From assembly GCF_030295955.1 (NCBI RefSeq), contig NZ_AP027363.1, forward strand, positions 2,953,046 through 3,017,045: a stretch of 64,000 bases of DNA. Direction: 5' to 3'. This DNA comes from Thalassotalea agarivorans (GTDB taxonomy: Bacteria; Pseudomonadota; Gammaproteobacteria; Enterobacterales; Alteromonadaceae). This document shows positions 1 to 64,000 of the stretch, in pieces (within the stretch, counting starts at the first letter, position 1; each line of letters opens with the position of its first letter). The position numbers and the translations under genes are program-made. The notes beneath the pieces were generated by a model. It was not told the origin of the DNA and did not search any database. It worked only from the letters and a program-made list of their open reading frames with translations.

Positions 1-810
1 ATTGAGCCTGTGTCGCGGGATTAAACGTTGCTGAATCGGCTGATCGATAGCCGTTGCATAATCGGCGTATTCCACTGACCAAAATCCACTATAAGGATGA
101 AAAGCTCGCGGCTTATATTCGTTGTCGGGTAACGCGATCAATGAATGATGTAAGTGCACAGTAACTGCGCTTTCCTCTGGCGTTACACTGCGTAAATATG
201 CACCTGCGCCACTCCCCTTAAACGTAACCATGGCTTCAAGTTCAGTATTGCGAGGAAACGCTTTAGTGCGTTTTTTATATACTGCGCTACGCGCTTTATC
301 TATTGCATAATTACCTTGTTTAGTGCGTTTTAAGGTATTGGCTAAACCGTGAATATCAGACAACAAAAATGGGGTGTAATCGATTAATACTTTGCCCTTA
401 CTTTCTGCTGCGACCGTAAAACCCCAGATAATAGAGCTTGCAAATGCTTCATCCATTGCTTGTTGTTCTAATGCATTGTCAGAATCCGCGCGATAATAGG
501 TATTAAGTTGGCGCAGGAACACTTTGTCACCAGCACGTTCAAAGCGAACAATTCGGGTGTCACCCAATTGCCCTCTATCTAATCCAATATCATTTGAGCC
601 TACGCCATGCGGTAAACTGCTTTGAAACAGAAAATCTTGATCAAATTTGTCTATTTCGATAAAAACTTTCGCCTTACTTTCATCGTAGTAAAATGAAAAA
701 TACCCTTTTTGATATTGTTTTCCCTTAGTAAATCCTTGATATGCGTCAGCTGACACAGCTGAAAACGCTAACAAAGCCAAGAAAGGCAAAAATAGTCGTA
801 AAAATTTCAT
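1..810 (-). CDS. Zinc-dependent metalloprotease (DUF5117/DUF4953 met-zincin type), N-terminal part
   Basis: The gene runs off the left edge, so only about 270 N-terminal residues are present. The reading frame opens at ATG 808-810 with a signal peptide (MKFLRLFLPFLALLAFSAVSA) and continues without a stop to base 1. The mature part begins with a YQGFTKGKQYQKGYFSFYYD segment and contains LPHGVGSNDIGLDRGQLG and SIIWGF segments, which I recognise from secreted bacterial proteases with DUF5117 followed by a DUF4953 HExxH catalytic domain. The catalytic domain would lie outside the window, so activity cannot be judged here. It is transcribed away from fbp. Probably exported to periplasm or surface. 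Confidence 0.75.
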   Translation of the reverse strand, partial: MKFLRLFLPFLALLAFSAVSADAYQGFTKGKQYQKGYFSFYYDESKAKVFIEIDKFDQDFLFQSSLPHGVGSNDIGLDRGQLGDTRIVRFERAGDKVFLRQLNTYYRADSDNALEQQAMDEAFASSIIWGFTVAAESKGKVLIDYTPFLLSDIHGLANTLKRTKQGNYAIDKARSAVYKKRTKAFPRNTELEAMVTFKGSGAGAYLRSVTPEESAVTVHLHHSLIALPDNEYKPRAFHPYSGFWSVEYADYATAIDQPIQQRLIPRHRLN

Positions 811-852
811 GGTTTCCCTTGTTTTAACTGCACAAACGCAATTGAATGTTGT

Positions 853-858
853 TATAAT
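853..858 (+). promoter_or_regulatory. Extended -10 promoter candidate for fbp
   Basis: A perfect TATAAT preceded by TG one base upstream (TGtTATAAT) lies about 100 nt before the favoured fbp start. No good -35 hexamer is seen at the normal distance, which fits an extended -10 promoter. The assignment rests on sequence match alone. Confidence 0.45.
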
Positions 859-959
859 TCGCCCGTAATTTATTTTGAAAGTTTTCACGTTAAGTGATCA
901 AACTTCAAAATATCGATTTGTATAAAATATGCATTACTTTACGGCAAATAGGTATCTCT

Positions 960-1928
960 ATGCAACGACTTGCGCCAGCGTTAAGGGATGATGAAGTTCC
1001 TTTAGATCTGATCTCACTCATTAAAACAATTTTAGCGGCCACAAAGGAAATATCTTTCCGTGTAAGCCAAGCTCATTTGGGCGGTTTAATGGGCTCTACC
1101 CTTGATGAAAATATTCAAGGTGAAATCCAGAAGAAGTTGGACGTTGTTGCCAACGAACTGTTTAAGGATATCCTACTCGAATCAGGCTTTGTAAAAGCCA
1201 TTTCTTCTGAAGAAGAAGATACCTCAGTTGCAGGTGAGGAACACGGTAAGTTTATTGTTTCATTTGATCCGCTGGACGGTAGTTCAAATATCGAAATAAA
1301 CTCACTTATCGGTACAATTTTTTCTATCCATTATGCAGATCCAGACCTAGCAGCTAATGACCCCGACCAGTTTAAACAAGCTGGTACAAAGCAATGTTGT
1401 GCCGGTTATGTATTATACGGCCCATCAACAATGCTTGTGATGACAACAGGTAAAGGTACACATTTGTATGTCCTTGATCGCACACATGGCGGTTATCTTT
1501 TGGTAGAGCGTAATATGCAAATTCCTCAAGATACACAAGAATTTGCCATCAATATGTCAAATCAACGCCACTGGCAAGCGCCGATGCAGCAGTATATAGC
1601 TGATTTACTTAAAGGCGAAGAAGGCCCGCGCGGCAAAAACTTCAACATGCGTTGGATTGCAGCTATGGTTGGAGATATTCACCGTTTACTTTGTCGCGGT
1701 GGTATTTTTACTTACCCAACGGATAACAAAAACCCTGATAAGCCCTACAAATTACGCTTAATGTATGAAGCTAATCCAATGGCGTTCTTAGTTGAACAAG
1801 CTGGTGGCCTAGCTGTAACAAGTGAGGGGCGCATTATGGACATTGACCCAACCGATATTCACCAGCGCGTTGAAGTGATTATGGGTAGTAAAAACGAAGT
1901 CGAACAATGTCTTAGCTACTACAAATAG
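960..1928 (+). CDS. fbp: Fructose-1,6-bisphosphatase class 1
   Basis: Hydrolyses fructose 1,6-bisphosphate to fructose 6-phosphate, the committed step of gluconeogenesis, in the cytoplasm. From ATG 960 the product is 322 residues, typical of the class I family. Visible signatures are the acidic metal-binding cluster SEEED (about residues 83-87), DPLDGSS (103-109) and the C-terminal [17 protein letters not shown] block. It resembles the Pseudomonas-type FBPase more than the E. coli one ([10 protein letters not shown] and [13 protein letters not shown] segments). The frame is open back to a GTG at 894, but family length and alignment favour ATG 960. It is monocistronic, with a strong terminator directly after it. 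Confidence 0.95.
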
Positions 1929-1947
1929 CTACCTTATATTAGGTAAA

Positions 1948-1977
1948 AAAAAGCCAGCAATCTTGCTGGCTTTTTTA
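1948..1977. terminator. Bidirectional terminator between fbp and the S9 peptidase gene
   Basis: An 11-bp stem (AAAGCCAGCAA / TTGCTGGCTTT) with a two-base loop, A-run on the left and T-run on the right. It lies between convergent genes and can serve both strands. Confidence 0.9.
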
Positions 1978-1989
1978 TTGAGGTAAGAT

Positions 1990-4044
1990 TTACTTACTGT
2001 CTTTTTTCTTTGCATCCATATTTGCTTTATGGTCGATTTTGTATGGAGGCATCGCTTTCTTACCCGCGATTAAATAGTTATCCATCCAACGCATCAAACG
2101 CAAGCTATAGTCATATTGTGCCGCTACTTTGCGATTTCCATGACCTTCACCAGGGTAATAAACTAAACGTACGTCTTTACCTTGTACCTTCATATAACGA
2201 TACATTTCCATAGACTGTGCAGGATGAACACGAGGATCGTCTTTACCGTGCATAATCAATAAAGGCGTTTTTGACTGTGCTACCCAGTAAATAGGGCTAC
2301 GCTCTAGATAATATTGCCACTTTTCCCAAGGGTAAGAACGTGCGTGGACTAAATGCATTTCGTTTGAAATATCAGTAGTACCAAATTTAGATGTTTGGTT
2401 AGCAATACCAACGAACATAACAGATGCTGCAAAATGCTCTGTTAATTTAGTTGCACCCCAAGCAGACGCGTAGCCACCATATGAGCCACCTGTAATACCA
2501 ACACGTTTGCTATCAACTAATCCCATCTCTACCAAGTGGTTTTTAAAACGTACCAAGTCGTTAAATTCTTCTCCGGCATAATCATTTTGCCCTAATTTAG
2601 AATAGGCAACGCCTTTACCTGTAGAACCACGATAGTTTGGATAGAATACTGCATAACCGCGAGCAGCACCCATTTGACCAGGACGAGAATAGGCAGTTAC
2701 CCAACCGTCTTTGTCATGTGCTTCTGGACCACCATGAACAGACATAATTAGCGGATAACGCTTACCTTTTTTATAGTCTAGCGGATACACTAGTACGCCA
2801 TCGAGCTCTGTGCCATCTTCCGCTTTAAAGCTCACTGTCTCTTGTTTTGCAAAACGCTTATTTGCAAGCCAAGCATTAGAGTTAGATACGCGTGTCTCTT
2901 TGCCTTTTCTGACCATAAACACCTCATTTGGATGTTTAGCTGTATGGCCTTTTGTTACTAAGGTTTTATCAGAATTTGATACTGAAAGGTTGCTCGCGAT
3001 AAATGTGCCATTTTCTACAATTACGTCTATGTCACTGCTACCCGGTTTGATAGTTGCTATGTAGCTTTGCGTGCCGACATTAGCAACAAAGTGCAACGTA
3101 TTGCTCTTATTTGCCCATTCTATATCGCCAACATGCCCCATGAAATTAGGTAACCAATCGGTCAATTTGCCGGTTTTAGTCTCAACTAAAAATAGTCGGC
3201 CTGTTGCTGGGTCATGCTTATCTTCAGCGCCAACAATAGCAATGTATTTGCCGTCTGGAGATAATTCAGCACTACCTAACTTACCTTCTGTCGCAATAGA
3301 CAAAGCGACCTTCTTTGACGCTGTGTTAAACACGTGCCATTGAGATTTCATGTATTGGTCGTCGATAAGAGAAGTTGGCTGAGTTTTTACCAATAAAGTA
3401 TCTTGCGCTTTACCCCAAGAAATGTCACTGACATAGGCGTCAATGGCAACCGCTTTAGGATCTATCGCTTTATCACTGGCAACAAGATCAACGAAAAACA
3501 GCTGCTTGTTTTTCAAGTTTTCTTCATAAACTTCAGCCATAAAGCCAAGTTCTTTTAATTGTTTTTCAGACTTGTCTTTAGCTGGATTTGCTAAAATTGC
3601 CACTTGCTTGCCATTAGGGCTCAGTTGATAGCGGCTGACTGATTTCTCTTTTAACGCGATAACTACCTGACGCTCACCACCACTAAAAGGTATACGGTAA
3701 AGCTTAGTGAACTTGTCGTCGTCAAACTTACCTAGAAAGTAGATAAATTGGCCATCAGCTGACCAAGCGATGCTACCAAGATTGACTTTACCTGTAATAA
3801 ATGCGCGCTCTTCGCCCTTTGCATTGGTAACAAAAAGGTTACTGTAGTTACGGCCATTTTTATCCACATAAAGCTCACGTGGAATTGATCGTGTGAACGC
3901 TACATAGTCGCCACTTGGGCTGACTTGCGATTGAATAACCGATTTAACTTTCGGAATGTCTTCAATTGTAATTGTGTTGTTCGCTGCTGCACTCACACTT
4001 AACGTGCCAATACATAGCGCAAACAATGCTTTGAACTTAAGCAT
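1990..4044 (-). CDS. Secreted S9 family prolyl oligopeptidase-like peptidase
   Basis: A 684-residue serine peptidase with a signal peptide (cleavage near residue 21, after SAAA). Residues about 30-400 look like a WD/beta-propeller with repeated 'SPDGKYIAI'-like strands, which in this family gates access to the active site. The C-terminal alpha/beta-hydrolase domain carries the nucleophile motif GGSYGGY (Ser about 521), HGKDDPRV with Asp about 603, and EGHG with His about 635. It probably trims peptides in the periplasm. The start ATG has GGGA at good spacing. It is monocistronic and divergent from ppaC. The exact substrate is unknown; dipeptidyl or acylaminoacyl peptidase are both possible. 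Confidence 0.9.
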   Translation of the reverse strand: MLKFKALFALCIGTLSVSAAANNTITIEDIPKVKSVIQSQVSPSGDYVAFTRSIPRELYVDKNGRNYSNLFVTNAKGEERAFITGKVNLGSIAWSADGQFIYFLGKFDDDKFTKLYRIPFSGGERQVVIALKEKSVSRYQLSPNGKQVAILANPAKDKSEKQLKELGFMAEVYEENLKNKQLFFVDLVASDKAIDPKAVAIDAYVSDISWGKAQDTLLVKTQPTSLIDDQYMKSQWHVFNTASKKVALSIATEGKLGSAELSPDGKYIAIVGAEDKHDPATGRLFLVETKTGKLTDWLPNFMGHVGDIEWANKSNTLHFVANVGTQSYIATIKPGSSDIDVIVENGTFIASNLSVSNSDKTLVTKGHTAKHPNEVFMVRKGKETRVSNSNAWLANKRFAKQETVSFKAEDGTELDGVLVYPLDYKKGKRYPLIMSVHGGPEAHDKDGWVTAYSRPGQMGAARGYAVFYPNYRGSTGKGVAYSKLGQNDYAGEEFNDLVRFKNHLVEMGLVDSKRVGITGGSYGGYASAWGATKLTEHFAASVMFVGIANQTSKFGTTDISNEMHLVHARSYPWEKWQYYLERSPIYWVAQSKTPLLIMHGKDDPRVHPAQSMEMYRYMKVQGKDVRLVYYPGEGHGNRKVAAQYDYSLRLMRWMDNYLIAGKKAMPPYKIDHKANMDAKKKDSK

Positions 4045-4256
4045 AATATTCCCATGTTTGTAATAATTGCGATCAGTCTAGCGAAAGATTAAATCAAAAC
4101 CTAGATGTAGATTACAAATCGATACGCAATTCATCTACTTTTGTGTTCACCTGCCGTTACAACGCAAAAGTCTGTCACTATTGCTCTCTTTCCGGCTTAA
4201 ATCCGTATAAAAGTACAAAATAACAGCATTTTCGCACTCGAAATTTGGCAAAAATT

Positions 4257-4265
4257 TGCTAGAAT
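4257..4265 (+). promoter_or_regulatory. Extended -10 promoter candidate for ppaC
   Basis: TGcTAGAAT is an extended -10 element 27 nt before the ppaC ATG. No convincing -35 hexamer accompanies it. Assigned by pattern only. Confidence 0.35.
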
Positions 4266-4291
4266 ACGCGCCAATTAAAGGAGAAAGATTT

Positions 4292-5215
4292 ATGCCAGCA
4301 TATGTGGTGGGACACAAAATCCCAGATTCAGATTCTATTTGTTCAGCAATAGCTCTTAGTTATTTAAAAAATGCTATTGGTGAAGAGTGCGTTCCTGCGC
4401 GATTAGGTGAGCTTTCACCTGAAACACTTTTCATTTTAGATAAGTTTGGTTTTGAACAACCAGAGCTTAAGTTAAGCTATGCTGGTGAAAGCTTATACAT
4501 TGTCGATCATTCAGACCGCGTACAAGGCCCTGACGATATTGATGATGCAACTATTTTAGGCATTATTGATCACCACAAGCTTGGTGATATTACAACGTCG
4601 ACGCCACTAGAGTGTTGGATTCGCCCTGTTGGTTGTACAAATACCATCATCAAAATGATGTATGATTTTCACGGTGTAGAGATCCCAGCAAACATCGCTG
4701 GCGCAATGATGTGCGCTATCTTAAGTGACACAGTTATCTTTAAATCACCAACCTGCACAACGGCTGATATCAAATGTGTTGAAGCACTAGCAGAGATTGC
4801 GGGCATTGAAGATCCACAAGCATTGGGCATGGAAATGTTCAAAGTAAAATCTGCTGTTGAAGGCACGCCTATTCGTGACTTAGTGTTACGCGACTTTAAA
4901 GACTTTGACATGAGCGGTAATAAAGTGGGTATCGGCCAACTTGAAGTTATCGATCTAGCTATCTTTGACGAAATGAAAGATGACTTACATGCGGACCTAG
5001 CAGCTTTGAAAGAAGAAGGCGGCCGCCACAGTGTTATGTTACTGCTTACCGATATTATGAAGGAAGGTTCTGAAATCCTAGTAGTAAGTGACGATGACGA
5101 CTTAACAGCAAAAGCTTACGGCAAAGCAACAACTGAAGGTCGTGTATGGATTGACGGTATTATGAGTCGTAAGAAGCAAGTAGTACCACCACTACAAGAT
5201 TCATTTGCAGGATAA
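4292..5215 (+). CDS. ppaC: Manganese-dependent inorganic pyrophosphatase (family II, DHH)
   Basis: Hydrolyses pyrophosphate to two phosphates in the cytoplasm, pulling biosynthetic reactions forward. The 307-residue product has the family II layout: N-terminal DHH domain with His8, Asp12, Asp14 (GHKIPDSDS), Asp72 and the DHH triad at 93-95 as manganese ligands, then a C-terminal DHHA2 domain ending in SRKKQVVPPL, the substrate-binding SRKKQ motif. ATG 4292 has an AAAGGAG Shine-Dalgarno at ideal distance, so the in-frame extension to 4256 is not used. Family II enzymes are the minority type in gammaproteobacteria but are frequent in marine ones. Confidence 0.96.
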   Translation: MPAYVVGHKIPDSDSICSAIALSYLKNAIGEECVPARLGELSPETLFILDKFGFEQPELKLSYAGESLYIVDHSDRVQGPDDIDDATILGIIDHHKLGDITTSTPLECWIRPVGCTNTIIKMMYDFHGVEIPANIAGAMMCAILSDTVIFKSPTCTTADIKCVEALAEIAGIEDPQALGMEMFKVKSAVEGTPIRDLVLRDFKDFDMSGNKVGIGQLEVIDLAIFDEMKDDLHADLAALKEEGGRHSVMLLLTDIMKEGSEILVVSDDDDLTAKAYGKATTEGRVWIDGIMSRKKQVVPPLQDSFAG

Positions 5216-5231
5216 CTTAAGAGCGAAGCTC

Positions 5232-5266
5232 TAAGTGCTAAGTGCTAAGTGCTAAGTGCTAAGTGC
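5232..5266. repeat. Heptanucleotide tandem repeat, five copies of TAAGTGC
   Basis: Five perfect, uninterrupted copies of a 7-bp unit follow a bulged hairpin (ACTTAAGAGC gaa GCTCTAAGT, 5214-5237 region) just after ppaC. It lies between the stop codon and the terminator, so it would be in the 3' untranslated region. Two other heptamer arrays with different units occur at 11168 and 24595. Confidence 0.95.
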
Positions 5267-5282
5267 TACAAGATGTTAAATT

Positions 5283-5310
5283 AAAGCCCAGCATTCGCTG
5301 GGCTTTTTTA
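5283..5310. terminator. Terminator after ppaC, shared with the minus-strand operon
   Basis: A 10-bp stem AAAGCCCAGC / GCTGGGCTTT with an ATTC loop and flanking A and T runs. It overlaps the stop codon of the convergent small membrane protein gene. Confidence 0.9.
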
Positions 5311-5562
5311 TAACTCATCTATTTTACTCGACAAATCATATTGTTTATCTGTGACAATCGCTTCTAATACTTCGATGCGTTTGCTTAACTGGCTGAACTG
5401 TTGATTGACCTGTTCAAGCGACTTTTCTGCTAGCTGCTCTTGCGCTTGCAACATACTTAACTCTATTTGCTTCATTTTACGCTTATGGCCAGCATAAATT
5501 GCAAAGAAAGCTAGCGGAACACCAAATACAACGGCGGTACATAGAAATATCCAAAGGTTCAT
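5308..5562 (-). CDS. Small PspB-like membrane protein with coiled coil
   Basis: An 84-residue protein with one N-terminal membrane helix (about residues 3-24), a basic KRK stretch, then a long coiled coil ending in RIEVLEAIVTDKQYDLSSKIDEL-type sequence. Order and C-terminus resemble the phage shock protein PspB, which together with PspC senses inner-membrane stress. No pspA or pspC is nearby, so the resemblance is to the fold and motif only. Last gene of the run 7648 to 5308, 51 nt after the M14 gene. Confidence 0.7.
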   Translation of the reverse strand: MNLWIFLCTAVVFGVPLAFFAIYAGHKRKMKQIELSMLQAQEQLAEKSLEQVNQQFSQLSKRIEVLEAIVTDKQYDLSSKIDEL

Positions 5563-5613
5563 CTATTATTTACTCACAATGACTGTATCAGTGTTTAAGC
5601 TATCAAAAACTAT

Positions 5614-6540
5614 TTAAGAATCAAGTTGCGCGAGAACATAATCTAAACCACCGACGATCGCTGCCACTTGCGCCTGTACACAATTTTCGTCATCGACTAG
5701 CTCTGAATCTGGATAAACTTCCGTTGTAGACACATAGCTAGCGTCTGTCATGCCAGCACATAAACTTAGGCCTTTGCAGTCATAATTGATCACGCCAAAT
5801 TGCTCTAATGCAACGCCAATGTATTTACCGTTTTCATCCGCTGGCGCTATATGAGTCACTTGCTTTACGCTATCGATTATCGCCTTTTGAAATGCGGGAT
5901 CGTCTCTACCCGTATCTCCGACACCATAAAATCCGTCGGGAATATTCCATGATTTTTGATCAATAGCATCTCTTGCTGAAAGTGCAGGGCGAAATTCAGT
6001 ATTGTCGGTATCGGTTGTTTCGTGCAAATCGATATGCATAAGCGGTTTAATATCGTGCTCAGCTAAATACGCCATAATCGCTGCAGATTCCTGCGCCGGC
6101 GTATCAGCGTAAAATGAGCGATTGGGATCAATTGCATCAACATTCCAGCGATTAATCGTTTCATAACCCCATGGACTAATGCACGGTGCTACAACAAAAT
6201 TAACGCGACCTTGATAGGCTTTAAGTTTGTCTTTTACAAATCTTAATGCGCCGTGCACACCGCTTGTTTCATAGCCGTGGACACCACCTGTGATCAAAAT
6301 GGTAGGTTTATCCTGCTGCCAATCAAGCGATTTTATAACAAACAACGGATAATCGTTATTGGGATATTGCAACAATCCATATTGTTCGACTTTAATGGTT
6401 GCAGCCATGGTAGCGGCAATTTCTTCGAGCTCTGATAGTACAAGCTCAAAATAACTACGTTTGATCGTTTGCGCTTGATACCATTGATATTTTTCTTTGC
6501 TAGACCAAGGTGTGCCAGGCGTACCAATAGGGTAACTCAT
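5614..6540 (-). CDS. M14 family zinc carboxypeptidase-like metallohydrolase
   Basis: A 308-residue cytoplasmic-looking protein (no signal peptide). The zinc ligands of the M14 fold are visible: His88 and Glu91 in GGVHGYET, and His173 in HIDLHET; DPNR at 138-141 supplies the substrate-binding Asn-Arg pair. The family includes carboxypeptidases and succinylglutamate desuccinylase-like deacylases; which one applies cannot be told. It lies 5 nt downstream of yccF on the same strand, in the operon that begins with the DsbA-family gene. Confidence 0.85.
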   Translation of the reverse strand: MSYPIGTPGTPWSSKEKYQWYQAQTIKRSYFELVLSELEEIAATMAATIKVEQYGLLQYPNNDYPLFVIKSLDWQQDKPTILITGGVHGYETSGVHGALRFVKDKLKAYQGRVNFVVAPCISPWGYETINRWNVDAIDPNRSFYADTPAQESAAIMAYLAEHDIKPLMHIDLHETTDTDNTEFRPALSARDAIDQKSWNIPDGFYGVGDTGRDDPAFQKAIIDSVKQVTHIAPADENGKYIGVALEQFGVINYDCKGLSLCAGMTDASYVSTTEVYPDSELVDDENCVQAQVAAIVGGLDYVLAQLDS

Positions 6541-6545
6541 GATAA

Positions 6546-7004
6546 TTAATCTCTTCTATATTGATTAAGTCTTTCTTCACCGTTGCGGGCATAGGCGGCA
6601 TAGGCCACTTCTTTGTCTACAACTGTTTTACCAACTGGAGCAAAGGAAATTTCAGCGAGCTTTAAGTGCTGAATGCCAAACGGTATGCCAATGATGGTGA
6701 TAAACCAAAAGACTGCATGAAAAAGGTGGAAAATAGCCAGGATTAATCCCGGGAAAATAAACCAAATGATGTTACCCAAAAGGCCTAAAGCGCCAGTACC
6801 AATATCTTCTCTTCCGGTTAGTGCGTCTCGTGCAATCACTTCTTTACCAAACGGGAATAATGAAAATGCGCCTAACACAAAACATGATCGAGCCCATGGA
6901 ATACCGACAATACTAATCAGTGCGATTACACCTATTGCCCACCAAATCAGTGCCATCGTTAGGCCACCCAACAGTAGCCATAAAATATTTCCTAGTAATC
7001 TCAT
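6546..7004 (-). CDS. yccF: YccF domain inner-membrane protein
   Basis: A 152-residue membrane protein with two copies of the YccF repeat: a hydrophobic segment with ISIVGIPWARSCFVLGAFSLFPFGKEVI and a second one with ITIIGIPFGIQHLKLAEISFAPVGKTVV. About four membrane segments are predicted by eye. Function of the family is unknown. Its start codon overlaps the stop of the upstream DsbA-family gene by one base (TAATG), so the two are translationally coupled. Confidence 0.88.
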   Translation of the reverse strand: MRLLGNILWLLLGGLTMALIWWAIGVIALISIVGIPWARSCFVLGAFSLFPFGKEVIARDALTGREDIGTGALGLLGNIIWFIFPGLILAIFHLFHAVFWFITIIGIPFGIQHLKLAEISFAPVGKTVVDKEVAYAAYARNGEERLNQYRRD

Positions 7005-7648
7005 TAAGCTTGCTCGGCTAATATTTGATTAATAATACTGACATAGTTTTCGACACCCTGAGCACCAGCGACAAGATACTTATCAACGATTATCATCGAC
7101 GGGACACTACTAATGCCATGCCCAGTCCAGGTATTTGCCTGACTTTGCACACGTTGTTGCAAGCTTTCATCTGCAAGAGCAAGTTCTGCTTGCGCCACAT
7201 CTAAACCAACTGAGTCCAAAATTTCCATTAAAATTGCAAGGTCGCTTATGTTTTTGCCTTGCGAAAAGTAAGCCTCAAACAAAGCGAGCTTTAGTTCGTG
7301 TTGCTTATTATATTTTTCTGCCCAATAAAGTAACACATGGCAGGCAAAGGTATTATAAATACGACTTTCATCGGCAAAGTTGAAAGTAATCCCCAAATCT
7401 TCACCAATAGTTTGTAAGCGCGCTCTCGCGTCAGCACTTTCTTGCGCTGTTGAGCCATATTTTTCCATAATATGCTCACGCAAATTCTGCCCTTGTTCAG
7501 GCATTTGAGGGTTTAGCTGAAATGGTTGCCAGGTGATATCAAGTTCAACACCTAATTGATTTGCTGCGGTTTCTAATTGTTTGTATCCCACATAACACCA
7601 AGGACAAACAACATCTGAAACAATGTCTATTTTTAATGATTGAGCCAT
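7004..7648 (-). CDS. DsbA family oxidoreductase (FrnE-like)
   Basis: A 214-residue thioredoxin-fold protein with the active site CPWC at residues 15-18 (SDVVCPWCYVG) and the cis-proline loop SSVPSMI near residue 180. There is no signal peptide, which fits the cytoplasmic FrnE/YwbO-like branch (also related to 2-hydroxychromene-2-carboxylate isomerase) rather than periplasmic DsbA. First gene of the minus-strand operon with yccF, the M14 gene and the PspB-like gene. Its substrate is unknown. Confidence 0.9.
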   Translation of the reverse strand: MAQSLKIDIVSDVVCPWCYVGYKQLETAANQLGVELDITWQPFQLNPQMPEQGQNLREHIMEKYGSTAQESADARARLQTIGEDLGITFNFADESRIYNTFACHVLLYWAEKYNKQHELKLALFEAYFSQGKNISDLAILMEILDSVGLDVAQAELALADESLQQRVQSQANTWTGHGISSVPSMIIVDKYLVAGAQGVENYVSIINQILAEQA

Positions 7649-7826
7649 AAGTCAACACATCGAGTTAAAGATAACTATGATCTTGGGTCGAATCACTTTG
7701 TTTCAACCCTTGGCTAAATTCTTTACTTCGATAAGTCGCTAATGTAATTCGTTTCGAAAGCTCTCTTATATTTATCACTCCTATAGGAGCAATAGTCCAG
7801 GGGTGTTGCGTGACACCCCTAGGATT

Positions 7827-8087
7827 GGGACTTAATACCCTTAGAAATCAACTCTGCAGTAACTAATTAAAAAGATAGCAAGGCAGATTCGATGGTCTGT
7901 AGCTAGCTACGTCCGAGGATATACTGCAGACAGGTTTTATAAGTAGTTGCTGCCCGAAGGGTGCTTGTAAATCCAAACTGCTTTTTGTTGCTCCTCCAAG
8001 CATTAGATGACTAAAGCATTGAACTCTCGCCGCAAGCACTTCGGATTTTCAAAGCACAGCGTTAGATTTTTAAGGGTAGTAAGTCCC
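7827..8087. repeat. Putative MITE-like element with 23-bp inverted ends
   Basis: Arms at 7827-7849 (GGGACTTAATACCCTTAG...) and 8065-8087 (...TAAGGGTAGTAAGTCCC) are inverted copies with 21 of 23 matches. The interior has further hairpins (GTCTGTAG / CTGCAGAC near 7899-7935) and no coding potential. The structure fits a non-autonomous element or a structured RNA. No target duplication could be defined. Confidence 0.5.
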
Positions 8088-8205
8088 TAACCCCCACGCC
8101 CCAACTCGGTTTGACGACCCCGCTATCAATTTTCGATGATGTCGATGTACCGTCTCAATAGCACATCCTTGTCCTATTTCATCTTATGCTTCGTCCTTGA
8201 AGACA

Positions 8206-8470
8206 AATACCAATCCACTTTTAAAATTAGCTACTCAGCAAGAATTGAAGGGCATTACATCAAGGCTTTAGGTGTAGGGAATGATATTTCATTTGCAAAG
8301 CTAGTAACGCAGATGTAAAGAATTTCAAACTTGCCTAGCAGGGACACATCAAGCAGAAAATAATTGCGCTAAATTAATAATGAATAGATGACTATATCAA
8401 TAATAATTTAGCTTACTCTTTTCACCCTGATGATGTCCTGAGTAGCTAATTTTAACAGTGGATTGGTATT
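8206..8470. repeat. Putative MITE-like element with 33-bp inverted ends
   Basis: Arms 8206-8238 (AATACCAATCCACTTTTAAA...) and 8438-8470 (...AACAGTGGATTGGTATT) match inverted at 32 of 33 positions. A second, nested AT-rich inverted repeat lies near 8370-8412 (CTAAATTAATAAT / ATAATAATTTAG). No transposase is encoded inside. The length, about 265 bp, is close to that of the neighbouring element at 7827. Confidence 0.6.
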
Positions 8471-8728
8471 CGGACATGATCATCAAAAAATGATATCGGC
8501 AACCCTCAATGGGGAATTGGTTATGTTGCACTGCTCGCTTTGAAAGTAGCCGAACAGATAAATAGCGTCTCGCTTAACATCTTTTTAACTTATTGTTTTA
8601 CAGTAGATTTTTGTTCTTTAATAGGTTTTAATAGGAAACTCGCTAAATAAATCAATAAGTTATTGGGACTCATTTTTTAAAACCATAATTAAAATGTGGG
8701 GTATTAACAGGAATTCCCGATATTAAGC

Positions 8729-8736
8729 GTTAGTTG
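8729..8736 (+). other. Integron-type core site at left edge of cassette 1
   Basis: gcGTTAGTTG matches an attC/attI core site with cleavage after G8729. The first seven bases of the cassette (TTAGTTG) are the exact complement of the inverse core at 9097-9104, as expected for a cassette that was once a circle. The left partner of this core (the preceding attC or attI) was not recognised. Confidence 0.6.
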
Positions 8737-8755
8737 TTTCTCAGGTATGGAGTAA

Positions 8756-9103
8756 ATGAAAAGTATGGATGCTAATCAAATAAAAGCCTTGATAGCTTCA
8801 ATTGAGGCTGAATTACCATTCACTCCTCCATTTCAATACAAAAAATTTGGTGAAGATCCTTATCCTCTAAACTTTTCCGAAAATGTAACTTATTTAGGAG
8901 ATTGGTCGGCACATTGTTTGCGCCCTTATTCCAAAATTGAGTGGTTTTGTATTAGACCTCAGTATCTCAAGAGAGTTGGAAAACTAGTGCCTCCTAAAGT
9001 AATTTCGTGTGAGTCAGATTTCATAAGTCTTTTACATAAATTAAAAGTTTCTTTTGTATTTCAGGGTGATAGTATTTTAATCCATTGTAATAAAAACAAC
9101 TAA
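8756..9103 (+). CDS. Integron cassette 1 protein, hypothetical (possibly DUF6678-like)
   Basis: A 115-residue soluble protein without signal peptide. The segment LPFTPPFQYKKF near the N-terminus and IEWFCIRPQYLKRVGKLVPPKVI in the middle recall proteins I know as DUF6678, but this is from memory and not certain. GGAG lies only 3 nt before ATG 8756; ATG 8765 is the alternative start, with 12 nt spacing. The gene fills the cassette body between core sites 8729 and 9193, and its stop codon is right before the attC, the normal arrangement. Function unknown. Confidence 0.7.
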   Translation: MKSMDANQIKALIASIEAELPFTPPFQYKKFGEDPYPLNFSENVTYLGDWSAHCLRPYSKIEWFCIRPQYLKRVGKLVPPKVISCESDFISLLHKLKVSFVFQGDSILIHCNKNN

Positions 9104-9200
9104 CAAGGTGCTCAACATGATAAGTAACATTGTCACAGTTTTAGCAAAAGACGCAAAAAGCGGTGCCATTATTATTTACACGTTAGCTTAGCGTTATGTG
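9097..9200 (+). other. attC recombination site of cassette 1
   Basis: All parts of an attC are visible: R'' CAACTAAC (9097-9104), 5-nt spacer, L'' GCTcAAC (9110-9116) with an unpaired extra base, an imperfectly palindromic centre, L' GTTAGC (9182-9187), 5-nt spacer, and core R' GTTATGTG (9193-9200) cleaved after G9193. The extra base in L'' is the extrahelical base that orients attC recombination. Length is 104 bp. No integrase gene is in the window. Confidence 0.8.
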
Positions 9201-9220
9201 TACCGGAAAGGAAGCGAGTC

Positions 9221-9412
9221 TTGCCTAAATATCAAATACCAAAATCCCCAGGCGAATTCGAAATTGTTGAATCTAAATCTGGAACACCTTTAATTTGGAA
9301 CCGCAAGAATGGTAAAGGTAAGGTTTCTATTCCTTGTAGAAACTGGAGCCATGCTGAAGAGGTGTTAGAAAAGTTAAATGACTTAAAGAAAGGTGGCGAG
9401 TTGTGGGTTTAA
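9221..9412 (+). CDS. Integron cassette 2 protein, hypothetical
   Basis: A 63-residue protein with a TTG start, supported by a strong GGAAAGGA eight bases upstream; there is no internal ATG. The sequence is charged and soluble (KSPGEFEIVESKSGTPLIW...RNWSHAEEVLEKLNDLKKGG), with a probable beta-hairpin followed by a helix. I do not recognise the family. It lies in the second cassette, which starts at 9194 and whose inverse core is at 9435-9445. Small soluble orphans are the usual cargo of chromosomal integron cassettes. Confidence 0.65.
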   Translation: MPKYQIPKSPGEFEIVESKSGTPLIWNRKNGKGKVSIPCRNWSHAEEVLEKLNDLKKGGELWV

Positions 9413-9434
9413 AAATTCACCCTCATTGCGTTTT

Positions 9435-9451
9435 GTACACATAACACATAT
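9435..9451 (+). other. Left fragment of attC of cassette 2, interrupted by the IS
   Basis: GTACACATAAC (9435-9445) is an 11-base perfect complement of the start of the same cassette with its core G (9193-9203), so it is the R'' side of attC 2. Sequence identity as attC stops at about 9451, where the IS110-family inverted repeat begins. No matching L'-R' half is recognisable on the far side of the IS. Confidence 0.65.
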
Positions 9452-9465
9452 GAACCTTCCACCCG

Positions 9466-9924
9466 TCAATAGGCAATAAGGTTTTTTATTAGCTACCGCA
9501 AGGTAGCTAATTTGTTTAGCAATCAGCAAAATCTATTACTTCGCTCTGTCAGTTAACCGTTAAATCATTTACGGCAAACACATATTGAGGCTCTCTTAGT
9601 GTGATCTCATCACTGCCAACCTTGTCATTCCCTTCGTTAAGCTGGGGCACTAGACAGTTATCGGTTAACCTTAGTTGGCACTATTCAAGCGAATGATTCA
9701 GTGGCTAATAGCCCTGTTCAGTTAGTGTCAGGCTCAGCTAAGGTGTAAACGATTTTGCTCATTGTTTATTAGTGCGCACCAATAGGGTGTCTAATCAAGC
9801 CGACAAGGCTTATACAACGACAACACTTACCTGCAATGGGATGACAATTTCATACTTAATCGCAAATAATGCAAGGTTGTTCATGCTCATCCAGTTAGGT
9901 GTTCAGCTCACCCCATTGTGCGAC
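9466..9924 (-). ncRNA. Non-coding end of the IS, candidate bridge RNA region
   Basis: About 460 bp between the transposase stop and the element end lack a gene but contain hairpins: ATTAGCTACC gcaa GGTAGCTAAT (9488-9511) with a GNRA-like loop, and repeated GTTAACC motifs near 9550 and 9662. In IS1111-type elements the guide ('bridge') RNA is encoded on this side, in the transposase orientation. The exact RNA limits cannot be read from sequence alone. Confidence 0.4.
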
Positions 9925-10968
9925 TTAAACCGTTAAGAATCGTTCATCATCAAACACCGTTTTATGTTTCAGCATGTAGTAAACGCAGCGACCAATTTTA
10001 TGAGCGAGTACTGATAAGGCTTTTGCTTTGCTCATGCGCTTTTGCAGTTTGTTCAAGTAGCGACGGGCTTTGTCATTTCCACGTAAATACAACACGGCTG
10101 CTTCACTGAATGCCCACTTTAAATGGCCGTTGCCTATTTTATTGCCTGACGTGCCGTAGGTTTTACCTGCCGATTCGGCTTTGCATTTGACTAAGCGGCA
10201 ATAGGACGCAAAATTTTGTACAGATTCGAATCTGTCGATGTCGCCAATTTCATACAAAATTGTCATCGCGAGAATAATGCCTATACCTGGGATAGTTCTA
10301 AGTTGTGCGTAATAGTCTGGTCGATGCTGTTTGGCTTTTCGCTCAATAAAGTATTCAAGGTACTTTAGCTCTTTGGCGTAGCTATCGAGTATTGCTAAAT
10401 CAAAATTCACATTACGTTGCACCACTTCATCGTCAAAGCGGTGACGAAAGGCTTCGCGCGCTGACGGATTTTTCATATGCAACTCTAGTGCTGGGTAGTT
10501 GTATTGGCTATTGGTATTAACGATATGCGCTTTAAGTTGTGCGCCATGCCTGACGAGCTTGGTTCTTCTGCGTAGTAAATCGCGCGTGGAGCGCATGGTT
10601 TGTGGGTAGGTATAGGCTAATGGGAAATTACCACCACGAAGTAAGCTGGCAATTTTATAGGAGTCTATTTTGTCATTTTTGGCTTTGCCGCCGTGAATGG
10701 CCTTCATATAAAGTGCATGACCGAGAACAAAATTAATGCCTTGTTGTTCGCACCAATCACTCACCCAGTACCAGCAATGCATGCATTCAACACCGATAAC
10801 GATATTGCCAAAGTACGGTGAAAGCAGTTGATTTAATGCTGCTTGTTCAGCCTTAATTTTTTGGTGAACGACTTTTTCGCCGTCTCTATTCAAAATGCAG
10901 ACATAAAGAATTCTGGCGTGTAAGTCGATTCCACAATAAAAATCGTGTAATTTAGTATAGAATTTCAT
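9925..10968 (-). CDS. IS110 family transposase
   Basis: A 347-residue serine/DEDD recombinase. The N-terminal RuvC-like DEDD domain shows Asp in YCGIDLHAR, Glu in VIGVECMH, and Asp residues in NDKIDSYK. The C-terminal Transposase_20 domain has IPGIGIILAMTIL (helix-hairpin-helix) and SAGKTYGTSGNKIGNGHLK, which holds the catalytic serine region. Length and both domains are intact, so the enzyme is probably functional. It catalyses RNA-guided insertion and excision of its own element. A GGAGAAAG Shine-Dalgarno precedes ATG 10968. Confidence 0.93.
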   Translation of the reverse strand: MKFYTKLHDFYCGIDLHARILYVCILNRDGEKVVHQKIKAEQAALNQLLSPYFGNIVIGVECMHCWYWVSDWCEQQGINFVLGHALYMKAIHGGKAKNDKIDSYKIASLLRGGNFPLAYTYPQTMRSTRDLLRRRTKLVRHGAQLKAHIVNTNSQYNYPALELHMKNPSAREAFRHRFDDEVVQRNVNFDLAILDSYAKELKYLEYFIERKAKQHRPDYYAQLRTIPGIGIILAMTILYEIGDIDRFESVQNFASYCRLVKCKAESAGKTYGTSGNKIGNGHLKWAFSEAAVLYLRGNDKARRYLNKLQKRMSKAKALSVLAHKIGRCVYYMLKHKTVFDDERFLTV

Positions 10969-11167
10969 TGAGCTTTCTCCTTTTGGTTTGGTCGCCTTGA
11001 AGTTTAGCCAATGGTTAAACTTCGGGGAGAAGGTTCAATAAGTATCAAGCCGATTAAAATAGACAAAACACAGTTGGCTTGTGCTCCTTCGTTGCTAATT
11101 TTATCCAACATTAGCATTGCCCTGCTGCAGAGTGTTGCAAGATTGATAAGAAATATTGTAGTTGTAC

Positions 11168-11223
11168 TTTGTTCCTTGCTCCTTGCGCCTTGCTCCTTGC
11201 TCCTTGCTCCTTGCTCCCTGTTC
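11168..11223. repeat. Heptanucleotide tandem repeat, eight units of CTTGCTC type
   Basis: Eight consecutive 7-bp units: TTTGTTC, CTTGCTC, CTTGCGC, four more CTTGCTC, and CCTGTTC. Central units are perfect and edge units diverge. It lies between the IS and the diguanylate cyclase gene. Open frames across it on both strands encode only repeated heptapeptides and are not genes. Confidence 0.95.
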
Positions 11224-11295
11224 AACAATAATATTTTGACTTTAACTACCTAACACTTCAGAATATTTTTAACCTATTGCTATGGCTGTTTACTG

Positions 11296-12318
11296 ATGTC
11301 TGAACTTGAACAATTGATTGCCAATTCAAGAGTAAATGAAAGCATTTCACGCAAACTTTTTGCGATTGAGACAGAAATTCTTGCTTGTCGTTCAAGCAAC
11401 GAATTACTCAAAACCTTGCTCGATTCCATTCAAGATAAATTTAAACTTCAAGGGATTTGTTTACTCCTTGTCGAGCCATCGCCCATTAGCTATATCAACC
11501 ATGCAGAAAATACGTCTGACTGGCATCAACAACATATATTAAAAGTGTCGTCTTATGAGCTCAACGCTTTTCACCATGACGACAAGCCCTTTTTAACAAA
11601 TCAGTTGGCTGAACTAGGTAATACCTTGCCACTCAATATACTAGCGCAAGCGAGCTCTGTAGCGCTTACGCCTCTAAAAATGGAAAACAAGTTGTTTGCT
11701 AGTTTGGTGTTTATTTCCAATGACCCACAACGCTTTCATAGTGGCCTTGGTACTTTTCATCTAGAGCAACTTGCCGTGAAAATAGGCCTGTGTTTGTCCA
11801 ACGTATTGATACGAGAACAGCTCGAATACATGGCGCTTTATGACAATCTTACAGGCGTAGGTAATCGTCGCTTGATGGAAAATGATTTAAAAGAAGAGCT
11901 AATGCGCCACCAGCGTTACAAAATTCCATTTTCAGTGCTGTTTATCGACTTAAACAAGTTTAAACCAATCAATGACACCTATGGTCACGATTGTGGTGAC
12001 GCCGTTTTGCATTATGTGGCCAATACCTTAAAAGAACTAGTGCGTGAAAATGACAAAGTGTACCGCTATGCCGGGGATGAATTTGTTGTTTTACTCTCGG
12101 GACAAAACTATCAAGAAGCTGAACTTGCTGCGAAACGTCTTAGCGATTATTTCTTTGCGAGAAAAATGCCCTATCAAGACAAGCAACTCACGGTTACTAT
12201 CAGTGCTGGCGCCGCGGCAAGCGATGCTAAAAAGAGTGTAGATCAATTGCTAAAGGAAGCTGACGAGCAACTATATCATTACAAAAAGCTTGCCCATCAA
12301 CGATTGGCTCAGGGTTAA
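11296..12318 (+). CDS. Diguanylate cyclase with N-terminal GAF-like sensor domain
   Basis: Makes cyclic di-GMP from two GTP. The 340-residue soluble protein has a GAF/DUF484-like N-terminal half (about 20-170), a short linker helix, and a GGDEF domain from DNLTGVGNRR (183-192). The active-site loop is AGDEF (259-263), a variant usually still active; FIDLNKFK with Asp218 supplies a metal ligand. RxxD at 250-253, five residues before the loop, is the product-inhibition I-site. No membrane segments, so it senses a cytoplasmic cue. Monocistronic, with a terminator immediately after. Confidence 0.9.
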   Translation: MSELEQLIANSRVNESISRKLFAIETEILACRSSNELLKTLLDSIQDKFKLQGICLLLVEPSPISYINHAENTSDWHQQHILKVSSYELNAFHHDDKPFLTNQLAELGNTLPLNILAQASSVALTPLKMENKLFASLVFISNDPQRFHSGLGTFHLEQLAVKIGLCLSNVLIREQLEYMALYDNLTGVGNRRLMENDLKEELMRHQRYKIPFSVLFIDLNKFKPINDTYGHDCGDAVLHYVANTLKELVRENDKVYRYAGDEFVVLLSGQNYQEAELAAKRLSDYFFARKMPYQDKQLTVTISAGAAASDAKKSVDQLLKEADEQLYHYKKLAHQRLAQG

Positions 12319-12327
12319 GCAGACATT

Positions 12328-12355
12328 AAAAAAGCCGGCGATTGCCGGCTTTTTT
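12328..12355. terminator. Bidirectional terminator between the cyclase gene and erpA
   Basis: Stem AAAAGCCGGC / GCCGGCTTTT with GATT loop, flanked by A and T runs; the genes are convergent. Confidence 0.9.
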
Positions 12356-12356
12356 A

Positions 12357-12695
12357 TTAAATCGAAAATGAGGCGCCACAGCCACAGGTGGTTTCAGCAT
12401 TTGGATTATTCACCAAGAAGCGGCTACCTTCTAGCCCTTCAACATAATCCACTTCACCGCCGACAAGGTATTGTAAGCTCATTGGGTCTACAACCATGGT
12501 TACACCATTTTTCTCAATCGTCATATCACCTTCGTTAACTTTTTCGTCAAAGGTGAAGCCGTATTGGAAACCAGAACAACCACCGCCAGTTACGTAAACA
12601 CGTAATTTTAGCGCCGGATTTTCTTCTTCAGTGATAAGCGTATGCACTTTTGAAGCGGCTGCATCGGTAAATTGAATTGGTAATGCGTCAGACAT
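12357..12695 (-). CDS. erpA: Iron-sulfur cluster insertion protein ErpA
   Basis: A-type carrier that delivers Fe-S clusters to target proteins, including IspG/IspH. The 112-residue product has the three conserved cysteines Cys40 ([11 protein letters not shown]), Cys104 and Cys106 ([11 protein letters not shown]). The [22 protein letters not shown] block is typical of ErpA. It lies 80 nt downstream of the DUF6776 gene on the same strand. Confidence 0.96.
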
Positions 12696-12775
12696 TAATG
12701 AACCCTCTAAAAATTCTAGGCGCGAATTATCTTAAACTTGACTATTTTAATCAAGTATAGACCGCTTTATTTCGA

Positions 12776-13504
12776 TTATGATTTTGTAAATAAGTCAGAC
12801 CAAGGGTAATGTTTGTCGATGCGCTGATATTTTTGCCACGAATTTTGCGTTAAAACACCGGCTACAACCACTTTTTCAGGTTTGAAATCTTTCGGTAGTG
12901 TTAACTCGCCATCAATAATTTGAAAGTAACGGAAACTAAAACTCAAATCTTTCTTTGAGACTTCCGAAACATCACCCACGTCATAAGTTACCGGTCTACC
13001 TTTCAAACTGCCCACCAACTTAATATCAATATAACCCTTAGCATATTGTTTCTTAAGTACTTGTTGCACGAGTACGGTTTGAAAGCGGTAATGGTTTAAA
13101 CTTTCTGTTTTGAAAATATTGAAATCATCAATAACTAGACCGTCGGCTTGTTTCTCTGGCGCCATCACTTTTTCATAAAAAGCGAGTTCTTTTTTCGTTT
13201 GATAATAGTCCTTCTCAACGCCTTTTAAAGTGCTTTGTGCGCGTTGATTGGCCATTCTTTCAACTTCTAGTTCAGTCTCTAAAATATGGATATGACGTTG
13301 CTGATCTTGTTGCTGCTGATGCAGCTTTTGCAGTCTCTGCTTTTGCAATGCAAGTAAGTTATTTTGATAACCATGATAAAAGTTACCTACTCGATAACCA
13401 CAAAACAAACACGCAGCAATAAGTGCGATAAGTAAGATTGCGCTTCTTAACGGACCAAGTTTGGTAACGATAATATTAAGGTCGATTTTTGCTAACCAAT
13501 TCAT
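12776..13504 (-). CDS. DUF6776 family membrane-anchored coiled-coil protein
   Basis: A 242-residue protein with one membrane helix (about 18-42), a coiled coil rich in Gln and Leu (about 45-115) and a C-terminal periplasmic beta domain (about 120-242, with YRFQTVLVQQVLKKQYAKGYIDIKLVGS). The order matches DUF6776, a family of unknown function often beside erpA in this order. It may share a transcript with erpA. No enzyme motif is seen. Confidence 0.7.
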   Translation of the reverse strand: MNWLAKIDLNIIVTKLGPLRSAILLIALIAACLFCGYRVGNFYHGYQNNLLALQKQRLQKLHQQQQDQQRHIHILETELEVERMANQRAQSTLKGVEKDYYQTKKELAFYEKVMAPEKQADGLVIDDFNIFKTESLNHYRFQTVLVQQVLKKQYAKGYIDIKLVGSLKGRPVTYDVGDVSEVSKKDLSFSFRYFQIIDGELTLPKDFKPEKVVVAGVLTQNSWQKYQRIDKHYPWSDLFTKS

Positions 13505-13574
13505 TTAAATAGTATTATGATTATTAACTAGTAATGTGATGTAAATTTATTCGGCAATATAACAACATAAGCCC

Positions 13575-15230
13575 ATGTCTTTCGATAGTCTAAAACAACG
13601 ATTAGCTCTGCCACAAACAACGTGGCAACTGTGTTTACTGGCTGTAATTGTCGGTATCGCTTCTGCTTTTCTTATCATCGCATTTAACTTATGTATTGAA
13701 AAGCTACAATTATTGTACCTGCACCGAGAGAATGATTATACCGATATTGATGAAAATATTCGGTTACTCGTGCCAATCATTGGTGTGCTGGTGATTTTGG
13801 CCTTTGCGCGCATTACTGGCTACAAATATATGCGTACAGGTATTCCTTTCGTGCTGCATCGCTTAAAAGTTGCACATGGCATGATACCATTTCGTAATAC
13901 GCTCAATCAGTTTTTTGGTTCGGTTGTTGCATTAAGCTCTGGCTTTAGTGTCGGTAAAGAAGGACCCGCCGTACATTTAGGCGCTGCATGTGCCTCTTTT
14001 ATTGGTGAGCGCTTTTCTTTGCCCTTTAACAGTGTAAGAACATTGTGTGCCTGCGGGATTGCCGCCGGTATTTCTGCGAGTTTTAATACCCCTGTTGCAG
14101 CGGTAATTTTTGTTATGGAAGTTATTCTGCGTGAATACAAGGTGTACATGTTCATTCCTATTATGCTCGCTTCCATCATTGGCGCCATGATTACTCAAGG
14201 CATCCATGGGTTGAACTATGAACTCTCCTTTTTTAAAGATTTTTCGCTCACCGTAACGCACTACCCCTACTTAGTGTTATTGGGGCTCTGTTTAGGTGTT
14301 TTAGCGTTCTTGTTTAATCATTATTTAACCCGCCTAATTAAGATGTCAGCACGTTTGTCGGTGACCAAACGTTTATTAATTGCAGCAGTACTAACTAGCG
14401 CTTTAGGTTATATCGCGCCACATGCGATGAGTAATTCTTTGATTACCGACTTCAGCTCCGCATCGCAATGGCCAATGCAATTGTTGTTTACCTTACTACT
14501 AGCGAAGTTGCTGATGACGATTGTGGCCATCGGTCTTGGTATTCCCGGTGGCGTTGTTGGTCCTATTATTTCCATTGGTGCAATCGCTGGGCTATGTGCT
14601 GCTGTGCTACTAAGTAACTATTTCCCGAGCAATCAAATTACCAGTGACTTTGCCCTGATGGGTATGGCTGGATTTATGGCTGCCACGTTAAATGCGCCGC
14701 TGGCGGCCTTGATGGCGGTTACAGAACTATCCCATCAAATTGACTTAATCGTGCCCGCCATGATTGTCATTACCTCTTCATGTTTATCTGCCGGCCAATT
14801 CTTTAAAAATCGTTCGCTGTTTACCATGCAGCTTGATATTCAAGGTTTAACGTATAGGCAAACGCCTATCGAGTCGTCTTTACAAAAAATTGGCGTACTT
14901 GCGGTCATGCAACGCACATTCAAAATGATCAAAAGTGAAGAAAAGGAAGCCATAATTGAACACTTTAATGATGAAAATGACGAACTCATTGTGATCAAAG
15001 TAGAAGAAGAGCAAACCCATTATCAATTGTTAAGTAAGATTGACAACAAACTGACCGGCACGCCTCTTTATCCGCTTTCGAGCAAGGTAACGTTAGCGGA
15101 GGCTTATCAATTAACATCAAGGCATCGCAGCGGCGGTGTGTTAATATATCAAGATAATGTAGAAGAGTTTCTAGGTATCGTTACCTTTGAACAAATAAGG
15201 CAATATTTATTGCAAGGAAAACTGAGTTAA
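13575..15230 (+). CDS. ClC family chloride channel/transporter with CBS-like tail
   Basis: A 551-residue membrane protein. The ClC selectivity motifs are present: TGIPF (88-92), GKEGP (127-131) with the gating Glu129, and GIPGGVVGP. About 10-12 membrane helices extend to residue about 410, followed by a soluble C-terminal region (about 430-551) with a CBS-like end (RSGGVLIYQDNVEEFLGIVTFEQI). The gating glutamate is compatible with H+/Cl- antiport, but channel or transporter cannot be decided. Its stop codon directly abuts the hemJ-like start. Confidence 0.92.
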   Translation: MSFDSLKQRLALPQTTWQLCLLAVIVGIASAFLIIAFNLCIEKLQLLYLHRENDYTDIDENIRLLVPIIGVLVILAFARITGYKYMRTGIPFVLHRLKVAHGMIPFRNTLNQFFGSVVALSSGFSVGKEGPAVHLGAACASFIGERFSLPFNSVRTLCACGIAAGISASFNTPVAAVIFVMEVILREYKVYMFIPIMLASIIGAMITQGIHGLNYELSFFKDFSLTVTHYPYLVLLGLCLGVLAFLFNHYLTRLIKMSARLSVTKRLLIAAVLTSALGYIAPHAMSNSLITDFSSASQWPMQLLFTLLLAKLLMTIVAIGLGIPGGVVGPIISIGAIAGLCAAVLLSNYFPSNQITSDFALMGMAGFMAATLNAPLAALMAVTELSHQIDLIVPAMIVITSSCLSAGQFFKNRSLFTMQLDIQGLTYRQTPIESSLQKIGVLAVMQRTFKMIKSEEKEAIIEHFNDENDELIVIKVEEEQTHYQLLSKIDNKLTGTPLYPLSSKVTLAEAYQLTSRHRSGGVLIYQDNVEEFLGIVTFEQIRQYLLQGKLS

Positions 15231-15656
15231 ATGACATTACTATGGTTAAAAGCATTTCACGTAATTTTTGTGGTTACTTGGTTTGCTGGTATTTTTTATC
15301 TCCCCCGTCTATTTGTTAATCACGCTGAAACCACCTCAAAAGAAGTCAGTGAGCAGTTAAAAGTGATGGAAAAACGCTTACTGTATTTCATTACACCCTT
15401 TCCAATTTTTGTCATCGTATTGGGTATCGCGCTTTGCTACCAGTACAGTTGGGCATGGTTTGTACAAGCCACATGGTTACATATAAAGATTACATTGGTT
15501 GCTATTCTGGTGCTTTATCATCTTTATTGTTTCAAATTGGTGAGTGATTTTAAGCAGGACAAAAACACGCGCAGTGGTCGTTGGTATCGTGTATTTAACG
15601 AAGTGCCTGTGCTGATTCTTTTTGCCGTTATCATACTGGTTTATATCAAACCTTAA
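15231..15656 (+). CDS. hemJ: HemJ/CopD family membrane protein (protoporphyrinogen oxidase HemJ)
   Basis: A 141-residue protein with four membrane helices. Conserved HemJ positions are His10 (LKAFHVIFVVTWFAG), Arg26 (LPRLFV), and the His84/Lys86/His97 group in TWLHIKITLVAILVLYH. HemJ oxidises protoporphyrinogen IX to protoporphyrin IX in heme synthesis. hemL lies two genes downstream and hemE elsewhere in the window, but this gene is coupled to the ClC gene with zero spacing. The CopD-like relatives make the assignment good, not certain. Confidence 0.85.
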   Translation: MTLLWLKAFHVIFVVTWFAGIFYLPRLFVNHAETTSKEVSEQLKVMEKRLLYFITPFPIFVIVLGIALCYQYSWAWFVQATWLHIKITLVAILVLYHLYCFKLVSDFKQDKNTRSGRWYRVFNEVPVLILFAVIILVYIKP

Positions 15657-15667
15657 CGCGCTAGCGT

Positions 15668-15687
15668 AAGCGCCTGACAAGGCGCTT
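15668..15687. other. Hairpin upstream of pyrB without T-run
   Basis: AAGCGCC tgacaa GGCGCTT follows the hemJ stop by about 10 nt. Without a U-tract it is a doubtful terminator; it could be a processing site or part of a pyrB leader. Confidence 0.4.
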
Positions 15688-15787
15688 GATACACTGTTAT
15701 CTAGAGCGGAATTATGCTATATTCTGCGGCAAAACTAAGCTATTACTAGCTGATGATTCTTAAGGTTTATCCTGTTAGGACACGCAT

Positions 15788-16807
15788 ATGATGAAGTTTC
15801 AGGGAAGTCATATACTTTCCGTTTCGCAATTTGATCGAGAATCAATCACTCGCATTCTCGATGTTTCTGCAAAAATGGCACCTTACGCAGCAAGACAAAA
15901 ACGCTGCCATGTTCTAGACGGTGCAATCCTAAACAATTTGTTTTTTGAACCAAGCACCCGTACTCGCGTAAGTTTTGGTACTGCGTTTAATTTATTAGGC
16001 GGTTTCGTGCGAGAAACTGTCGGATTAGAAAGCTCTTCATTAACCAAAGGTGAGTCACTTTATGATACCGCTCAGGTGCTAAGTGGCTATTCAGATGTTA
16101 TTGCTATGCGTCACCCTACGATGCACTCTGTTAGTGAATTTGCCGAAGGCAGCAGCGTCCCTGTAATTAATGGTGGCGATGGTGCTAATGAACATCCCAC
16201 GCAAGCGCTACTTGATTTATTTACTATCCAATCAGAAATGAAGCGCTTTGACAAAGGCCTTGATGGCTTAAATATTGTGTTAATGGGCGACCTAAAACAT
16301 GGCCGCACCGTGCATTCATTGTCTAAATTGTTAAGCCTTTACGAAAAAGTAAAAGTTACAATGATCTCACCTGACGCATTACAAATGCCGGACAGCGTTG
16401 TTTCTACACTGAGTGATGCAGGGCATGAAATAGTTATTGCTAATCAAATTGATGAAAATTTAGCGTGTGATGTCATTTATCAAACACGGATTCAACAGGA
16501 ACGCTTCGCTTCTCCTGCTGAAGCTGATCTTTATCGTGGCCATTTCAGTTTAAATAAAGACGTGTATCAACAATATTGCAAAGACCACACGGTTATTATG
16601 CATCCACTGCCGCGCGATTCACGCCCGGAAGCCAATGAACTTGATACCGATCTAAACGACCTAGAGAATCTCGCTATTTTCAGACAAGCGCAAAATGGTG
16701 TGCTAGTAAGAATGGCACTTTTCGCACTGACACTGGGTGTTGAAGATAAACTGACACAATATGAAAAGCCCGTTTCGTGGGTTTCAAACAAAGGTACAAA
16801 TTTTTAG
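15788..16807 (+). CDS. pyrB: Aspartate carbamoyltransferase, catalytic chain
   Basis: Second step of de novo pyrimidine synthesis: carbamoyl phosphate plus aspartate to carbamoyl aspartate. The 339-residue product has the carbamoyl-phosphate loop FEPSTRTR (53-60), Lys87 in [17 protein letters not shown] (136-) and the aspartate-loop region [10 protein letters not shown]. It is about 30 residues longer than E. coli PyrB and no pyrI follows, so allosteric control through PyrI is not supplied here. TTAGGA precedes ATG 15788. hemL starts one base after its stop. Confidence 0.95.
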
Positions 16808-16808
16808 T

Positions 16809-18089
16809 ATGACGCGTTCACAACAACTTTTTGAACATGCCAAGGATATTATTCCTGGTGGCGTAAATTCACCTGTACGAGCTTTCAAAGCAGTAGGTGG
16901 TACTCCTCGTTTTATTAAGAAAGCTGAAGGTGCGTTTATTTACGACGCAGACGACAAAGCTTATATTGATTATGTCGGTTCCTGGGGGCCAATGATTTTA
17001 GGCCATAACCACCCTGCAATATTAAATGCTGTTGTTGAGACGGCACAAAATGGTTTAAGTTTTGGTGCACCAACTGAACTAGAAATCACCATGGCTGAAA
17101 AAGTTAAAGCTATCGTACCGTCGATGGAAAAGCTACGTATGGTAAGTTCAGGGACTGAAGCAACGATGAGTGCAATCCGACTTGCTCGCGGTTATACCAA
17201 CAGAGATAAAATCGTTAAGTTTGAAGGTTGTTATCACGGCCATGCAGATTCATTACTAGTAAAAGCAGGATCTGGCGCATTAACGCTGGGCGTGCCTAGC
17301 TCACCGGGTATTCCAGAAGATTTTGCTAAGCATACACTTACGCTTGAATACAATAATCTAGATGAAGTAAAACAAGTATTTGCTGAATTAGGCGACCAGA
17401 TCGCTTGTATTATTGTAGAGCCTGTCGCTGGTAACATGAATTGTATTCCGCCAGTCGAAGGCTTTTTAGAAGGTCTTCGCGACGTCTGCACTGAGTACGG
17501 TAGTGTACTTATTTTTGATGAAGTTATGACGGGTTTTCGCGTGTCGTTAGGCGGCGCACAGCAGCATTATAATATTACCCCTGATTTAACCACATTGGGC
17601 AAAGTCATTGGTGGCGGTATGCCAGTCGGCGCTTTTGGTGGTAAGGCTGAAATAATGGATTACATCGCGCCTGTTGGACCTGTTTATCAAGCAGGCACAC
17701 TGTCGGGTAATCCAATTGCGATGGCCGCAGGTTTAGCTGCGCTTACAGAGATCGAAAAAGGCAATTTCCACGACGAACTTGCCGCTAAAACTGAAACGCT
17801 TGCACTGGGCATAAAAGCATTGGCAGACAAACATAACATTCCAATGACAGTGAATTATGTCGGCGCTATGTTTGGCTTTTTCTTTACCGACATAGAAAAA
17901 GTAACCACTTACCAACAAGCGATTAACTGTAATCAAGATCAGTTTAACCGTTTCTATCATATGATGTTGGAAGAAGGTGTTTATATGGCGCCCGCATCTT
18001 ATGAAGCGAGCTTTTTATCAGCAGCGCACAGTGACGAACTTATTGCACAAACGCTCGATGCAGTCGATCGCTGTTTCGCAAAATTGTAA
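16809..18089 (+). CDS. hemL: Glutamate-1-semialdehyde 2,1-aminomutase
   Basis: PLP enzyme converting glutamate-1-semialdehyde to 5-aminolevulinate, the start of the C5 heme route. From ATG 16809 it has 426 residues, the exact family length, with the PLP lysine Lys265 in [14 protein letters not shown] and [10 protein letters not shown] at the N-terminus. The open frame extends back into pyrB but family alignment places the start at 16809, one base after the pyrB stop, so the two genes are co-transcribed. Confidence 0.96.
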
Positions 18090-18093
18090 ATGT

Positions 18094-18121
18094 AAAAAGG
18101 GAGCTTAGGCTCCCATTTTTT
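18094..18121 (+). terminator. Terminator of pyrB-hemL
   Basis: Stem GGGAGC / GCTCCC with TTAG loop, A-run before and T-run after. Confidence 0.88.
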
Positions 18122-18139
18122 ATAGAGAAAGAGACATTT

Positions 18140-18565
18140 ATGTGGCATCAACAAGAGTTAAAGTTATCAGCTAGATCGCGAGGCTTTCACCTGATAACCC
18201 AGGAGATAGAGCGACAGCTTGATCTGTCGAATATTGCCGTTGGTGTATTGCATTTGTTCATTAAGCACTCTTCCGCGTCCTTAACCATCAATGAGAATGC
18301 CGATCCGACAGTGCGTACAGATATGGAAGCTCACTTTAATCACTTCGTGCCTGAAAATGCGCGTTACTATCAGCATACCTATGAGGGGCCCGACGATATG
18401 CCTGCTCATATTAAAGCGTCGACATTAGGCAGTAGCGTGTCTATCCCGATTAGTAATGGCAGACTTAACTTAGGCACATGGCAAGGTGTGTATTTGGGCG
18501 AGCATAGGGATTATGGTGGTAGCCGTACACTGGTAGCAACGATTAATGGCCAATCAAACAGCTAG
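18140..18565 (+). CDS. yjbQ: YjbQ family (UPF0047) protein
   Basis: A 141-residue protein matching UPF0047 throughout: HLFIKHSSASLTINENADPTVR, the H-rich metal-site segments, and the C-terminal GTWQGVYLGEHRDYGGSRTLVATI. The family is annotated as having weak thiamine-phosphate synthase activity; the physiological role is uncertain. The downstream UDG-family gene overlaps its end by 20 nt. Confidence 0.93.
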   Translation: MWHQQELKLSARSRGFHLITQEIERQLDLSNIAVGVLHLFIKHSSASLTINENADPTVRTDMEAHFNHFVPENARYYQHTYEGPDDMPAHIKASTLGSSVSIPISNGRLNLGTWQGVYLGEHRDYGGSRTLVATINGQSNS

Positions 18566-19142
18566 TTTTGTTGGACTAGTATCGAAAATAAGGGCTTGCA
18601 CCTTATGTCAAAGCGCATTGCCGCTTGAAGCTAAACCCATCGTTCAACTTAATCAAAATGCACGTATTCTTATTGCCGGTCAAGCGCCGGGCATAAAGGC
18701 CCACAACAGTGGCATACCGTTTAACGACGCGAGTGGGAAACGCCTTCAACAATGGCTTGGTGTAGATCAAGCGACCTTTTACAACGAAAACATCTTCGCT
18801 ATCTTACCCATGGGGTTTTGCTACCCAGGTAAGGGAGAAAGTGGCGATTTGCCTCCAGAAAAACGGTGTGCAAATACGTGGCGAGAACAGGTGCTAAATA
18901 GCTTAACAAAAATCGAGTTAATCCTTGTACTTGGCCAGTACGCTCATACTTGGCATCTGCCCCATAGAAAGGGCATATCTTTAACCGATAGCATTAAACA
19001 AAATGAATATAAGACGGGCACTACGTTTGTTTTGCCTCACCCAAGTCCTAGAAACAACATTTGGCTAAAGCGCAATGCTTGGTTTGAGCAATGCCATGTT
19101 GAACAACTACAACAGCGCATACAAACAGCACTGGCAAGATAA
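18546..19142 (+). CDS. Uracil-DNA glycosylase superfamily protein
   Basis: A 198-residue protein of the COG1573-like branch. Visible are a CxxC near the N-terminus (Cys18, Cys21), the uracil-pocket motif GQAPG (45-49) followed by GIPFNDASG, and the C-terminal HPSPRN motif. Families 4 and 5 enzymes hold an Fe-S cluster with four cysteines; only some are obvious here, so cluster binding is unsure. Probably excises uracil from DNA, or has lost activity as in several members of the group. It overlaps yjbQ by 20 nt, so the two are translated from one message. Confidence 0.82.
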   Translation: MANQTASFVGLVSKIRACTLCQSALPLEAKPIVQLNQNARILIAGQAPGIKAHNSGIPFNDASGKRLQQWLGVDQATFYNENIFAILPMGFCYPGKGESGDLPPEKRCANTWREQVLNSLTKIELILVLGQYAHTWHLPHRKGISLTDSIKQNEYKTGTTFVLPHPSPRNNIWLKRNAWFEQCHVEQLQQRIQTALAR

Positions 19143-19152
19143 TTTATAGGTA

Positions 19153-19184
19153 TAAAAAAACCCGCCAAATGGCGGGTTTTTTAT
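19153..19184. terminator. Bidirectional terminator at the end of the S10 operon
   Basis: Stem ACCCGCC / GGCGGGT with AAAT loop and seven T residues on each strand. It ends both the UDG-family transcript and the ribosomal operon directly after rpsQ. Confidence 0.92.
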
Positions 19185-19209
19185 TTGAACTAATCTGTTA
19201 AATCAGCAA

Positions 19210-19458
19210 TTAAGCTTTTTCAACAACGTCCACTAATGTCCAAGATTTGCTCTTAGAAATTGGTGCACATTCACGAATAGTTACTACATCACCCATTGCA
19301 CATTGGTTAGTTTCATCATGTGCTTTCAACTTAGTTGAACGCGTAATGAATTTACCGTAGATAGGGTGCTTAACACGACGCTCAATCAGAACAGTGATAG
19401 ACTTGTCCATTTTGTCACTGATTACGCGACCTTGTAGTGTACGAATTTTTTCGCTCAT
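19210..19458 (-). CDS. rpsQ: 30S ribosomal protein S17
   Basis: An 82-residue primary 16S rRNA-binding protein; [32 protein letters not shown] is the conserved S17 core. Start overlaps the rpmC stop by one base. It is the last gene of the S10 operon here; rplN, which normally follows, is absent. Confidence 0.97.
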
Positions 19459-19649
19459 TACTTACCTGCCTTCTCAGTTAGGATAGTCTTAACACGTGCA
19501 ATATTGCGACGTACTTCTTTCAACAAGTGAGTTTGTGCTAACTGACCTGTGCTTGCTTGCATGCGGTAGTTAAACTGCTCGCGTAGCAAGTTAAGTAGTT
19601 CTGCATTTAACTCTTCAATGCTTTTTTCTTTAAGTTCGCTAGCTTTCAT
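19458..19649 (-). CDS. rpmC: 50S ribosomal protein L29
   Basis: A 63-residue two-helix protein near the peptide exit tunnel ([17 protein letters not shown]...[11 protein letters not shown]...RRNIARVKT). It overlaps rplP and rpsQ by one base at each end, so translation is coupled. Confidence 0.97.
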
Positions 19650-20062
19650 TACATCACCTTACGAGTTACGAAAGTTGTTTTGAATGGTAATTTAGCAGCT
19701 GCTAAAGCAAATGCTTCGCGTGCTAATTCTTCAGATACACCTTCCATTTCATAAAGAACACGACCTGGCTGAATTTGACAAACCCAATATTCAACAGAAC
19801 CTTTACCTTTACCCATACGAACTTCTAATGGCTTCTTGGTAATTGGCTTGTCTGGGAATACACGAATCCAGATCTTACCTTGACGTTTAACGTGACGAGT
19901 CATAGCACGACGAGCTGCCTCAATTTGACGCGCAGTCATACGACCACGTTCAACTGATTTTAACCCGAAAGTACCGAAGCTAACTGAGCTACCAGTGTGT
20001 GAAAGACCACGGTTGCGCAATTTGAACTGCTTACGGAATTTGGTACGTTTTGGTTGTAACAT
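19649..20062 (-). CDS. rplP: 50S ribosomal protein L16
   Basis: A 137-residue protein starting [14 protein letters not shown] and containing the conserved [19 protein letters not shown] and [13 protein letters not shown] segments. It organises the A-site side of 23S rRNA. The next gene upstream, rpsC, ends 10 nt before it. Confidence 0.97.
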
Positions 20063-20072
20063 AACTTAACTC

Positions 20073-20768
20073 CTATTTGCTTTTGCGCGCGTTTCTTTTC
20101 TTAGGCTTAGGAGCTGGTGCTTCTACCTGAGCAGGTACACCGCCGATAACTTCGCCTTTGAAGATCCACACTTTAATACCGATAACACCATAAGTAGTGT
20201 CAGCACGCGCGATTGCGTAATCGATATCTGCACGTAATGTATGTAGAGGTACACGACCTTCACGATACCATTCGCTACGCGCGATATCAGCGCCGCCTAA
20301 ACGACCGCTAACTTCTACTTTGATACCTTTAGCACCTAAACGCATAGCGTTTTGTACTGCACGCTTCATAGCGCGACGGAACATAACACGACGCTCTAAT
20401 TGGCTAGCAATGCTGTCAGCAACAAGCTGCGCATCCATTTCTGGCTTACGAACTTCAGCAATGTTGATCTGAGCAGGAACACCTGCAATTTTAGATACTT
20501 GTACACGTAACTTCTCTACGTCTTCACCTTTCTTACCGATAACAACACCAGGACGAGCTGTGTGAATAGTTACACGGATAGATTTAGCTGGACGCTCAAT
20601 CACGATTTTTGATAATGATGCACGCTTAAGCTTTTCAGTTAAGTATTCACGAACTAAGTGATCGCCGTGAAGGTTATCTGCAAACTCGTTGCTACTTGCA
20701 TACCAAGTAGACGCGTAAGGCTTTGTGATACCTAAGCGAATACCATTTGGATGGACTTTTTGACCCAT
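20073..20768 (-). CDS. rpsC: 30S ribosomal protein S3
   Basis: A 231-residue protein with the N-terminal [14 protein letters not shown], the KH domain [14 protein letters not shown] and the C-terminal [14 protein letters not shown]. It forms part of the mRNA entry channel. The lysine-rich tail is normal. Confidence 0.97.
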
Positions 20769-20779
20769 TCTAATATCTC

Positions 20780-21112
20780 CTAGCTATCAGCAACAACCAC
20801 AGTGATGTGGCTAGTACGTTTAAGGATACGATCCGCACGACCTTTCGCGCGAGGCTTAATACGTTTCATTGTTGGACCATCGTCAACCATGATAGTTTTT
20901 ACGAATAGTTCATCAATGTCTGCACCTTCGTTGTGCTCTGCGTTAGCAATCGCTGAGTTAAGTACTTTCTTAACTAAAACAGCAGCTGATTTGTTGCTGT
21001 ATTCTAAGATTTCCAAAGCTTTCTCAACGTGAAGACCACGGATTTGATCTACTACTAAACGTGCTTTTTGAGCAGAACCGCGGGCAAATTTATGTTTAGC
21101 TACAGCTTCCAT
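20780..21112 (-). CDS. rplV: 50S ribosomal protein L22
   Basis: A 110-residue protein lining the exit tunnel, with the loop [14 protein letters not shown] near the C-terminus, the site where macrolide-resistance changes arise in other bacteria; no unusual change is evident by eye. Spaced 11 nt from rpsS and from rpsC. Confidence 0.97.
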
Positions 21113-21123
21113 TTAATTTCCCC

Positions 21124-21414
<291 letters not shown>

Positions 21415-21439
21415 TTAATTAATTTAAATAAAGTACTAA

Positions 21440-22264
21440 TTACTTAGTACGACGACGTACGATGAACTTATCAGTACGCTTGTTCTTACGAGTTTTGTAA
21501 CCCTTAGTAGGTACACCCCAAGGAGATACCGGATGACGGCCTCCAGAAGTTTTACCTTCACCACCACCGTGTGGGTGATCAACCGGGTTCATAGCAACAC
21601 CACGAACAGTTGGGCGGACACCGCGCCAACGGTTAGCACCAGCTTTACCTAGAGAGCGAAGCATGTGCTCAGCGTTACCGATTTCACCTAAAGTTGCACG
21701 ACATTCCGCTTCAACTTTACGCATTTCGCCAGAGCGAAGACGTAATGTTACGTATGCGCCGTCTTTCGCAACTAATTGTGCGTAAGTACCAGCAGCACGA
21801 GCGATTTGTGCACCTTTACCAGGCTTTAACTCGATTGCGTGAATAACACTACCTAGAGGCATGTTGCGTAGTGGTAATGTGTTACCAGTCTTGATTGGCG
21901 CATCAGCACCAGACTGAACAGCATCACCCGCTCTTAAACCTTTAGGAGCAAGGATATAACGACGCTCGCCGTCTGCATAAAGTACTAACGCAATGTTTGC
22001 GCTACGGTTTGGATCATATTCCAAACGCTCTACAGTTGCAGGAATACCGTCTTTAGTACGTTTGAAGTCAACGATACGGTAATGATGCTTGTGACCACCA
22101 CCAACGTGACGAACTGTAATACGACCAGTATTGTTACGACCACCAGATTTAGAGTTTTTCTCTAAAAGAGGAGCGTAAGGCTTACCTTTGTGTAGATCAG
22201 GGTTAACCACTTTAACAACATGGCGGCGACCCGGAGAAGTTGGTTTACATTTTACAATAGCCAT
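21440..22264 (-). CDS. rplB: 50S ribosomal protein L2
   Basis: A 274-residue core 23S-binding protein needed for peptidyl transfer and subunit association. The conserved [26 protein letters not shown] block with the critical histidine is intact. Confidence 0.97.
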
Positions 22265-22275
22265 TACTACGTCTC

Positions 22276-22578
22276 CTATGCTTCTGCGCCAACGAAGTCG
22301 ATGTCGCTACCTTCAGCAAGAGTTACGTAAGCTTTCTTCCAATCGCTACGACGGCCCATACGCATACCAGTGCGCTTAGCCTTACCCTTAACGTTAAGTG
22401 TACGAACACCTTCAACTTTAACTTCGAATAGTTTCTCAACAGCTGCTTTAATTTCAGCTTTGCTAGCATCAGTAGCTACTTTGAAAACAACAGTGTTGTT
22501 TGCTTCAGCAGATAAAGTTGCTTTTTCAGAAATGTTTGGTGCTAATAGCACCTTCAGTAAACGTTCTTCGTTTATCAT
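22276..22578 (-). CDS. rplW: 50S ribosomal protein L23
   Basis: A 100-residue exit-tunnel protein, docking site for trigger factor and SRP ([23 protein letters not shown]). Its start overlaps the end of rplD by 4 nt. Confidence 0.97.
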
Positions 22579-23180
22579 GCGAACATCTCCTCAACTTGCT
22601 TAACTGCGTCTGCAGTCATTAAAACTTTCTCAAAGCCAACTAAGCTAACTGGATCGATAGCTTGTACGTCTACAGCGTCAACTTTGTATAAGTTACGTGC
22701 AGATAAGAATAAGTTTTCAGTAACTTCACCAGTTACGATTAAAACGTCTTTTAACTCAAGACCTTTTAACTTAGCTACTAATTCTTTTGTCTTTGGCGTT
22801 TCAACCGCAAATTCGTTAACTACTACTAAACGATCCTGACGAACTAATTCAGAAAGGATGCTCTTAATAGCACCACGGTACATTTTACGGTTAACTTTTT
22901 GGCTGTGATCTTGTGGCTTAGCAGCGAATGTTACGCCACCAGTACGCCAGATTGGACCACGAGTTGTACCAGCACGTGCACGGCCAGTACCTTTTTGACG
23001 CCATGGCTTCTTGCCACCGCCGCTAACTTCAGAACGAGTCTTTTGAGCACGTGTACCTTGACGAGCACCAGCTGCATATGCAACTACTACTTGGTGTACT
23101 AATGCTTCATTAAACTCACGTCCGAATGTTGCTTCAGAAACTTCAAGAGCGCCTGACGCGTCTTTTAATGCTAATTCCAT
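22575..23180 (-). CDS. rplD: 50S ribosomal protein L4, also the operon autoregulator
   Basis: A 201-residue protein with the conserved [25 protein letters not shown] and [19 protein letters not shown] loops. In E. coli free L4 represses the S10 operon by attenuation and translational control at the leader; the structured leader at 24164-24344 makes that plausible here. ATG 23180 matches the E. coli start; an in-frame TTG one codon earlier is not needed. Confidence 0.96.
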
Positions 23181-23198
23181 CAAAATTCTCCTCAGACG

Positions 23199-23837
23199 TT
23201 AGGCTTTAACAGCCGGCTTAACGATCACGTTGCCGTTGATTGCGCCAGGTACTGCACCTTTAATAAGAAGCAGATTGCGCTCAGCGTCTACGCGAACAAG
23301 TTCAAGGTTTTGCGTTGTAACTTTCGCAGCACCCATATGGCCAGACATTTTCTTGCCTTTAAATACACGGCCTGGTGTTTGACACTGACCGATTGAACCA
23401 TTTGAACGGTGAGAGATAGAGTTACCGTGAGTAGCGTCTTGCATGCTAAAGTTCCAACGCTTAACGCCACCTTGGAAACCTTTACCTTTAGACGTACCAG
23501 TAACATCTACTAATTTTGTTTCGTTGAATAGTTCAACAGTGATTTCGCTACCTGCTGCTAATTCAGCACCTTCGCCTTCAGTAAGACGAAATTCCCATAA
23601 ACCACGACCTGCTTCGATACCTGCTTTTGCGAAGTGACCAGCTGCTGGCTTGCTTACACGGTTTGCTTTCTTAGTACCAGTAGTTACTTGTACTGCTGAG
23701 TAACCATCGTTGTCTACAGTTTTAACCTGAGCAACACGGTTTGCTTCAACTTCTAGGACAGTTACAGGAGTAGAAACGCCATCTTCAGTGAAGATACGAG
23801 TCATACCAACTTTACGTCCAACTAGACCTATAGTCAT
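23199..23837 (-). CDS. rplC: 50S ribosomal protein L3
   Basis: A 212-residue protein, one of the first to assemble on 23S r[53 protein letters not shown] is the conserved extended loop region with the glutamine that is N5-methylated by PrmB in E. coli. Confidence 0.97.
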
Positions 23838-23851
23838 GTTAAAACTCCTTA

Positions 23852-24344
<493 letters not shown>

Positions 24345-24350
24345 ACGCGT

Positions 24351-24379
24351 ATTATACGTAAACTGCACATAAATGCAAC
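24351..24379 (-). promoter_or_regulatory. Promoter of the S10 operon
   Basis: Minus-strand TTGCAT, 16-bp spacer, perfect TATAAT (24351-24356). It is placed to start the leader about 180 nt before rpsJ. Confidence 0.75.
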
Positions 24380-24933
24380 AGTTATTTATGGTTGCTTTAT
24401 CGCTGCGCAAAGAGGGGCGTGACTTACTGGGTCGCGTTGCAGACGTAAATGGTCTTACTAATACTGCGAAAGCATGGACGCGTAACAGCAGTGAAAGGGA
24501 ACAAGGGACACGCAGCAAGCAGCTGGGGACGAGGGACGAAAAAATCTTAGCTCTTATCGCTAGACGAATATGCGCTGCGCTGAAGGGGCAAGGGGCATGG
24601 TGCATGGTGCATGGTGCATGGTGCATGGTGCATGGTGCATGGTGCAAATTGTTTCATTTAAAGCTTATGGCAAATATTTTCTACCGTCATCCCGTGATGC
24701 TTTAACACGGGACCTCCATGGGGTTAATTGTGCGTTTAACATATAAGATTGCTATTGGTGCCAAACACCATTTCTTCTTTCATTAATAGTAGAGATCCCG
24801 GATCAAGTCCGGGATGACGTTTACTTGGGAGCTTTTCACGGAGCCCGTAGCTCGAAGCCAGCAGCATTTAGTCAATAACTCCGTCATCCCACTATATATA
24901 AGAAGAGCCTACTTTCTTATTAAGTCTGCATTT
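24380..24933. repeat. Repeat-rich spacer between the S10 operon and the argO-like gene
   Basis: No gene is supported. It holds a dispersed-repeat copy (24413-24440, GGGGCGTGACTTACTGGGTC), degenerate GGGACGAGGGACGA-type heptamers (24494-24540), a perfect heptamer array (24595-24643), and three REP-like palindromes: CCCGTG/CACGGG at 24685-24715, ATCCCGGA/TCCGGGAT at 24793-24819, and a partial copy near 24882. The sequence CGTCATCCC is common to all three. Confidence 0.8.
24595..24643. repeat. Heptanucleotide tandem repeat, seven copies of GCATGGT
   Basis: Seven perfect copies, preceded by two diverged units (AGGGGCA twice). The open frames across it on either strand code only for repeated heptapeptides. 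Confidence 0.95.
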
Positions 24934-25530
24934 TTACCAAATAAGTGAAATCGCGATAACTGACATAATAATGCCGATAGCAATTTCTAACACCTTCCAT
25001 GACAGCGGTTTTTCAAAGATTGGTGCTAAGAATCTTGCACCAAAGCCAAGAGAGAAAAAGAACACAAAAGAGGAGGTAATAGCACCAGCGCCAAACACCA
25101 ATTGCGCAGGTGCATATTGTGTTGAAATAGATCCCAACAAAACCACAGTATCTAGATAAACATGAGGGTTTAACCAAGTAAACGCCAAACACATCAATAC
25201 AGTTTGCCAAAGACCCGCATTGGTATCGGCTTTTGCTTTTAGGGCATGGTCTGTTGTTAGCGCACTACGAAAGCTTAACAACGCATAACATCCTAAAAAT
25301 AATGCTCCGCCATATCGTGCAAAGGTTTCTATTTCTGGCACCTGTTTCACAATCGCGCCAAAGCCAGCAACACCTAAGGATATGAGTATTGCGTCAGATA
25401 TTGCACATACCGCACAAACGATAAAAACAAAATGATTTTTGAGGCCTTGCTTTAAAACAAATGCGTTTTGAGCACCAATAGGTAAAATCAGCGATAGGCC
25501 TAGCGTAAATCCAGCCAAATACGTTGACAT
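24934..25530 (-). CDS. argO: LysE/ArgO family amino acid exporter
   Basis: A 198-residue inner-membrane protein with about six helices. It shares the ArgO signature: LGLSLILPIGAQNAFVLKQG at the N-terminus and CLAFTWLNPHVYLDTVVLLGS in the middle. ArgO exports arginine and lysine-type amino acids. ATG 25530 has AGGATA upstream and matches the E. coli start; a longer frame to 25563 is possible but adds no conserved sequence. An ArgP/LysG regulator gene is not seen next to it. Confidence 0.85.
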   Translation of the reverse strand: MSTYLAGFTLGLSLILPIGAQNAFVLKQGLKNHFVFIVCAVCAISDAILISLGVAGFGAIVKQVPEIETFARYGGALFLGCYALLSFRSALTTDHALKAKADTNAGLWQTVLMCLAFTWLNPHVYLDTVVLLGSISTQYAPAQLVFGAGAITSSFVFFFSLGFGARFLAPIFEKPLSWKVLEIAIGIIMSVIAISLIW

Positions 25531-25751
25531 ATAAAAAGTATCCTGTGATTTGTTGCTAGACAATGAAGCGTTATTAGAGCGGATTTTGTCAAAGAGTGCT
25601 AGCGCGAATTAACAACCATGATGCTTTCAATGCCAACAAGGCCACAAAAAGTTACTGCTGCATATATGCTGCATATATATAAACAAAAGTAACGTTTACC
25701 GATCTATTACAACAATTTTTGCATCAAACTATGTAGCTTTGTTAGATCTTC

Positions 25752-25760
25752 TGGTATACT
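25752..25760 (+). promoter_or_regulatory. Extended -10 promoter candidate for the EF-G2 gene
   Basis: TGgTATACT lies 53 nt before the start codon. The spacer is AT-rich upstream and no clear -35 is needed for an extended -10 promoter. Confidence 0.45.
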
Positions 25761-25812
25761 CGCGCGGTTTTTATACACTAAACCCAATTTTTATATTAAA
25801 TAGAGCAGAACA

Positions 25813-27900
25813 ATGGCAGATTTAAGCAAATACAGAAACATTGGTATTTTCGCTCACGTTGATGCGGGTAAGACCACAACAACTGAACGAATTCTGAAAC
25901 TTACAGGTATGATCCACAAGATTGGTGAAGTACATGATGGTGAGTCAACTACTGACTTCATGGAACAGGAAGCTGAGCGTGGTATTACAATCCAGTCTGC
26001 TGCTGTTACTTGTGAATGGAAAAAGCACCGTTTTAACGTAATCGACACTCCTGGTCACGTTGACTTCACTGTTGAAGTTTACCGTTCATTAAAAGTACTA
26101 GACGGTGGTATTGGTGTATTCTGTGGTTCAGGTGGTGTTGAGCCGCAATCAGAAACGAACTGGCGTTACGCTAACGAATCAAAAGTTGCACGTCTTATCT
26201 TCGTAAACAAGTTAGACCGTTTAGGTGCAAACTTCTTCCGCGTTAAAGATCAAGTACAAAACGTACTTGGCGCACGTCCTTTGGTAATGACTTTACCAAT
26301 CGGTGAAGAAGATGGCTTCAAAGGTGTAGTAGACGTATTATCTCAAAAAGCATACATCTGGGATGATTCAGGTCAGCCTGAGAACTATGAAATTCAAGAT
26401 ATCCCTGCAGACATGGTAGATGATGCAGCGGCATACCGTGAAGAAATGATCGAAACTGCTTTAGAAGCGGACGAAGATTTACTAATGGAATACCTTGAAG
26501 GTGAATTAGACCCAACAGAAGAGCAAATCAAAGCGTGTATCCGTAAAGGTACTAACGAATTGTTATTCTTCCCTACATACTGTGGTTCTGCATTCAAGAA
26601 CAAAGGTATGCAACTTCTTCTTGACGCTGTTGTTGATTACTTACCGTCTCCAACTGAAGTTCCACCACAGCCACTAACTGACGAAGAAGGTGAGCCTACT
26701 GGTGAATTCGCTATCGTTGACGCTGAAGAGCCTTTCCGTGCATTAGCATTCAAAATTATGGATGACCGTTTCGGTGCTCTTACGTTCGTACGTATATATT
26801 CAGGTCGTCTTAAGAAAGGTGACACAGTACTTAACTCTTTCACAGGTAAAACTGAACGTATCGGCCGTATGGTTGAGATGCAAGCAGAAGACCGTACTGA
26901 ACTAACTGAAGCGCAAGCAGGTGACATCCTAGCTATCGTTGGTATGAAGAACGTTCAAACTGGTCACACATTATGTGATGTTAAGCAACCTTGTACACTT
27001 GAAGCAATGGTATTCCCAGAGCCAGTAATCTCAATCGCTGTTTCTCCTAAAGAGAAAGGCGGTGCAGAGAAGATGGGTATCGCTATCGGTAAGATGGTTG
27101 CTGAAGATCCAACGTTCCAAGTTGAAACTGACGAAGATTCAGGTGAAACAATCCTTAAAGGTATGGGTGAACTTCACTTAGATATCAAAGTAGACATCCT
27201 TAAGCGTACTTACGGTGTTGAATTAGAAGTAGGTAAGCCACAAGTAGCATACCGTGAAACAATCACGCAAGAGATTGAAGATTCTTACACGCATAAGAAA
27301 CAATCTGGTGGTTCTGGTCAATTCGGTAAGATCGATTACCGCATCAAGCCAGGTGAGCCAAACTCAGGCTTCAAGTTCACATCAACAGTTGTTGGTGGTA
27401 ACGTACCAAAAGAATTCTTCCCAGCGATCGAAAAAGGTTTCGCGGGTATGATGGAAAATGGTCCGGTTGCTGGCTTCCCAGTACTTGACGTTGAAGTTGA
27501 ACTATTTGACGGTGGCTACCACGCAGTTGACTCGTCAGCAGTAGCTTTCGAAATCGCAGCGAAAGGCGCTTTCCGTCAATCAATGCCAAAAGCTGGTGCA
27601 CAATTACTTGAGCCAGTAATGAAAGTTGACGTGTTCACACCAGAAGACAACGTTGGTGACGTAATCGGTGACCTTAACCGTCGTCGTGGTATGATCAAAG
27701 ACCAAGAAGCTGGTAACACTGGCGTTCGCATCAAAGCAGACGTACCATTATCAGAAATGTTTGGTTACATCGGTCACTTACGTACTATCACTTCAGGTCG
27801 TGGTCAATTCTCTATGGAATTCAGCCACTACGCTGCAGCACCAAACAATGTTGCTGAAGAAGTTATTGCTGAAGTTAAAGCACGTAACGAAAAGAAATAA
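25813..27900 (+). CDS. fusB: Elongation factor G, second-copy (EF-G2/FusB) type
   Basis: A 695-residue translational GTPase with domains I-V: P-loop AHVDAGKT (14-21), switch II DTPGH, NKLD, and a complete domain IV with [13 protein letters not shown]. The sequence ([59 protein letters not shown]) follows the second EF-G found alongside FusA in Shewanella and Vibrio, not the rpsLG-fusA-tuf copy, and no str operon genes flank it. Codon use is strongly biased (GGT, CGT, AAC, GAA), implying high expression. Its terminator is split by an IS4 element. Confidence 0.92.
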
Positions 27901-27919
27901 TGTAGCATTTTGCTAGATT

Positions 27920-27939
27920 AAAAAAGCCCCGCAATAGCG
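27920..27939 (+). terminator. Left half of the fusB terminator, interrupted by an IS
   Basis: AAAAAAGCCCCGCAATAGCG ends at the IS. Joined to the right half at 29378-29395 it gives GCCCCGC aata GCGGGGC plus T-run, a normal terminator. As it stands the left half lacks its pairing partner. Confidence 0.85.
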
Positions 27940-27992
27940 CAATGCTGATCTATTAAGAATGTGATCAGTTGACCGATCCAAATGATCGTGCA

Positions 27993-28028
27993 AAATCCGT
28001 AGTCAGTTTTCTGATTACGGATTTTTTT
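27993..28028 (+). terminator. Terminator-like hairpin at the IS4 left end, before its transposase
   Basis: AATCCGTAgTCAG tttt CTGAtTACGGATT followed by seven T residues, ending at the transposase start codon. It would stop read-through from fusB into the transposase, or pair over its translation start. Confidence 0.75.
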
Positions 28029-29366
28029 ATGCCTGCCTTCACCCAGTTTCACGATTTTATCGAAGAATCCCCAGTAGATATTGCCAAGTTAACCACCTTT
28101 TGTGAGCACATTCCTGACGATTGGGTTTATCAAGCGACAGGGTTGTCAGCCAAAGCTACAATCCGAAGACGGCGTTTGCCCAGTGATATGGTGCTTTGGT
28201 TGGTAGTTGGTATGGCATTTTTTAGAAACGAACCGATTGCTGAAGTAGCAAGGCGTATGAACATATGTGCTGAAGGCTTAGCTGATGAAAAACTTTTAGC
28301 TAAAAGTGCATTAACCGAAGCGAGAAAACGTCTTGGCTCTGAATCGATGGCATGGCTATTTAGGCAATGCAGCAACCAATGGGGATTAGAGCGTTACCCA
28401 GGTGACACTTGGCACGGCCTTCAGGTTTTTGCTGTTGATGGGGCTTTATTTCGCACAAATGATACGCCTGAATTACGTGAGCATTTCGGCTCTGGAAATA
28501 CGAGCACAAATCGGCAAACGCCATTTCCTATGTTAAGGCTCGTGACGCTAATGAATGTTCGCTCTCATGTGATTGTTGATGGCGATATAAGCCCTTATCG
28601 AAAAGGTGAAATTCCTCTCGCAAAGGGGTTCATGGATAAGTTGCCAGATAACTCAGTTACCCTACTAGACAAAGGTTTCTATAGCGCAGAGCTACTTCTG
28701 GGTATAAACAAACTGGGAGACAACAGTCATTGGCTTATTCCCGCAAGAAAAGGTTTAAAGTACACGCTGCTCGACAAGCAAGAAAGTAATGACCAATTGG
28801 TCGAGATGAAGGTCTCCCCTCAGGCAAGAAAGAAGAATCCTGACTTACCGGAAACTTGGAAAGTTAGGGCTGTAACGTATGAAGTTGCTGGCAAAGTAAA
28901 AACGGTATTCACATCATTACCTCGTGATAAATACAACGCTCAAGATGTTGCCGAGTTATACCATGAGCGTTGGGAAATTGAGCTAGGTTACCGAGACATC
29001 AAATCATCAATGCAACACAATGCGATCACCCTTAGAAGCAAAACAGTTGATCTTGTATATCAAGAGTTATGGGGACTTGTGCTGGGTTACAACCTTGTTC
29101 GAAGAGAAGCTAGTCAAGCGGCCGTTTCTCATCAAAGAGCTCCTAACGAAATTAGTTTCAAATATGCTTGCCAGTTCATCGCCAGTCAATTGAAAGTGAT
29201 GGCAAAAGCGCTATCACCTGGTAATACACCAAAACGATTAGCTCAGCTTCGAGGTGACTTGACCATGCTCTTCAAAGAAAACCGCCCTAGGCCATCAAGA
29301 CCTAGGGCGGTAAAGATATCAAAGACCCGTTATCCAATTAATCGCAATGCTGCTCCACTAAAGTGA
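28029..29366 (+). CDS. IS4 family transposase
   Basis: A 445-residue DDE transposase from ATG 28029 (the frame is open 20 codons further up, through the hairpin). It has an N-terminal IS4 domain (TKFCEHIPDDWVYQATG-like), first Asp in FAVDGALFR, second Asp in LLDKGFYS, and the YREK signature YHERWEIELGYRDIK with Glu and Lys in the correct spacing (Y-x2-R-x3-E-x6-K). The stop codon is nine bases from the IS end. Full length and intact. Confidence 0.95.
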   Translation: MPAFTQFHDFIEESPVDIAKLTTFCEHIPDDWVYQATGLSAKATIRRRRLPSDMVLWLVVGMAFFRNEPIAEVARRMNICAEGLADEKLLAKSALTEARKRLGSESMAWLFRQCSNQWGLERYPGDTWHGLQVFAVDGALFRTNDTPELREHFGSGNTSTNRQTPFPMLRLVTLMNVRSHVIVDGDISPYRKGEIPLAKGFMDKLPDNSVTLLDKGFYSAELLLGINKLGDNSHWLIPARKGLKYTLLDKQESNDQLVEMKVSPQARKKNPDLPETWKVRAVTYEVAGKVKTVFTSLPRDKYNAQDVAELYHERWEIELGYRDIKSSMQHNAITLRSKTVDLVYQELWGLVLGYNLVRREASQAAVSHQRAPNEISFKYACQFIASQLKVMAKALSPGNTPKRLAQLRGDLTMLFKENRPRPSRPRAVKISKTRYPINRNAAPLK

Positions 29367-29375
29367 ACAGCATTG

Positions 29376-29396
29376 CCGCAATAGCGGGGCTTTTTG
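29376..29396 (+). terminator. Right half of the fusB terminator with target-site copy
   Basis: CCGCAATAGCGGGGCTTTTT; the first 11 bases are the target duplication. CCGC/GCGG can still form a short hairpin before the T-run, so weak termination may remain for transcripts crossing the IS. Confidence 0.6.
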
Positions 29397-29450
29397 TTTT
29401 AGGGTTCCCCATGAAAAATGTGGGGCGTGTACGCTACGCTTATGGAGCGT

Positions 29451-29502
29451 GGCGCAAGGGGCGTAACCTGATGGATCGCGCTGCTTAAGGGAACAAGGGA
29501 CG
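29451..29502. repeat. Dispersed intergenic repeat copy 2
   Basis: GGCGCAAGGGGCGTAACCTG, then ATGGATCGCGCTGCTTAAGG and GAACAAGGGACG. Related copies are at about 24411-24545 and 30301-30367. Confidence 0.7.
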
Positions 29503-29574
29503 TGGAGTTCTTTTCGACACTCTGCACTTAGGCCGCAGTACATAATGCTTGTTCATAGTCTCTTTCTCTAGTGC

Positions 29575-30228
29575 TTAGGCAACAGCCATATCCGACTTAA
29601 ATCGCGATTTGACTACCAGATAATGAACGCAAGTCATCACGATAAATGAAACCGCGACACACATAGGTACTGGAATATTCATAATATTGCCGATCGCACT
29701 TGCTAATGCCAAACCAAAGGTTAAGAACATACGATAAAAGTGGCGCGAGACTCTCTTTTGTTGAGACACTTGTTCTGCAAAAGCAAAGCGCAAATCAGCA
29801 ACCAATAAGCTCACGACAAGGACAATGTGCGTAACTAAAACGAATACTCGTACTGGTATTTGAAAATTTTGTTTTAACAAGGCTGCTAACCCTATGACCA
29901 CGAGTATTAAAATAACAGCAAAGAAAATATGGCTTGCTTTTCTAACCTTGTCATAACGTTTAAACGATAGAATAGCGGAGCTCACAAAGTACAAAGCTAA
30001 CGTTGCACCAAGTACCTCAAACGGCCCTGTCGGCCTTTGATAAAAAAAGAAGTATGCGGTTGCACTTGTCACTGCGATGGCGGCGACAAAAAACCATCCA
30101 AATTTTCTATGGTGGCTTCCACCTTTTACCACAGACATAGCGACTAGTGCAGCGAATAAGCTGAGTAACCCAACAACTGCGTGAGCAATATACGTGATGG
30201 GTTCAAAATGCCCCATTTGATCGAACAT
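29575..30228 (-). CDS. Multi-pass membrane protein, possibly DUF2306-like
   Basis: A 217-residue protein with about seven hydrophobic helices. The opening HAVVGLLSLFAALVAMSVVKGGSHHRKFGWFFVAAI segment, with a GGxxHRKxG turn between the first two helices, resembles the DUF2306 layout. No catalytic motif is visible and the function is unknown. It is monocistronic, flanked on both sides by dispersed repeats. Confidence 0.65.
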   Translation of the reverse strand: MFDQMGHFEPITYIAHAVVGLLSLFAALVAMSVVKGGSHHRKFGWFFVAAIAVTSATAYFFFYQRPTGPFEVLGATLALYFVSSAILSFKRYDKVRKASHIFFAVILILVVIGLAALLKQNFQIPVRVFVLVTHIVLVVSLLVADLRFAFAEQVSQQKRVSRHFYRMFLTFGLALASAIGNIMNIPVPMCVAVSFIVMTCVHYLVVKSRFKSDMAVA

Positions 30229-30300
30229 AGTGTTTCCTTATTTTTATTGTTTTTTCCAAGCGTTATAAATGTAGAACAATCAAATAAAAGGGGCAAGGTT

Positions 30301-30408
30301 ACGAGGGACGCGAGGCGAGTAAATCAGTATGTCGCGTTGCTTCAAGGGGCGAGGGACAAGGAACAAGAAAAGGGCCGTCATCCCGTGATGCTTTTACACG
30401 GGATCTCG
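30301..30408. repeat. Dispersed repeat copy 3 with REP palindrome
   Basis: GGCGAGTAAATCAGTATGTC, GCGTTGCTTCAAGGGGCGAG and GGACAAGGAACAAG (30314-30367) resemble copies at 24411 and 29451. The following palindrome CCGTCATCCCGTGATGCTTT...CACGGGATCTC (30376-30408) is nearly identical to the one at 24685-24715. Confidence 0.75.
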
Positions 30409-30457
30409 CTTAACAACGCACGCAGCTCGAAGCACGTAGCATGAAGCTACCCTCCTA

Positions 30458-31057
30458 CTAATCCGGTATCTCTTTGCAATCGTAGTTAAACTTTTCGTTA
30501 ATCTCAGCGCAATAAGCTTTTAATGTAGGCAAACCTAGTTCAGCTCGCCGAGCATTTACTGCGCTTGGGTTTTCTATCGGTTTAAAACTCACGCCATCAA
30601 CCTTGATATCAACTTGTGTACCATAGCGTTGCTTCTTTTTCTGCTTAACGAGCACGCGGTCTGTTAACAACGCTAGTTGTACACCCGAAATACCAGCATC
30701 CTTTTGAAAGGCTTGATGCAATTGTTCAATCATGGTTAATTGAAATGATTGATCGTGTGAATGCTGAACAATGAGGGAAAACGCATCTATCGCAATATCA
30801 CCTGATGCCAAAATTGCGTTGAGGCCCTCAGATTTTAGCATCGCTTTTAATGCGATAGTGTTATCTCTATCAACTTGATTATGCTGCTCTATCAGTTCTG
30901 GTGTTACACCCTGAACTCCGCGCATTTGCACCGTTAGTCGTACTTTTTCTCGTACCGCTTGATCAGCTTGCTCCAACGCAACCAAGCGATCTTTAACTGA
31001 CTCTGCGCTCGTTGTAAAAGAAAAAAAGGCAATAAAATAAATAAGATAACGCAACAA
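30458..31057 (-). CDS. Secreted DUF6624-like protein
   Basis: A 199-residue protein with a signal peptide (cleavage after TSA, about residue 18). The pattern DQAVREKVRLTVQ...VDRDNTIALKAML, IVQHSHDQSFQLTMI, ALLTDRVL and QRYGTQVDIK is the DUF6624 layout. The function of the family is unknown. Translation begins at TTG: 31057, or 31054, which is better spaced from AAGGAG. It is the next gene after the FdhF/YdeP gene on the same strand (59 nt gap). Confidence 0.72.
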   Translation of the reverse strand: MLRYLIYFIAFFSFTTSAESVKDRLVALEQADQAVREKVRLTVQMRGVQGVTPELIEQHNQVDRDNTIALKAMLKSEGLNAILASGDIAIDAFSLIVQHSHDQSFQLTMIEQLHQAFQKDAGISGVQLALLTDRVLVKQKKKQRYGTQVDIKVDGVSFKPIENPSAVNARRAELGLPTLKAYCAEINEKFNYDCKEIPD

Positions 31058-31116
31058 GTTACTCCTTAAGCTTTACCTTAATAATAGAAGTAACTTAACC
31101 GTTTTTACAAGAAGCC

Positions 31117-33303
31117 TTATGCCCCATTTGCCGGGCTGATGTTTACCGCGACATGTTTAAACGCTGGTGTTTTGCTGCGAGGGTCGATGGCAAGTCCCGT
31201 TAGCACATTTGCTTCTGGGTAGTAGGACAAGAAATTACCTTCGGGCACATCAAAAGCAAACACCTTGACGCCTTTCATTTCACCATTTGCAGAGGTTAAA
31301 TTCGCTCGTCCACCCTCCGTTAAACCTAGCGATGCAATATCTTTTGCATTCATCATGACCGCCCAACGTTCATCGGTTTGGCGATAACTGTCTTTGTATT
31401 CATAGATGATGGAATTAAACTGGCCTTCGCTTCTCAGGGTACTTAACTTGAAAGGAAAATCGTTGGACACTTCATGTTGGGGCAAAGAGACCGCTTGAAA
31501 ATGTGCGTTATTATCCGGTGTATTAAAATGCCTGCGATGAAGAATACGGCCTTTAATATGAAATTCTTGTTTGGCTACATCGATATCTTTAAGTTGCTCC
31601 ATACCAGGCACAATTTCGGCAATTGCTTGTCGAGTTTTCTTATGATCTTTAAATGGTGCAAAAGAAAAATTCGAATCAATCAATACACCATCTGCAATAT
31701 CCGCTAAAACAACACTTTCTGGACGAATATTGGTATGCCTAATGATGCCGCCATCACTGAGTCTAACAAAATTGAACATGGATTCTTGGGTCGTAGGACT
31801 CCATTCCTCATCCCTAGCGGTGACGGGTATGATTAACGATTCACCGTCTACACCGTGAATGTGCCCAGCATTGATAGTGGTCGTTAAAAAGACTTTAAAA
31901 GGCACAGCATCTAATGCTCGTCCAGCAAATGCGGAATCTGGCGTTGCCTCATATAGGTTTCCTCCCAAGATTAACGCCGCATCCATTTCCCCTCGCTCTG
32001 CTGCCTGCAAACAAGCGAGCGTGTGCATCCCTTCAGTTTTAGGTAACTGAACGTTAAATTGCTGCTCGATATTTTCAATCACCGTTTCCGCTAGCACCGG
32101 CTTTACACCGATAGTGCCAATACCTTGCACATTAGAATGACCGCGCAGAGGCAGTAATCCTGCATGCTGCTTACCTACCATACCGCGAAGCAGTGCCAAA
32201 TTAATAAGCGCTTCAATGTTTTCTACGCCATTAGTGTGATGGGTCAATCCCATCCCCCAAGCAAATACTGCATTTTTACTCTTTGCGTAACATGCAGCTA
32301 CCGCTTCAAGTTGTGCTTGGGATAAGCCAGATTCATTTTCAATTTGATGCCAAGTTACTTGCTCGACACTGGTTAAAAACGCTTGATAACCTGTGCTCGA
32401 CTGCTTGATAAAGTCATCGTCTTGGGCATCTAAAGACAACACTGCCTTTGCAAGACCGATCATTACCGCGACGTCGCTACCTATGTTAGGTTGCAAATAA
32501 TGACTGGCGATTTCATCGCCCCCTTTTAATAAAGATTTAGGGCTTTTAGGCACCGCAAATTTTACTAGACCAGCTTCCTTGGCAGGATTGATTACAATGA
32601 CATCACCACCGCGCTCTCGCACAGCTTTTAGTTTATGAATAAATCTAGGATGGTTTGACGAAGGGTTAGCGCCAACAACAAAAACGAGATCACAGCCATT
32701 TAAATCAGCCAATTCTACTGTCGCTGTGCCAGTACCAATAGTTGAACCCAGAGCAACACTAGTCGCTTGATGACAGTAGTAAGAGCAGTTAGTGACATTG
32801 TTGCTGCCATATAGACGTGCAAATAACTGGAAAATAAAACCTGCTTCATTGGATGAGCGGCCCGATGAATAGAAAAAGCTGCGCGCCGCCTCGGTTTTTT
32901 GAAAGCCCTTAACAGCGATATCCAGTGCTTCTTGCCAGTCAATGACGCGGTATTTCTGTTCACCTGCTCCTTTATAAATAGGCGAGGTTAAACGGCCGAG
33001 ATGTTCTAATTCGTAGCCATCTAATTCTCGTAATTCCGCCAAACTATGATCGAAAATTTCATGCGGAATGGCGGCTTGAACATCACTAGATTGTGCTTGT
33101 ACGCTTTTATTACACACCGAAGGAAACTCGCCAAGCTCGTTGGTCATGCCGCCAAGTTGTCCGCCCATGCCGAGTCCACAAGCTTTGCAGGTATTATTCG
33201 CTTTTAGCGCCTTTGCAGCCTTTAATGGGCCCATTTTTCGCACCGTATCTAAGGTGTATAGTACCTTTTTAAAGCCACCACCGATGACTTGTTCTTTCGC
33301 CAT
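31117..33303 (-). CDS. FdhF/YdeP family molybdopterin oxidoreductase
   Basis: A 728-residue member of the Mo-bisPGD enzyme superfamily, YdeP type. CxxC in NTCKACGLGMGGQ sits where catalytic-subunit Fe-S ligands lie, and molybdopterin contacts are seen in SYYCHQATSVALGSTIGTGT, GANPSSNHPR, GHSNVQGIG and the C-terminal QFNSIIYEYKDSYRQTDERW region. E. coli YdeP is linked to acid resistance, but its substrate is unknown, and there is no FdhD or small-subunit gene here. ATG 33303 has GGA upstream; a TTG at 33315 lacks a ribosome site. Confidence 0.88.
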   Translation of the reverse strand: MAKEQVIGGGFKKVLYTLDTVRKMGPLKAAKALKANNTCKACGLGMGGQLGGMTNELGEFPSVCNKSVQAQSSDVQAAIPHEIFDHSLAELRELDGYELEHLGRLTSPIYKGAGEQKYRVIDWQEALDIAVKGFQKTEAARSFFYSSGRSSNEAGFIFQLFARLYGSNNVTNCSYYCHQATSVALGSTIGTGTATVELADLNGCDLVFVVGANPSSNHPRFIHKLKAVRERGGDVIVINPAKEAGLVKFAVPKSPKSLLKGGDEIASHYLQPNIGSDVAVMIGLAKAVLSLDAQDDDFIKQSSTGYQAFLTSVEQVTWHQIENESGLSQAQLEAVAACYAKSKNAVFAWGMGLTHHTNGVENIEALINLALLRGMVGKQHAGLLPLRGHSNVQGIGTIGVKPVLAETVIENIEQQFNVQLPKTEGMHTLACLQAAERGEMDAALILGGNLYEATPDSAFAGRALDAVPFKVFLTTTINAGHIHGVDGESLIIPVTARDEEWSPTTQESMFNFVRLSDGGIIRHTNIRPESVVLADIADGVLIDSNFSFAPFKDHKKTRQAIAEIVPGMEQLKDIDVAKQEFHIKGRILHRRHFNTPDNNAHFQAVSLPQHEVSNDFPFKLSTLRSEGQFNSIIYEYKDSYRQTDERWAVMMNAKDIASLGLTEGGRANLTSANGEMKGVKVFAFDVPEGNFLSYYPEANVLTGLAIDPRSKTPAFKHVAVNISPANGA

Positions 33304-33389
33304 TTGAATGTCCAACGTCGCGTATAATAATTAAAGAATATAACAAGGTTAGAATAAACAAACTGTTATGTCTTCTTGCACAAATAACA

Positions 33390-33417
33390 AAAAGCCGATG
33401 CTGGGCATCGGCTTTCT
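33390..33417 (-). terminator. Terminator of hemE
   Basis: Minus-strand stem AAAGCCGATGC / GCATCGGCTTT followed by T-run; downstream of hemE and upstream of the FdhF/YdeP gene. Confidence 0.88.
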
Positions 33418-33437
33418 TAAGCTTCTAAAGTTCGTTT

Positions 33438-34505
33438 TTACTTGTGATAGGCCTTAGATAATCTTTTTACTTCATTAATAAAGTGACCTGCATGTTCCGG
33501 GTTCACGTCTGGGTGAATACCATGGCCTAGGTTAAATACGTGGCCCGTGCCTGTATCACCATAACCGGCTAATATTTTCTCTACTTCTTCGGTAATACGC
33601 TCTTTAGGGGCATATAGCATTGAAGGATCCATATTACCTTGCAAGGCAACTTTATCGCCTACACGAGCTTTGGCATTTTCAATATCAATCGTCCAATCTA
33701 AACCTAAAGCGTCACAACCTGTGGCAGCTATTTTTTCTAGCCACATACCGCCATTTTTTGTAAATAAGGTAACCGGTACTTTGCGGCCATCGTTTTCACG
33801 CGTTAAGCCATCTACAATTTTAGCCATGTATTGTAATGAGAAATCATTATAGTCGCGCGGAGAAAGCACTCCACCCCAGGTATCAAATACCATCACTGAT
33901 TGAGCACCAGCCGCTATTTGTGCATTTAAGTATTCAATAACAGAATCAGCCAACTTATCTAACAACAAGTGCAAAGTTTGTGGCTCTGAATACATCATCT
34001 TTTTGATTTTTGTAAAGGCCTTGGAACTACCACCTTCAACCATATATGTCGCCAGCGTCCATGGACTGCCAGAAAAACCAATTAACGGCACTTCACCTTT
34101 CAGTTCACGGCGTATCATGCGCACTGCATCCATTACATACTTTAGTTCGCCTTCAGGATCTGGCAAACCAATTTTATCTACGTCTGCTTTCGATTGAATT
34201 GGACGCTCAAAACGTGGGCCTTCCCCTGTTTCAAAGTACAAACCTAATCCCATCGCGTCAGGAATTGTCAAAATGTCACTAAACAAAATAGCCGCATCTA
34301 ATGGAAAACGACGCAGAGGTTGTAATGTTACTTCACACGCTAACTCTGTATTGCGACACAAAGACATAAAATCGCCTGCTTGCGCGCGTGTCGCTTTGTA
34401 TTCTGGTAAATAACGACCGGCCTGTCTCATCATCCATATTGGGGTATGTTCTACAGGTTGTTTTAAAAGTGCTCTTAAATACGCATCGTTTTTTAGTTCG
34501 GTCAT
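33438..34505 (-). CDS. hemE: Uroporphyrinogen decarboxylase
   Basis: Decarboxylates uroporphyrinogen III to coproporphyrinogen III in heme synthesis. The 355-residue product has the N-terminal [20 protein letters not shown] signature with the substrate-binding arginines, the [12 protein letters not shown] segment with the catalytic aspartate, and the C-terminal [16 protein letters not shown]. Single gene with its own terminator. Confidence 0.97.
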
Positions 34506-34907
34506 GTAGGGGTCTCAGAAATCTTTATTTAATTGGCGCGCATTTTACCATCGCATTCCCAGCGATGCCATTAGCTACTACAAATCAATTAAAAATAAAA
34601 AAGTTCAAATTTTTTTCAATTAATTTCAAGGGTGTTTTTTACATAAATTTAACAAATAATCTAGTTCTTGTTTAATTTTCATCCAAACATTGACCAAAGG
34701 TACAATTTTACATATCAGACCTCGATTAATATTTGTACACTTAGCAGTATGTTATTAGCGCTTTAAAATTAAGTAATTAGCGTAATCTATTGTCCATAAT
34801 AACTACCAAAGCAATCGTCTCATACCAAGTATACGAAAAGTTTCGTTGATTTGGTTTTGTATACAAAAGTCAGGAATTTTTATCGAATAATTACTCTATT
34901 AAAGTTA
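34506..34907. other. AT-rich spacer upstream of hemE
   Basis: About 400 bp without a gene. It must contain the hemE promoter. One imperfect inverted repeat, GTATACGAAAA / TTTTGTATAC (about 34828-34866), stands out; its role is unknown. Confidence 0.5.
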
Positions 34908-34942
34908 TTGCAGGGCTAAAATTGCTTTGCTATAACTTGTCT

Positions 34943-35028
34943 CGCGCTAACAAAATAATTAACAAGAAGCTAGTTAAACTAGACCTTACAGCGAGCATTT
35001 CAGGCCTTTCTTCGGAAAGGCTTTTTTA
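34943..35028 (+). ncRNA. Candidate small RNA with own promoter and terminator
   Basis: A strong promoter (TTGCAG 34908-34913, 17-bp spacer, TATAAC 34931-34936) and a strong terminator (CCTTTC TTCG GAAAGG plus TTTTTT, 35004-35028) enclose about 85 nt with no plus-strand gene. The predicted RNA also contains GCTAGTT aa ACTAG (34969-34981) and complementary CTCGC/GCGAG segments. The U-rich tail suits Hfq binding. It resembles no sRNA that I can name. Confidence 0.6.
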
Positions 35029-35044
35029 TTTCCTGCGAATCAAT

Positions 35045-35860
35045 CTAGCCGCGCTTAGCTATGATTTCTTGAGCGAGGTTTTCACCCCAACTGATCAAAG
35101 CTTGATTGAGTGCGCCATAGTAGCGTAACAATTCTTTTTGACCATGGCCGGTAAGATAATGATGCCCAAATTGCGCTATTTCGCCTGGTGAGAAAGGTTG
35201 ATAAAGGTACATGTAGCGATAATGTAGATGTTTAGAAAGTTGCGGTTTAATAGTGGCAAGCCAGCCTGATGCCTTTTGATTGACAATCCGCTGAGCCTGC
35301 AAGCGAGACATGTTGTCGACCGTAATAAGTTGTGCGATGGTAATTTCTTTCAGTGCTAGTAATACCGCATGAGCGTATCTTTCTACCATCCGTGTGCGTG
35401 ACAAAAAGTGGCTGACCGCTAGCAGTTTTTCTTCTGATACGTTTTGTTGTTTAGTTGACTCAATGTATTGCGCTAGTTTTATTTGAAATGTATCACTCTC
35501 CAAGGCACCTTCTGCTTGCTTGATACGAGCGGCTACATCACTTTGATACCAACTATTGATCTGTTCAATTTCGTCGACTTCAAAACCAAGAGCCATCCGC
35601 CATTGCATCGAAAAAAGAATATCGTCAACAAGCAAGGTTTCATTCACCATAGACTTTATTTCGTCATTCAAACGAATCTCAAGAAGGTTGGCTTGTGTAA
35701 ATGCGATATGTTTAATGGAATGTGTTGTGCCGGCGACAAGCCCTTGCTGTTGGCTCAGCGCATAATAGTCCCGAATAGCAAGGTATTTTTGTACATTTGG
35801 CGTAACTACAATGAGGCAAAGCGCTACAAGCAGCCCCACTAATACTAGCTTTTTCATCAA
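35045..35860 (-). CDS. DUF2059-like exported protein, paralogue of the next gene
   Basis: A 271-residue protein with an N-terminal membrane/signal helix (residues 3-24). The C-terminal part (YRYMYLYQPFSPGEIAQFGHHYLTGHGQKELLRYYGALNQALISWGENLAQEI) aligns with the C-terminus of the protein at 35993-36799 and has the DUF2059 pattern 'F..y..t..G......'. Function unknown; probably periplasmic, helical. It lies 130 nt downstream of its paralogue with a terminator between, so transcription may be separate. Confidence 0.62.
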   Translation of the reverse strand: MMKKLVLVGLLVALCLIVVTPNVQKYLAIRDYYALSQQQGLVAGTTHSIKHIAFTQANLLEIRLNDEIKSMVNETLLVDDILFSMQWRMALGFEVDEIEQINSWYQSDVAARIKQAEGALESDTFQIKLAQYIESTKQQNVSEEKLLAVSHFLSRTRMVERYAHAVLLALKEITIAQLITVDNMSRLQAQRIVNQKASGWLATIKPQLSKHLHYRYMYLYQPFSPGEIAQFGHHYLTGHGQKELLRYYGALNQALISWGENLAQEIIAKRG

Positions 35861-35940
35861 AATCCTTTTTGTACTAGCCGTGATTAAAGAAGCATCAATT
35901 TTAAGCCTTTATTCAAATATATCAATAGGCTAAGGCAACA

Positions 35941-35968
35941 AAAAAAAGCCGCTATATAGCGGCTCTTA
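35941..35968 (-). terminator. Terminator of the DUF2059-like gene
   Basis: AGCCGCTA ta TAGCGGCT with eight T residues on the minus strand. Confidence 0.88.
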
Positions 35969-35992
35969 TTTACAGATTCGTGTCCGGTTATG

Positions 35993-36799
35993 CTATTTAG
36001 CTAACGCCTGACCTAACTCAGAACCCCACGCGCTAATTGCGGTGATCATACTCTCATTAACAACAGATAGTTCTTTTTGACCTAATGATGTTTTGTAGAA
36101 ATCTGCATATTTGCCTATTGCTTCCGCCGAACTATCTTGGAAAGCGTAACCAAAAGCTAACTTCAATTGAGGCTCTATTTGACTGCGTAACATGCCATCC
36201 ATCGCATTCACTTGAGCAGCCACCTGTTGGTCGGCTACTTCAGCAGTAACCCCCTGAGCACTTTGCATAATTGGCGACATCATAGCTTTTGTAAGTGTTA
36301 AATAAACATCTGCACTATTGTTTGTCGCATCAGTATTTGTGATCAGGTTAGCAATTGCCGCTTCTTGTTCTGGCGACGGCTTCTTACCCGCTCCCATATA
36401 CTGCATTATCTTGTTATTGATATCAGAATCAAAAAGCTTTTGTTCCGCTTGTTTCATTTCTTTACCAACACCCTCAGAAACAAAGGTATTAAGCTCTGTT
36501 AATTCTTTGTCACTGAATTTTTGACTCAACTCAGAGGCAACTACTTTTTTCATATCTGCTTTTGCTAAAGAACTTTTCACTGCAGCAAAAAAAGCCTGTT
36601 GTTTAGTCGTATCACCCATACCCATTGCAAATTGTTGCGACAATCCATCTATTTGCTGCGAGAGACCATCAATTGATTTATTTAGTCCTGAAGCATTCAT
36701 GTAGGCTTGCACTTGATCAGCTGTTGGTTGTTTTGCCGAAAGCGACGTGGAAATTAGCATCACTGCAGATAAAAAGGCGACCGATATTTTTCTAATCAT
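35993..36799 (-). CDS. DUF2059-like periplasmic protein
   Basis: A 268-residue helical protein with a signal peptide (cleaved after LSA, residue 22). A heptad duplication SIDGLSQQIDGLSQQF lies near residues 41-56. The C-terminal segment GKYADFYKTSLGQKELSVVNESMITAISAWGSELGQAL is shared with its downstream paralogue. Function unknown. Confidence 0.68.
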   Translation of the reverse strand: MIRKISVAFLSAVMLISTSLSAKQPTADQVQAYMNASGLNKSIDGLSQQIDGLSQQFAMGMGDTTKQQAFFAAVKSSLAKADMKKVVASELSQKFSDKELTELNTFVSEGVGKEMKQAEQKLFDSDINNKIMQYMGAGKKPSPEQEAAIANLITNTDATNNSADVYLTLTKAMMSPIMQSAQGVTAEVADQQVAAQVNAMDGMLRSQIEPQLKLAFGYAFQDSSAEAIGKYADFYKTSLGQKELSVVNESMITAISAWGSELGQALAK

Positions 36800-36867
36800 T
36801 TTTCCTTTCCCGTAAATTAATGGTTATTATCAAAACTATCTCTGAGGCAATTCAATCTATATGAGAA

Positions 36868-37758
36868 ATGAATAAATTACCAACACTTCACAAACTATTT
36901 ACATTCTTAAGCATCACCTTACTGTGTCTTAGCACTTTCTTATTTTCGCTTGATGCATATGCGTTTGGTAAAAAAGGTCACAAGCTTGTTTGTCAATTAG
37001 CCTTTGAACAACTCACCAAAGAAAAACAAGTTCAGATTACACAATTGCTTGCCACATTGCCCCAAAAACACGTAAGCCGACTTAACAAATACAACTATCA
37101 GCCGAGCAAACAATCTATAGATTTTGCCACCGCGTGTACCTGGGCTGACGCGATCAAAAAATGGGATTACTACGACAAGTTTAAACCTTGGCACTACATG
37201 AATGTGCCGCGGAACGCTCGAAGTGTTTCTCAGTGCAAAAATTGCGTGCTTTCAGCAATAACTCATCACACAGATGCGCTAGCAACGAACACGCAATCAT
37301 GGGATAAATTGCAAGCATTGATGTTTTTAGGCCATTGGGTCGGTGACATTCATCAGCCATTCCATGTCAGTTTTGCTGATGATTTGGGCGGCAATAAAAT
37401 TCAGATAAGTAATCAAGATATCAAGTGTAAAAATCTGCATTGGTATTGGGATGAATGCATGCTTAATGTTAAAAGTTCGCAAGATAAAGACCTATACCAG
37501 TCTTTGAAGGAGCAATGGCAACACTATAAATTAAAACCACAAAGCGTGAGCCATTGGGCAAATGAATCATTACACTTAGCACGCAACCCATCACTTTTAT
37601 ACTGCACATTAGACGCCAGCAGCGTATGTTCAAAACCTAAAAATAGCAAGGTTACTTTGCCAGCCTACTACCAAGCTGTACACCAAGAGGCACTTGAACT
37701 CAGGCTATTATTGGCGGCAAAAAGATTGCACTATATTTTACAAAAAACCAGCTTTTAA
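36868..37758 (+). CDS. S1/P1 family secreted nuclease
   Basis: A 296-residue zinc-dependent nuclease that would cleave single-stranded DNA and RNA outside the cytoplasm. After the signal peptide (cleavage after DAYA) the protein starts FGKKGHKLV. His, Asp and further zinc ligands are seen in KKGH, CTWADAI, KPWHYMNVP, MFLGHWVGDIHQPFHVSFADDLGGN and LHWYWD. The usual N-terminal Trp, whose backbone binds zinc, is Phe here. Paired cysteines (CKNC, CSK) suggest disulfides. Divergent from the DUF2059-like genes. Confidence 0.88.
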   Translation: MNKLPTLHKLFTFLSITLLCLSTFLFSLDAYAFGKKGHKLVCQLAFEQLTKEKQVQITQLLATLPQKHVSRLNKYNYQPSKQSIDFATACTWADAIKKWDYYDKFKPWHYMNVPRNARSVSQCKNCVLSAITHHTDALATNTQSWDKLQALMFLGHWVGDIHQPFHVSFADDLGGNKIQISNQDIKCKNLHWYWDECMLNVKSSQDKDLYQSLKEQWQHYKLKPQSVSHWANESLHLARNPSLLYCTLDASSVCSKPKNSKVTLPAYYQAVHQEALELRLLLAAKRLHYILQKTSF

Positions 37759-37843
37759 ACTTGTCTGACCATGCATTTATTTGTTGATTTTTTAACCAGA
37801 GTTGTTAAAAAGATGTTTCCAACTGACTGTTTCGGGAGGTTTT

Positions 37844-38296
37844 ATGCTCACGCGAGTTGAACAAGCACAACGCCAATGGGGCGGCGCTAATAATGTCATT
37901 GATAAATGGTTAGCTGACCGTCAAGCTATGCTCGTTGCTTACACCGAACTTGCTGGCTTACCCCCATATCAAAGGCAAGACAGTGCATTACCTTCCGTTA
38001 CCGAGATCAAACACTTCTGTCAGCTACTTGTAGATTATATCTGCGCAGGGCATTTTGAGGTATTTGAAACCATCAAAGCGCAAACACCCGATAAGTCGCA
38101 GGATATTGCGGAAATTCTTGATCGTGTCTATTACTCCACCGATGCAGCGTTGCAGTTTAATGACAAGTATACGCAGCTTAACGACACAGAAATTTTAGAA
38201 GGCTTTGACGACGCGCTATCAAGGTTAGTGCAGTATTTAGATAAACGCTTTGAACTGGAAGATAAACTGATAGGGTTTTTATTGAAACACGATTAA
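37844..38296 (+). CDS. rsd: Regulator of sigma D (Rsd)/AlgQ
   Basis: Anti-sigma-70 factor that sequesters RpoD in stationary phase. The 150-residue product aligns with E. coli Rsd: NNVIDKWLADRQAMLVAYTELAGL, FCQLLVDYICAGHFEVFE and RFELEDKLIGFLL. ATG 37844 has GGGAGG at ideal distance; an upstream TTG frame to 37802 is ignored. Confidence 0.92.
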   Translation: MLTRVEQAQRQWGGANNVIDKWLADRQAMLVAYTELAGLPPYQRQDSALPSVTEIKHFCQLLVDYICAGHFEVFETIKAQTPDKSQDIAEILDRVYYSTDAALQFNDKYTQLNDTEILEGFDDALSRLVQYLDKRFELEDKLIGFLLKHD

Positions 38297-38326
38297 AAAA
38301 GGCACCGTACGGTGCCTTTTCTTTTT
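38294..38326. terminator. Bidirectional terminator between rsd and fkpA
   Basis: AAAAAGGCACC gtac GGTGCCTTTT with A and T runs on both sides; convergent genes. Confidence 0.9.
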
Positions 38327-39087
38327 TACTTAAGCGTTTCTGCTTCTTTTTCTTCAGCAGGCTGAACAATTTCTAGTAGCTCTACTTCAAAAATTAAGGT
38401 TGCATTACCTGGAATGCGAGGTGGATTTCCACGTTCGCCATAAGCTAATTCACCTGGAATAACGAAGGTGTACTTTTCGCCAACAGACATAAGCTGTAGG
38501 CCTTCAGTCCAACCGGCAATAACGCGGTTTAATGGGAAGGTTGCTGGCTGACCACGTTCAACTGAGCTGTCAAATACTTCACCATCTAAGAATTTACCTG
38601 TGTAATGTACAACAACGCTGTCAGTTGCTAACGGCTTATCACCCTCTGCAGCTTGCTCTACTTTATAAGCGATACCTGACTCAGTTTTTTGAGCATCTGG
38701 GTTAGCCGCTAAAAATTCTTCGATAAACTTCTCGCCAGCTTCAATATTAGCGATTGCTTCGGCAGCGATTTTTTCTTGCTGAACTTGTTGCATCTCTTGT
38801 TGCACAGACATAACAACTTCATCGATTTCTTCTTTTGTTAATACAGACTTGTCATTTACGCTGTCTGATAAACCACGAATGATCAATTCACGGTCTAGGT
38901 GTAAACCTAAATCTTCTTGACCTTGTAGATTCTTTTTAAGGTAAATACCTAATGAAGCGCCTAAGCCATACGCTTGTTTTTCTTTTTCAGTTTTTAGTTC
39001 AACTGCCTTTGGCTCTTCTGCCGCGTCTTGGCATGCCATCAGGCCAGTTAGGGCAACTGCAACCATAGCTGGTTTAAATAATTTCAT
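38326..39087 (-). CDS. fkpA: FKBP-type peptidyl-prolyl isomerase (FkpA-like lipoprotein)
   Basis: A 253-residue chaperone/isomerase. ATG 39087 is chosen over the longer frame because GGAGAAGAG precedes it and a lipoprotein signal (ALTGLMAC, Cys19) follows. Residues about 30-125 form the helical dimerisation domain and 140-245 the FKBP domain (VVVHYTGKFLDGEVFDSS, GWTEGLQLMSVGEKYTFVIP, LAYGERG, TLIFEVELLEI). It folds outer-membrane and periplasmic proteins. It is divergent from slyX, as in E. coli. Confidence 0.93.
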   Translation of the reverse strand: MKLFKPAMVAVALTGLMACQDAAEEPKAVELKTEKEKQAYGLGASLGIYLKKNLQGQEDLGLHLDRELIIRGLSDSVNDKSVLTKEEIDEVVMSVQQEMQQVQQEKIAAEAIANIEAGEKFIEEFLAANPDAQKTESGIAYKVEQAAEGDKPLATDSVVVHYTGKFLDGEVFDSSVERGQPATFPLNRVIAGWTEGLQLMSVGEKYTFVIPGELAYGERGNPPRIPGNATLIFEVELLEIVQPAEEKEAETLK

Positions 39088-39260
39088 TCTCTTCTCCAAA
39101 TACTTCTGCTGGAAAATTCCCCGAAGCCTGTTGTTTGTAATAAAGCGTCTAATACTAGCGATAATATGCGCAGTTAGAAAGAGTATTTGCGATAAAAATT
39201 GTTCTTTTTGCGAGGATATTGAGATAATCACACTATCGTACACGATAGATTTTATCTTAT

Positions 39261-39485
39261 ATGACAGAAAGTGACCGAACAATACAGGCACGTATCGACG
39301 AACTAGAAGCCAAAGTGGCGTTTCAAGACGATATAATTGAGCAATTAAATCAAGAGATTACGTTGCACCAAGCGCAATTAACCGCTGTATCCGAGCAACT
39401 CAAACTACTTGCAAGTCGAGTAAAACAAGGTAGCACCATGCAAATGATGAAGCCTGAGGATGAGCCACCGCCGCCACATTATTAA
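39261..39485 (+). CDS. slyX: SlyX family protein
   Basis: A 74-residue coiled-coil protein (ARIDELEAKVAFQDDIIEQLNQEI) ending in the typical Pro-His tail PPPPHY. Function unknown; the fkpA-slyX-yheV-yheS neighbourhood matches E. coli. Confidence 0.92.
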   Translation: MTESDRTIQARIDELEAKVAFQDDIIEQLNQEITLHQAQLTAVSEQLKLLASRVKQGSTMQMMKPEDEPPPPHY

Positions 39486-39490
39486 TGGAA

Positions 39491-39685
39491 CTATTCAGGT
39501 TTGAATACGCCTATCACTTGCTCGGATTCACGTGTTGCTTTTTCAACACGTGCTTCAGGTTGCGTCATTTGCTTGCCGCAGGCTACACAAGTGACTTTTT
39601 CCACACCCATTTCTTTGGTTAGCGCCATGGTATCTTGCTCGCCACATGAAGGGCAAATTGCACCGGCGATAAATCGTTTACGCAT
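39491..39685 (-). CDS. yheV: YheV family zinc-ribbon protein
   Basis: A 64-residue protein with two CxxC knuckles (CPSCGEQD and CVACGKQM) that would bind zinc, and the conserved N-terminal RKRFIAGA and C-terminal EQVIGVFKPE seen in E. coli YheV. Convergent with slyX, 5 nt apart. Confidence 0.92.
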   Translation of the reverse strand: MRKRFIAGAICPSCGEQDTMALTKEMGVEKVTCVACGKQMTQPEARVEKATRESEQVIGVFKPE

Positions 39686-39788
39686 ATAATCACATTTTAA
39701 AACGTTTGATTGTCAGCGCTATTTTAACTTGAATAGCGATGACGGTAAAAGCGACAATATTAGAAATAAGGTTTTTTTAACTACCATT

Positions 39789-41693
39789 ATGATTCTCGCC
39801 AGCAATTTACGCCTAAATCGCGGAAACAAAACACTCTTTGATGGAGCCCAATTCGCTATTCACGCTGGACAAAAGGTTGGCTTAGTCGGCGCTAATGGTT
39901 GCGGTAAGTCGTCTTTTTTTGCAGCGCTGTTGTCCGAACTAAGCGCAGATGAGGGTGAGCTCACGCTACCTGCAAACTGGTCAATTGCCAATGTAAAACA
40001 AGAAACGCCTGCGCTTGCCATGAGTGCTATCGAATATGTGATTGATGGTGACAAAGCCTATAGAGCATTAGAGAAACAATTGGCGGCGGCTCGAGAAAAC
40101 GAAGACGGCACTTTGGAAGCTGATATTCTCACCAAAATAGATACCATAGGTGGCTATTCCTTGCAGGCAAGAGCAGGGGAATTGTTGCATGGCTTGGGTT
40201 TTAGCCAAGACCAGTTGTCTTTGCCTGTTAAAGATTTCTCCGGTGGCTGGCGTATGCGCCTCAACTTAGCCCAAGCGTTAATATCAAGAGCAGATCTATT
40301 ATTGCTCGATGAACCGACAAACCATTTAGATCTTGATGCAGTGATTTGGCTTCAAAAATGGTTAAAACGATATCAGGGTACCTTGGTTCTGATTTCTCAT
40401 GACCGTGATTTTCTGGACGATGTTGTACAACACATATTGCATATTGAGCATGCCAAAGCAAAGCTTTACACGGGCAACTACTCTAGCTTTGAAAAACAGC
40501 GAGCAGAGCATTTGGCTCAGCAAGACGCGCAATATCAAAAGCAGCAAAAAGAAGTTGCGCACTTAACCGCATTCGTTGATCGATTTAGAGCCAAAGCCAG
40601 TAAAGCGAAACAAGCGCAAAGCCGATTGAAGCGTTTACAAAAATTACCTGATTTAGCGCCAGCGCATGTAGATTCTCAGTTTACCTTTTCTTTTGAAAAC
40701 CCTGATCACATGCCCTACCCTTTGCTCAGCATAGATCAAGCTAACTGTGGCTATGGTGAAAATGCGCTCATTATTGAGCAGGCGAAACTAACACTAGTGC
40801 CAGGTAGCAGAATTGGATTACTTGGCAGAAATGGTGCGGGTAAATCTACGCTGATTAAATCGCTCGCAGGTGAGTTAGACTTAATGTCTGGTGAACGCTA
40901 TCGTGCGCAAGAGCTAACCATTGGCTATTTTTCGCAACACCAGTTAGAACAATTACATGGACCGTCTACGCCGCTAGAGCATATTCTTAATGCTAACAAA
41001 CAATTCGGTGAGCTAGAGGGACGCAATTATTTGGGTCGTTTTGGCTTTTCCGGTGATCAATCTTTGTCCATTGTCAGTAGTATGTCGGGAGGAGAAAAAG
41101 CGAGACTAGTATTAGCGCTTATTGTGCTTCAAAAACCACAACTATTGCTGCTAGATGAACCAACCAACCACTTAGATTTAGAGATGCGACAAGCACTCGT
41201 CATGGCATTACAAGCGTTTAACGGCGCCATAATACTGATTGCGCATGATCGCTATTTATTGGAAAGCTGTGTCGATGAATTCTACCTAGTAGGAGATGGC
41301 GCGTTACAACCTTTCAGTGGTGACATTGACGACTATCATCAATGGTTACATAGCGACAAAAAGGCTCAGGTTTCGAAAACAACCAGTGCTAGCACGCAGG
41401 TAGACAAGAAACAGCAACGTAAGGCCCAAGCGCAACTTCGACAAAAAGTTGCTCCGCTTAAAAAACAAGCACAAAAATTTGAAATGGACATCGGCAACTG
41501 GCAAGCTGAACTTGATAATGTAGAACATCAATTGGCAGACTGCGCTACATACAATGCTGAAAACAAAGAGATGTTAGCTCAGCTGTTGAAAACACAAGCA
41601 CAATTAAAGCAGTCCATAGAAGATGCCGAAGAACAATGGATGATGCTTGAAGAGGAGATAGAAGCGGTCATGTTGTCGGAACAAGCAGAGTAA
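39789..41693 (+). CDS. yheS: ABC-F family ATPase YheS
   Basis: A 634-residue protein with two ATPase domains and no membrane segment. Walker A motifs are GANGCGKS (about 34-41) and GRNGAGKS (second domain); signatures are FSGGW and SMSGGEK, with LLLDEPTNHLDLD twice. The linker DRFRAKASKAKQAQSRLKRL and the C-terminal coiled coil are those of YheS, a ribosome-associated ABC-F factor thought to relieve stalling. The start MILASNLRLNRGN matches E. coli; the Shine-Dalgarno is weak. Confidence 0.94.
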   Translation: MILASNLRLNRGNKTLFDGAQFAIHAGQKVGLVGANGCGKSSFFAALLSELSADEGELTLPANWSIANVKQETPALAMSAIEYVIDGDKAYRALEKQLAAARENEDGTLEADILTKIDTIGGYSLQARAGELLHGLGFSQDQLSLPVKDFSGGWRMRLNLAQALISRADLLLLDEPTNHLDLDAVIWLQKWLKRYQGTLVLISHDRDFLDDVVQHILHIEHAKAKLYTGNYSSFEKQRAEHLAQQDAQYQKQQKEVAHLTAFVDRFRAKASKAKQAQSRLKRLQKLPDLAPAHVDSQFTFSFENPDHMPYPLLSIDQANCGYGENALIIEQAKLTLVPGSRIGLLGRNGAGKSTLIKSLAGELDLMSGERYRAQELTIGYFSQHQLEQLHGPSTPLEHILNANKQFGELEGRNYLGRFGFSGDQSLSIVSSMSGGEKARLVLALIVLQKPQLLLLDEPTNHLDLEMRQALVMALQAFNGAIILIAHDRYLLESCVDEFYLVGDGALQPFSGDIDDYHQWLHSDKKAQVSKTTSASTQVDKKQQRKAQAQLRQKVAPLKKQAQKFEMDIGNWQAELDNVEHQLADCATYNAENKEMLAQLLKTQAQLKQSIEDAEEQWMMLEEEIEAVMLSEQAE

Positions 41694-41723
41694 CCTAGCT
41701 GCATTCCGCGCCGTTCAATAATT

Positions 41724-42203
41724 ATGATGACGACAATCATTCGTTTATTTATTCCATTTGCCATTGGCGCACTGCTAATAACCGCAGTGCTGATTCCTAA
41801 AACGCCATCCACGCCAAAGCAGCAGCTCACCCAATTGCTTGAACAACACCAAGGCAAGGTAGTTTTTGTTGATTTCTGGGCCTCTTGGTGCCTGCCATGT
41901 CGCGAAGCTATGCCATGGCTAAATGAAATGCAGTCACAACATACCGAAAAAAATTTCCAAGTGATTAGCATTAACTTAGATGCTGAAAAACAGTATGCCG
42001 ATGAATTTTTAAACGAGTTTCCAGCTTCTTTTCCTGTTATCTTTGACAGCGAAGGCGAAACGGCTCAAGCCTATCAGTTGAAGGGCATGCCAAGCAGCTA
42101 TATTTATGACAAAACAGGCAAACTTGTTGCGGTACATCAAGGATTTAATCAAGACAAAAAACAACAGTTCGAACAAGAGATAAAAACACTTATAGAACAA
42201 TAA
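41724..42203 (+). CDS. TlpA/ResA-like membrane-anchored thioredoxin
   Basis: A 159-residue protein with an N-terminal anchor helix (about 5-25) and a thioredoxin fold facing the periplasm. The active site is WCLPC (Cys56, Cys59) and the cis-proline lies in KGMPSSYIYD. Such proteins reduce disulfides, for example in cytochrome c maturation. It may be co-transcribed with the DUF2238 gene, 11 nt downstream. Confidence 0.88.
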   Translation: MMTTIIRLFIPFAIGALLITAVLIPKTPSTPKQQLTQLLEQHQGKVVFVDFWASWCLPCREAMPWLNEMQSQHTEKNFQVISINLDAEKQYADEFLNEFPASFPVIFDSEGETAQAYQLKGMPSSYIYDKTGKLVAVHQGFNQDKKQQFEQEIKTLIEQ

Positions 42204-42214
42204 AGGAGCTAAAA

Positions 42215-42814
42215 ATGGTTAAAGCATGGATTATCATTTTTTTTGCTGTATTGATTTGGTCAGGCATTGCGCCTAAAGATACCTTCACTTGGTTTTTAGA
42301 AGTGCTGCCAGCAATGATTGGCGGCGTCATTCTAGCGGTCACCTACAACACCTTTAGATTAACCTCATTATTGTACGTATTAATATTATTGCACTGTATC
42401 GTCCTTATGGTGGGCGGTCATTACACCTATGCCGAAGTCCCCATGTTTGATTGGTTCAAAGACTGGTTTGGATTTGAACGCAATAATTACGATAAAGTAG
42501 GGCACTTTATGCAAGGCTTTGTGCCAGCGATGATTTGTCGTGAAATTTTTATTCGTAAAAACGTGATCAATGGCACAGCTTGGCGCAATTTTCTATCCGT
42601 TTGCTTTTGTTTGGCATTTAGTGCTTTTTACGAGTTGATTGAATGGTGGGTTGCATTAGGTACTGGCGAAGATGCCGAAGCCTTTTTAGGCACACAAGGG
42701 TATGTTTGGGATACCCAATCAGATATGGCGTGGGCTTTAGGTGGTGCGATCATAGCACTTGCGATACTGGGCAAATGGCACGACAAACAATTGAGCCAAC
42801 AACACACCTCATAA
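42215..42814 (+). CDS. DUF2238 (YjdF-like) inner-membrane protein
   Basis: A 199-residue protein with about six helices. The conserved NNYDKVGHFMQGFVPAMICREIFIRK and FSAFYELIEWW...GTQGYVWDTQSDMAWALGGA segments are diagnostic for DUF2238. Function unknown. AAAGGAG precedes the start. Confidence 0.88.
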   Translation: MVKAWIIIFFAVLIWSGIAPKDTFTWFLEVLPAMIGGVILAVTYNTFRLTSLLYVLILLHCIVLMVGGHYTYAEVPMFDWFKDWFGFERNNYDKVGHFMQGFVPAMICREIFIRKNVINGTAWRNFLSVCFCLAFSAFYELIEWWVALGTGEDAEAFLGTQGYVWDTQSDMAWALGGAIIALAILGKWHDKQLSQQHTS

Positions 42815-42828
42815 CAATATAGAAAAAC

Positions 42829-42858
42829 AAAAAAGGCTGGATAACCCAGCCTTTTTTA
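42829..42858. terminator. Bidirectional terminator between the DUF2238 and mscS genes
   Basis: AAAAGGCTGG ataa CCCAGCCTTTTTT; genes on both sides converge on it. Confidence 0.9.
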
Positions 42859-42873
42859 ATGCATTTATCCTGA

Positions 42874-43734
42874 TTATTCTGCAGGAATCATATGTACATC
42901 GCGTTGCGGGAATGGAATTGTTACACCTTCCTCGTCGAACGCTAGTTTTACTCTTTCCATCATATCGAAATACACTTCCCAATAGTCATCTGATCTAACC
43001 CACGGACGCGCATACATGTTAATAGAACTGTCCGCATGTTGACCCACCCAAATATCGATAGCAGGGCTTTTTAGTACGCGTTCATCCGCCTCTAATATGC
43101 GTTGTAAAATTTCTTTCACTTTAGGGATATCATCGCCGTAACTAATACCAAAAATTAAATCTACTCGGCGTGTAGGTTCCGCAAACACATTTTTCACAAT
43201 ACCATTTGAAAGCATACCATTTGGTATGATCACGCGTTGATTGTCTATCGTACGCATTATGGTATTGAAGATTTGAATTTCTACGACTTCACCAGCAACG
43301 CCTTGGGCTTCAATGTAGTCGCCCGCCTTAAAGGGACGAAACATCAACACTAAAATACCACCGGCAAAATTAGCTAAACTGCCCTGTAGTGCCAGTCCAA
43401 CCGCCAAACCTGCAGCACCTAGCATAGCGATAAGCGACGCTGTCTCAACCCCAATCATCGAAGCAAAGATTATGATTTGAATGGCTTTAAAGGTGATGCT
43501 AAATATCGATACTAAGAACTTATGAAGGGTTACCTCCACCTTCTTTCGGTTCATGCCGAGTTCAATGACTTTTACCACCCTGCCAAATATCCAACCAATG
43601 ACTAAATAAACGAGGACAGCCACTAGCAGGCTAGAACCAAACTCTACTCCCCAATCTGTAATCTTTTCTAAGTATTTTGTAATTAAATCGACTTTTTCTT
43701 CTATATTTTCTTGGACTTCTTCTGCTGCAAACAT
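42874..43734 (-). CDS. mscS: Small-conductance mechanosensitive channel MscS
   Basis: A 286-residue channel opened by membrane tension in hypo-osmotic shock. Three N-terminal helices end in the pore helix AMLGAAGLAVGLALQGSLANFAGG with the packed Gly/Ala pattern, followed by the beta domain (FKAGDYIEAQGVAGEVVEI, NQRVIIPNGMLSNGIVKN) and the alpha/beta cage. Single gene. Confidence 0.95.
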   Translation of the reverse strand: MFAAEEVQENIEEKVDLITKYLEKITDWGVEFGSSLLVAVLVYLVIGWIFGRVVKVIELGMNRKKVEVTLHKFLVSIFSITFKAIQIIIFASMIGVETASLIAMLGAAGLAVGLALQGSLANFAGGILVLMFRPFKAGDYIEAQGVAGEVVEIQIFNTIMRTIDNQRVIIPNGMLSNGIVKNVFAEPTRRVDLIFGISYGDDIPKVKEILQRILEADERVLKSPAIDIWVGQHADSSINMYARPWVRSDDYWEVYFDMMERVKLAFDEEGVTIPFPQRDVHMIPAE

Positions 43735-43891
43735 ATTTGTTATCTCAACGTTAATAAAACCTATCTAAAGTGTTACTCTGCTTTTAAAAAAAAGTCAAAA
43801 AAGTGAGGGGTTTATCTACTAGTTGCGAAGTTGTCTATTGGTTATTTTTTGTACTATTATAAGTGAGGTATAAGGAAAAAAAACAAACAAC

Positions 43892-46159
43892 ATGGGCATC
43901 TTCAGTGAATTAAAACGACGTAACGTGATTAAAGTCGCGATCAGCTATTTAGTATTAGCTTGGGTCGTTATACAAGTAACCGCAATTGCCGTTCCTGCCT
44001 TGCACTTACCGCATTGGGTCAATACCCTTGTGTTTTTTTTCGGCGCCATTGGCTTCCCATTTGCGTTGTTTTTTACTTGGACATTCGAATTAACACCTGA
44101 GGGTATTAAGCGCTCTAGAGAGGTAGAAGCCAGCGAATCTATCACCCATCTTACCGGTCGAAAATTAGACTTTGTTATTATTGGTCTGCTCATCATTGCT
44201 GTTGTAGTTTTATTGATAGAGCGACAGTGGAAGTCGGGGATTACGGATCAGCCAAGTAAAAATATCGTCGCTGATATACCAACCACGATACAACAGACAA
44301 GCAGTGATGAGACCAGTGAGAATATACCCGCATCTATTGCCGTATTACCCTTTGTCAACATGTCGTCCGATCCCGAACAAGAGTACTTTAGCGATGGTAT
44401 TACGGACGAAATACTCAACTATTTAGTAAAAGTAACGGACTTACGAGTTGTAGCGCGTACATCTAGTTTTGCTTTTAAAGGCAAAAACATCGATCTGCGT
44501 GATATCGGCGCACAACTTGGCGTTGAATATCTGCTTGAAGGTAGCATAAGAAAATATGACAACGATATTCGTATAACTGCCCAACTGATTAGTGTAAAAG
44601 ATGGCATGCATCTTTGGTCTGAAACTTATGCCCATACCCTAGATGACGTGTTTCTTGTACAAAGCGAAATTGCTCAGGAAATAGCGAGAGAATTAAGAAT
44701 AAATTTAGATGCAAATGGCAACGATGCTATTCAAGTTGTATCTCCTGACGCACATAACTTCTACCTGCTTGGTCTAGAACGGTTGAAAAAAGGAGAGTAC
44801 CAGCCTTATATTGAAGCAAGGGAATATTTTGTAAAAGCGTTAGAAGTGGAGCCTAACTATATAGATGCGCAAATTGGATTGGCAAATTCGCTGATTGAAT
44901 TGTTTCGCTATGGCAATATTGAAGAAGTCGAGTTTTTACCCCGCTTTAAGGCTGCCATAGATAAATTGTCTACCATGGTTGAACCAGATCATCCCAGTCT
45001 ATTGGTATTCAAAGCCTATTTTTACGTAGTCAAAAAAGAGTTTGAATTGAGCTCTCAATTAATAGACCAAGCCTATCAAATTGCCCCTAATAATCCTGAC
45101 GTTGTTGCCGCTTATATCATTGCAACAGGTTTTAAGCTAACCGACAAACAAAAACTAGATTTTACCCTACAACAATTGCAGTCTGATCCACTAAATTTAA
45201 AGCTACATATGGCGTTAGCAAGTCAGTATCAATGGGTATTTTATGAGTACGAAAAAGCCTATAAAGTAACAGACGACATGGAACGTATAGATCCAGAATA
45301 TTCTGGTCTTTATCTGCTTCGAACGCGCATCGCAATCTCTAGAGGCAATATGGTAAAAGCGCTACAGATGGCGCTACTCACCTTCGAAAAAGATAGAGAT
45401 GACCCTGAAGGTGCGGCTCAAATCGCTTTGTTATACGCGCAATTGGGCTTTTATGACCAGGCTGAATACTACATTAAAGTAGCGGACAGTCTTAAAAAAG
45501 ATACGTCTCTTGCGATCGGCTCAAGAATCTATTTATTGTGGGCACAAAATAAAAATCAAGAAGCTTTTGAGCTATCGAAGGAGTTTATTTTTAGTGAACG
45601 TACCGGCAGATTTTGGTCGGATGGTGTTCCTAAAAGCGTTTATATCAACACCTTATTTGAGGAGCAAAAGTATGACGAACTAACGTCTTACATCTACAAA
45701 AATAGCGATAAGATTATCGACAATAGACTTAAGATAATTGCAAGTCGTGACATGTCATGGAGAGACGTAACGCTCGCCGTTCAGTTGGCTCATTTACTGA
45801 AAGCAAAAGGAGATGAAAGCTACCTATTGCTGGTTGAAGACATAAACCAATTTTTTGAGCAATGGAATATGCTAGTGACCGAAGAAGATATTGTCGATAA
45901 TACTTGGTTTAGAATGAATATGGTGGATTTAAGCGAGGATTTTAATTCGCTATATGACGATCTGTTGGCGAGCCATAAACGGGAATCAATGCTGCGATAC
46001 TTTGCATTAGGTAAAGGCTTTATTTCCCCACATTATCTATCAAAGCAACCTAAATACATTGAATTTGAGGCATTGTTAAACCAAGAAATGGAGCGCCAAC
46101 GCAACATTATTATTGACCAGCACCCTGAGCTCATTGATATACCGATGAACAACCTCTGA
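43892..46159 (+). CDS. Membrane protein with TolB-like domain and TPR region
   Basis: A 755-residue protein. The N-terminus has two or three membrane helices (about 13-110) and GIFSELKRRNVIKVAISYLVLAWVVIQV, an opening typical of proteobacterial TolB-like/TPR proteins sometimes fused to adenylate cyclases. Residues about 145-265 are a FlgO/TolB N-terminal-like domain (SIAVLPFVNMSSDPEQEYFSDGITDEI...LLEGSIRK). The rest is TPR-like helical repeats. No cyclase domain is present. Probably a cell-envelope scaffold or sensor; the role is unknown. The ribosome site (AAGGA) is far from the start. Confidence 0.75.
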   Translation: MGIFSELKRRNVIKVAISYLVLAWVVIQVTAIAVPALHLPHWVNTLVFFFGAIGFPFALFFTWTFELTPEGIKRSREVEASESITHLTGRKLDFVIIGLLIIAVVVLLIERQWKSGITDQPSKNIVADIPTTIQQTSSDETSENIPASIAVLPFVNMSSDPEQEYFSDGITDEILNYLVKVTDLRVVARTSSFAFKGKNIDLRDIGAQLGVEYLLEGSIRKYDNDIRITAQLISVKDGMHLWSETYAHTLDDVFLVQSEIAQEIARELRINLDANGNDAIQVVSPDAHNFYLLGLERLKKGEYQPYIEAREYFVKALEVEPNYIDAQIGLANSLIELFRYGNIEEVEFLPRFKAAIDKLSTMVEPDHPSLLVFKAYFYVVKKEFELSSQLIDQAYQIAPNNPDVVAAYIIATGFKLTDKQKLDFTLQQLQSDPLNLKLHMALASQYQWVFYEYEKAYKVTDDMERIDPEYSGLYLLRTRIAISRGNMVKALQMALLTFEKDRDDPEGAAQIALLYAQLGFYDQAEYYIKVADSLKKDTSLAIGSRIYLLWAQNKNQEAFELSKEFIFSERTGRFWSDGVPKSVYINTLFEEQKYDELTSYIYKNSDKIIDNRLKIIASRDMSWRDVTLAVQLAHLLKAKGDESYLLLVEDINQFFEQWNMLVTEEDIVDNTWFRMNMVDLSEDFNSLYDDLLASHKRESMLRYFALGKGFISPHYLSKQPKYIEFEALLNQEMERQRNIIIDQHPELIDIPMNNL

Positions 46160-46214
46160 CCCGCTTTTATTGCTGACTCACACTTTCAATCACTCATTGT
46201 CTAAATGCTGCAAT

Positions 46215-47267
46215 TTAAAAAGGTGAAGGATACTGCTTCAGAAACTGCTGAATGATGTCGAGTTGTTGACTCGACAAGGTTAAATCAAATGCTGCAATAT
46301 TTTCTTCCAATTGGGCAAGTGTTGTGGCGCCAATAATAGTAGATGAAACGCCATTAACATGATTGCACCAAGCCAGTGCGAGTTGTGCAGGCGACATCGC
46401 AAATTGGTTTGCTAGTTCAACAAAAGCTACAACTGCCTGATTAGATTGCTCTGTGTCACGAAACAAGCCATTGCGCTGTAGCATTGACCAGCGGCTCCCC
46501 TTTGGTCTTGCGCCATCAATGTACTTTCCAGTAAGTGCTCCGCCTGCTAGTGGTGACCATGGCAGATAAGCCACATCTTCATGCACACAAGTTTCAATTA
46601 AGTAGGGCCAATCTTTAGTGTGTAGCGCACTAAATTCATTTTGAATCGAAACCATTTTTGGCAGGTTTAAAGACTTAGCTAAGTTCAAATAGGTGTGAAT
46701 ACCCCAAGGAGTTTCGTCAGACAAGCCAACATGTTTTATTTTGCCTTGTTCAATACACAGTTGTAGCCCTTCCAATATATTGGCCATCTCTGCTATTTCT
46801 GCATCTTTAGATGTGTCGGTGAATTTGTAGCTACCGGGCCAATGTCTAGAAAAATGTGGAGAAGTGCGATTAGGCCAATGAATTTGGTACAAATCAATCG
46901 CTTCTACTTTTAACCTTTTTAGCGATGCTTCTACTGCATCAACAACCGCTTGTTTATCTACTGTCTGACCGCCACGAATCCATTTTAAACCTGGACCGGC
47001 TACTTTTGTGGCAAGCACTAGTTGATTGCGTTTCGCAGGATTGCGAGCCAAATAGTCGCCAATGATTTCCTCTGTTTTGTGAGCAGTGGCAGCCGCTGGA
47101 GGAACCGGGTACATTTCTGCAGTATCAATAAAGTTAACGCCGGCATCAAGGGCAAAGTCTAACTGTGAATCAGCATCTTGTTGTGTGTTTTGTTCACCCC
47201 AAGTCATAGTGCCAAGACACACGCGAGAAATCTTTATATTGCTACTGCCCAGTCGACTATACTGCAA
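46215..47267 (-). CDS. tas: NADPH-dependent aldo-keto reductase, Tas-like
   Basis: A 350-residue (beta/alpha)8 reductase. The catalytic Tyr lies in DTAEMYPVPP, the Lys in LATKVAGPG and the His in YQIHWPNR; the C-terminal GATTLAQLEENI binds NADP. Translation most likely starts at TTG 47267: AAGGTGA is correctly spaced from it and the product then begins MQYSRLGSS, like E. coli Tas. A GTG at 47276 would overlap the ribosome site. Transcribed from the NGATCY-N16-CGTAWW promoter at 47312-47339. Confidence 0.9.
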   Translation of the reverse strand: MQYSRLGSSNIKISRVCLGTMTWGEQNTQQDADSQLDFALDAGVNFIDTAEMYPVPPAAATAHKTEEIIGDYLARNPAKRNQLVLATKVAGPGLKWIRGGQTVDKQAVVDAVEASLKRLKVEAIDLYQIHWPNRTSPHFSRHWPGSYKFTDTSKDAEIAEMANILEGLQLCIEQGKIKHVGLSDETPWGIHTYLNLAKSLNLPKMVSIQNEFSALHTKDWPYLIETCVHEDVAYLPWSPLAGGALTGKYIDGARPKGSRWSMLQRNGLFRDTEQSNQAVVAFVELANQFAMSPAQLALAWCNHVNGVSSTIIGATTLAQLEENIAAFDLTLSSQQLDIIQQFLKQYPSPF

Positions 47268-47311
47268 TGTAATCACCTTTTTATTGTATTTGATGTAAAT
47301 TCAATGACGTA

Positions 47312-47339
47312 TATACGCGCTTTGTTATAACACGGATCT
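47312..47339 (-). promoter_or_regulatory. ECF-sigma-like promoter of the tas-like gene
   Basis: Minus strand: AGATCC, 16-bp spacer, CGTATA. It lies about 45 nt before the start codon and faces the second promoter of the same form at 47404. An inverted repeat AGGATTT / AAATCCT (47354-47388) lies between the two. Confidence 0.6.
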
Positions 47340-47403
47340 AGCCACTATTAAAAAGGATTTGCATGATTTATCTTTCGCGAAAAATCCTAGGCAAGGCGTA
47401 AAC

Positions 47404-47431
47404 CGATCTTTCACCAATTTCATCGCGTATA
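47404..47431 (+). promoter_or_regulatory. ECF-sigma-like promoter of the DUF3429-DCC-SDR operon
   Basis: CGATCT, 16-bp spacer, CGTATA; same spacing as the promoters at 47312-47339 and 49565-49592. The predicted start is about 27 nt before the ATG. Confidence 0.6.
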
Positions 47432-47464
47432 CCTTTTAGGTGATGTCTTTTAGTGGGTGATGTG

Positions 47465-47890
47465 ATGCAGATACATAAAACGTTGGGATACTTAGGCCTT
47501 TTACCCTTCCTATTCGCTATCGCGATGACCCTAACAACAACGACATTGTTTGGTCATTCAGGCGCAACGCTATTTGTCGCTTACAGCGTGGCTATTGCAT
47601 GTTTCCTTTGTGGCACCATGTGGTTGCAACAAAGCCATCAAGAAGAAAACAAACTACCACTCTACAGCAATATACTAACGCTCGTTGCTGCAACTTGCTT
47701 ATTGCTCAGTACCAGTCTTGCTTTGGCTATACTTACGCTGATTTACTTAGCGATTTACGTAATGGAAGTGCGAATTGTTAGATTCAATGAACAGGCCAGT
47801 GGCATAAGCGTTATCGACTACGGCGTTATGCGTTTAACGCTCACTATTATCGTTGTGGCATTGCATCTGGCCATGCAAATATTCACCTAG
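47465..47890 (+). CDS. DUF3429 family membrane protein
   Basis: A 141-residue protein with about five hydrophobic helices (LGYLGLLPFLFAIAM, LFVAYSVAIACFLCGTMW, LALAILTLIYLAIYVME). This pattern matches DUF3429, often found next to photolyase and light-stress genes. Function unknown. ATG 47465 is preferred over a GTG four codons earlier. First gene of a three-gene operon; the next starts 8 nt later. Confidence 0.75.
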   Translation: MQIHKTLGYLGLLPFLFAIAMTLTTTTLFGHSGATLFVAYSVAIACFLCGTMWLQQSHQEENKLPLYSNILTLVAATCLLLSTSLALAILTLIYLAIYVMEVRIVRFNEQASGISVIDYGVMRLTLTIIVVALHLAMQIFT

Positions 47891-47898
47891 GAGGTAGG

Positions 47899-48294
47899 AT
47901 GTTAACATTTTTTTATGACAGCCAATGTCCTCTGTGTGTAAGAGAGGTGGACGCATTAAGAGAGCGGGATAAGTTTAACGACATTAGCTTTGTCGACGTC
48001 CATGATGAGCATGCCATGAAAGCGCATGAAGATATCGACAAAGACCGTGCTTTAAATGTATTGCATGGAAAAATAAATGACACTGTCGTTACTGGATTAG
48101 ATGTTACTTACCATGCTTGGCGCGTGATCGGCTATGGTTGTTTGGTGGCCCCTTTGCAATGGCGATTCACCAAACCCTTGTTTGAGCGAGGCTATACCTT
48201 TTTTGCCAAAAGGCGACACAAAATAGCACGTTTTTTGTATCCTAACGATGTGTGTGAAAATGGCGTATGTGAAAAAGGTTCTCATAATGAGTAA
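47899..48294 (+). CDS. DCC family thiol-disulfide-like protein (DUF393)
   Basis: A 131-residue protein with the family-naming opening FYDSQCPLCVRE (CxxC at the start of a thioredoxin-like fold) and ALNVLHGKIND...GLDVTYHAWRVIG. The tail has two more cysteine pairs (CENGVCEKG). Family function is unproven; a redox role is inferred. It is the middle gene of the operon and overlaps the SDR gene by 8 nt; GGAGG precedes its ATG. Confidence 0.85.
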   Translation: MLTFFYDSQCPLCVREVDALRERDKFNDISFVDVHDEHAMKAHEDIDKDRALNVLHGKINDTVVTGLDVTYHAWRVIGYGCLVAPLQWRFTKPLFERGYTFFAKRRHKIARFLYPNDVCENGVCEKGSHNE

Positions 48295-49009
48295 CCCTCC
48301 ACAGGCACTGGTTATTGGTGCGGGCAGTGCAATCGCTACCAGCCTAATAGTTTCGCTTTTAGACAAAGGTTATGCTGTAACAGCGGTAAGTAGAAAGCCA
48401 GCAAAACAGTTATCATCAAAGGAACTAACCTGGCATGAAACCGAATACACGGACCAAGCTATAGCGCATATCTGCAAGACGATAGCCAGCCAAGACATTT
48501 CTTTTTCCAATATCTTTATCTGCAATGGTCTACTGCACACGCAAGAAGTGATGCCTGAAAAGCAAATCAATCAGTTTTCCTCGGAATCTTTTCTTACCGT
48601 GTTGTCGGCAAATACCTTAACCCCGATGCTTTGGATAAGCCATCTACCTAAATTGCTCACTAAGGGCATTAAGACGGAGGTTGTCATATTTAGTGCTCGA
48701 GTGGGCAGTATCGGCGACAATCGATTAGGCGGTTGGTATAGCTACAGAGCGAGTAAGGCTGCATTAAATATGTTAGTTAAAACTAGCGCTATAGAGTTAA
48801 AACGCCGGTTTAAACAGGCTCAATTTATATTGTTTCACCCCGGCACAACACAGAGCCCGCTTTCTAAACCGTTTACTCAAGGCAGCAACAACAAAACAGT
48901 GTTTACACCCGAGTTCGTTGCTACGCAGCTGCTGTCTATCTTAGAACAAGGACCGCAAAGCGATACTTGCCTCTATTTGGATTGGCAAGGCAAAGCTATC
49001 GATTGGTAG
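48287..49009 (+). CDS. Short-chain dehydrogenase/reductase
   Basis: A 240-residue SDR with a nucleotide loop GAGSAIATS (11-19), catalytic Ser in SARVGSIGDNRLGG and YSYRASK (Tyr-x3-Lys). The C-terminal YLDWQGKAIDW is characteristic of the 'CsgA-like' branch that co-occurs with photolyase and DUF3429 genes. ATG 48287 overlaps the DCC gene; the open frame to 48248 is not needed. Substrate unknown. Confidence 0.87.
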   Translation: MSNPPQALVIGAGSAIATSLIVSLLDKGYAVTAVSRKPAKQLSSKELTWHETEYTDQAIAHICKTIASQDISFSNIFICNGLLHTQEVMPEKQINQFSSESFLTVLSANTLTPMLWISHLPKLLTKGIKTEVVIFSARVGSIGDNRLGGWYSYRASKAALNMLVKTSAIELKRRFKQAQFILFHPGTTQSPLSKPFTQGSNNKTVFTPEFVATQLLSILEQGPQSDTCLYLDWQGKAIDW

Positions 49010-49025
49010 TGCTAATAGACTGCGA

Positions 49026-49250
49026 TTACTTCCATCCGGGCAACCAAACAGTTTTGTCTTTTAACAGTCGCCAATCTATTCGTTGTCGTTGTTGATTTAT
49101 CACGGCTTCAATGTCACAGGCTTGCACAACGTTATCATCATCGACAATAAGTTCGACGACAATAAAATGTTTTTGCTTTTTCACCACTTGTTGGGCTGTC
49201 CATTTGGAATGTAATAAATGTTTTGGGTTAACCACATTTTTTTGTGTCAT
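49026..49250 (-). CDS. TIGR02450 family Trp-rich protein
   Basis: A 74-residue protein with the family pattern NPKHLLHSKWTA, KQKHFIVVELIVDDD, CDIEAVI and WRLLKDKTVWLPGW. Function unknown. It is convergent with the SDR gene and co-directional with the DUF3081 gene 27 nt upstream, probably sharing its promoter. Confidence 0.85.
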   Translation of the reverse strand: MTQKNVVNPKHLLHSKWTAQQVVKKQKHFIVVELIVDDDNVVQACDIEAVINQQRQRIDWRLLKDKTVWLPGWK

Positions 49251-49277
49251 AAGCTAGGCTCGTGAATTGCTGTGCCA

Positions 49278-49532
49278 CTAATGAGAGACAAATTTAACTA
49301 GATGTTTTTCGAATTGAGTAAGATCGTCTTTCAATTCATAGTCAAGGGCGTACTTTCCATGGAACATCAAGGTAAGGAGTACCGTGCGGTACTGGATAAA
49401 ACAGTGATAACCATCAAAGTCAGACCACGCTGAAAAGCCGTTCAAGCGATAGACCTCGCCGTCTTTTTCACCGTAGTCGATGATCTTATTGTACGCCATT
49501 AAGCAGGTCTTTAAATCAAAACTATTTTGCAT
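49278..49532 (-). CDS. DUF3081 family protein
   Basis: An 84-residue soluble protein: YNKIIDYGEKDGEVYRLNGFSAWSDFDGYHCFIQYRTVLLTLMFHGKYALDYE, the DUF3081 layout of Alteromonadales and Vibrio proteins. Function unknown. First gene of a two-gene operon with the TIGR02450 gene, behind the promoter at 49565. Confidence 0.8.
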   Translation of the reverse strand: MQNSFDLKTCLMAYNKIIDYGEKDGEVYRLNGFSAWSDFDGYHCFIQYRTVLLTLMFHGKYALDYELKDDLTQFEKHLVKFVSH

Positions 49533-49564
49533 AAGGCTTCTATTTTCAAATCGGTAATACTCGT

Positions 49565-49592
49565 ATTACGTATATGGGCTGCCGCTAGATCA
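49565..49592 (-). promoter_or_regulatory. ECF-sigma-like promoter of the DUF3081-TIGR02450 operon
   Basis: Minus strand: TGATCT, 16-bp spacer, CGTAAT. The predicted start is about 26 nt before the DUF3081 ATG, matching the leader lengths of the two other promoters of this class. Confidence 0.6.
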
Positions 49593-49730
49593 AGGGCCTT
49601 TGTAACAAGTTACGTCAATTCACACGTTAACTCATTCACTACGTAAATAACCAACTATACTTGACACTAGCAAGCACAATTTTCATCCGCTAACAGGTTG
49701 TTTTGCATTGTTTAGATTAGGAGGATTAAC

Positions 49731-50387
49731 ATGTCTTATGCCCGTATTTCGATATTAATCATTTTACTCTCCCACTTGTTTTGCACACAGAGTCTCGCTA
49801 ACCAAAAATGGTATGTAAAGCCTACCTTGGGCCTAAGCTATATAGAAGATATTGACGCAACAACGGCTGAACTTCTGCGCACTTTTGGAGATACCGACAT
49901 CGATCTTGATATTGGTTATGCTGCAGGGTTTGGCATCGGTTACTTTATAAATCCCAATCTTGTTGTTGAACTAGCTTGGGAATATCGAAGCAACGAAAGT
50001 AGCACTGTTATTGCAAATCAGGCCGCGTATCCCGACGGTAACTATGCGACCAACCTATTCTTTGCCAATGCCTACTTCGTATCTCAAGGCAGCAAACGAC
50101 TAAAACCTTATATTGGATTTGGTATGGCGGTCTCACAAGAAGTAGATATAGATCTCGAAAACAGTGACACATCTCTGTCTTACTCTTCCTCTGGCGACAT
50201 TGGCTTCCAAGTGATGGGCGGGTTTAATTTTCTTGTTATGAAACGTCTGTGGTTGCAAGCGGAATTAAGATATACCCAACTTGCAGACATAGAATTAGAT
50301 GGTGAAGGTGATGCAGCCGCAGGTTTGATTACTGATATCGATTACACTGCTGTTACAGCACAAATAGCTGCTGTCTATCGTTTTTAA
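49731..50387 (+). CDS. Outer-membrane beta-barrel protein (OmpA-like fold)
   Basis: A 218-residue protein with a signal peptide (cleaved near SLAN/Q) and an eight-stranded small-barrel pattern of alternating residues, ending in a terminal Phe (AAVYRF), the BamA-recognition C-terminus. GLSYIEDIDA, YIGFGMAVSQEVDID and LRYTQLADIEL are typical of 'outer membrane beta-barrel' family members. Role unknown. TAGGAGG precedes ATG. Confidence 0.85.
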   Translation: MSYARISILIILLSHLFCTQSLANQKWYVKPTLGLSYIEDIDATTAELLRTFGDTDIDLDIGYAAGFGIGYFINPNLVVELAWEYRSNESSTVIANQAAYPDGNYATNLFFANAYFVSQGSKRLKPYIGFGMAVSQEVDIDLENSDTSLSYSSSGDIGFQVMGGFNFLVMKRLWLQAELRYTQLADIELDGEGDAAAGLITDIDYTAVTAQIAAVYRF

Positions 50388-50449
50388 ACACTTGCATGCT
50401 GGTAAGACCACTTATATAGTTAGGCTATTGTTCCTTAAAAACCTTCATT

Positions 50450-51313
50450 ATGCCCCAACATCAAACTATTGATATCACCTGCGCAGATAACACCGTGTTG
50501 GCCGCAACCATTTTCACGCCAGCAATCACGCCCAAGGGGGCAGTGCTTATCGCACCTGCAACAGGTATTAAGCGGGCATTTTACTTTGCTTTTGCTGAAT
50601 TTTTAGCTGAGCAAGGTTATATCGCACTAACCTTTGACAATCGTGGTATCGGTGATTCACTCGAGGGGCACATAAAACATTGTAATGCGTCTTTACAGCA
50701 ATGGGGTGAACTAGATTTAACCGCCGCACTTAACTATTTGCAAACACACTATCCCGACTTTCAGTATCACTTAGTCGGTCATAGCGCAGGTGGTCAACTC
50801 ATTGGATTAATGCCCAACGCAGATCAGCTAGCATCTGTTTGCAATATTGCTTGTTCTTCAGGGCGATTGCGTAATATGCGCTTTAGTTACCAGCTACAAG
50901 CACATTTTTTTATGAATATGTTTATCCCTGTAAGTAACGCAATCTTTGGTTACACACAGTCCTCTTGGGTGGGTATGGGTGAGCCACTACCCAAGCGCGT
51001 AGCTCGACAATGGCAGCAATGGTGCAATGGTAGCGGCTATGTCAAAATGGCATTTGGCAAAACCATTAGCAAACACTATTACGACACCTTAACGGTACCC
51101 TCGCTATGGCTTAACGCCATCGACGATGATATTGCTAATGAGAGAAACCTAGATGATATGCTTAGTGTTTTTACCAAGTTACCCGCCGAAACACGCATGC
51201 TGTCACCACAGCAATATGGCTTAACAGAAATAGGTCATATGAAGTTTTTTAGTCGTAAAGCCAAGGTGCTTTGGCCGATGACTCTCGATTGGATTGAGCA
51301 ACACACGCTTTAG
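50450..51313 (+). CDS. Alpha/beta hydrolase
   Basis: A 287-residue cytoplasmic hydrolase. The nucleophile elbow is GHSAGG; the acid is likely in NAIDDDIAN and the histidine in IGHMKFF near the C-terminus. TFDNRGIGDS is the usual strand-turn before the elbow. Substrate unknown; esterase or lipase-like. Single gene. Confidence 0.85.
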   Translation: MPQHQTIDITCADNTVLAATIFTPAITPKGAVLIAPATGIKRAFYFAFAEFLAEQGYIALTFDNRGIGDSLEGHIKHCNASLQQWGELDLTAALNYLQTHYPDFQYHLVGHSAGGQLIGLMPNADQLASVCNIACSSGRLRNMRFSYQLQAHFFMNMFIPVSNAIFGYTQSSWVGMGEPLPKRVARQWQQWCNGSGYVKMAFGKTISKHYYDTLTVPSLWLNAIDDDIANERNLDDMLSVFTKLPAETRMLSPQQYGLTEIGHMKFFSRKAKVLWPMTLDWIEQHTL

Positions 51314-51447
51314 CAATAACGTTGAAGCGCGGTATGCTTTCGACTAATCAAAGAGCTGAGTGAGACACAAAATCTGAGGCCATTGCTAATTATACTGTCT
51401 TTGTTAAAGTTATTTGTAAGCATGCTAATGGTTTTACTGGACTACTG

Positions 51448-52545
51448 ATGCGCTACACCTTGAAAACTTTATTTTTGAGCCTTTCTTCCCTCACTTGCAC
51501 TTCCATTAGTGCGACCGGACTAAATTTTTGGGAAACATCCACATTAAATAGCGCTTTAGCAAGTGCTAACGGTGCTAGTGCTGTCGATGCTTCAATTTTA
51601 GCGTTAGCTCCTTCTAGTATTACTCAATTAGAACAGTCGAGTTTGAGCGCTAGTGTGACGTACTATGATGTTACGACCGATTACAATATTTTTGGCGATG
51701 AAAGTAAATACAACACCAAAAACCCGATACCAATGGGTTTTGTTACCACGGAGATAAATGATTCATACTTCTTTGGCTTAGCTGTATACAGCAGGACGGC
51801 GGCGGATATCGTTGTACCCAAAATACCCTTCATTAATCCTAAAGAAACGCGCGTAAAGCCGATTCTGGTGTCAGTTTCACCTACCCTGGCTTATGCGCAC
51901 GGAAATTTAAGTGTTGCTGCCTCACTAGAATATATACACACCGCACACACGTTAGAGCAAACTACGTGCATATTCAATGTTTGTGACAAGAGCCTAGAAG
52001 AAGGCACTACGTCTGGATGGACGGGTGCATTAAGCGCGACTTGGAAGGTAACCTCAACGACTTCTTTAGCATTTACTCATCGTTTTAGTACCAGTTTTGG
52101 TGATCAAGATATTAGCGTTGAATTGCCCAGTATTTCTTCTGTCTACGGTACCTTAATGATTACACCTAAAACCGCATGGCATGCTTCTTACAGCTACTCT
52201 ACATATGACGGTAAAGGCGTTAGGTACGCAAATTACACTGATCCTATTGGACTATTGGTCGGTTATCAGAACAGTCAACGGATTGCCACAAGTATTGATC
52301 ATAAACTAGGTCATTGGTCACTAAGGGGTGGCATTAGTTTAGATGAAGCGATAGACAGATTGGGTGGAATAGATAAGCGATATAGATTGGGTGTAGGTTA
52401 TCAGTTCACTAAGCAATTTACGCTTAATGCTGCCTGGGTTTATGAAGACTACGCTATTAAAGAAGCAGCGGCAGGCGACACCACACTAGTTAAAGTGCAA
52501 AATAGTGGCAGTGCGCTAAGCTTGGGCATTCAATACGATTTCTAG
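51448..52545 (+). CDS. FadL/TodX (OMPP1) family outer-membrane transport protein
   Basis: A 365-residue protein with a signal peptide (cleaved after SISA) and the family opening TGLNFWETSTLNSALASANGASAVDASILALAPSSI, corresponding to the plug region of FadL. The remainder alternates as a 14-strand barrel and ends in YDF. The family moves long-chain fatty acids or other hydrophobic compounds across the outer membrane. It is shorter than FadL proper. Confidence 0.85.
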   Translation: MRYTLKTLFLSLSSLTCTSISATGLNFWETSTLNSALASANGASAVDASILALAPSSITQLEQSSLSASVTYYDVTTDYNIFGDESKYNTKNPIPMGFVTTEINDSYFFGLAVYSRTAADIVVPKIPFINPKETRVKPILVSVSPTLAYAHGNLSVAASLEYIHTAHTLEQTTCIFNVCDKSLEEGTTSGWTGALSATWKVTSTTSLAFTHRFSTSFGDQDISVELPSISSVYGTLMITPKTAWHASYSYSTYDGKGVRYANYTDPIGLLVGYQNSQRIATSIDHKLGHWSLRGGISLDEAIDRLGGIDKRYRLGVGYQFTKQFTLNAAWVYEDYAIKEAAAGDTTLVKVQNSGSALSLGIQYDF

Positions 52546-52579
52546 TTTTACGCGCTAGTCAGTTTTGACGTTGTTTTTG

Positions 52580-52963
52580 TTATTTCAAGACGTTGATAGA
52601 TGTTTGTTCTTTCTTCGTTAATTGTCCAACCACTAGATCAAAAGAGCTATCTATCATACGTTCAATCTCTCCTTGAGGTATTGAACCGTCGATAATGACA
52701 GTATTCCAGTGTTGTTTGTTCATATGGTAGCCTGGAATGACTGCATCAAAGACATCTCTTAGCATGATTGCCTCATTAGGATCGCACTTTAAATTCATCC
52801 AATACTCTCGCTTATCGCCGTCACCTTTGCCCATTTTTCCAATTGCTAAGGTCGCAAACATTTTTCCTTTAACCTTGTACACTTCTATTTCTTCTCCGAA
52901 AGGAAAATCGAGCTGGGCACGAGGTTTGTCAAGTAAATAGGTTCTTAAAATTGCTACGGTCAT
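52580..52963 (-). CDS. MmcQ/YjbR family DNA-binding-like protein
   Basis: A 127-residue protein of the CyaY-like MmcQ/YjbR fold: FPFGEEIEVYKVKGKMFATLAIG, WMNLKCDPNEA, PGYHMNKQHWNTVIIDGSIP. The biological role is not established. ATG 52963 starts at the conserved region; a further in-frame ATG at 52993 adds ten residues. Neither has a clear ribosome site. Confidence 0.85.
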   Translation of the reverse strand: MTVAILRTYLLDKPRAQLDFPFGEEIEVYKVKGKMFATLAIGKMGKGDGDKREYWMNLKCDPNEAIMLRDVFDAVIPGYHMNKQHWNTVIIDGSIPQGEIERMIDSSFDLVVGQLTKKEQTSINVLK

Positions 52964-53127
52964 GTGTCTTTTGAAATATTTATTTACAGGCATTTACTAC
53001 TCTACATCAACTTCATAAGCCCAGAAACAACTCTTACATTTGCCTACAAAGCGACTGCAGTTGCTTACAACTATTTCTGCCTTTTACGCCTACATATAAA
53101 TATAGGCCAACTATTGAGAGACGAAAA

Positions 53128-53526
53128 ATGAAAACCTTAATTACAAGTTTGTTGTTAGGCGCTGTTATTTTTCCTGTGGTAGCTGAAGAGGAAATTACGG
53201 TTGTCGCCAAGGATACGTCGCTAGCTTCGCAGTTATGCATGCATGCGGCAAATGATGATTACCCAAAACTGAAGCAAACCTTAACGGCAATGAATGCCAG
53301 AGACTTTGCTAATACCGCCAGAATTGTGGCGAACAACTATCAGTGTAACGAGCTTCCCATAGCGCACTTCGCGCATTATGCCGGAGCTAAAACAACCTTG
53401 TTGTTATTAAATCGCCATGCTTATGGTGACAACAAAGCAACTGAAGATACATTGGAACAACCCACCAATGCGAACAATGTAGCTGTCGAAAATGTAGTTT
53501 ATGTTTTGGGTGAAAACAGAAAATAA
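53128..53526 (+). CDS. DUF3718-like secreted protein, copy 1
   Basis: A 132-residue protein with a signal peptide (cleaved after PVVA). It shares with the two following genes the pattern S-x-A-S-x-L-C, ARIVANNYQCNELPIAHFAHYAGAKTT and a beta-type tail. Two conserved cysteines could form a disulfide. I associate this with DUF3718, a small Alteromonadales family of unknown function. First of three tandem paralogues; GAGAGACG ribosome site. Confidence 0.7.
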   Translation: MKTLITSLLLGAVIFPVVAEEEITVVAKDTSLASQLCMHAANDDYPKLKQTLTAMNARDFANTARIVANNYQCNELPIAHFAHYAGAKTTLLLLNRHAYGDNKATEDTLEQPTNANNVAVENVVYVLGENRK

Positions 53527-53543
53527 ATGAAAGGAGAAGGAAA

Positions 53544-53945
53544 ATGAAAACGTTATTATGTGGAACTTGTGCTGTTATGCTAACAACATTTGCTATGCCA
53601 GCGGCAGCGCAGCAATACCAATTTGAAGCCGCGGACGATTCAGTCACCACGAAGCTATGTATTGAAGCAGTAAAAGACAATAAATATGCGGTGAAGCGTT
53701 TAATGCGCAATGTAGGTACAACTGGACATAACTTACATAAAGCTAAATTTGCCGCCAATCATGTGCGTTGCAATGATTTACCTATATCTCAATTTGCATA
53801 CAAATATGGTGCCGACTCAACCGCTAACTACTTAAACAAGTTTAGCTACGGTGAAAACAAAATTGGCACAACAAAAGTTGAAATTAAAGATCTTGCGGCA
53901 ACGAACAAAACCATTGTAATTCTCGTTTCCAGCAGCGCTCCTTAA
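53544..53945 (+). CDS. DUF3718-like secreted protein, copy 2
   Basis: A 133-residue secreted paralogue (signal peptide cleaved after PAAA): YQFEAADDSVTTKLCIEA, KAKFAANHVRCNDLPISQFAYKYGADST. It starts 17 nt after copy 1 with GAAAGGAGAAGG, so copies 1 and 2 form an operon closed by the terminator at 53951. Confidence 0.7.
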   Translation: MKTLLCGTCAVMLTTFAMPAAAQQYQFEAADDSVTTKLCIEAVKDNKYAVKRLMRNVGTTGHNLHKAKFAANHVRCNDLPISQFAYKYGADSTANYLNKFSYGENKIGTTKVEIKDLAATNKTIVILVSSSAP

Positions 53946-53949
53946 GTTA

Positions 53950-53980
53950 TTAAAAAGGGCTACATATGTAGCCCTTTTTC
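53950..53980 (+). terminator. Terminator after DUF3718-like copy 2
   Basis: AAAAAGGGCTACA ta TGTAGCCCTTTTT, a near-perfect palindrome with T-run. Confidence 0.88.
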
Positions 53981-54014
53981 ATAGCTTGCGATTTTCGCAG
54001 GTAAGGAGACCATT

Positions 54015-54398
54015 ATGAAAACTATTAAGCTGTTAACATTAGCGATGGCTGTTTTAGCGCTTCCAGCCATTGCGACACAATACAAATTTGTTGCCATGGA
54101 CGCTTCATCAGCAACCAAAATTTGTATCCACGCAGGTGAGAACCAAGTGTTCAAATTAAAGCGTGCTATTAGATATTATGAACGCGGCATGCATCAATAC
54201 GTGGCCAATGAAATTGTATGTAATGAGCTGCCTATTGCCCAATTTTCTGCGCAATATGGCGCCGCCAAAACAACTAAGTTCCTAAATCAGTATGCTAAAA
54301 GCAAAAACAAAGGCAGCGTCCCTACCGTTGAAATTACTGATCTAGCCAAGCACGATGACGAAGTGATAGTCATCAAAGTCGGGACAGCCCCGCACTAA
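54015..54398 (+). CDS. DUF3718-like secreted protein, copy 3
   Basis: A 127-residue secreted paralogue (signal peptide cleaved after PAIA): YKFVAMDASSATKICIHAGEN, YVANEIVCNELPIAQFSAQYGAAKTTKFLNQ. Closer to copy 2 than to copy 1 by eye. TAAGGAG precedes the start. It is separated from copy 2 by a terminator, so it may have its own promoter. Confidence 0.7.
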   Translation: MKTIKLLTLAMAVLALPAIATQYKFVAMDASSATKICIHAGENQVFKLKRAIRYYERGMHQYVANEIVCNELPIAQFSAQYGAAKTTKFLNQYAKSKNKGSVPTVEITDLAKHDDEVIVIKVGTAPH

Positions 54399-54404
54399 AG
54401 CTTT

Positions 54405-54433
54405 ATCGGGCACCTAGGTGCCCGATTTTTTTC
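54405..54433. terminator. Terminator after DUF3718-like copy 3
   Basis: ATCGGGCACC ta GGTGCCCGAT followed by seven T residues; borders the convergent serine hydrolase gene. Confidence 0.88.
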
Positions 54434-55968
54434 TACTTAGGCGTTAACTGTAAATTGTGAAAATCAAAACTAAAGTCAGTGTAATACGACACTGCTTTCA
54501 TTTTTACAGATTCAACGTCGCCTTTTTCATCAATTGAAAAGGTAACAAATGCATCAGCTTCCAATGTGCGATCGTACCAACGTACAATAAATGTATCGTA
54601 CTGAAAGTGTTCTAATTTCCCAACAAGAAGATCGGTATGTTTAAAACGCATTTCCAAACTACCTTTACTCTCTACTATTTCAACATCCCCATACCATTGA
54701 TCTTGATATAGTTGAGCGTATTTAGATAACGGCAATGATGGCTTGCTCTGCTGATTTTTCTCATGAAAAACTTTTGCCAATCTTGCTTTTTCCTTATCGC
54801 GCCCTTGTTTGTCTCTTTTGGCAAAATAGCTAACCCAATCTTTATCTTCAAGCGCTAAATATTGTTCTAATATTTCGCGATAGATCGCGTTGAACGCCGC
54901 GCCAGATTGCTGGTTGGTTAGCACAACGAGCCCTAGGTTTTGCTCAGGCACTAGCACAACTTTAGATACCATCCCTAAAATTCCGCCGCTATGATGTGCC
55001 AGTTTGTAACCTTGGTAGTCGCCAATAAACCAACCTAATCCGTAACTGTTAAACTGGGTGCCATCGCGCTCTGTTGCTGTATTGGAGACCGCCAATGGAT
55101 TAGCTTGCGTCCACATTTTGTGGCTTTGCGTTTCGCTAAACAATTGATAACCGTTCAAACTTCCGCGGTTTAGCGCAAGCCTAATCCATTGCGACATATC
55201 CGTCACCGTTGAGCCAACAGCACCGGCCGCTTCAAAGTCTTCCAGAAAATTACCACCCACAACATGTAGCTCACCATTTAGCGGCACGTGGGCACTGGCA
55301 ACCTGTTGATTAGCTGTGTCAATATCGCTGTATCGCGCATAGGTCGAATTCATTGCTAATGGTTCAAAAATCTTTTCTTTAATAACCTCTTGCCAAGGTT
55401 TGTTTGATACGCGAGCAATCACTTCCCCAGCGGTGACAAACATCAAATTGTTATAGGCAAAGGCGCTTCTAAAGCTGGATTTTGGTTGCAGGTATTTTAG
55501 TTTCGACAAAACATAGCGACTATCATGACTTGTTGCTGGCCATATCATTAAGTCACCCTGCCCTAATCCTAATCCACTGTTGTGTTGCAACAAATCGATG
55601 ATTTGAAATTCACGTGTTACATAAGGGTCGTATAACTGAAATTCAGGCAAAATATCGATTACAGGTGTAGACCATTTAATTTTTCCCTGATCCACTAGAT
55701 TTGCTAACAAAGCAGCAGTCATTGCCTTGGTATTAGATGCAACACCAAAGATAGTATCGCTTGTTACGGCTTTTTTACTGCCTTTTTCAACAACACCGTA
55801 GCCTTTAGAGACGACGATTTTGTCATCTTTAACGATCGCAATAGCGACACCTGGGATATTAAAAGTGGCCATGGCCTTTTCAACGGCTGCATCTATCTGC
55901 GCTTGATGGTCTTGCGCAAAGGATACAAAGCTCCAGAGTAAGGCAATGGAAAATAAACACTTATTCAT
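54433..55968 (-). CDS. Serine hydrolase, beta-lactamase/class C-like with DUF3471 tail
   Basis: A 511-residue periplasmic protein with a signal peptide (cleaved after SFA). The catalytic SxxK is SNTK (78-81), with YNN (AYNNLMF) and an HSGG motif for the third box, and the extra C-terminal domain (about 410-511) resembles DUF3471. Members include D-aminopeptidases, esterases and D,D-peptidases; true beta-lactamase activity should not be assumed. ATG 55968 has AGAGAAG upstream; the 23-codon longer frame is ignored. Confidence 0.87.
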   Translation of the reverse strand: MNKCLFSIALLWSFVSFAQDHQAQIDAAVEKAMATFNIPGVAIAIVKDDKIVVSKGYGVVEKGSKKAVTSDTIFGVASNTKAMTAALLANLVDQGKIKWSTPVIDILPEFQLYDPYVTREFQIIDLLQHNSGLGLGQGDLMIWPATSHDSRYVLSKLKYLQPKSSFRSAFAYNNLMFVTAGEVIARVSNKPWQEVIKEKIFEPLAMNSTYARYSDIDTANQQVASAHVPLNGELHVVGGNFLEDFEAAGAVGSTVTDMSQWIRLALNRGSLNGYQLFSETQSHKMWTQANPLAVSNTATERDGTQFNSYGLGWFIGDYQGYKLAHHSGGILGMVSKVVLVPEQNLGLVVLTNQQSGAAFNAIYREILEQYLALEDKDWVSYFAKRDKQGRDKEKARLAKVFHEKNQQSKPSLPLSKYAQLYQDQWYGDVEIVESKGSLEMRFKHTDLLVGKLEHFQYDTFIVRWYDRTLEADAFVTFSIDEKGDVESVKMKAVSYYTDFSFDFHNLQLTPK

Positions 55969-56126
55969 CAGTACTTCTCTTTTTATTCTTGGTAATTTGT
56001 ACGACTTTAACAGTGACAAATCATTTTTCAATGGCACAATAGGAATAAGCTTTTAAGTGTTGTAAACATTCAACTGTTTTACAGGTCATTTAGAATTCCA
56101 TCAGTGCAATAAATATAAGGAATGTC

Positions 56127-57380
56127 ATGCGTGGTATCATCGTTTGGCTCTCGCTGTTAGTTACCTTTACCAGCGTAGCCCAAGAGCAAGCGAAAGAAAT
56201 TTTTAAAGAGCTCGCCCCGTCGTTGTTTCAAATAAAAATTATCGATAAAGCCAGTGGAGAAAAGTCGTCCATCGGTTCTGGTTTCCAGATTTCTGCTCAG
56301 GGACTGATAGCAACCAACTATCACGTTATTTCTAGTTTTGCGCGACACCCTGAAAAGTACACCATGGAATACCTCGATCATAATGGTGATACCGGTGAAT
56401 TAAGCTTACTCAGTGTAGATATCATCAATGACCTAGCATTAGTCAAACGAGAAATCGAAAATGATGCGCCTTATTTCGTTATTGCCAACAACACACCGGT
56501 AAAAGGGGAAGAAATATACTCTTTGGGTAACCCGCATGATTTAGGGATGATCGTAGTGCCAGGCACCTACAATGGCCTGAAGAAGGAATCTTTCAACGAT
56601 AAAATTCATTTTACTGGTTCTGTGAACCCAGGCATGAGTGGTGGCCCAGTAGTCAATAGAGACAAAGAAGTGGTTGGCATCAATGTTGCGACGGCGGGCA
56701 ACCAAATCGGCTTTTTAATTCCGCACCAAAAGCTTGTTGCACTAGTTGATGACTATCAAGAAAATGGCGAAACAACAGACATCAACGTGCAGATGACGGC
56801 GCAGTTAAAACAAAACCAACAGAAATTAATCGATGCATTGCTAGAAGCAGAATGGGAGCCAAGATTACTCGACAACAGCGGCATATTCCCATTAGTTAAG
56901 GCACCGTTTATTCGTTGTTGGGGCGATTCGAACAGCGACGAAGAAAAGCTGGTTAATTGGGCGGCGGCTTCTTGTATGTTGGAAGAAGACGTGTATATCG
57001 ACCAGCAGTTTAACACCGGCACGGTTGAGCTAGATTTCAGGTTGTATCGTGGCAATGATATTAGCGCATCTAAATTCTATAATTTGTATGAAAACTCGCT
57101 TACATTTCGCTCAGGCAACGATGTATCTAAAGACGATTCAACCGAATTCAAATGCCAACACAATATAGTGGATAATGGCGAGCAAAGTTTTACCAGCAAA
57201 ACGGTTTTTTGTACGCGCGCATACAAAGACTTTAAAGGACTATTCGATGTGATGTTTGTCGCCTTTAGCGTAGACAAAAACGATAAAGCACTCATCAGTC
57301 ATTTCACATTAGCTGGCGTAGAGCAAGCACCGGCATTAAAGTTTACCCGTAAGTTTATGGAGTCAGTATCATGGAATTAA
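56127..57380 (+). CDS. HtrA-like trypsin-fold serine protease without PDZ domain
   Basis: A 417-residue secreted protease. After a signal peptide (cleaved after SVA) comes the trypsin-2 domain with His66 (TNYHVIS), Asp102 (NDLALVK) and Ser171 (GMSGGPV). No PDZ domain follows; residues about 235-417 form a separate domain with several cysteines (RCWG, SCML, KCQH, FCTR) that I do not recognise. The gene overlaps the FHA gene by 10 nt, so protease and FHA protein are probably made together. Confidence 0.85.
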   Translation: MRGIIVWLSLLVTFTSVAQEQAKEIFKELAPSLFQIKIIDKASGEKSSIGSGFQISAQGLIATNYHVISSFARHPEKYTMEYLDHNGDTGELSLLSVDIINDLALVKREIENDAPYFVIANNTPVKGEEIYSLGNPHDLGMIVVPGTYNGLKKESFNDKIHFTGSVNPGMSGGPVVNRDKEVVGINVATAGNQIGFLIPHQKLVALVDDYQENGETTDINVQMTAQLKQNQQKLIDALLEAEWEPRLLDNSGIFPLVKAPFIRCWGDSNSDEEKLVNWAAASCMLEEDVYIDQQFNTGTVELDFRLYRGNDISASKFYNLYENSLTFRSGNDVSKDDSTEFKCQHNIVDNGEQSFTSKTVFCTRAYKDFKGLFDVMFVAFSVDKNDKALISHFTLAGVEQAPALKFTRKFMESVSWN

Positions 57381-58339
57381 TCATTGAAGAACTTACTCGT
57401 GGAAATAAACTTGTTGCCAGACACAAATACACTGCGAACGATATTTCTGTTGGTCGCGGCTACAATAACGACCTCATTTTGTCTGATCCACACGTTTGCC
57501 CTGAGCATTTAAATTTATCGTTTGACGGTGAACAATGGACTATTACCGACTTAGGCACAGTCAATGGTAGCTTTTTCTCAAAGAGTGATACGCCAGTGTC
57601 GGGAAACGTGGTGCGCTCTGGTGATATCATTCAAATGGGACACAGCAAAATACGCATCGTCTTTCCAAACCATCCCGTTGAAGCCAGTATCGAGCTAAGT
57701 CGCTTAGAAGGATTTATCAATTTTGTAAGGCATCCAGCCATCCTTATCGCAAACCTTGTAATATTTACGTTGGTTTCGATGTACATGCTTTATTTGAACC
57801 AAGTCGAAGAGACCACCATTACTAAGTTGTTTGTCGAAAGCACAATGCAAAAACTTTTAGTGTTCGGTTTATGGCCAGTTGCAGTTGCTATAGTTGCTCA
57901 ATTGACGAAAAACGAAGCTCGAATATTTGCGCAAATTAGCGCTAGCTTCACTATATTCAATATCTCAATGTTGATCGACTTTTTTGAAAAAATCATGTTA
58001 TTCAACACCTCTAGTGCGATCACATTAACCTGGCTAGTGACCATAGTTTCTATTGCCACTACATACTGCTTATTTTGGCTCAATTGCTACATTAGCTTCG
58101 TTATGACAGCTAAACGCCGCATTAAGATTGCAGGTTTAATGACAGCATTTTTGTTTGGCTTAATTTTTCTCTATCAAATCGCGTCAAAGCCAGAGTTTAG
58201 GTACCAGCCAAGATACAACGGTACCGTCATGGCACCTAAATATGTGTTGAAAGAAGGTCAGTCAGTAGATGAGTATCTCGAAGAAACACAGGCCTTGTTC
58301 GAGGATAGAATGAAAGAAGCAGAGAAAACTGACGACTAA
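57371..58339 (+). CDS. FHA-domain membrane protein
   Basis: A 322-residue protein. Residues 1-100 are an FHA phosphothreonine-binding domain: GR at 28-29, NNDLILSD, HVCPEHL (His46) and VNGSFF (Asn65-Gly66). The usually conserved serine before the histidine is Cys43. Five or six membrane helices follow (about 125-270) and the tail is acidic. Translationally coupled to the protease gene. The pair could join cytoplasmic phospho-signalling to an extracytoplasmic protease; this is inference. Confidence 0.85.
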   Translation: MELIIEELTRGNKLVARHKYTANDISVGRGYNNDLILSDPHVCPEHLNLSFDGEQWTITDLGTVNGSFFSKSDTPVSGNVVRSGDIIQMGHSKIRIVFPNHPVEASIELSRLEGFINFVRHPAILIANLVIFTLVSMYMLYLNQVEETTITKLFVESTMQKLLVFGLWPVAVAIVAQLTKNEARIFAQISASFTIFNISMLIDFFEKIMLFNTSSAITLTWLVTIVSIATTYCLFWLNCYISFVMTAKRRIKIAGLMTAFLFGLIFLYQIASKPEFRYQPRYNGTVMAPKYVLKEGQSVDEYLEETQALFEDRMKEAEKTDD

Positions 58340-58354
58340 GTTAGTTTTATCGCA

Positions 58355-58390
58355 ATAAAAAAGCCAGCAATTACGCTGGCTTTTTTTTGC
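58355..58390. terminator. Bidirectional terminator between the FHA gene and trpS
   Basis: AAAAAGCCAGC aattac GCTGGCTTTTTTTT; serves both converging transcripts. Confidence 0.9.
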
Positions 58391-58401
58391 AAATAATTCG
58401 C

Positions 58402-59406
58402 TTACGGACGCTTTATAAATCCTACCGCGTCATACACTTGAGCAACGATTTTGTCTGCACGCTCTGACGCTTTTTCAGCACCTTGAGCCATTACTTTATT
58501 AAGGAATGCTGCATCTTCTCGATACTCATGATAACGTTGCTGGATAGGCGTTAGCATGCCGACAACGGCTTCGGCTACATCACCTTTTAAATGACCATAC
58601 ATTTTATCTTCATATTGAGGGACAAGCGCTTCAATAGACTCGCCCGTTGCACACGACAATAGGCTAAGCAGATTTGAAACACCTGGTTTTTCTTCGATAT
58701 CAAAATAAATGCGAGCTTGTTCGTCAGAATCTGTTTTAGCCGATTTTATTTTCTTGGTAATTTTCTTAGGATCTTCTAACAAGCCAATAAAGTTTTTCGG
58801 GTTAGCATCCGACTTAGACATTTTTTTGGTCGGCTCTTGAAGACTCATTACACGAGCGCCATGCTCTGGGATATAAGGGTCTGGAATGGTAAAGATATCA
58901 CCATACAAATTGTTAAAGCGTGTCGCCACATCGCGAGCAAGCTCTAAATGTTGTTTTTGATCGTCACCCACTGGCACGCGATTCGCGTTATACAATAAGA
59001 TATCTGCAGCCATCAATACAGGATAAGTAAACAAACCAGAATTCATGTTTGCTTCAGACTTTTGAGACTTGTCCTTATATTGCGTCATTCTGTTTAGTTC
59101 ACCCATCTGCGTATAACAATTTAGAATCCAACTTAATTGACTATGTGCAGGTACGTGGCTTTGAACAAAAATCGTGCTTTTTTCGGGATCAACACCACAA
59201 GCTAGGTACAATGCTAGCCCATCTAAACAGGCCTTGTGCAATGCTTTAGGATCTTGGCGCACTGTTATCGCGTGTAAATCTACAATGGAGTAATAGCAGT
59301 TGTGGTCATCTTGCATGTTTACCCACTGGCGTAATGCACCAAGATAGTTACCAATGGTTAATTCACCCGAAGGCTGACAGCCACTTAATACGACCGGTTT
59401 ACTCAT
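58402..59406 (-). CDS. trpS: Tryptophanyl-tRNA synthetase
   Basis: A 334-residue class Ic synthetase charging tRNA-Trp. The HIGH-like motif is TIGN ([17 protein letters not shown]) and the KMSKS loop is intact ([11 protein letters not shown]). It lies 11 nt downstream of rpe; gph, which separates them in E. coli, is missing. Confidence 0.96.
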
Positions 59407-59417
59407 AAGATTCCTTA

Positions 59418-60107
59418 TTACTTTCTAACTGCTGAGTGCGTTACTTGGCTTAACTGTTCTCGCATCTCATTTATGACTTTTTGATAATCTGGTTGTGAAA
59501 ATATTGCCGAACCCGCCACAAACATATCGGCACCAGCTTCTGCAATTTCTTTTATATTGTTAACGTTGACGCCACCGTCTATTTCTAGTCGGATTTTTCG
59601 CCCTGATTGCTCGATGAGCGCTCTTACTTGGCGCAACTTCTCGATAGTATGTGGTATAAACGTCTGCCCTCCAAAACCGGGATTGACAGACATCAGCATA
59701 ATAACATCGAGCTTATCCAAAACATGTTCTAAAGTTGTTAAAGGCGTTGCAGGGTTCAATACCAAACCTGCCTGACAACCGTGATCCTTAATCAACTGCA
59801 ATGTTCTATCAACATGCTTAGACGCTTCGGGATGAAACGTAATAATATTAGCACCTGCCTTTGCAAATGCCGGCACGATCTGATCAACAGGCTCTATCAT
59901 CAGATGAACATCAATAGGTGCTGTTATGCCATAGTCTCTTAATGCCTGACAAAACATAGGGCCAAAGGTTAAATTAGGCACATAATGATTGTCCATTACG
60001 TCAAAGTGAACAACGTCAGCACCAGCAGCGAGTACCTTCTCGACATCCTCACCTAAGCGAGCAAAATCTGCTGACAAAATTGACGGTGCAATTAAATAAG
60101 ACGACAT
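59418..60107 (-). CDS. rpe: Ribulose-phosphate 3-epimerase
   Basis: Interconverts ribulose 5-phosphate and xylulose 5-phosphate in the pentose phosphate pathway. The 229-residue TIM barrel has [44 protein letters not shown] (metal His) and LEIDGGVN (catalytic Asp). First gene of the rpe-trpS operon. Confidence 0.96.
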
Positions 60108-60217
60108 ATAGCTTCCCCTTTTCTTAATGGCGCTACTTTATAACAAATTGATTAAATAATCGATAATCAAAATCATAAACCAATTCAATAAATTACTCGC
60201 ACCATTGCGGAACGTGC

Positions 60218-60335
60218 GCACCATGAAAGTGCAAAAGTTGAGCAGTAACTCTAAATAAAGCAAACCTATAACATGTGTAACCTATTGAATATAAAAGAAA
60301 TAGTGGCTTTTGGCACGAGTGGGCATTTTCCTTGC
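60218..60335 (+). promoter_or_regulatory. Sigma-54-like promoter with NtrC-like upstream site
   Basis: GG at 60322-60323, ten bases, GC at 60334-60335 (GGCATTTTCCTTGCT) fits the -24/-12 pattern of sigma-54. About 90 bp upstream, GCACCA tga AAGTGC (60218-60232) resembles an NtrC half-site pair, overlapped by GCAC...GTGC at about 60200-60217. The predicted start is about 27 nt before the TIGR02001 gene. Confidence 0.5.
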
Positions 60336-60373
60336 TTTAAATTACAGCAATTATAAAAACAGAGAGAAAAAAC

Positions 60374-61039
60374 ATGAAAAAATCACTTTTAACTATCGCT
60401 TTAAGTTCAGCGCTAGCTGCTACTACTTTTCAAGCTTCTGCAGAAGAAACATCTGGCACAGGCGTTGAAGGTTTAAGCACTAATGTTGGTTTAGTATCTC
60501 AATATTACTACCGCGGTATTCAACAAACTGGTAGCGCTTCAGCGAGTGCTGGTATTGACTATGACATCGGTGCTGGTTTTGCAGTAGGTGCATGGACAGC
60601 GGATGTAGGCGACGGTATCGAAGTTGACCTATACGGTAGCTGGGGTATGGAAACTGAAAGCGGTTTCGGTTTCTCAGTAGGCGCAACAACTTACCAGTAC
60701 ACTGGTGACTTTGATTCTGCGTATAACGAGATCAACCTTGGTGCAAGCTTCAGCTTCGTATCTGTAGACTTTGCTGCTGGTAAGCACGAAGAAGACCTAG
60801 GTTTAGGCATTGTAGAATCAGATTACACGTTTGTATCGATTACAGCTGAATACGAAGGTTTCTACGGTACTTTCGGTTTACACGGCGGTGACTTTGAAGG
60901 CGACTATGTAGAGTTAGGTTGGGGCACAGACATCGGTGGTTTCGATGCAGGTGTTGCACTTATCCTTAACTCAGAAGAGTTAGCTGGTGGCGGTGACGCA
61001 GACCAAGCATTAGTATTTAGCTTAGGTAAATCTTTCTAA
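60374..61039 (+). CDS. TIGR02001 family outer-membrane protein
   Basis: A 221-residue protein with a signal peptide (cleaved after ASA). The family pattern is clear: STNVGLVSQYYYRGIQQTGSASASAGIDYDI, AVGAWTADVGDG, EVDLYGSWG. It forms a beta-barrel ending in LGKSF. Family members often lie beside glnK-amtB and are taken to be nitrogen-responsive; here those genes are absent, yet the promoter looks sigma-54-dependent. Own terminator. Confidence 0.9.
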   Translation: MKKSLLTIALSSALAATTFQASAEETSGTGVEGLSTNVGLVSQYYYRGIQQTGSASASAGIDYDIGAGFAVGAWTADVGDGIEVDLYGSWGMETESGFGFSVGATTYQYTGDFDSAYNEINLGASFSFVSVDFAAGKHEEDLGLGIVESDYTFVSITAEYEGFYGTFGLHGGDFEGDYVELGWGTDIGGFDAGVALILNSEELAGGGDADQALVFSLGKSF

Positions 61040-61060
61040 GCTAAACCCTGTTTGTTACAC

Positions 61061-61090
61061 GAAAAAGCCGACAATCATGTCGGCTTTTTT
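61061..61090 (+). terminator. Terminator of the TIGR02001 gene
   Basis: AAAAAGCCGACA atca TGTCGGCTTTTTT. Confidence 0.9.
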
Positions 61091-61180
61091 ATTGCTTAAC
61101 GCTTCTATATCTTAAACTAAAGATTGTGTTAGGCTAAAAAAGCGCAAAATTTTAGCGATAAATAACTTATAAAACTATAG

Positions 61181-61363
61181 ATGAACTTTAAACAAACATT
61201 AAAAAGTGTTGCTGCTGCTTTTTTTGGCGTGCAAAGTGACAAAAATAGAGAAAGAGACTTTACCCAAGGTAAATTTTCACACTTTGTTGTGGCTGGAGTT
61301 ATTGCGGTAGTAGTATTTATTTGTACTTTAGTAGTTATTGTTCAAGCGGTAATGCCAAGTTAG
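61181..61363 (+). CDS. DUF2970 family small membrane protein
   Basis: A 60-residue protein: SVAAAFFGVQSDKNRERDFTQGKFSHFVVAGVIAVVVFICTLVVIV, the DUF2970 layout with a soluble N-terminal part and one C-terminal membrane helix. Function unknown. No strong ribosome site is visible. Confidence 0.8.
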   Translation: MNFKQTLKSVAAAFFGVQSDKNRERDFTQGKFSHFVVAGVIAVVVFICTLVVIVQAVMPS

Positions 61364-61533
61364 TAAGCTTTATGTTCAGCTACCTTTTAAAATATTGTCC
61401 TTTATGAAGATTTAGTATTGATTCTTACTATTTTTTTTGATAACAATAGGTTAGAGTCTAATTGACTCGATAGCTCATCCCAATTTTTACAAAGAAGGAT
61501 GAAAGGATTCAATAATAAGAAAATAGGATTTTT

Positions 61534-61752
61534 ATGGACAATATAAATAGAAATTTAAAACACTCTGCTCTTTTTATAATAGGTGCCTTATTTGCGTTTT
61601 TAGCTATCGCTAGAGAAAGTACCGTCATTACTTCAAAAGGAACTTTTCGATGTGAAAATGCCTGCGTAGTTGACGAAAACGGAAATGTAACCGACAATGC
61701 CGGAGGAAAAGTTTGGAAGTTAGTTGTACCAGAAGCTCCAAAAGATACTTAA
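61534..61752 (+). CDS. Hypothetical single-pass membrane protein
   Basis: A 72-residue protein with one membrane helix (about 10-27) and a short extracytoplasmic domain containing two cysteines (FRCENACVVDENG). AGGA lies 6-9 nt before the ATG. I do not recognise the family. It precedes another orphan gene, with a hairpin AGAGCCAC agta GTGGCTCT (61765-61784) between them. Confidence 0.6.
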   Translation: MDNINRNLKHSALFIIGALFAFLAIARESTVITSKGTFRCENACVVDENGNVTDNAGGKVWKLVVPEAPKDT

Positions 61753-61792
61753 AGGAAATAATTAGAGCCACAGTAGTGGCTCTATAATACAT

Positions 61793-62479
61793 ATGGATAT
61801 AAAAATGACTTTTAAAAAATTAATCTGCTTACTGTTTGTAATTGCAACAATTGTTTATTTATCTTTCTTTCTTAATGGTAATGTAAAAAACTCAAGCTCA
61901 TACATCAAAAATAGTTATTCAGAAATAACAGACGCACCTGCGCAACTATTAACAGACAACATGCTTAGTTATGAATCAATACAAACCAAAGAAGCCTTCC
62001 CAATTGATAAACATATTACTAATAATACCAGTATAGATAGCACTAATCCCTCTAATACTAAACTTACGCATCTTGATAACTTACTAGAGGAAGATCATAA
62101 CTCGGTAACACTAGATAGTACTACAATAGAATCGTTAAGCTTAAATGAAACTCGCATACTAATTACAAATTTAGAAAGCAAATTGTATAAACCTGAAAGC
62201 CAAGAACTTCTAATTGCATTACAAGAAATAGCATATAAAGATCTCTCAGAAATGGAAGGTATGAATTTAGAATCTATCTCATGTTCAGACAATCTTTGTG
62301 GAGTAATTTTTTCTGGAAATAAAATGAAAAGTGTTATTGATGCGCTTAATAATCTTTCTCAAAGTTCTGATATGTCGAGTAAAATAAAGGGAGGCACATT
62401 ACGAGTTATTGAAGATAATGAGGAATTTTACGGAGTAATTATTGCTTCAATTGGGGCAAAACCAATAACTCTAAAATAG
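61793..62479 (+). CDS. Hypothetical membrane-anchored protein, AT-rich orphan
   Basis: A 228-residue protein with an N-terminal anchor or signal helix (about 6-28), a Ser/Asn/Thr-rich linker (about 35-110) and a compact C-terminal domain containing a CSDNLC pair (about 165-228). The gene is clearly richer in A+T than its neighbours, which suggests a different origin. No family is recognised. ATG 61793 or 61805 could be the start; neither has a good ribosome site. Its stop codon abuts the dam stop with no spacing. Confidence 0.6.
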   Translation: MDIKMTFKKLICLLFVIATIVYLSFFLNGNVKNSSSYIKNSYSEITDAPAQLLTDNMLSYESIQTKEAFPIDKHITNNTSIDSTNPSNTKLTHLDNLLEEDHNSVTLDSTTIESLSLNETRILITNLESKLYKPESQELLIALQEIAYKDLSEMEGMNLESISCSDNLCGVIFSGNKMKSVIDALNNLSQSSDMSSKIKGGTLRVIEDNEEFYGVIIASIGAKPITLK

Positions 62480-63295
62480 TTATTTATAAAGTGCGAGTAG
62501 CTCACCTACTTTTTTACGTGTTGTGGTTGCTCGGCTAATGGTGCGCGACACTTTTATTTTCTTAATGCTAGAGGCATTTTCATAAATTTTTCGCGTCCAA
62601 ACGGTGTCATGATTAGAAATCAACACTCGTGCACCAATTGCTTGTGCAGCTTCGGCTACGTTAGCTAAGTCTGCTTGTTCATCTAAACCAAAGCCGTTGC
62701 CCGCGTAACTAACAAAACTCGCTGTTTTGCTTAAAGGAACATATGGTGGATCGCAGTAAATTACATCGCCCTTACCCGCACGTTTAAAGGTATTTCGGTA
62801 ACATTCAGAGGTAAATTCAACACGCTGTGCTTTCTCAGCAAAAAACTTTAATTCTTCCAACGGAAAGTAAGGTTTTTTGTACTTGCCAAAAGGCACATTG
62901 TAACCGCCAGATTTGTTGTAACGACATAAGCCGTTGTAACCATGACGGTTTAGGTATAAAAACAAAAGGGAGCGGTAGTAGGTATCCGTGGTTTGATTAA
63001 ACTCAGCGCGAAGATGGTAATACTGCTCAGACTCATTGTTTTGCATAGAAAACAACATTTGAGCGTCGGCTATAAATGTCGCACTATCTCGTTGCAGTGT
63101 TTTGTAAAGGTTAACCAGGTCGCGATTGATATCATTTAATAAATAGCTATCGTAATCACTATTAAGAAAAATAGAACCAGCGCCGACAAACGGCTCTATT
63201 AGGCGCTCTCCTTTCGGCAGCATTTTGTTGATTGTGTCGCTTAGCGCATACTTGCCACCAGCCCACTTTAAAAACGCTCTATTTTTCTTCACCAT
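62480..63295 (-). CDS. dam: DNA adenine methylase Dam
   Basis: Methylates adenine N6 in GATC, guiding mismatch repair and replication control. The 271-residue product has the AdoMet motif FLKWAGGKY near the N-terminus, EPFVGAGSIFLN, and the catalytic DPPY (VIYCDPPYVPLS). Length and order match E. coli Dam. It is 70 nt downstream of aroB with no damX between; the plus-strand orphan gene ends exactly at its stop. Confidence 0.96.
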   Translation of the reverse strand: MVKKNRAFLKWAGGKYALSDTINKMLPKGERLIEPFVGAGSIFLNSDYDSYLLNDINRDLVNLYKTLQRDSATFIADAQMLFSMQNNESEQYYHLRAEFNQTTDTYYRSLLFLYLNRHGYNGLCRYNKSGGYNVPFGKYKKPYFPLEELKFFAEKAQRVEFTSECYRNTFKRAGKGDVIYCDPPYVPLSKTASFVSYAGNGFGLDEQADLANVAEAAQAIGARVLISNHDTVWTRKIYENASSIKKIKVSRTISRATTTRKKVGELLALYK

Positions 63296-63365
63296 TTAAC
63301 GGCTTTCTATACCACCTAAAACTGGACATGATTGTATCTTTATTTCTAGCAAGATGCAGTAAAAG

Positions 63366-64000
63366 CTAAAGAATTTTAGCAAGATGTTGTGCCGTCACAT
63401 CATCTCTAATTTCGCTTTTACCAATAGCCGTTGGCACAATGAAACGAAGCTTTCCTGCAATATTTTTTTTGTCTCTCGCCATGTGACGTAGATAATCATC
63501 CAGCGACATAGTATCTGGCCCGGAGACAGGTAAATCAAAATACTCGATAAGTGCCTTAATGCGAGCAACATCATTATCGCTCAACAAATCCATTTCATTA
63601 GCGAGTTGCGCAGCTTGTACCATGCCGGCAGCTACCGCTTCGCCATGCAACCATTGCCCGTATCCTTGTTCAGCTTCAATAGCATGACCAAAAGTGTGGC
63701 CTAAATTAAGCAATGCTCTTAAACCAGCTTCTGTCTCATCTGCTGCTACGATATCGGCTTTACATTGACAACATTTGAGAATCATCTCTGCCAAAATCGT
63801 ATCATCATGGGCTGCAATCAATGCTTTGTTGTCATCTATCCATTGAAAAAATGCTGCATCACCTAAAATACCGTATTTGATCACTTCAGCCATGCCAGCT
63901 GCAAATTCACGTGATGGCAATGTTTTCAATGTATTGATATCAACGATAACAGCCTTTGGCTGATAGAAGGCACCAATCATGTTTTTACCCAACGGGTGAT
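63366..64000 (-). CDS. aroB: 3-dehydroquinate synthase, C-terminal part
   Basis: Second enzyme of the shikimate pathway. The gene is cut by the right edge; about 210 C-terminal residues are present, starting in [20 protein letters not shown]. Metal-binding and active-site residues are visible in [15 protein letters not shown] (Glu, Lys), [11 protein letters not shown] (two His) and [10 protein letters not shown] (His). Upstream gene of the aroB-dam segment. Confidence 0.96.

Follow-up and report, generated by a model that had tools for sequence, protein, structure and literature searches.

Putative RpoE-ChrR (ECF11) promoters at a conserved DUF3429-DCC-SDR and DUF3081-DUF2389 gene block of Thalassotalea agarivorans

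Three sites of the form NGATCY-N16-CGTAWW lie around a small gene block of Thalassotalea agarivorans, which raises the question of whether a common sigma factor serves the genes behind them and, if so, which one. An initial annotation had described a local ECF-sigma regulon in the window (the whole stretch of DNA that was analysed, 64,000 nucleotides of contig NZ_AP027363.1). A scan of the window bore out the coordinates of the sites and their identical spacing, the gap between the hexamers being exactly 16 bases in all three. These were the only matches to GATCY-N16-CGTAW in the 64 kb (0.22 expected), and none of 100 dinucleotide-preserving shuffles of the window reached three. Allowing spacers of 10-22 added a single pair of GATCY and CGTAW, at N13, to these three N16 pairs, for four in all. 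Two of the three sites lack the initial T of TGATCY (A before tas, C before DUF3429). The -10 hexamer ends 32 nt from ATG 49532 of DUF3081, 33 nt from ATG 47465 (21 nt from GTG 47453) of DUF3429, and 44 nt from TTG 47267 (35 nt from GTG 47276) of tas. The TTG is probably the tas start, since many relatives begin like MQYSRLGSS.

Table 1. Genes and putative promoters of the block, in window coordinates
Feature	Position	Strand	Evidence
tas-like aldo/keto reductase	46215..47267	-	PF00248 E=1e-64; NF007912 best NCBIfam match, below cut-off
Putative ECF11-type promoter before tas-like gene, weakest of three	47312..47339	-	AGATCC-N16-CGTATA, 10/11 consensus positions
Putative ECF11-type promoter before DUF3429-DCC-SDR operon	47404..47431	+	CGATCT-N16-CGTATA, 10/11 consensus positions
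DUF3429 protein	47453..47890 (GTG 47453, or ATG 47465)	+	PF11911 E=6e-17
DCC1-like thiol-disulfide oxidoreductase	47899..48294	+	PF04134 E=2e-24
Short-chain dehydrogenase (SDR)	48287..49009	+	PF00106; best NCBIfam NF006532/PRK09009, below cut-off
DUF2389 / TIGR02450 Trp-rich protein	49026..49250	-	PF09493 E=6e-19; TIGR02450 over cut-off
DUF3081 protein	49278..49532	-	PF11280 E=1e-22
Putative ECF11-type promoter before DUF3081-DUF2389 operon	49565..49592	-	TGATCT-N16-CGTAAT, 11/11 consensus positions

The PRK09009 model, the best NCBIfam match of the window SDR, describes CsgA/C-factor-like proteins. For DUF2389, AlphaFold gave a mean pLDDT of 84 in the best of five models and 62-68 in the others; a Foldseek search with the predicted structure returned weak SH3-like matches, none at E <= 0.001, and points to no function. 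DUF3429 is mentioned once, in a correlation table, in the text seen of a marine metagenome paper (PMC3597751).

The letters and spacing of the window sites equal those of the Shewanella RpoE2 promoters (TGATCC-N16-CGTAAT/TT), for which start sites have been mapped at rpoE2 and pgpD (PMC4336711), and the TGATCC-N16-CGTA consensus obtained by ChIP-seq for Pseudomonas syringae PSPTO_1043/1042 (PMC5507510). ECF11 (RpoE-ChrR) promoters are accordingly the best reading for at least two of the three.

A sigma factor of the proposed RpoE/ChrR type is indeed present, approximately 286 kb from the window sites (chrR, G000:C1:2713419-2714069; sites, C1:3000357-3002637). ChrR scored 167.4 bits against TIGR02451 (cut-off 124.5), the best PDB match of RpoE is R. 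sphaeroides RpoE, and the best matches of the pair are 2q1z/2z2s. Domain search found sigma-70 r2/r4 domains in RpoE and the cupin domain PF12973 in ChrR; the latter aligns to 2z2s across both domains and has the zinc-binding HxxxCxxC as HTDMCPIC. The operon reads rpoE-chrR-ybgA-SnoaL-SDR-amine oxidase-DUF1365-cfa, so that the ECF11 core genes cfa, amine oxidase and SDR all lie within it. The sequence TGATCT-N16-CGTATT is found 36 nt upstream of the rpoE ATG, a site of the autoregulation type. Among 43 rpoE loci of the family (part of 69 ChrR genes over cut-off), 28, this genome included, have a site matching at least 10 of 11 positions, compared with 7/860 letter-shuffled upstream regions; the other 15 have none at this level. 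Hence "regulon" stands, and "local" proved too narrow: the window sites are very probably, to judge from their sequence, promoters for an ECF11 sigma factor RpoE controlled by ChrR and part of a genome-wide regulon.

Genome-wide, GATCY-N16-CGTAW occurs 22 times, against 15 for the reversed pattern. That pattern is not composition-matched (reversed versus actual: 217 versus 143 with variable spacers, 36 versus 14 for GAACY-N16-CGTAW, 69 versus 72 for GATC-N17-CGTA), and for this reason other spacers and site position served as controls. With spacers of 10-22 there are 143 sites, about 10 for each spacer other than 16, and the N16 count exceeds them (Poisson p = 8e-4). Fourteen of the 22 N16 sites are intergenic versus 2/42 sampled other-spacer sites (Fisher p = 6e-7), and a single one of these 42 is in promoter position; these were sampled within 40 stretches of the initial 1.1 Mb, out of 100 listed of the 143 places. 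Raw counts are no evidence by themselves, since motif density across 79 genomes did not differ between those with and without chrR (1.48 vs 1.70 per Mb). Of 20 perfect sites in two chrR-positive genomes, 12 were intergenic, against one of 19 in three chrR-negative genomes; only site position, not raw count, separates the two kinds of genome. The looser GATC-N17-CGTA is not enriched by number in this genome (72 vs 69 reversed).

Further candidate members were found outside the window. A glutathione peroxidase gene has TGATCT-N16-CGTAG 33 nt upstream of its ATG, overlapping the end of the upstream open frame. Two photolyase genes have variant sites 31 and 33 nt before their starts, with -35 elements TGAACT (10/11) and TAAACT (9/11), respectively; the variant at 31 nt, weaker than the full motif, is that of the cryB photolyase gene. 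The pattern GAACY-N16-CGTAW has 14 sites in this genome, nine inside genes and four promoter-like, the latter before cryB, the SnoaL-like gene and two genes (L330, L340) without evident link. Rpo­E-chrR, cfa and photolyase had been named beforehand as genes whose presence under the same motif would support the regulon: the rpoE-chrR and cfa operon carries it, and the photolyases have weaker variants only.

Relatives share a similar block, in which DUF3081-[CIA30]-DUF2389 faces SDR-DCC-DUF3429-[flavin reductase] with the motif upstream. We fetched 35 loci and scored 24, omitting eleven (L108-L110, L112-L119) that have no such block, L114 and L115 giving weak DCC matches. A site of at least 10/11 precedes 12 of 15 SDR/DCC operons (7/10 genera) and 11 of 27 DUF2389/DUF3081/CIA30 operons, under half (p = 2e-5 versus controls); other operons of the same loci, the control, have it in 10/146. 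These counts are not fully independent, as 14 of the 24 loci fall in same-genus pairs and L103/L172 are one genome. They were left as is, with two loci under-called because starts were chosen automatically: L105, whose 11/11 site is 90 nt upstream of DUF3429, and L166, whose 11/11 site falls within an over-long frame. Two further relatives (L104, L105) and Colwellia sp. C1TZA3 (L257) have a reduced block at a distance of 3-6 kb from rpoE-chrR. A survey of DUF3429, which mixes paralogue types, found DCC and SDR adjoining in 4 of the 30 loci returned.

DUF2389 itself is present in 23/68 genomes with full ChrR and in 0/11 without, and 15 DUF2389 loci are positive for the site. Several of these loci come from near-identical relatives (six from Pseudoalteromonas, and two from Shewanella with the same site), and in five, all Shewanella, a mere 7-8 nt separate the site from the presumed start codon; the p value therefore overstates the excess. 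No site of at least 10 was found at six isolated DUF2389 loci in the family (L168, L173-L177). One may view the converging DUF3081-(CIA30)-DUF2389 and SDR-DCC-DUF3429-(flavin reductase) operons as an ECF11 effector module, so far unrecognised, that marine Alteromonadales and neighbouring groups carry, with DUF2389 (TIGR02450) a photo-oxidative stress protein even outside the block (some Shewanella, Pseudoalteromonas, Psychromonas, Vibrio). Given the weaker DUF2389 excess, we lowered our estimate for this tentative reading from even to slightly below.

The site before tas might have arisen by chance, or have been gained recently by this lineage within the spacer that the two divergent genes share, leaving only the DUF3429 and DUF3081 promoters as ECF11. 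Its first base is A, not T; among 51 other genomes with a match to tas, the best 29, counted as orthologue-bearing relatives, all lack a site of at least 10/11; and tas lies apart from the block in the genomes where both were mapped (G020, G033, G038, G052, G062). Against this, its spacing is correct, it lies where a promoter would, N16 sites should seldom turn up by chance in 64 kb, and sampled other-spacer sites hardly ever take such a position. We consider the two-promoter reading possible though somewhat doubtful; tas, proposed earlier as a regulon member on the strength of site and spacing, which it has, is a lineage-specific or doubtful one. That all three words co-occur by chance, with no common regulator, we regard as the least probable reading. 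The genome-wide N16 count is only about twice that of other spacers, the looser motif is not enriched and chrR-negative genomes have equally many raw matches, but position, spacer, conservation and the chrR-linked controls all speak against it.

A B12-dependent LitR/MerR repressor could instead regulate the genes by light, the motif being incidental, and a MerR-like protein does contribute to the blue-light response of V. cholerae (PMC5241685). We searched the genome for PF02310 (B12-binding) proteins, and no LitR-type regulator, suggested earlier as a candidate, turned up: the sole match is in a 1232-aa frame, the size of methionine synthase. The motif, moreover, has the shape of an ECF11 promoter, and relatives carry it with the N16 spacer, which makes this alternative very unlikely. 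The ECF11 promoters might also answer organic peroxides, other reactive oxygen species or nitric oxide, not light. R. sphaeroides sigmaE activity is raised by organic hydroperoxide (PMC6852236), mutation of rpoE2 sensitises Shewanella to H2O2 and paraquat (PMC4336711), NO acts via ChrR-RpoE in V. cholerae (PMC5241685 / PMC11976125), and there is no photolyase among the genes of the rpoE operon here. The cfa and ybgA genes of that operon and the weaker cryB site fit photo-oxidative stress, and we lean against a non-light signal while taking it seriously.

The sigma/anti-sigma pair and the common motif, with its spacing, position and conservation, can be read directly from the DNA; for binding of the sites by this RpoE, the inducing signal and the protein roles, we infer the following scheme. 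The zinc-binding anti-sigma factor ChrR would hold RpoE off until light-derived singlet oxygen or related oxidants inactivate it. Freed RpoE would direct RNA polymerase to -35 TGATCY and -10 CGTAW, 16 bases apart, raising its own operon, glutathione peroxidase, DUF4397 and chalcone-isomerase-like proteins, a DUF6482 protein and, through a weaker site, photolyase. It would also raise the DUF3429-DCC-SDR and DUF3081-DUF2389 operons of the window, and perhaps tas in this lineage. A light or singlet-oxygen response of the window genes is suggested by ECF11 family membership, and their products may deal with oxidised thiols, carbonyls and membrane products by repairing or detoxifying them.

ECF11 is already known; the membership of the block looks new; a literature search found no paper linking the two. 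The conserved block (DUF3429, DCC, SDR, DUF3081, DUF2389, CIA30, flavin reductase) thereby gains a likely regulator and a testable stress condition, of relevance to relatives of Colwellia, Thalassotalea and Psychrosphaera. According to a review of ECF11, those extended-regulon genes whose function is unknown are a source of new biology that awaits elucidation (PMC6852236).

Four known systems come closest. Shewanella oneidensis RpoE2-ChrR has the same promoter and the same kind of sigma/anti-sigma pair, and it has in common with T. agarivorans glutathione peroxidase (a verified RpoE2 target type) and CsgA-like SDR genes, both among its targets, as well as cfa, ybgA and photolyase genes (PMC4336711). 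Its target table does not name DUF3429, DCC, DUF3081 or DUF2389, although its SO_3386-SO_3374 operon includes unnamed genes, and its SDR comes after a photolyase-related gene, unlike the window SDR (PMC4336711). With Rhodobacter sphaeroides sigmaE-ChrR the common features are homologous RpoE and ChrR, the zinc motif, the cupin-like domain and the core genes cfa and amine oxidase (PMC6852236); the host here is, as assumed from its family, non-photosynthetic, and the window genes would count as part of its "extended" regulon. The P. syringae PSPTO_1043/1042 consensus matches the window motif, and that regulon, whose target table does not name the window gene families, answers singlet oxygen and organic peroxide (PMC5507510). 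Vibrio cholerae differs in its MerR-like regulator and NO response, and is likened here by motif (PMC5241685 / PMC11976125). Its ChrR-sigmaE motif, TGATC-N16-18-CGTAW (PMC5241685), resembles that of the window, and blue light there induces the cry1 photolyase via ChrR-RpoE (PMC5241685 / PMC11976125).

All three promoter-like sites proposed for the window were confirmed in the sequence, with the two hexamers 16 bases apart in each. By sequence, they correspond to the published motif of ECF11 (the sigma factor RpoE with the anti-sigma factor ChrR), two of the three lacking the first T of TGATCY. This motif reads TGATCC-N16-CGTATT or CGTAAT at Shewanella RpoE2 promoters, with starts mapped for rpoE2 and pgpD (PMC4336711), TGATCC-N16-CGTA in P. 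syringae (PMC5507510), and TGATC-N16-18-CGTAW in V. cholerae (PMC5241685). GATCY-N16-CGTAW occurs three times in the 64-kb window versus 0.22 expected, and 0/100 window shuffles reached three. Throughout the 3.35-Mb genome there are 22 such sites, versus 15 with the reversed pattern and ∼10 per spacer for other spacers in the 10–22 range (143 in total); the looser GATC-N17-CGTA gave no genome-wide enrichment by count (72 versus 69). Position is more telling than number: of the 22 N16 sites, 14 are intergenic, and a start codon follows at 10–60 nt for 9 of them (for 10 with the DUF4397 gene starting at its second ATG), versus 40 of 42 sampled other-spacer sites within genes and one promoter-like (intergenic share, p = 6e-7).

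Genomes with and without ChrR differ in where TGATCY-N16-CGTAW sites lie, not in their raw density (1.48 versus 1.70 per Mb): the share falling within genes is 18/19 for three chrR− genomes, 8/20 for two chrR+ genomes, and 1/12 for T. agarivorans. A motif word recurs within the photolyase coding sequence of two relatives; coding coincidences of that sort would inflate raw counts.

The RpoE/ChrR-type sigma factor sought by the initial annotation is present. One ChrR exceeds the TIGR02451 cut-off (167 bits; a second locus matched weakly, in the cupin part only), retaining the HxxxCxxC zinc motif and cupin-like domain, and an ECF sigma gene lies directly upstream with an 8-base overlap. Among solved structures, the best sequence matches are to the RpoE-ChrR complexes of R. 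sphaeroides (RpoE, E = 1e-31; ChrR, E = 2e-17). TGATCT-N16-CGTATT stands 36 nt upstream of the operon rpoE-chrR-ybgA-SnoaL-SDR-amine oxidase-DUF1365-cfa, placing rpoE-chrR and cfa under the same motif; adjoining DUF4397 and chalcone-isomerase-like genes have upstream sites as well. Hence the shared sigma-type motif proposed for a "local" regulon stands, but its confinement to the cluster does not. Sites matching 10 or 11 of the 11 consensus positions precede rpoE at 28 of 43 family loci (own genome counted) versus 7/860 letter-shuffled upstream regions; 24 of these 28 sites are 31–46 nt upstream of the frame. In relatives L104 and L105 a photolyase gene sits between ybgA and the SnoaL-like gene; it is missing from the T. 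agarivorans operon, where a possible internal promoter was seen.

Sites and genes discussed in the text (G000:C1, T. agarivorans contig; L, loci)
Feature	Location	Motif	Distance
tas-like aldo/keto reductase site (−)	47312-47339		
DUF3429-DCC-SDR site (+)	47404-47431		
DUF3081-DUF2389 site (−)	49565-49592		
Word within photolyase, relatives	L104:17313-17337; L105:14546-14570	TGATCC-N16-CGTAA	
Five-fasciclin-domain protein, relative	L104:10753-12936	11/11	upstream
Before SnoaL-like gene	L023:6360-6449 (G000:C1:2712389-2712414)	AGAACT-N16-CGTAT	29 nt
Before 78-aa frame	L014:1501-1600 (G000:C1:2454158)	TGATCC-N16-CGTAT (perfect)	45 nt
176-aa gene	L003:1554-2081	N16	27–33 nt
174-aa gene	L019:947-1467	N16	27–33 nt
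180-aa gene	L036:3112-3651	GGATCT-N16-CGTAG (weaker)	27–33 nt
DUF6482 gene	L002:1501-1817	TGATCT-N16-CGTAA	45 nt

Relatives hold a similar block, often with CIA30 next to DUF2389 and a flavin reductase next to DUF3429 or DCC. Sites of at least 10/11 precede 12 of 15 SDR/DCC operons (7/10 genera) and 11/27 DUF2389/DUF3081/CIA30 operons, versus 10/146 other operons at the same loci. Within 150 nt upstream, such sites mark 15 DUF2389 genes (80 named loci) versus 5/321 control frames; among these 15, six show TGAACT as the −35 element, several come from near-identical relatives, and five Shewanella sites are only 7–8 nt from the assumed start. Isolated DUF2389 genes had none at six family loci. 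Of the 79 family genomes, 23 encode DUF2389, and each of these 23 has ChrR over the cut-off (p = 0.016). In three relatives a reduced block adjoining DUF2878-chalcone-DUF3833 lies 3–6 kb from rpoE-chrR: L104 (DUF3081-DUF2389, DUF3429-SDR), and L105 and Colwellia sp. C1TZA3 (L257), where DUF3429 is present, DCC and SDR are without match, and 11/11 sites precede both DUF3429 and rpoE. The L104 fasciclin gene lies between block and rpoE; the regulon may also include fasciclin proteins.

The tas site was conserved in 0 of the 29 relatives checked, drawn from 51 others giving a match; it was either gained in this lineage or matches the motif by chance. TTG 47267 is the favoured tas start because relatives begin like MQYSRLGSS. 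Photolyase genes in this genome have near-matches only: TGAACT-N16-CGTAA 31 nt upstream of cryB and TAAACT-N16-CGTAT (9/11) 33 nt upstream of the phrA frame. The L014 transcript, whose only downstream frame has no Pfam family, may be a small RNA or small-protein message. Three genes without Pfam/NCBIfam match (L003, L019, L036) are candidate members; the L003 protein looks lipoprotein-like by eye, and the DUF6482 gene is ∼2.3 kb from it.

Most likely, light-derived oxidants (alternatively organic peroxide, or NO, a signal in V. cholerae; PMC11976125) would release RpoE from ChrR, and free RpoE would transcribe the window operons within a genome-wide regulon. DCC, SDR, and aldo/keto reductase would, judging from their enzyme families, serve thiol and carbonyl repair. 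Control of the window genes by a B12-dependent MerR-type regulator (LitR) is a weak alternative, as a domain search covering B12-domain proteins found no B12-binding regulator in the genome.

The ECF11 system is already known; searches of the open-access literature, as far as its accessible text goes, yielded no mention of DUF3429, DCC, DUF3081, or DUF2389 as members, and prior listing by locus tag is possible. The run from rpoE to cfa is close to the published core regulon. A glutathione peroxidase gene here, a type of gene verified as a target in Shewanella, is preceded at 33 nt from its ATG by TGATCT-N16-CGTAG, a site that overlaps the end of an upstream frame.
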